Shown here: positions 1 through 15,157 of the stretch, one piece after another
Layout: every line of letters starts with the position of its first letter
Numbering within the stretch: position 1 is the first letter of the stretch
Source: a bacterium
Lineage (GTDB): Bacteria > JAJRZV01
Length of the DNA: 15,157 nucleotides
Assembly: GCA_024275095.1 (NCBI GenBank)
Contig: JAJRZV010000066.1
Coordinates: 1 to 15,157 of the forward strand
Direction: 5' to 3'
Program-made: the position numbers and the translations under genes
Notes under the pieces: generated by a model
What the model was told of the DNA's origin: nothing
Databases searched by the model: none
Seen by the model: the letters and a program-made list of their open reading frames with translations, nothing else

Positions 1-1027
1 CATCTGTTCCATTTTCCTGTGTGTAAAAATTGAACAGCCCTTCGAGTCGCACACCTGTTCTCCAGCGCTTGGCCGGACGCCATACGACCTGAGAGTAAAA
101 ACCTCCCTGCAGACGGTCGAGAATATCCATTAAAGGCACCCCGTTATCTTTCAGTTCGTAGTGGTAGGTTCTGAACTTTCTCATCAGGAATTCGCTTTCC
201 CACGTAAGGCTTCGATAAGCATCAATAAAGTATTTCAGGGTGAACTCCGCTCCCGCGACGACTACACCCCCGGACGCTTCCATTTCTCCTTCATGACTGT
301 GTCGTCGCTTTCCCCACGCACCTGACAGCCCTCCCAAGAAAGTCAAATTGCCCTTATCTGCAGAGAACTTCAGGTATGCCACACACACGTTCGGAACAGG
401 TGCATCCTTGATACTGACATCGCCGATTTCAAACCCCTTCCAGCCAAAGCTCGCTTCATTGTCGCCCTGGAGTATTTCCAGGCCGAGCATAAGGTAGAAC
501 GGTAATGGTGCAATGTAATGCACCTGCAATCCCGTATCCACAAGCCCGTCATGTCCGAAAAATGCCTTGTAAATTTCAGGTAGCACTGCGAAATTCCACA
601 TATGTGCATGTTTTTCGTTGATTCTACCGAAGGCGCTTCTGAAGCGCCCACCTTTCAACTGAATTCCCCATCCAAGAGGCGCAGTAAAATACGCTTCTTC
701 CACCTCGACAGAATGAAGAGAAAAAGGAATTACTACCTGTAGCTGAAGATAAGGGTCGACAGGAGCATACAGCGAGAGCTCGCCGTAGTTGAAATTAAAA
801 CCCTGCGATTCGTTGAAATGCGCATGTCCGTGTTCATCACCTTCTTCGTGAGTTTCTGAAAAGCCCGGTATGGCAAAATGTTCTGATCCTTCTTTTGTGT
901 TTCTCCATACACCGGAGACATCTGCAATAAAAGCAATGTCAGGCACGAATTTACTTTGTGAAAAAGGATTGCTCCACGGCGTGGACGCAACAACAGCAAA
1001 TACCAGCAAAGCAGAGCTTACATTCAT
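1..1027 (-). CDS. Outer-membrane beta-barrel protein, zinc-regulated TonB-receptor-like family (C-terminus cut by window edge)
   Basis: 342 residues are visible; the 3' end lies beyond base 1. The ATG at 1027-1025 has a strong ribosome site (AAGGAGGTG, about 1040-1032). A short hydrophobic N-terminus (about residues 4-16) looks like a signal peptide. The rest alternates polar and aromatic residues as in outer-membrane strands. The stretch around residues 127-190 (GRF..AFGRINEKHAHMWNF, then a GLQVHYIAPLPFYLMLGLEILQG-type segment) matches, from memory, the family annotated as zinc-regulated TonB-dependent outer membrane receptor; these have no obvious plug domain and behave as porin-like barrels. 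Two His clusters (His60/66/68/70 and His243/245) suggest metal-binding loops. It follows the small His/Cys gene by 54 bp, probably in one operon. Zinc as the ligand is inference from the family name and the histidines; substrate and TonB dependence are unproven. Confidence 0.72.
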   Translation of the reverse strand, partial: MNVSSALLVFAVVASTPWSNPFSQSKFVPDIAFIADVSGVWRNTKEGSEHFAIPGFSETHEEGDEHGHAHFNESQGFNFNYGELSLYAPVDPYLQLQVVIPFSLHSVEVEEAYFTAPLGWGIQLKGGRFRSAFGRINEKHAHMWNFAVLPEIYKAFFGHDGLVDTGLQVHYIAPLPFYLMLGLEILQGDNEASFGWKGFEIGDVSIKDAPVPNVCVAYLKFSADKGNLTFLGGLSGAWGKRRHSHEGEMEASGGVVVAGAEFTLKYFIDAYRSLTWESEFLMRKFRTYHYELKDNGVPLMDILDRLQGGFYSQVVWRPAKRWRTGVRLEGLFNFYTQENGTD

Positions 1028-1081
1028 GCTTCACCTCCTTTTTTTGAGAAAAAGTCAGGTTTTATAAAAAGAAGGGAAAGG

Positions 1082-1375
1082 TCAGTTTATGGGCGGCGAT
1101 CGTTCTGTCGGGACAAAAGCAACTGAAAAGAAAGCCCCTGATATTTCCGTGAGGACCGCTTCCCCCCGCTCGGACCACGAGCCTGTATTGTCGTGTATCT
1201 TTTGTGCCGCAGCATCAGTGTTGGGATGCATGCTGCACAGGGGACACGGCTGGTGTATGCCTGAAGAGGAATGGATGTGTGGTATGGCAGCGAGAAAAAT
1301 CCCCGTAGCCGCAATGGCTGCTACCACTACCTGTATAATGCGCCTTTGCATAAAGAAAATGATAACCTTTTTCAT
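1082..1375 (-). CDS. Small membrane-anchored His/Cys-rich protein, function unknown
   Basis: 97 residues. One hydrophobic segment (about residues 12-31, rich in Val, Ala and Ile) after a basic start reads as a signal anchor or uncleaved signal peptide. Directly after it come His33, His35, His41, a CPLC motif (Cys44/Cys47) and His50, so a metal-binding or redox-active periplasmic site is plausible. The layout loosely recalls small DUF2946-type proteins found beside metal transport genes, but I do not firmly recognise the family. It lies 54 bp upstream of the barrel protein on the same strand, probably co-transcribed. The start at 1375 lacks a clear ribosome site; the Met at residue 9 is an alternative. 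The opposite strand is also open here (1089-1490), but that frame has no recognisable features. Confidence 0.55.
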   Translation of the reverse strand: MKKVIIFFMQRRIIQVVVAAIAATGIFLAAIPHIHSSSGIHQPCPLCSMHPNTDAAAQKIHDNTGSWSERGEAVLTEISGAFFSVAFVPTERSPPIN

Positions 1376-1738
1376 TTATTGGCTCAATGCCACCGCGTGT
1401 TGCCCGGCTTGTTTTTTTCTGTTTTTTTACTTTGATCTCGCAAGAAGTGAAGGCATTAATTCCGTTGTGCCTGTTACCTGCTATCTTTGAGAAATAATTG
1501 CATTTTCCAGTGTAGAATTCATTCAGGTCTTGTTGTTGAATGGGAAATGAAGTCTCCCCGTATTTTTAATTTTTAACAAATTTTCCTGGATTAACCTCTC
1601 AGCTCTCGAACGGAGTCTTTTATTTCATATTTCATGGTGAAAAACTCGAGCGACAAGGATGGTTTAGCAGTTGACACCTTGTAACATTCCTGATATTTTA
1701 AAAATTTAACGTTGATAACTCACGACAGGGGGATAAGA
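1376..1738. other. Divergent intergenic region between the metal-related pair and the rpsP operon
   Basis: About 360 bp with no convincing gene. It is AT-rich with several T and A runs and must hold promoters for both directions. The right-hand promoter is listed separately. For the leftward pair I see no clean -35/-10. Around 1491-1507 an imperfect inverted element (GAAA...TTTC arms around a TTGCA centre) lies about 120 bp upstream of the small His/Cys gene. It could be a Fur/Zur-type operator, but the match is weak. Confidence 0.4.
1671..1699 (+). promoter_or_regulatory. Sigma70-type promoter for the rpsP operon
   Basis: A perfect -35 box TTGACA (1671-1676) is followed after exactly 17 bp by TATTTT (1694-1699), a 4 of 6 match to TATAAT. 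It ends 39 bp before the rpsP start, leaving a short leader of about 30 nt. It is the only good promoter match I see ahead of the ribosomal gene cluster. Confidence 0.55.
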
Positions 1739-1984
1739 ATGGTAAAAATCCGCCTCAAGCGCTTTGGTAAGCGTAACAGACCTACATACAGAATTGTGGT
1801 GACGGACTCCCGCTCACCGCGCGATGGAAGAACTCTTGATGAATTGGGATATTATATTCCTTATCGGGAGCCTTCTGTACTTAAAATTAACCTTGAGGCC
1901 TATAAACAGTGGATTAATAAAGGCGCTCAGCCCACCCGCGCCGTGGAAAATCTGATTAAAATTCAAGAGCGAAATGTCCAATGA
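1739..1984 (+). CDS. rpsP: 30S ribosomal protein S16
   Basis: 81 residues, the usual length for bS16. The N-terminus MVKIRLKRFGKRNRPTYRIV is the family hallmark, followed by the conserved segment with DSRSPRDGR and the GYYIPYREP region. bS16 binds 16S rRNA early in 30S assembly. The frame is open further upstream to a TTG at 1712, but the ATG at 1739 has a good ribosome site (AGGGGGA at 1727-1733) and gives the canonical N-terminus, so I use it. It heads the cluster rpsP-khpA-rimM-trmD-rplS. Confidence 0.97.
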   Translation: MVKIRLKRFGKRNRPTYRIVVTDSRSPRDGRTLDELGYYIPYREPSVLKINLEAYKQWINKGAQPTRAVENLIKIQERNVQ

Positions 1985-2012
1985 ATACGAATAACTTGCA
2001 AGGAGGGTCGCC

Positions 2013-2246
2013 ATGTTAAGGGAGATGGTGGAGCAAATCGCCAAAGCTATTGTGGATCACCCGGACCAGGTAAGGGTGAATGAAGTGGTGGGTGAACAGA
2101 CGACCGTGATTGAACTGAAAGTGGCCAAAGAAGATCTGGGCAAGATCATCGGTAAGGGAGGCCGGACGGCCAAGGCGATCCGGACTCTCCTGACCGCCGC
2201 GTCCACCAAGGACAGCAAAAGGGCGGTGCTTGAAATTCTTGAATGA
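2013..2246 (+). CDS. khpA: KH-domain RNA-binding protein KhpA (YlqC family)
   Basis: 77 residues, a single KH domain with the nucleic-acid-binding GKGG loop at residues 47-50 inside [15 protein letters not shown]. KhpA proteins are small RNA chaperone-like proteins, in Gram-positives working with KhpB/Jag, and are classically encoded between rpsP and rimM as here. A strong ribosome site (AGGAGGG, 2001-2007) precedes the ATG. The stop overlaps the rimM start as ATGA, indicating translational coupling. Confidence 0.95.
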
Positions 2247-2761
2247 GCGATGAGAGGTACGTCGAGGTCGGCAGGGTTGTATCTCCTCATGGACTGAGGG
2301 GATGGTGCGTGTGTCGCACGTACAATGAGGAGTCTGAAACCCTGCGTACAGGCCTTGACGTCCTCCTCGTAAATCATCAAAAAAAAGAAGAAAAATTTTT
2401 AATAGAGAAGGTACAGCGTAAAGGGAAAGGTGTTTTTCTTATCAAATTTCAAGGAGTTGACAGCAGGGAACAAAGTGAAGCATTAAAGGGTGCAAAACTC
2501 CTTGTTTGCGAAGGTGCTCTCTCACCGCTTGCCGAAGATGAGTATTACTGGATTCACCTCATAGGTTGTAAGGTGCTCGATGAAGAAATAGGAAGTATTG
2601 GTGAGGTTGCAGAGATTATATCCACGGGTGCCCATGATGTTCTGGTAGTGAACGAACCCGGTGGTCAGGAGATTCTTGTTCCTTTCGTGGATGAATATGT
2701 GAAGGATGTAAATGTTAAGAGAAAAGAAATAACGGTAAGAAATCTCGATCGTCTCAAATGA
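2243..2761 (+). CDS. rimM: Ribosome maturation factor RimM
   Basis: 172 residues, normal length. The N-terminal RimM barrel begins with the signature [12 protein letters not shown] (about residues 9-20). The C-terminal PRC-barrel half contains [12 protein letters not shown] (about residue 100) and [12 protein letters not shown] (about residue 147), where the family has its conserved VPF and DVD-like strands. RimM helps assemble the 30S head and binds S19. It overlaps khpA upstream and trmD downstream, each by an ATGA, so the three genes are probably translated in a coupled way. Confidence 0.95.
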
Positions 2762-3534
2762 TCACTTTTCACATTATTACTGTTTTTCCTCAATTTTTCC
2801 CCGAGCCTCTTTCCACCGGGTTGTTTGGAAAGGCACAGCAAAAAGGGATTATTAACATCGCACTTTACGATTTGAGAGACTATACCACGGATCCCCACCG
2901 GGTTGTGGATGATGTGCCTTATGGAGGCGGTGCTGGAATGGTGATGAAGCCGGAACCCCTTGCACGTGCCGTGGATGAGGTAAAAAAGCGGGCTCCAGAT
3001 GTTTTTGTCATCAACCTTTCTCCCCGGGGACTTCCATTCACACAAAAAGTAGCGGAGACCCTTGCAGAAAAGAAAAATATATGCTTCCTTTGCAGTCGGT
3101 ACGAAGGAGTTGATGAAAGGATTGTAGAACACCTCTGTGATGCGGAATATTCCATCGGTGATTACGTTTTACACGCGGGTGAAACAGCAGCGCTGGTCAT
3201 TATTGATGCGGTTTAACGACTGCAACCGGGTTTTCTGCACACCCGGGAGTCAATAGAGATTGACTCTTTTTCATCCAAAGGGATATTATCATTTCCTCAG
3301 TACACAAGACCTGCAGAATTTAGAGGGTGGAAGGTTCCCGATGTGTTATTATCTGGACATCATGAGCGTATTGCCAGGTGGAGGCGCAAGCAGGCTCTTC
3401 GAACCACCCTGCTCAGACGTCCAGATCTTCTCAAAAAGGCCAGGCTCGATGAACAGGATCGAAAACTTTTACAGGAAATTGAAAAGGAGTTAAACAGGGA
3501 GGTCAACAATGGATATCATCCGCGAAAAAATTGA
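2758..3534 (+). CDS. trmD: tRNA (guanine-N1)-methyltransferase TrmD, interrupted by an in-frame TAA at codon 153
   Basis: TrmD methylates G37 of tRNAs reading CNN and similar codons, prevents +1 frameshifting and is normally essential. The frame has 258 codons, normal length, but codon 153 (3214-3216) is TAA. Numbering agrees with E. coli TrmD without gaps: the SPRG (89-91), RYEGVDER (114-121) and SIGDYVL (132-138) knot elements precede the stop. Arg154, Asp169, [15 protein letters not shown] and [18 protein letters not shown] follow it in the same frame. The N-terminal 152 residues alone would lack catalytic Arg154/Asp169 and the C-terminal tRNA-binding domain. Residues 113 (Ser for Gly) and 139-140 (His-Ala for Ser-Gly) are unusual. 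The distal end overlaps rplS by 26 nt. Whether this is a sequencing error, a nonsense allele or readthrough cannot be decided here; a pseudogene is possible. Confidence 0.9.
3214..3216 (+). other. In-frame TAA inside trmD (codon 153)
   Basis: The codons read GAT GCG GTT TAA CGA CTG CAA CCG GGT. Homologues carry a sense codon between V152 and R154 (Ser in E. coli; TCA to TAA would be one base). The frame is kept on both sides with no gap against E. coli TrmD, so one base explains the stop. The downstream base is C. Confidence 0.9.
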
Positions 3535-3982
3535 AAAAAAATATATGAAACAGGTGCTTCCTGATTTTCGACCGGGAGACACAGTGCGTGTACACTTCAA
3601 AATCAGAGAGGGTAATCGCGAACGCGTACAGATTTTTGAAGGTGTCGTCATTGCACGCAAAGGCAGTGGCGTTAATGAAACCTTTACCGTGAGGAAAATT
3701 TCTTATGGTGTTGGTGTGGAAAGGGTTTTCCCTGTTCATTCCCCACGAATTGAGAAGATCCAGATTGTCTCCAGAGGACGGGTAAGACGGGCAAAACTTT
3801 ATTACCTGAGAGAGCGTGTGGGTAAGAAAGCGAAGCTTCAGGCGATGAGAGAGGCTGATATTTCAAGAGAGCGCGTGTATTTCGAGCATCAGGAAGAAGT
3901 GCCTGCTGAAGAGAGTGCTCCCCACGTCCAGGAAGACGAAACCAAAACAGAAAAATCCCCGGAGGAAAGCGGGGAAGGCTGA
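3509..3982 (+). CDS. rplS: 50S ribosomal protein L19 with an acidic C-terminal extension
   Basis: 157 residues. The first ~111 are standard bL19: [33 protein letters not shown] is split over residues 20-52, then [18 protein letters not shown] and the basic [21 protein letters not shown] end. L19 sits at the 30S-50S interface. Typical bL19 is about 115 residues; here about 45 extra residues rich in Glu, Pro and Ser form a disordered acidic tail. The ATG at 3509 has a good ribosome site (AGGGAGG, about 3496-3502) located inside the end of trmD, so expression may partly depend on ribosomes finishing trmD. Confidence 0.95.
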
Positions 3983-3993
3983 CTTTTTATCCC

Positions 3994-5850
3994 ATGCAGA
4001 TACTCGATTTTTTCTGCCAGGGAGTTGGACCTTTCAAAAACCTGTTTAAACTTAACACTGAAGGACGGTCTGTAGCGGTTGAGGGCCCTGGAGGTTCAGG
4101 AAAATCTATCATCGCGCGTGCCATCCTTGCGGTTCTTTACCCTGAATATTATCGCCGCATAAAGGATTCGCTTTACGCAGAAGGCAGCGAGGTAAGCCGC
4201 CTTGCCCTGACATTTCGTACAGGCGGAGAGATTTACCGAATCATTCGTGATCTCAATAAGGACTCTGTTCAGTTGATGAAATATGAGAAGGATGAAAAGA
4301 AGTTTTCTCCATATACTTCAGATGAGGATCAGATATCTCTACTGGCAACGGATTGGCGTCTTCCTGATTTGAAAACTTACTTAAAGCTTTTCTTTTTGGA
4401 TGGCTCTCGCATAGAAGATGTATTCGCTGAGGCAGCTCCTGTAAAGGCTGAAACTTCTGTTCAGGAGACATCTCTGGAATCCTTTCCAGGTGAAAGAAGC
4501 GGTGCAGGAGAAGACCGTGTCGCCCTTCTGCGGGCAGAACTTGAGAAAGCAGAAGAGATTCGTAAATTGGAGTTTGAGCTGGATGACCTCGAGCGTCGGT
4601 TGTTTGAAATGGAGGATAAAAAACGCAAGGCAGCGGGTCTTCAGGAGCGCATTGAAGGTTTGCGAAATGAACTGGAGCGTTACAAGTCTATTGAGCATCT
4701 TCCTCCGGATATTCATGAAAAAGTAAAAACCTATAACTCTGACCAGGAAAAACTGGCTCTTAAACTGCGAAATTTCGACGACCGCATTAACGAGCTTGAG
4801 GCACGCAAGCTCGTTCTGGAAGGCAATGTTCTATGGAAAGACAATAAATTCATAGCCGGCATTATACTTTTAATAGGCGGTGCGCTGGGCTTTTTCTTTA
4901 CTCCTGGAGAAGGGTCGTTCCGTATTCTTAAAAACCTGTTGCCGCTCCTTTCTGTGGGTGGGCTTGCGCTCGGGGTGTTTTCTGCATGGAAATTTCTCAG
5001 TGGCTCAGAAAGCTTAAGGGCCATCACGGAAGAGTTGGAAAAGCTCCGGCGCGAACGTCGCAAGCAGGAGAGCACATTCGAGATGGAGTATGCCATCATC
5101 CCCCAGATTATGAAGGAGTTTAATCTGAACTTTCCCGAAGAAATTATGGAAATCGTGGAAAGGAAGAAAGAGCTGGAGCAGGAGCTTCAGGAGCTGGAGG
5201 CCAGCATTGCCTCGTCCAATGGAGAGACGGGTCTGGAAGCTCTCGAGGAGGAAGAGCAGACATTACGGCAGCGTATTTCGGAAATAAAAGAGAGACTGAA
5301 AGAGCTGGGTCCTCTTATGGCGGCTGAAGAGGAAATACGGGATGAGCTGGAAGCGCTGGAAACGGGAGCCGGCCTTCTGGAAGCTCCCGGGGTACTGGAG
5401 GTCAGCGGGGGTGGTGTCCCTGCTGGTACGCTTATGCTGGAGGATGCTTTTCAGAATTTGTTTCACCGGGATTTTCCTTCTTTTGTCTTCGAGAATGCAG
5501 AGATGATAGGGCGTTTTCTTAAAGCATCCTCAGGCGGGCGCTGGGAAGGAGTAGATTATGGAACAGCCCTGTTACTTAAAGGAACGCAGGGAACCTTACC
5601 TGCGGCATATGCTTCCACAGCTGAAAAGGCGGCTCTCCTGCTCAGTATTATTCTTACCGTGAGAGTATGGGGACGTGAATCGTGCCCTGTGCCCCTTATA
5701 CTGGATTGTCCTGAAGCTCCCTTCTCCTCGAAAGAGCTACCTTTTGTTGCGCGACTGCTGGGGGAAATGTCCCGCCGAATTCAGATGCTTCTGTTTTACA
5801 GAAACGCAAACTTTGAGCCTCCCTTTGAAAAGCGTATCGCTTTGAAATAA
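3994..5850 (+). CDS. Membrane-inserted SMC/Rad50-like coiled-coil ATPase, function unknown
   Basis: 618 residues. Walker A GPGGSGKS at 31-38 comes first, then a globular part. Long charged coiled-coil segments follow (about 180-280 and 340-450, many Glu/Lys/Leu heptads). Two hydrophobic segments between the coils (about 287-304 and 315-336) look like a transmembrane hairpin. Near the C-terminus STAEKAALLLSI (about 541-553) sits where ABC/SMC signature motifs occur, followed by a Walker B-like LILDCPEAPF (about 567-576) with Cys-Pro-Glu after the Asp. The domain order is that of split-head ATPases such as Rad50, and the membrane hairpin recalls the YhaN type. It begins 11 nt after rplS with no strong ribosome site and touches the YraN gene as TAATG. 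Partner and substrate are unknown; a role in DNA repair or membrane-tethered DNA handling is only inference. Confidence 0.75.
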   Translation: MQILDFFCQGVGPFKNLFKLNTEGRSVAVEGPGGSGKSIIARAILAVLYPEYYRRIKDSLYAEGSEVSRLALTFRTGGEIYRIIRDLNKDSVQLMKYEKDEKKFSPYTSDEDQISLLATDWRLPDLKTYLKLFFLDGSRIEDVFAEAAPVKAETSVQETSLESFPGERSGAGEDRVALLRAELEKAEEIRKLEFELDDLERRLFEMEDKKRKAAGLQERIEGLRNELERYKSIEHLPPDIHEKVKTYNSDQEKLALKLRNFDDRINELEARKLVLEGNVLWKDNKFIAGIILLIGGALGFFFTPGEGSFRILKNLLPLLSVGGLALGVFSAWKFLSGSESLRAITEELEKLRRERRKQESTFEMEYAIIPQIMKEFNLNFPEEIMEIVERKKELEQELQELEASIASSNGETGLEALEEEEQTLRQRISEIKERLKELGPLMAAEEEIRDELEALETGAGLLEAPGVLEVSGGGVPAGTLMLEDAFQNLFHRDFPSFVFENAEMIGRFLKASSGGRWEGVDYGTALLLKGTQGTLPAAYASTAEKAALLLSIILTVRVWGRESCPVPLILDCPEAPFSSKELPFVARLLGEMSRRIQMLLFYRNANFEPPFEKRIALK

Positions 5851-6251
5851 TGAACACCCGGGATAAAGGTAAGAACTGGGAAGATATAGCAGAGGCCTAT
5901 CTGAGGAAGAATGGGTATCGTATTCTGGAAAGGAATTTTCTCTGCAAGGGTGGTGAACTGGACATCGTGGCTTTGAGGGAAGGTGAACTTGTATTTGTAG
6001 AGGTAAGAGGATTGAAATCTTCTCATTTTCTCTCTCCTGCGGAAACCATCTCCCGGAGTAAAATGCGGCGCATTATAAGAGCCGCCTCTGTCTTTCTTAC
6101 GATGCATGCGTTGAAAAAAATTAATTCCATACGTTTCGATGTTATTTCTGTTGACGGAGAGACAAGTGATGTTACAGAACACATTGAAGGTGCATTTGAT
6201 CTCGAAACAGCAGGATTTGACTCTTTAACTTTTGGAGGACTCTATGCCTGA
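5850..6251 (+). CDS. YraN/UPF0102 family endonuclease-fold protein
   Basis: 133 residues, typical of UPF0102. The N-terminal GKNWEDIAEAYLRKNGY matches the family opening. GGELDIVA (Asp38) and LVFVEVR (Glu51, Arg53) form the PD-(D/E)XK nuclease core, with Arg where Lys is more usual. The PAE segment and basic helix after it also fit. The molecular role is poorly defined; members resemble Holliday-junction resolvase folds. It shares one base with the upstream ATPase stop (TAATG) and overlaps the DUF1015 start by 8 nt. The family is commonly found downstream of rplS and rnhB, which supports the call. Confidence 0.88.
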   Translation: MNTRDKGKNWEDIAEAYLRKNGYRILERNFLCKGGELDIVALREGELVFVEVRGLKSSHFLSPAETISRSKMRRIIRAASVFLTMHALKKINSIRFDVISVDGETSDVTEHIEGAFDLETAGFDSLTFGGLYA

Positions 6252-7503
6252 AATTGCACCCTTCAGAGCCTGCCATTTTAAAGAAGACCTCACTGACCGG
6301 TGGGATAATGTTTTTACACCCCCTTATGACATCATCAAGCACACGGAAAAAGAAAAATATCTCGAGCTCAGTCCATACAATGTCATCCGTTTGATATTAC
6401 CGTCTTCGCATCACCAGGCTCACAGGACCCTGTCGCGCTGGATAGAACAAAGTGCTCTCGTGGTGGAGGAGAATCCTGTTCTTTTTCAGATTGTGGAGAC
6501 TTTTGAATTCATGGGAACGATTTACACGCGCTGGGGATTACTCTGTACAATGCGTCTTGAAGATTTTTCCTCTGGAATGGTAGTCCCTCACGAGCAGACT
6601 ATTCCCGCGCATAAAAGAGATCGTTTGGAACTCATGAAAGCGGTAAAGGGGAATCTTTCACCAGTATTTGGAATTTTCGAAGGAGACGGATACTCTGTTC
6701 AGGACCTGCTCCGTCGTACAACCCGCCGCCTTCTCTACCGGTATCATGATTTTTACTCTACGATCAGAACTGTATTCCTCATAGATGATGAAAACACCAT
6801 CGCGTCTCTCCAGGAAAGCCTCCGTGACCGACGCATGCTCATTGCTGATGGCCATCACCGCTATGAAACAGCTCTTGCTTACAGAGACGCATACGCTACT
6901 TCTCCTCATTCGCCGGAAAATTATGTGCTTGTATATCTTTCTCCAGGCACCCAGCTCGGTCTGCGAATATTTCCCACACACCGGCTGGTGGAATTCAATA
7001 TCATGGGCGAAAAGCTCCTGCAGCGGCTGGGTGACGTTTTTGACATAACTCCTTCCACTGTACCTTCCGATGATGAGCTGTTAAAGACGCCTCCTGACGT
7101 TTTTTATATTTCTATGAAATCTGGCATCTGGCGTGTGGCATTGAAGAAAGGAGCGAGACTTGATTATTCACGCGAGGTGCATTCAGCCCTTGAAAGAGTC
7201 AATGCCGTAATAGTGGAACATTATATCCTTGAAGATATCCTCGGTTACAGCAATGCCGGCCAGAAGGGGCTGGTTCACTATTACCACACTGTATCCGAAA
7301 CATTGGAACACTTAAAAGTCGTGGAGAATGGTACCGCTTTTTTCCTCTCGCCCCTCAGTGTGGACGATGTATTTTCCATTGCATCCCAGGGGGTACGTTT
7401 CCCTCCCAAGACCACTTATTTTCATCCCAAAGTGCCTTCTGGTATCGCTTTTCATCTTTTCCAGCATCAGAGCCATTACAGAGGTGCTGACGCCGTTGCT
7501 TAA
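6244..7503 (+). CDS. DUF1015 family protein
   Basis: 419 residues, usual length. Diagnostic motifs are TPPYDII near the N-terminus (about 25-31), VVPHEQT (about 113-119) followed by KRDRLELMKAVKGNLSPVFG, and the family signature ADGHHRYETA (about 200-209). The biochemical role is not established; the conserved His and Glu residues suggest an enzymatic site. An open frame extends 12 nt upstream, but GGAGGA at 6234-6239 points to the ATG at 6244, giving the family start MPEIAPFRA. It overlaps the YraN gene end by 8 nt and lies 65 nt ahead of the oxidoreductase gene. Confidence 0.9.
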   Translation: MPEIAPFRACHFKEDLTDRWDNVFTPPYDIIKHTEKEKYLELSPYNVIRLILPSSHHQAHRTLSRWIEQSALVVEENPVLFQIVETFEFMGTIYTRWGLLCTMRLEDFSSGMVVPHEQTIPAHKRDRLELMKAVKGNLSPVFGIFEGDGYSVQDLLRRTTRRLLYRYHDFYSTIRTVFLIDDENTIASLQESLRDRRMLIADGHHRYETALAYRDAYATSPHSPENYVLVYLSPGTQLGLRIFPTHRLVEFNIMGEKLLQRLGDVFDITPSTVPSDDELLKTPPDVFYISMKSGIWRVALKKGARLDYSREVHSALERVNAVIVEHYILEDILGYSNAGQKGLVHYYHTVSETLEHLKVVENGTAFFLSPLSVDDVFSIASQGVRFPPKTTYFHPKVPSGIAFHLFQHQSHYRGADAVA

Positions 7504-7513
7504 AAACGTTGAA

Positions 7514-7550
7514 AAGCACCACTAAGGCCCGCCAAAATTTAAGCACCACT
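7514..7550 (+). repeat. Pair of 10-bp direct repeats in the leader of the oxidoreductase gene
   Basis: AAGCACCACT occurs at 7514-7523 and again at 7541-7550, 27 bp start to start, inside the only sizeable gap (65 nt) of the plus-strand cluster after khpA. It ends just before the ribosome site AGGAGG (7556-7561). It may be a regulator site or a chance duplication. Confidence 0.45.
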
Positions 7551-7568
7551 GTATCAGGAGGTTGTATT

Positions 7569-9551
7569 ATGCATGGTGAGATAAAAAGAGAAATCTTCTG
7601 GAATATCTCGGTTGTGAGCAAGATTGTGTTCTACGTGCTGGTGGTGGTCACACTGGCTCTTTTCGCCTATGGAATGTACAGACGTGTAAAACTCTGGTTA
7701 CAGGGTCGCAAAGATGAAGAACAGGTGAATATCTCAGGGCATGTGTTAGATCTCCTGAAGCAGGTCTTCCTGCACGTAAAAATTTTGCGAGAGACATTTC
7801 CCGGTTCGCTTCATGCCCTTATCTTCTTCGGTTTTTTCCTTTTATTTATAGGGACTCTATTTGTGATGTTTGAGTACGACCTGGGGCATATGATACTTCG
7901 CCTCAAACACTACATCGTATTTAAGGGAAGTTTTTATCTGGTTTTCTCCTTTGTGCTTGAACTGGCCGGTCTTGCACTTATCCTGGGTACCCTGGGCATG
8001 ATTGTCCGGAGGTACGTGCAGCGCCCCGACCAGCTTGATAACCGTGCTGATGACTTATTGCTTCTTCTGGGACTTTTGCTGGTAGGCATTTCCGGCTTTT
8101 TCGTGGAAGGTCTCCGTATTGCAGCGAGCGGTGCGCCTCCTTTCGAAAAATACTCTTTTGTAGGATGGGGCCTTACCTCCCTCTTTTCCAAAGGTACGCC
8201 GGGTGTGAAGCTGGCGCACGAGATCGTCTGGTGGTTGCATGCAGCCATTGCTTTTGGTCTTATCGTTTACATCCCGTTTTCCAAGTTCAAGCATGTGGTC
8301 AATATTCCGGTGAACATTCTTCTTCGTTCTGATAAGCCCCGGGGTGCCATCACACCCATCAATATAGAAACAGCGGAACATTATGGTGCAGGGAAAATCC
8401 AGGAACTCACGTGGCGCCAGCTTCTCGCTGCTGACGCGTGTATCCGCTGTGGACGATGCCAGGCTTCCTGTCCAGCGTACACAACGGATAAGCCACTCTC
8501 TCCCAAAAACGTGGTACAGAAGGTGGTGGATGTGATGGAGGCTCAATCGGAAGAAACCTACATTCCCCAGCCTATTGATCCTGAAGAGATCTGGTCCTGT
8601 ACTACATGTGCTTTCTGCATGGAGCAGTGTCCTGCATTTGTCCCTCACGTGGACGTGTTCGTGGAAATGCGACGTTACATGATTATGCAGAATCTGCTGG
8701 CCGGGACAGGAGCCAAGGCCCTGCAAAAGGCCATGAATTCCGGGAACCCCTGGGGTTTGCCTCAGGATGAAAGGGAGGAATGGATTGGTGACCTGGAAGT
8801 TAGAAAGGCCTCGGAAGGCGATTTTGAATATCTTTACTGGATTGGCTGCGCTGGCGCATACGACCCGAGAAACCAGAAGGTTACCCGCGCATTTGTGCGA
8901 CTATTACAGAAACTCGGTGTGAATTTCGCCATCCTGGGTAATGAAGAAAAATGTACCGGTGATTTTGCCAGACGCCTGGGAGAGGAAGGTCTTTTCCAGA
9001 TGCTCGCAATGGAGAACATTCAAACTCTCCAGAAATACAATGTGAAAAAGATCATTACCACCTGTCCACACTGCTATAACACGTTGAAAAATGAATATCC
9101 GCAGTTTGGCGGTGAATTTGAAGTGTATCACCACACGCAATTCCTGGCCGAATACATGAAAACCAAGGGTCTTGCCCCCTCAGTTCGTATCAAAGAAGTA
9201 TTCATGTACCATGATTCCTGTTATCTCGGGCGATACAACAATATTTATAACGAACCAAGGCAACTTCTGAATATGGCTGTTGCAGGTGAAATACGCGAAT
9301 TTGAAAAGAATTACGATAAAAGTTTTTGCTGCGGTGGCGGCGGAGGTCACATGTTCATGGAGATTAACATCGGCCAGCGGATTAACCATGCGCGTTTCGA
9401 ACAGGCACTTGCCAAGAATCCAGACCGCATAACCACGGCCTGTCCGTTCTGCCTCATTATGTTTGACGACGCGTGCAAAACCAAGGACATGGAAGATACA
9501 CTGAAGATCCAGGACATATCGGAAATTTTACTGGAGAGCCTGGGAGATTAA
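7569..9551 (+). CDS. Membrane cytochrome b / iron-sulfur heterodisulfide-reductase-like oxidoreductase (EtfAB:menaquinone oxidoreductase type)
   Basis: 660 residues from the ATG at 7569, chosen because AGGAGG lies 7 nt before it; the frame is open to 7509. The N-terminal ~270 residues carry about five to six membrane helices, like the NarI/HdrE-type cytochrome b domain. Two ferredoxin-type motifs follow: CIRCGRCQASCP (about 291) and CTTCAFCMEQCP (about 344). The C-terminal half has two CCG-type cluster domains: GCAGAY (about 427), KCTGDFARR (about 462) and TTCPHCYN (about 499); then HDSCYLGRY (about 550), FCCGGGGGHM (about 587) and ACPFC (about 624). This is the architecture of HdrD-like membrane proteins that pass electrons between electron-transfer flavoprotein and menaquinone. 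No etfAB lies in the window, so the partner is inferred. Its stop overlaps the convergent radical SAM gene by 4 bp. Confidence 0.9.
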   Translation: MHGEIKREIFWNISVVSKIVFYVLVVVTLALFAYGMYRRVKLWLQGRKDEEQVNISGHVLDLLKQVFLHVKILRETFPGSLHALIFFGFFLLFIGTLFVMFEYDLGHMILRLKHYIVFKGSFYLVFSFVLELAGLALILGTLGMIVRRYVQRPDQLDNRADDLLLLLGLLLVGISGFFVEGLRIAASGAPPFEKYSFVGWGLTSLFSKGTPGVKLAHEIVWWLHAAIAFGLIVYIPFSKFKHVVNIPVNILLRSDKPRGAITPINIETAEHYGAGKIQELTWRQLLAADACIRCGRCQASCPAYTTDKPLSPKNVVQKVVDVMEAQSEETYIPQPIDPEEIWSCTTCAFCMEQCPAFVPHVDVFVEMRRYMIMQNLLAGTGAKALQKAMNSGNPWGLPQDEREEWIGDLEVRKASEGDFEYLYWIGCAGAYDPRNQKVTRAFVRLLQKLGVNFAILGNEEKCTGDFARRLGEEGLFQMLAMENIQTLQKYNVKKIITTCPHCYNTLKNEYPQFGGEFEVYHHTQFLAEYMKTKGLAPSVRIKEVFMYHDSCYLGRYNNIYNEPRQLLNMAVAGEIREFEKNYDKSFCCGGGGGHMFMEINIGQRINHARFEQALAKNPDRITTACPFCLIMFDDACKTKDMEDTLKIQDISEILLESLGD

Positions 9552-10957
9552 TTCCGGGCCAGAATTAGCCAGTGGGCTCCCTTGTATCCTTTCTCTAAAG
9601 CTTTGCGCAGACGGGTGCTTGCAGTGTAAGCGTGTGGAGAAGCTTTCTTCAGGGAAGGTGCAAATACGGGATACGGAAGTGAGTGTAATTCTGCAAGTGC
9701 ATTCTTGATGTCTTCTTCTTTCAGATGTTCGGAAATGTAAAACAGTGGTCGCAGAAGTTCCGGGTTATTGTGAACATATCCGTATAATCCCTGTGTTTCA
9801 CCAGCTTTTAATCTTTCTGTTACAAGCAATGCGAGAGGAGTGCCTGGATATACTCTCAATCCCAGGGCAAATCCCACACATGTAGGGGATATTTTTTTAA
9901 GAAATTTAATGGTCTCTTTCAGGGTTGATACTGTCTCTCCTGGACCTCCCACTATCATGTCGAACATGAAAGGAATCCCGGTACGCTGGAACAAGCGTGC
10001 AGTGCGTTCAACATCATCCGTGGAAAACGGATGATTATAGGCATTCAGCATTTTCTCGGAACCGGAACTTACGGTGAAATTGATCCCTTCGCACCCGCTG
10101 TATTTCATGAGCCTGACCAGGTCCCAATCCAGCATCATGGGAAGCATATAGGCATACCAGCGCAGTTTATTTCCAATCCCCCTTCGCAATATCTCGTCCA
10201 GGACCCGGTGCAGGTGTTCCGGGTCAATGTTGAATTCGCTGTCACACATGTGAACATGTGCAATCCAGCGCCTGGTAAGGGATTCCAGCTCTTCTGCCAC
10301 TTCTTCAGGGGGCTTTTTTCGGTGAATGGTACCCTTGATGACAGGATCAACGCAGAATATACAACCGTACGGACAGCCTCTTGATGCCTCAGCGTTTCCC
10401 TGCCCGCCAAGCCGGTAATAAAGGCGAGACTGGTGAAAAATCCTCCCACCGGGTGGTCCGCGCATTTCTTCTTTTTGAGACAGGCTGAAAACCCTGTTGC
10501 CTTTACGGCAGAACACTCCCGGTAGCCCGGGATTTTCGCCTTTTGCCAGAAAAGCCGAAGCCCGGAGCATGAGATGTTCGCCATCCCCTACCACGCCATA
10601 GTCGGCGCGCGTGTAGCGAAGAAGTGCACCGGGAAATATGCTGTATCCACATCCACCGAGCACCACAGGTGTATCGATCGTTTTTTTGAGAATTTGCACC
10701 ACCTGCCTTGCCAAGGGTGCGTAGGATTGGCAGTGGGGCCATGTACAGTCGTCTGCATTGCGTATGGATACCCCGGTAAGATGGGGACGAAATATTGATA
10801 CCTTCCGCGCAAGCAGTTCTTTCCACGGATGGTTGACAGCAATGTCAAAAATGCGTACGTTCCAGCCAGCTTCTCTCAAAGTAAAAGCAATGTGCTCGAG
10901 ACCGAGAGGTTCTACCGGAGGAAATGGCCCGCCCACATGTACTAGTAAAATGCGCAT
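9548..10957 (-). CDS. B12-binding-domain radical SAM protein
   Basis: 469 residues. The N-terminal ~140 residues form a cobalamin-binding Rossmann-like domain: RILLVHVGGPFPP..PLGLEHIA, then SIRNADD (about 64-70), VVLGGCGYSIFPG (about 98-110) and GVVGDGEH (about 121-128). The radical SAM cluster motif CPYGCIFC (CxxxCxxC, Cys195/199/202) follows in a TIM-barrel domain, with GGPGE at about residue 335. The SIRN-DD plus GGxGYSIFP pattern recalls, from memory, relatives of the cobalamin-dependent methylase TsrM, but the substrate cannot be told. Extra Cys71 and Cys76 are present. No clear ribosome site precedes the start. It is convergent with the oxidoreductase, sharing TTAA at 9548-9551. Confidence 0.88.
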   Translation of the reverse strand: MRILLVHVGGPFPPVEPLGLEHIAFTLREAGWNVRIFDIAVNHPWKELLARKVSIFRPHLTGVSIRNADDCTWPHCQSYAPLARQVVQILKKTIDTPVVLGGCGYSIFPGALLRYTRADYGVVGDGEHLMLRASAFLAKGENPGLPGVFCRKGNRVFSLSQKEEMRGPPGGRIFHQSRLYYRLGGQGNAEASRGCPYGCIFCVDPVIKGTIHRKKPPEEVAEELESLTRRWIAHVHMCDSEFNIDPEHLHRVLDEILRRGIGNKLRWYAYMLPMMLDWDLVRLMKYSGCEGINFTVSSGSEKMLNAYNHPFSTDDVERTARLFQRTGIPFMFDMIVGGPGETVSTLKETIKFLKKISPTCVGFALGLRVYPGTPLALLVTERLKAGETQGLYGYVHNNPELLRPLFYISEHLKEEDIKNALAELHSLPYPVFAPSLKKASPHAYTASTRLRKALEKGYKGAHWLILARN

Positions 10958-10967
10958 TGTTCTAAAA

Positions 10968-10997
10968 ATTATCTTATCATGACATCTTACATGAAAA
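10968..10997 (-). promoter_or_regulatory. Possible promoter for the radical SAM gene with almost no leader
   Basis: On the minus strand TTTTCA (10997-10992) and GATAAT (10973-10968) are separated by 18 bp. The -10 box ends 10 nt before the ATG, so transcription would begin only a few bases before the start codon. This fits the lack of a ribosome site. Both boxes are imperfect. Confidence 0.3.
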
Positions 10998-11236
10998 AAG
11001 ATTTTAAAAAATCTAATTGTCGAAGAAGTTTGTTGATGATAAAAGAATTCAGGAGCCAGAATAATTCTTTTAGGCTCAATAATACCTCTGGGACCCTGGT
11101 GATAACAGTTAAGTGCTGTAATTTCTCACGTAGCGGTAAGCTGTTTTTTTGCCCTTAACGGAATAATTTTATGATGTCGGTGGGACATAAAGTGTGCCTT
11201 CTGATAGTATTTAAACTTCAATGAATTCTTTGGACA

Positions 11237-11277
11237 GGCTCAAACGCGACTTAAAGTGGCTGTTTTGAGGCTTTTTT
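11237..11277 (+). repeat. Hairpin-like inverted repeat followed by a T run
   Basis: CTCAAA (11239-11244) pairs with TTTGAG (11264-11269), and a smaller ACTT/AAGT pair lies in the loop; CTTTTTTG follows immediately. It has terminator form on the plus strand, but no plus-strand gene feeds into it. It lies about 70 bp beyond the transposase remnant stop, so it may instead be part of an insertion-sequence end. Confidence 0.3.
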
Positions 11278-11346
11278 GCGTTGGCCCGAGAAAAGTCGAA
11301 AGATTTTTGTGGAAAACATGAGATGGCCTACCTTCATGAGAATCTC

Positions 11347-11626
11347 TCATAGGTATATTGTTATGTCTAACACCTGGTCAAAGCCCAAATTTCTGACATC
11401 CTGAAAAGATTTATTCAAATAGACTTCTGCCGGAGGTCTAAGTTCCAACCATGGATAAACCGCTTCCTGTGGGGTCTTGATGAATTCTTTCTATCACTCC
11501 AATTTGCTCCGGTGATTTATACCCATCCTTATAAGCCTGATAAAGCTTTCAAAGAAAATCCCTGAATCGTTTTGCGATGAACGGGGAGGCGTTAGTTATT
11601 TCCAGAGAGAGTACCAACGCCTTCAT
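11347..11626 (-). pseudogene. Remnant of a DDE (rve-type) transposase
   Basis: Read on the minus strand, the frame from 11626 gives ITNASPFIAKRFRDFL, a stop (11551-11549), then YKSPEQIGVIERIHQD. These correspond to the second and third catalytic regions of IS3/IS481-like integrase-core transposases (DNGxxF..., then TPxxNGxIERFH). The spacing between the DN position and the final Glu is about 35 residues, as in the family. The catalytic Asp of the DN pair is replaced by Thr. A frame shift leads to LRPPAEVYLNKSF, resembling the C-terminal RPH..LG..TPAEVY segment; about 40 residues between appear deleted. It ends at TGA 11349-11347. Stops, a shift and loss of the Asp show it is dead. The exact IS family is not resolved and the N-terminal half was not found. 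Confidence 0.6.
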
Positions 11627-11824
11627 TTAAACCTGTTTTTATTTTGTTCTTGATTTTGAGCTGATTAATTTCCTGCGGTGCTCTTCTATTTCTACCCTGA
11701 AAGATCCTGAACCTGTCTCTTCCCTGCGAAAAGTCTCACTTAATGTGTTTTTCGCTTCAGGGGGGCAATACATCCCCCGGGCACACCTGATAAGCGTAAA
11801 ATACAGTGGCGCTCACTTGAGTTT

Positions 11825-13086
11825 TCACAACTCTCCTGCCAGCCACAGTGGTTTGAACGTTATTCGGGTATTTCCGCGTTTTGCCCTTCCTCCAGTGTCC
11901 TTTGTGAGAACAAAGGCTTTTGAAGGTGAATACCTCTGAATAAAACTGCTCATGCCTCTGGGAACGTTTAAATGAGCAATCTCTGAAAATTTCACCTCCA
12001 CAGGAACGCTCCTGTTCAGCACGAAGTCGACCTCTCCCCCTGTCTTTAACCTCCAGTAGCCAATTTCCGTTCCATAGGGCTGAGACTTCAACAGTTCCAG
12101 AAGGACAAAGTTCTCAACAAGTGCCCCTGTATCTTCCCTGAACCTGAGCGGTGAAAAATTCTGAACCGCCCAATTCCTGAAGCCCGGATCTATGAAATAC
12201 ATTTTTTAGAGTTTTTTGTAACCTCTTTGCGTGGATTTTTTTGAAAAAGCTTTTAGAACGTAGATTATGTAAGTGAGTTCAAGAACCTTAAGATACCTGC
12301 GCACAGTGTCTCTGGTAATTCTGAGATCTGAAGAAAGAGAGAGAACGTTGAGGGAAGAACCTGTCCGTCCGCCAAGTAGTTTCAACGTATCACTGAATTT
12401 CTCAGGTTCCTTAAGTTTAAAAACTTAAGTTTAAAAAGCGGGAATATATCCCTGTAGAGGTAGGATGTGAAAATCTCTCCCAAGAGCCTTTTTTTAACAT
12501 CCCGATTATTCTCCAGAACAACTGCTGGATATCCTCCATAGGTCAGATATTCTTCAAGATAAGCACTGATGGATTTATATGAAATTTTCTTCAGGTGGGC
12601 CAGGAGGTCATTTTTCCCCTTAAACAGCAGAAGTTCTTTGAAGGAAAGCGGTAAGAGCACAAACTCTATTTTCCTTCCAACCATGGCTTCTCTAAACCTT
12701 TTCTTCATCTCAAGGCTTGAAGAACCTGAAACAATGAGTTTGATTTTCCCCTTCAGGTGGTCAACTGTGAGTTTTATAAATCTGTCCGGGAAGGGGTGAT
12801 ACTGTATTTCATCAACAAAGAGGTAACTGCCCGAAGGCAGTGAAGATGGAAAAGAAAGGTCTTTCAGGAGTTCAAGATCCTCAGGAAATTCAAGGTCATA
12901 AAAGAACACCCTTCCTTTTCTCTTTTTGATTATCTCCTGTGCGAGAAGGAAAAGAAGAGAAGTTTTGCCTGCCTGTCTCGGTCCTGTAATAACAACTGCC
13001 TCAGGTCTTTTGAGAAAAGGCTTTACTGCCCCCAGCAGGTCACGTGGCAGCAATTTCCTCTGGGTAATCTCCTCTACAAGTATCAT
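11825..13086 (-). pseudogene. AAA ATPase with DUF4143, broken by a 14-bp duplication and an in-frame stop
   Basis: From ATG 13086 the frame gives ITGPRQAGKTSL (Walker A, about residues 33-44) and YLFVDEIQYH (Walker B), then the family segments SGSSSLEMKK and TYGGYPAVV, as in ATP-binding proteins with a C-terminal DUF4143. At 12437-12410 a tandem 14-bp duplication shifts the frame, and translation ends at 12382. Removing one copy restores a continuous frame (FKLKEPEKFSDTLKLLGG, then a helix-turn-helix-like stretch RITRDTVRRYLKVLE) until an in-frame TAA at 12208-12206. Behind it KMYFIDPGFRNW and the nuclease-like core GGEVDFVL...VPVEVKF continue to 11825. At least two lesions make it very likely non-functional. 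It is divergent from an intact relative at 13752. An upstream TTG at 13146 is a less likely start. Confidence 0.85.
12410..12437 (-). repeat. Perfect 14-bp tandem duplication inside the ATPase pseudogene
   Basis: CTTAAGTTTAAAAA occurs twice with no gap (12410-12423 and 12424-12437, plus-strand reading). Fourteen is not a multiple of three, so it shifts the ATPase frame. The copies are identical, which suggests a recent replication-slippage event. Confidence 0.9.
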
Positions 13087-13093
13087 ATGCTGG

Positions 13094-13113
13094 TTGTACA
13101 GTGTGGTGTACAA
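13094..13113. promoter_or_regulatory. Perfect inverted repeat upstream of the ATPase pseudogene (operator-like)
   Basis: TTGTACA (13094-13100), 6-bp spacer GTGTGG, TGTACAA (13107-13113): two perfect 7-bp arms centred about 17 bp before the ATPase start at 13086. The size and position suit a dimeric repressor site. There is no T run, so a terminator is unlikely. Confidence 0.45.
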
Positions 13114-13191
13114 AAAGTAAAAAAGTTTCAAGAGTGTCTCCAGCAAATTCTTTGTTGGCTCCTCGCGTAATCCTTTCCCATAACCTTGTAG

Positions 13192-13405
13192 ATGGGGGTA
13201 ATGTTCATGGGACTGGCAGGAACTGTGATGGTGATGGGGGGAAGTTTCTCCTTCAGGTGTCTGCCATCATGTATGGGGGCGTGTTATTGCTTGTTACCGC
13301 ATCGGTATGGAATGCTTTACCCCCTCAGAAAAGGTAATGGTGAAGAGGGGATATGCACGATATGCGAATGTGAGAAAAAAGCAATTAAAACAGATACAGG
13401 GTTAA
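13192..13405 (+). pseudogene. Decayed small membrane protein upstream of the thioredoxin remnant
   Basis: Three frame pieces join into one plausible small protein. They are MFMGLAGTVMVMGGS (frame from 13192, shifting near 13243), FLLQVSAIMYGGVLLLVTAS (from 13245), and SEKVMVKRGYARYANVRKK to the TAA at 13403-13405. The first two are hydrophobic, like two membrane helices; the last is a basic cytosolic tail. Two frame changes are needed, so it is probably dead. Its end meets the ribosome site of the thioredoxin remnant, suggesting a former operon. I do not recognise the family. Confidence 0.4.
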
Positions 13406-13417
13406 GGAGGTGGTAAC

Positions 13418-13685
13418 ATGAAAGCAAAGCGAACAATTGAAGTCTTCTCAGCAGGATGTTCATTCTGTGAGGAAACTGTTGGCAAACAGTCTCGCATGTC
13501 CTTCGTGTGAGGTGAAGGTAATTGATGTGAGGCAACCGAAAGAATTTAAACGTGCAAGGGAGAGGTGAGTTTCCTCTGTTCCAGCAGCGGCAGTTAATGG
13601 AAACCTCGCTGACTGCTGTACCGGGCGCGGACCCGATGAAAAAGTGCTTCGTTCAGCAGGACCGGGACAACCCCGAACTTTTTGA
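13418..13685 (+). pseudogene. Decayed thioredoxin/glutaredoxin-like gene
   Basis: A strong ribosome site (AAGGAGG, 13404-13410) leads to ATG 13418 and TIEVFSAGCSFCEETV, the start and CxxC site of small thioredoxin-like redox proteins. A frame shift near 13472-13490 is needed to continue with LACPSCEVKVIDVRQPKEF. The same frame then meets TGA at 13566-13568 after RARER and continues with VSSVPAAAVNG, LADCCTGRGPDEKVLRSAG and a natural stop at 13683-13685. In relatives a Gly precedes the VxSVPA strand, so the TGA probably replaces GGA. With one shift and one nonsense codon it should not yield a full product. Such proteins often sit beside metal or arsenic functions; nothing intact here supports that. 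Confidence 0.75.
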
Positions 13686-13715
13686 CTTTTCTTTCAGTGT
13701 TGCTGCAAAATTTCC

Positions 13716-13745
13716 TTGTAAATTTGCAGTAACATTGCATAAAAT
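13716..13745 (+). promoter_or_regulatory. Possible promoter giving a leaderless transcript of the DUF4143 ATPase
   Basis: TTGTAA (13716-13721), 18 bp, TAAAAT (13740-13745). The -10 box ends 6 nt before the GTG start at 13752, so transcription would begin at about the start codon. This agrees with the absence of a ribosome site. Confidence 0.35.
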
Positions 13746-13751
13746 AAACGT

Positions 13752-15029
13752 GTGAAGTTTGTACACCGGTCAGTAACAAACAGGATAGTTGAGGGGCTGA
13801 AAAAATACCCTGTTGTAGGTATTACAGGAGCCCGCCAGACCGGAAAGACAACTCTTTGTCAGTTCCTGCTACCTGAGTACTTGAAAAAGGAAGTCTCTTA
13901 CTTCACCTTTGATGACCCTGACGAGAGACTGAGATTCTCCCGTTCCGCTGTCACCATACTTGAGGATATAAAAGAGCCTGTTGTCATATTAGACGAAATC
14001 CAAAAAAATCCTGATGTGTTTGATCCTCTGAAATACATTGTTGACAGAGAGAGGCAAAAGCCAGCGTTGAAAAGAAAGAAGTTCATTATTACTGGTTCAT
14101 CTCACCTGATGCTCCTCAGGGGAATAAAAGAAACTCTTGCAGGAAGGATAATCCTTATAAACCTTTACCCTTTCTCGTTTTCTGAAACAGCATCAAGCTT
14201 GGAGTCTGCGCACTTCCTGACAGAACTGTTAAAAAAGAAAAAAATCAACAAACGGGAGACCCAAAAAATAGACCTTCTATCATCAGAAGAAAAGAGAAAT
14301 TTGACAAAACTCAGAGATAACCATCTGATGTGGGGAGGGTTTCCTCCTGTATGGAACGTAAAGAAAATAGAGGACAGAATTGAGTGGCTCAAAAACTATA
14401 GAAAAACGTACCTTGAAAGGGACATTTATGATGCAGGTGGAGTGGCTGATATTGGAAATTTTCTGCTTGCTCAAAAAATCCTGTGCCTCAGAACCGGAAG
14501 TATTCTTTCATATTCAGAGGTGGCAAAAGAGGTTCAGGTTGCAGTAAACACCATCAAAAGATACGTTTACATCCTGAATGTCACCTTTAACTGTTTTCTG
14601 CTTCAACCTTTTTATAAACATGCAGGGAAACGGCTTGTTAAAAGCCCAAAAATATATTTTACAGATACCGGGCTATGTAGAAGTGTCGCTGGTGAAGAGG
14701 GCATCAGCAAAGGAAAAATTTACGAAACATGGGTGTTTACAGAACTTTTAAAGTGGAAGGAACTTCAAACCCCGGAACCCGAAATTTATTATTACAGGAC
14801 GGCCTCTGGTGTGGAGGTTGATTTTATAATCAGACACAATAAATTTTTGCTCCCTGTTGAGGCAAAAGCGGGTAGGGTGGTTGATCATAGAGACGCCAAG
14901 CACATTGAAAAATTCATGAACGATTATCGCCCAAATGCTCCTGTGGGCTTGATTATCTATTCAGGCAGCGAAATAGTTGAGGTAAGGAAAAATATCTACG
15001 CAGTCCCTGACTGGTATGTATTTTTATAA
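13752..15029 (+). CDS. AAA ATPase with C-terminal DUF4143 (intact)
   Basis: 425 residues. Walker A GARQTGKT at 26-33, Walker B VVILDEIQ with Asp81-Glu82, sensor-like IITGSSHLML, then WGGFPPV and YLERDIYD family segments. A winged-helix-like stretch with SYSEVAKEVQVAVNTIKRYV follows, then SPKIYFTDTGL. The C-terminal nuclease-like core has VEVDFII (Asp357) and LPVEAKAG (Glu370, Lys372), matching the PD-(D/E)XK-like part of DUF4143 proteins. These ATPases are common, often in multiple copies, in anaerobes and archaea; their function is unknown. The GTG at 13752 is the first possible start after an in-frame TAA at 13740-13742; no ribosome site is visible. It is divergent from a broken relative about 670 bp away, with decayed genes between. 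Confidence 0.9.
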   Translation: MKFVHRSVTNRIVEGLKKYPVVGITGARQTGKTTLCQFLLPEYLKKEVSYFTFDDPDERLRFSRSAVTILEDIKEPVVILDEIQKNPDVFDPLKYIVDRERQKPALKRKKFIITGSSHLMLLRGIKETLAGRIILINLYPFSFSETASSLESAHFLTELLKKKKINKRETQKIDLLSSEEKRNLTKLRDNHLMWGGFPPVWNVKKIEDRIEWLKNYRKTYLERDIYDAGGVADIGNFLLAQKILCLRTGSILSYSEVAKEVQVAVNTIKRYVYILNVTFNCFLLQPFYKHAGKRLVKSPKIYFTDTGLCRSVAGEEGISKGKIYETWVFTELLKWKELQTPEPEIYYYRTASGVEVDFIIRHNKFLLPVEAKAGRVVDHRDAKHIEKFMNDYRPNAPVGLIIYSGSEIVEVRKNIYAVPDWYVFL

Positions 15030-15069
15030 TCCAGGATGTTAAAAAGCTTTATTCGTGTTAGGTGTTTTC

Positions 15070-15157
15070 TCAGGTTTCATCAGCATTTGCATAATGAGAA
15101 GGGATCTTTAAGACATCCATAATCTGCAGGGCAAGGGTATTTTTTCCCGGGTCTGGC
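15070..15157 (-). CDS. Possible C-terminal end of a gene entering from the right edge
   Basis: Minus strand, open from the window edge to TGA at 15072-15070: 28 residues including KNTLALQIMDVLKIPSHYAN. It reads like the end of a protein, but 28 codons is too short for an assignment and the other frames are also partly open. Between it and the ATPase stop (15030-15069) I see nothing definite. Confidence 0.25.
   Translation of the reverse strand, partial: PDPGKNTLALQIMDVLKIPSHYANADET

Follow-up and report, generated by a model that had tools for sequence, protein, structure and literature searches.

The trmD gene of the draft genome studied here carries an in-frame TAA at codon 153, and the question that it raises is whether this stop belongs to the organism or to the assembly. 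If the stop were real, it would call the need for TrmD into question, or would show readthrough in an essential gene. The window, by which we mean the whole stretch of DNA analysed, is an entire contig (C29) of 15,157 bases from a 2.45-Mb draft genome in 136 contigs that is 97% complete. This genome is the sole representative of its phylum in the genome collection compared, its closest relatives there share only the domain with it, and the best GTDB homologues are 45–56% identical. The fragmentation and isolation of the draft suggest that it was assembled from a metagenome. The gene order around the stop is rpsP, KH protein, rimM, trmD and rplS, and the neighbours of trmD are all intact (Table 1). 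The name rpsP was assigned from what we take to be the usual composition of this operon.

Table 1. Features of the window and in-frame stops in three genes elsewhere in the draft genome
Feature	Position	Strand	Basis
rpsP-like gene, intact, opens conserved operon	1739..1984	+	ORF and position
KH-domain (YlqC/KhpA-like) gene, intact	2013..2246	+	ORF; name by inspection
rimM-like gene, intact, overlaps trmD start	2243..2761	+	ORF; name by inspection
trmD (tRNA guanosine-37 N1-methyltransferase) frame, one interruption	2758..3534	+	PF01746 and TIGR00088 span the stop
TAA in frame at trmD codon 153; consensus error most likely	3214..3216	+	Sequence; comparable stops elsewhere in the assembly
rplS-like gene, intact, overlaps trmD end	3509..3982	+	ORF; name by inspection
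AAA_14/DUF4143 ATPase, second interrupted gene in the window	11828..13146	-	PF13635 spans the TAA; PF13173 matches the N-terminal part
In-frame TAA in sole prfB (RF2)	L184:8711, contig C21		Sequence
In-frame TAA in sole dnaE	L184:1991, contig C21 (same contig as prfB)	-	
In-frame TAA in single-copy rplC (ribosomal protein L3)	L176:754, contig C11		

Apart from its stop, trmD does not look decayed

From its start at ATG 2758 the trmD frame reaches the TAA, and beyond it the frame is open until TGA 3532-3534. With the stop read as X, the read-through frame matches PF01746 over residues 37-235 (1.3e-62, 211.5 bits, cut-off 27.3) and TIGR00088 at 266.6 bits (cut-off 195); the stop is residue 166 of the frame used in the Pfam search, and frame and homology go on to residue ~250. 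A phmmer search matched 27 distinct PDB TrmD sequences, with alignments crossing the stop. Residues 5-245 of the query correspond to residues 10-250 of the E. coli chain 1p9p, two spans of equal length, which agrees with the gap-free alignment to E. coli TrmD around the stop that the original prediction had described. Its further claim that Arg154 and Asp169 are preserved also held: both lie in frame downstream of the stop, and among 109 TrmD homologues R154 is invariant while position 169 is D or E. The genome contains a single trmD, and the second copy that the original prediction had proposed to search for was not found in it. By sequence the gene belongs to the TrmD family, and its product is predicted to have m1G37 methyltransferase activity.

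The stop had been put forward as the only drastic lesion in an otherwise intact gene, and conservation bears this out. At 58 near-invariant columns (at least 90% conserved) trmD departs three times, at G113S, G140A and G161H, and the other TrmDs (n = 109) depart at 0-10 of the same columns. Because three departures fall inside this range, trmD, aside from its stop, is within the spread of intact TrmDs. Two of the three replaced glycines lie in 99%-conserved columns, and G>T errors are not the explanation for these replacements. Position 153 itself is variable among the 109 homologues (V, A, T, S, G, I, C or M), so the residue lost in trmD cannot be fixed by homology.

A comparable internal stop was absent from trmD in the 57 other genomes that have the gene. 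One of these, G008, was flagged for a TAA, but there the codon falls where the domain match ends (approximately profile position 186). The G008 frame (L227) ends soon after ERWRRG and is overlapped at its end by a second frame, possibly another RNA methyltransferase domain; it appears to be a TrmD either short by nature or divergent at its C-terminus.

Similar isolated stops recur in unrelated genes of the draft

We scanned 1.05 Mb (43%) of the 2.45-Mb draft, fetched in stretches, using a dicodon model trained on the genome's own long ORFs and looking for a strong coding signal on both sides of a stop in one frame. Candidates were chosen by coding potential and inspection, partly by eye, and ordinary gene borders were discarded; RsfS/RlmH and other neighbouring gene pairs that share one frame were dropped as such borders. 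About 16 stops remained, that of trmD included, each isolated and in frame within a gene that is intact apart from it. The other interrupted genes are dnaE, prfB, rplC, proB, leuA, sufB, the NiFe-hydrogenase small subunit, an aldehyde ferredoxin oxidoreductase (AOR), M16 and M50 peptidases, two SAM methyltransferases and the DUF4143 ATPase, with an enolase-superfamily protein and an acidic repeat protein as weaker cases. Leaving trmD aside, a Pfam domain match runs across the stop in ten genes (prfB, dnaE, AOR, proB, the two methyltransferases, M16, hydrogenase, M50 and DUF4143), and in rplC, leuA and sufB a PDB or NCBIfam alignment does so. Similar isolated lesions are thus present in unrelated genes, essential single-copy ones included: dnaE and rplC are single copy, with one TAA reported inside each by an independent HMM search, and prfB is the genome's only RF2 gene.

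As a control, the same scan of a smaller sample, 302 kb from two other draft genomes, returned gene borders only and no lesions, against 4.6 predicted from the rate in this draft (p about 0.01). A survey of ABC transporters showed no inner stops in the matches listed, which cover ~11 kb of the genome, too little for a rate. A mutY-like match reported with one TAA proved to contain its gene's ordinary terminal stop.

These counts change how the trmD stop is to be read. The original prediction had the anatomy right and had named sequencing error among its options, but it rated the site as interesting on the ground that a decaying gene would show more damage. That ground for interest falls away, as single stops in intact genes recur at ~15 per Mb of this assembly.

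The second interrupted gene of the window, the AAA_14/DUF4143 ATPase, has two lesions: its frame meets a TAA at 12208, and it is shifted by a 14-bp tandem duplication at 12410-12437 (-), in which TTTTTAAACTTAAG occurs twice. This gene is either a real pseudogene or the site of two assembly errors.

The spectrum of stops is compatible with G:C>T:A substitutions

The isolated stops comprise 9 TAA, 5 TAG and 2 TGA. From the codon usage of the genome, G:C>T:A changes would be expected to give TAA, TAG and TGA in proportions of 0.53, 0.25 and 0.22, with which the observed numbers are compatible (p = 0.63); A:T>T:A changes would yield a similar mix. In four cases (proB, AOR, hydrogenase and M16) homologues fix the lost residue, and in all four it is Glu, corresponding to G>T. 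Glu codons make up 21% of the one-step routes to a stop here, so that four Glu out of four has a p of about 0.002, an argument that rests on few cases (n = 4). The neighbouring repeat of the acidic repeat protein has Gly at the matching place, which would again be G>T. Two genes show no clear fit to the G:C>T:A class: homologues have Arg at the dnaE site and either Arg or Glu at the sufB site. For trmD, Ser, a minority residue at position 153 (11 of 109 homologues), is the only homologue residue type one step from TAA, and the route would be C>A, of the same class. The dominant change is probably G:C>T:A.

The trmD stop is very probably a consensus error

From the assembled sequence itself, we infer that the trmD TAA is very probably a draft-consensus error and belongs to a larger set of base substitutions spread through the assembly. 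This reading is likely because comparable single stops interrupt many unrelated genes of the draft, indispensable ones included; were all the interrupted genes true null alleles, the cell would not be viable, which favours errors over real alleles as the source of the assembly's stops. The organism most likely has a sense codon at position 153 and an ordinary full-length TrmD; rather than reflecting new biology, the stop most probably arose in sequencing or assembly. Such substitutions could arise if oxidised guanine (8-oxoG) in the template or library DNA led to G:C>T:A changes, and low read depth would let them reach the consensus. If a stop results from ~9% of such changes within coding sequence, the draft may contain, as a rough figure, one wrong base per few kb. 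G>T artefacts from oxidised guanine are documented for sequencing libraries (PMC8748355, PMC12390751). A literature search brought up no paper on premature stops or consensus errors in genomes assembled from metagenomes.

The same class of change would be produced by real mutation, if the sampled population, or a mutator lineage whose 8-oxoG repair is faulty, carried recent nonsense alleles, and a shallow assembly had picked up low-frequency G:C>T:A changes from single molecules. The spectrum fits a MutM/MutY-type defect, MutM (PF01149) was not found in the draft genome, and no MutY-family match exceeded the curated cut-off (best 164.5 versus 286.5 bits). However, MutM was also absent from 6 of 14 control genomes, Bacteroides and Thermotoga included, and only 7 of the 14 reached the MutY cut-off; this lineage may repair 8-oxoG differently, or the draft may be incomplete. 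Moreover, no living cell could carry fixed stops in dnaE, rplC and prfB, and hundreds of substitutions per genome, the load that this account implies, would be far above that of known mutators. A mutator population is thus a weaker explanation than consensus error, and we consider it unlikely. Loss of TrmD in earnest, offset by another m1G37 enzyme or by changes in proS, is less plausible again and in our view very unlikely. The original prediction had called TrmD essential in the bacteria tested, a statement that calls for some qualification: in E. coli, trmD mutants that lack m1G37 are viable with a growth defect, and can regain growth mainly by duplication or mutation of proS (PMC8643618). 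It follows that TrmD loss alone is not absurd, but the same account cannot serve for dnaE, rplC and prfB together, and it leaves the other stops unexplained. Stop aside, trmD is as conserved as its intact homologues. A compensating Trm5-type enzyme, also among the original suggestions, was not recognised: the matches to the Trm5/TYW2 profile PF02475 in the genome, a profile that also matches in bacteria that use TrmD, were instead PrmA-like, TrmN6-like (itself interrupted) and deacetylase-fused methyltransferases.

Readthrough or recoding of UAA, by which full-length TrmD would be made from the gene as printed, would suit the conserved, in-frame halves of trmD and the inner TAA of prfB, dnaE and rplC, and is to our minds just as improbable as loss of the enzyme. 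As a general rule UAA recoding is excluded, because TAA terminates 241 of 663 long ORFs, where recoding would need UAA to be absent or rare as a terminator, and because three genes (prfB, dnaE and the hydrogenase gene) have it both inside and at their end. Inner TAG and TGA occur too, and the surroundings of the stops show nothing in common. The genome encodes both RF1 and RF2, though prfB itself has the inner TAA, and prfB keeps a canonical CTT-TGA-C frameshift site, just before L184:8480. A suppressor tRNA, which the original prediction had proposed to search for, was not found among the 43 sense tRNAs of the draft, none of which has a UUA anticodon, in a set that is incomplete, with some expected tRNAs (Ile, Asn) missing. 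More doubtful still is that the lineage tolerates in-frame UAA, UAG and UGA in essential genes through generally inefficient termination or readthrough, in which case the internal UAA of the RF2 gene could make RF2 limiting, with feedback on termination. Least credible of all is a split or shortened TrmD, in which the 152-residue half would be active by itself or together with a C-terminal piece that has its own start. The stop does lie near what we take, from the fold, to be the end of the SPOUT domain. Against this, R154 and D169, which we assume with the original prediction to be important for catalysis, fall after the stop, the next ATG, GTG or TTG in frame is GTG 3343, ~42 codons downstream, and none of the 109 homologues is split at this position.

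Read as a consensus error, the trmD stop is a warning, as this genome would have a detectable false stop about every 65 kb. Gene losses, pseudogenes and recoding claimed from it need a read-level check first.

Comparison with known systems

The lesions here resemble the oxidised-guanine artefacts, G>T or C>A, in that every resolvable case is a Glu codon changed by G>T and the stops as a whole are compatible with G:C>T:A. The artefacts described in PMC8748355 and PMC12390751 are rare read-level errors in deep data, whereas a consensus error of this kind would need low depth. The RF2 gene has the programmed frameshift known from prfB; unlike that site, the TAA further downstream is an extra, ordinary in-frame stop, as in trmD. 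With the TrmD family (SPOUT class), the gene studied here shares the whole domain, both R154 and D169, its single copy and its place between rimM and rplS. It differs from the family's one uninterrupted frame at codon 153, which is TAA in the draft and which we judge to be an error.
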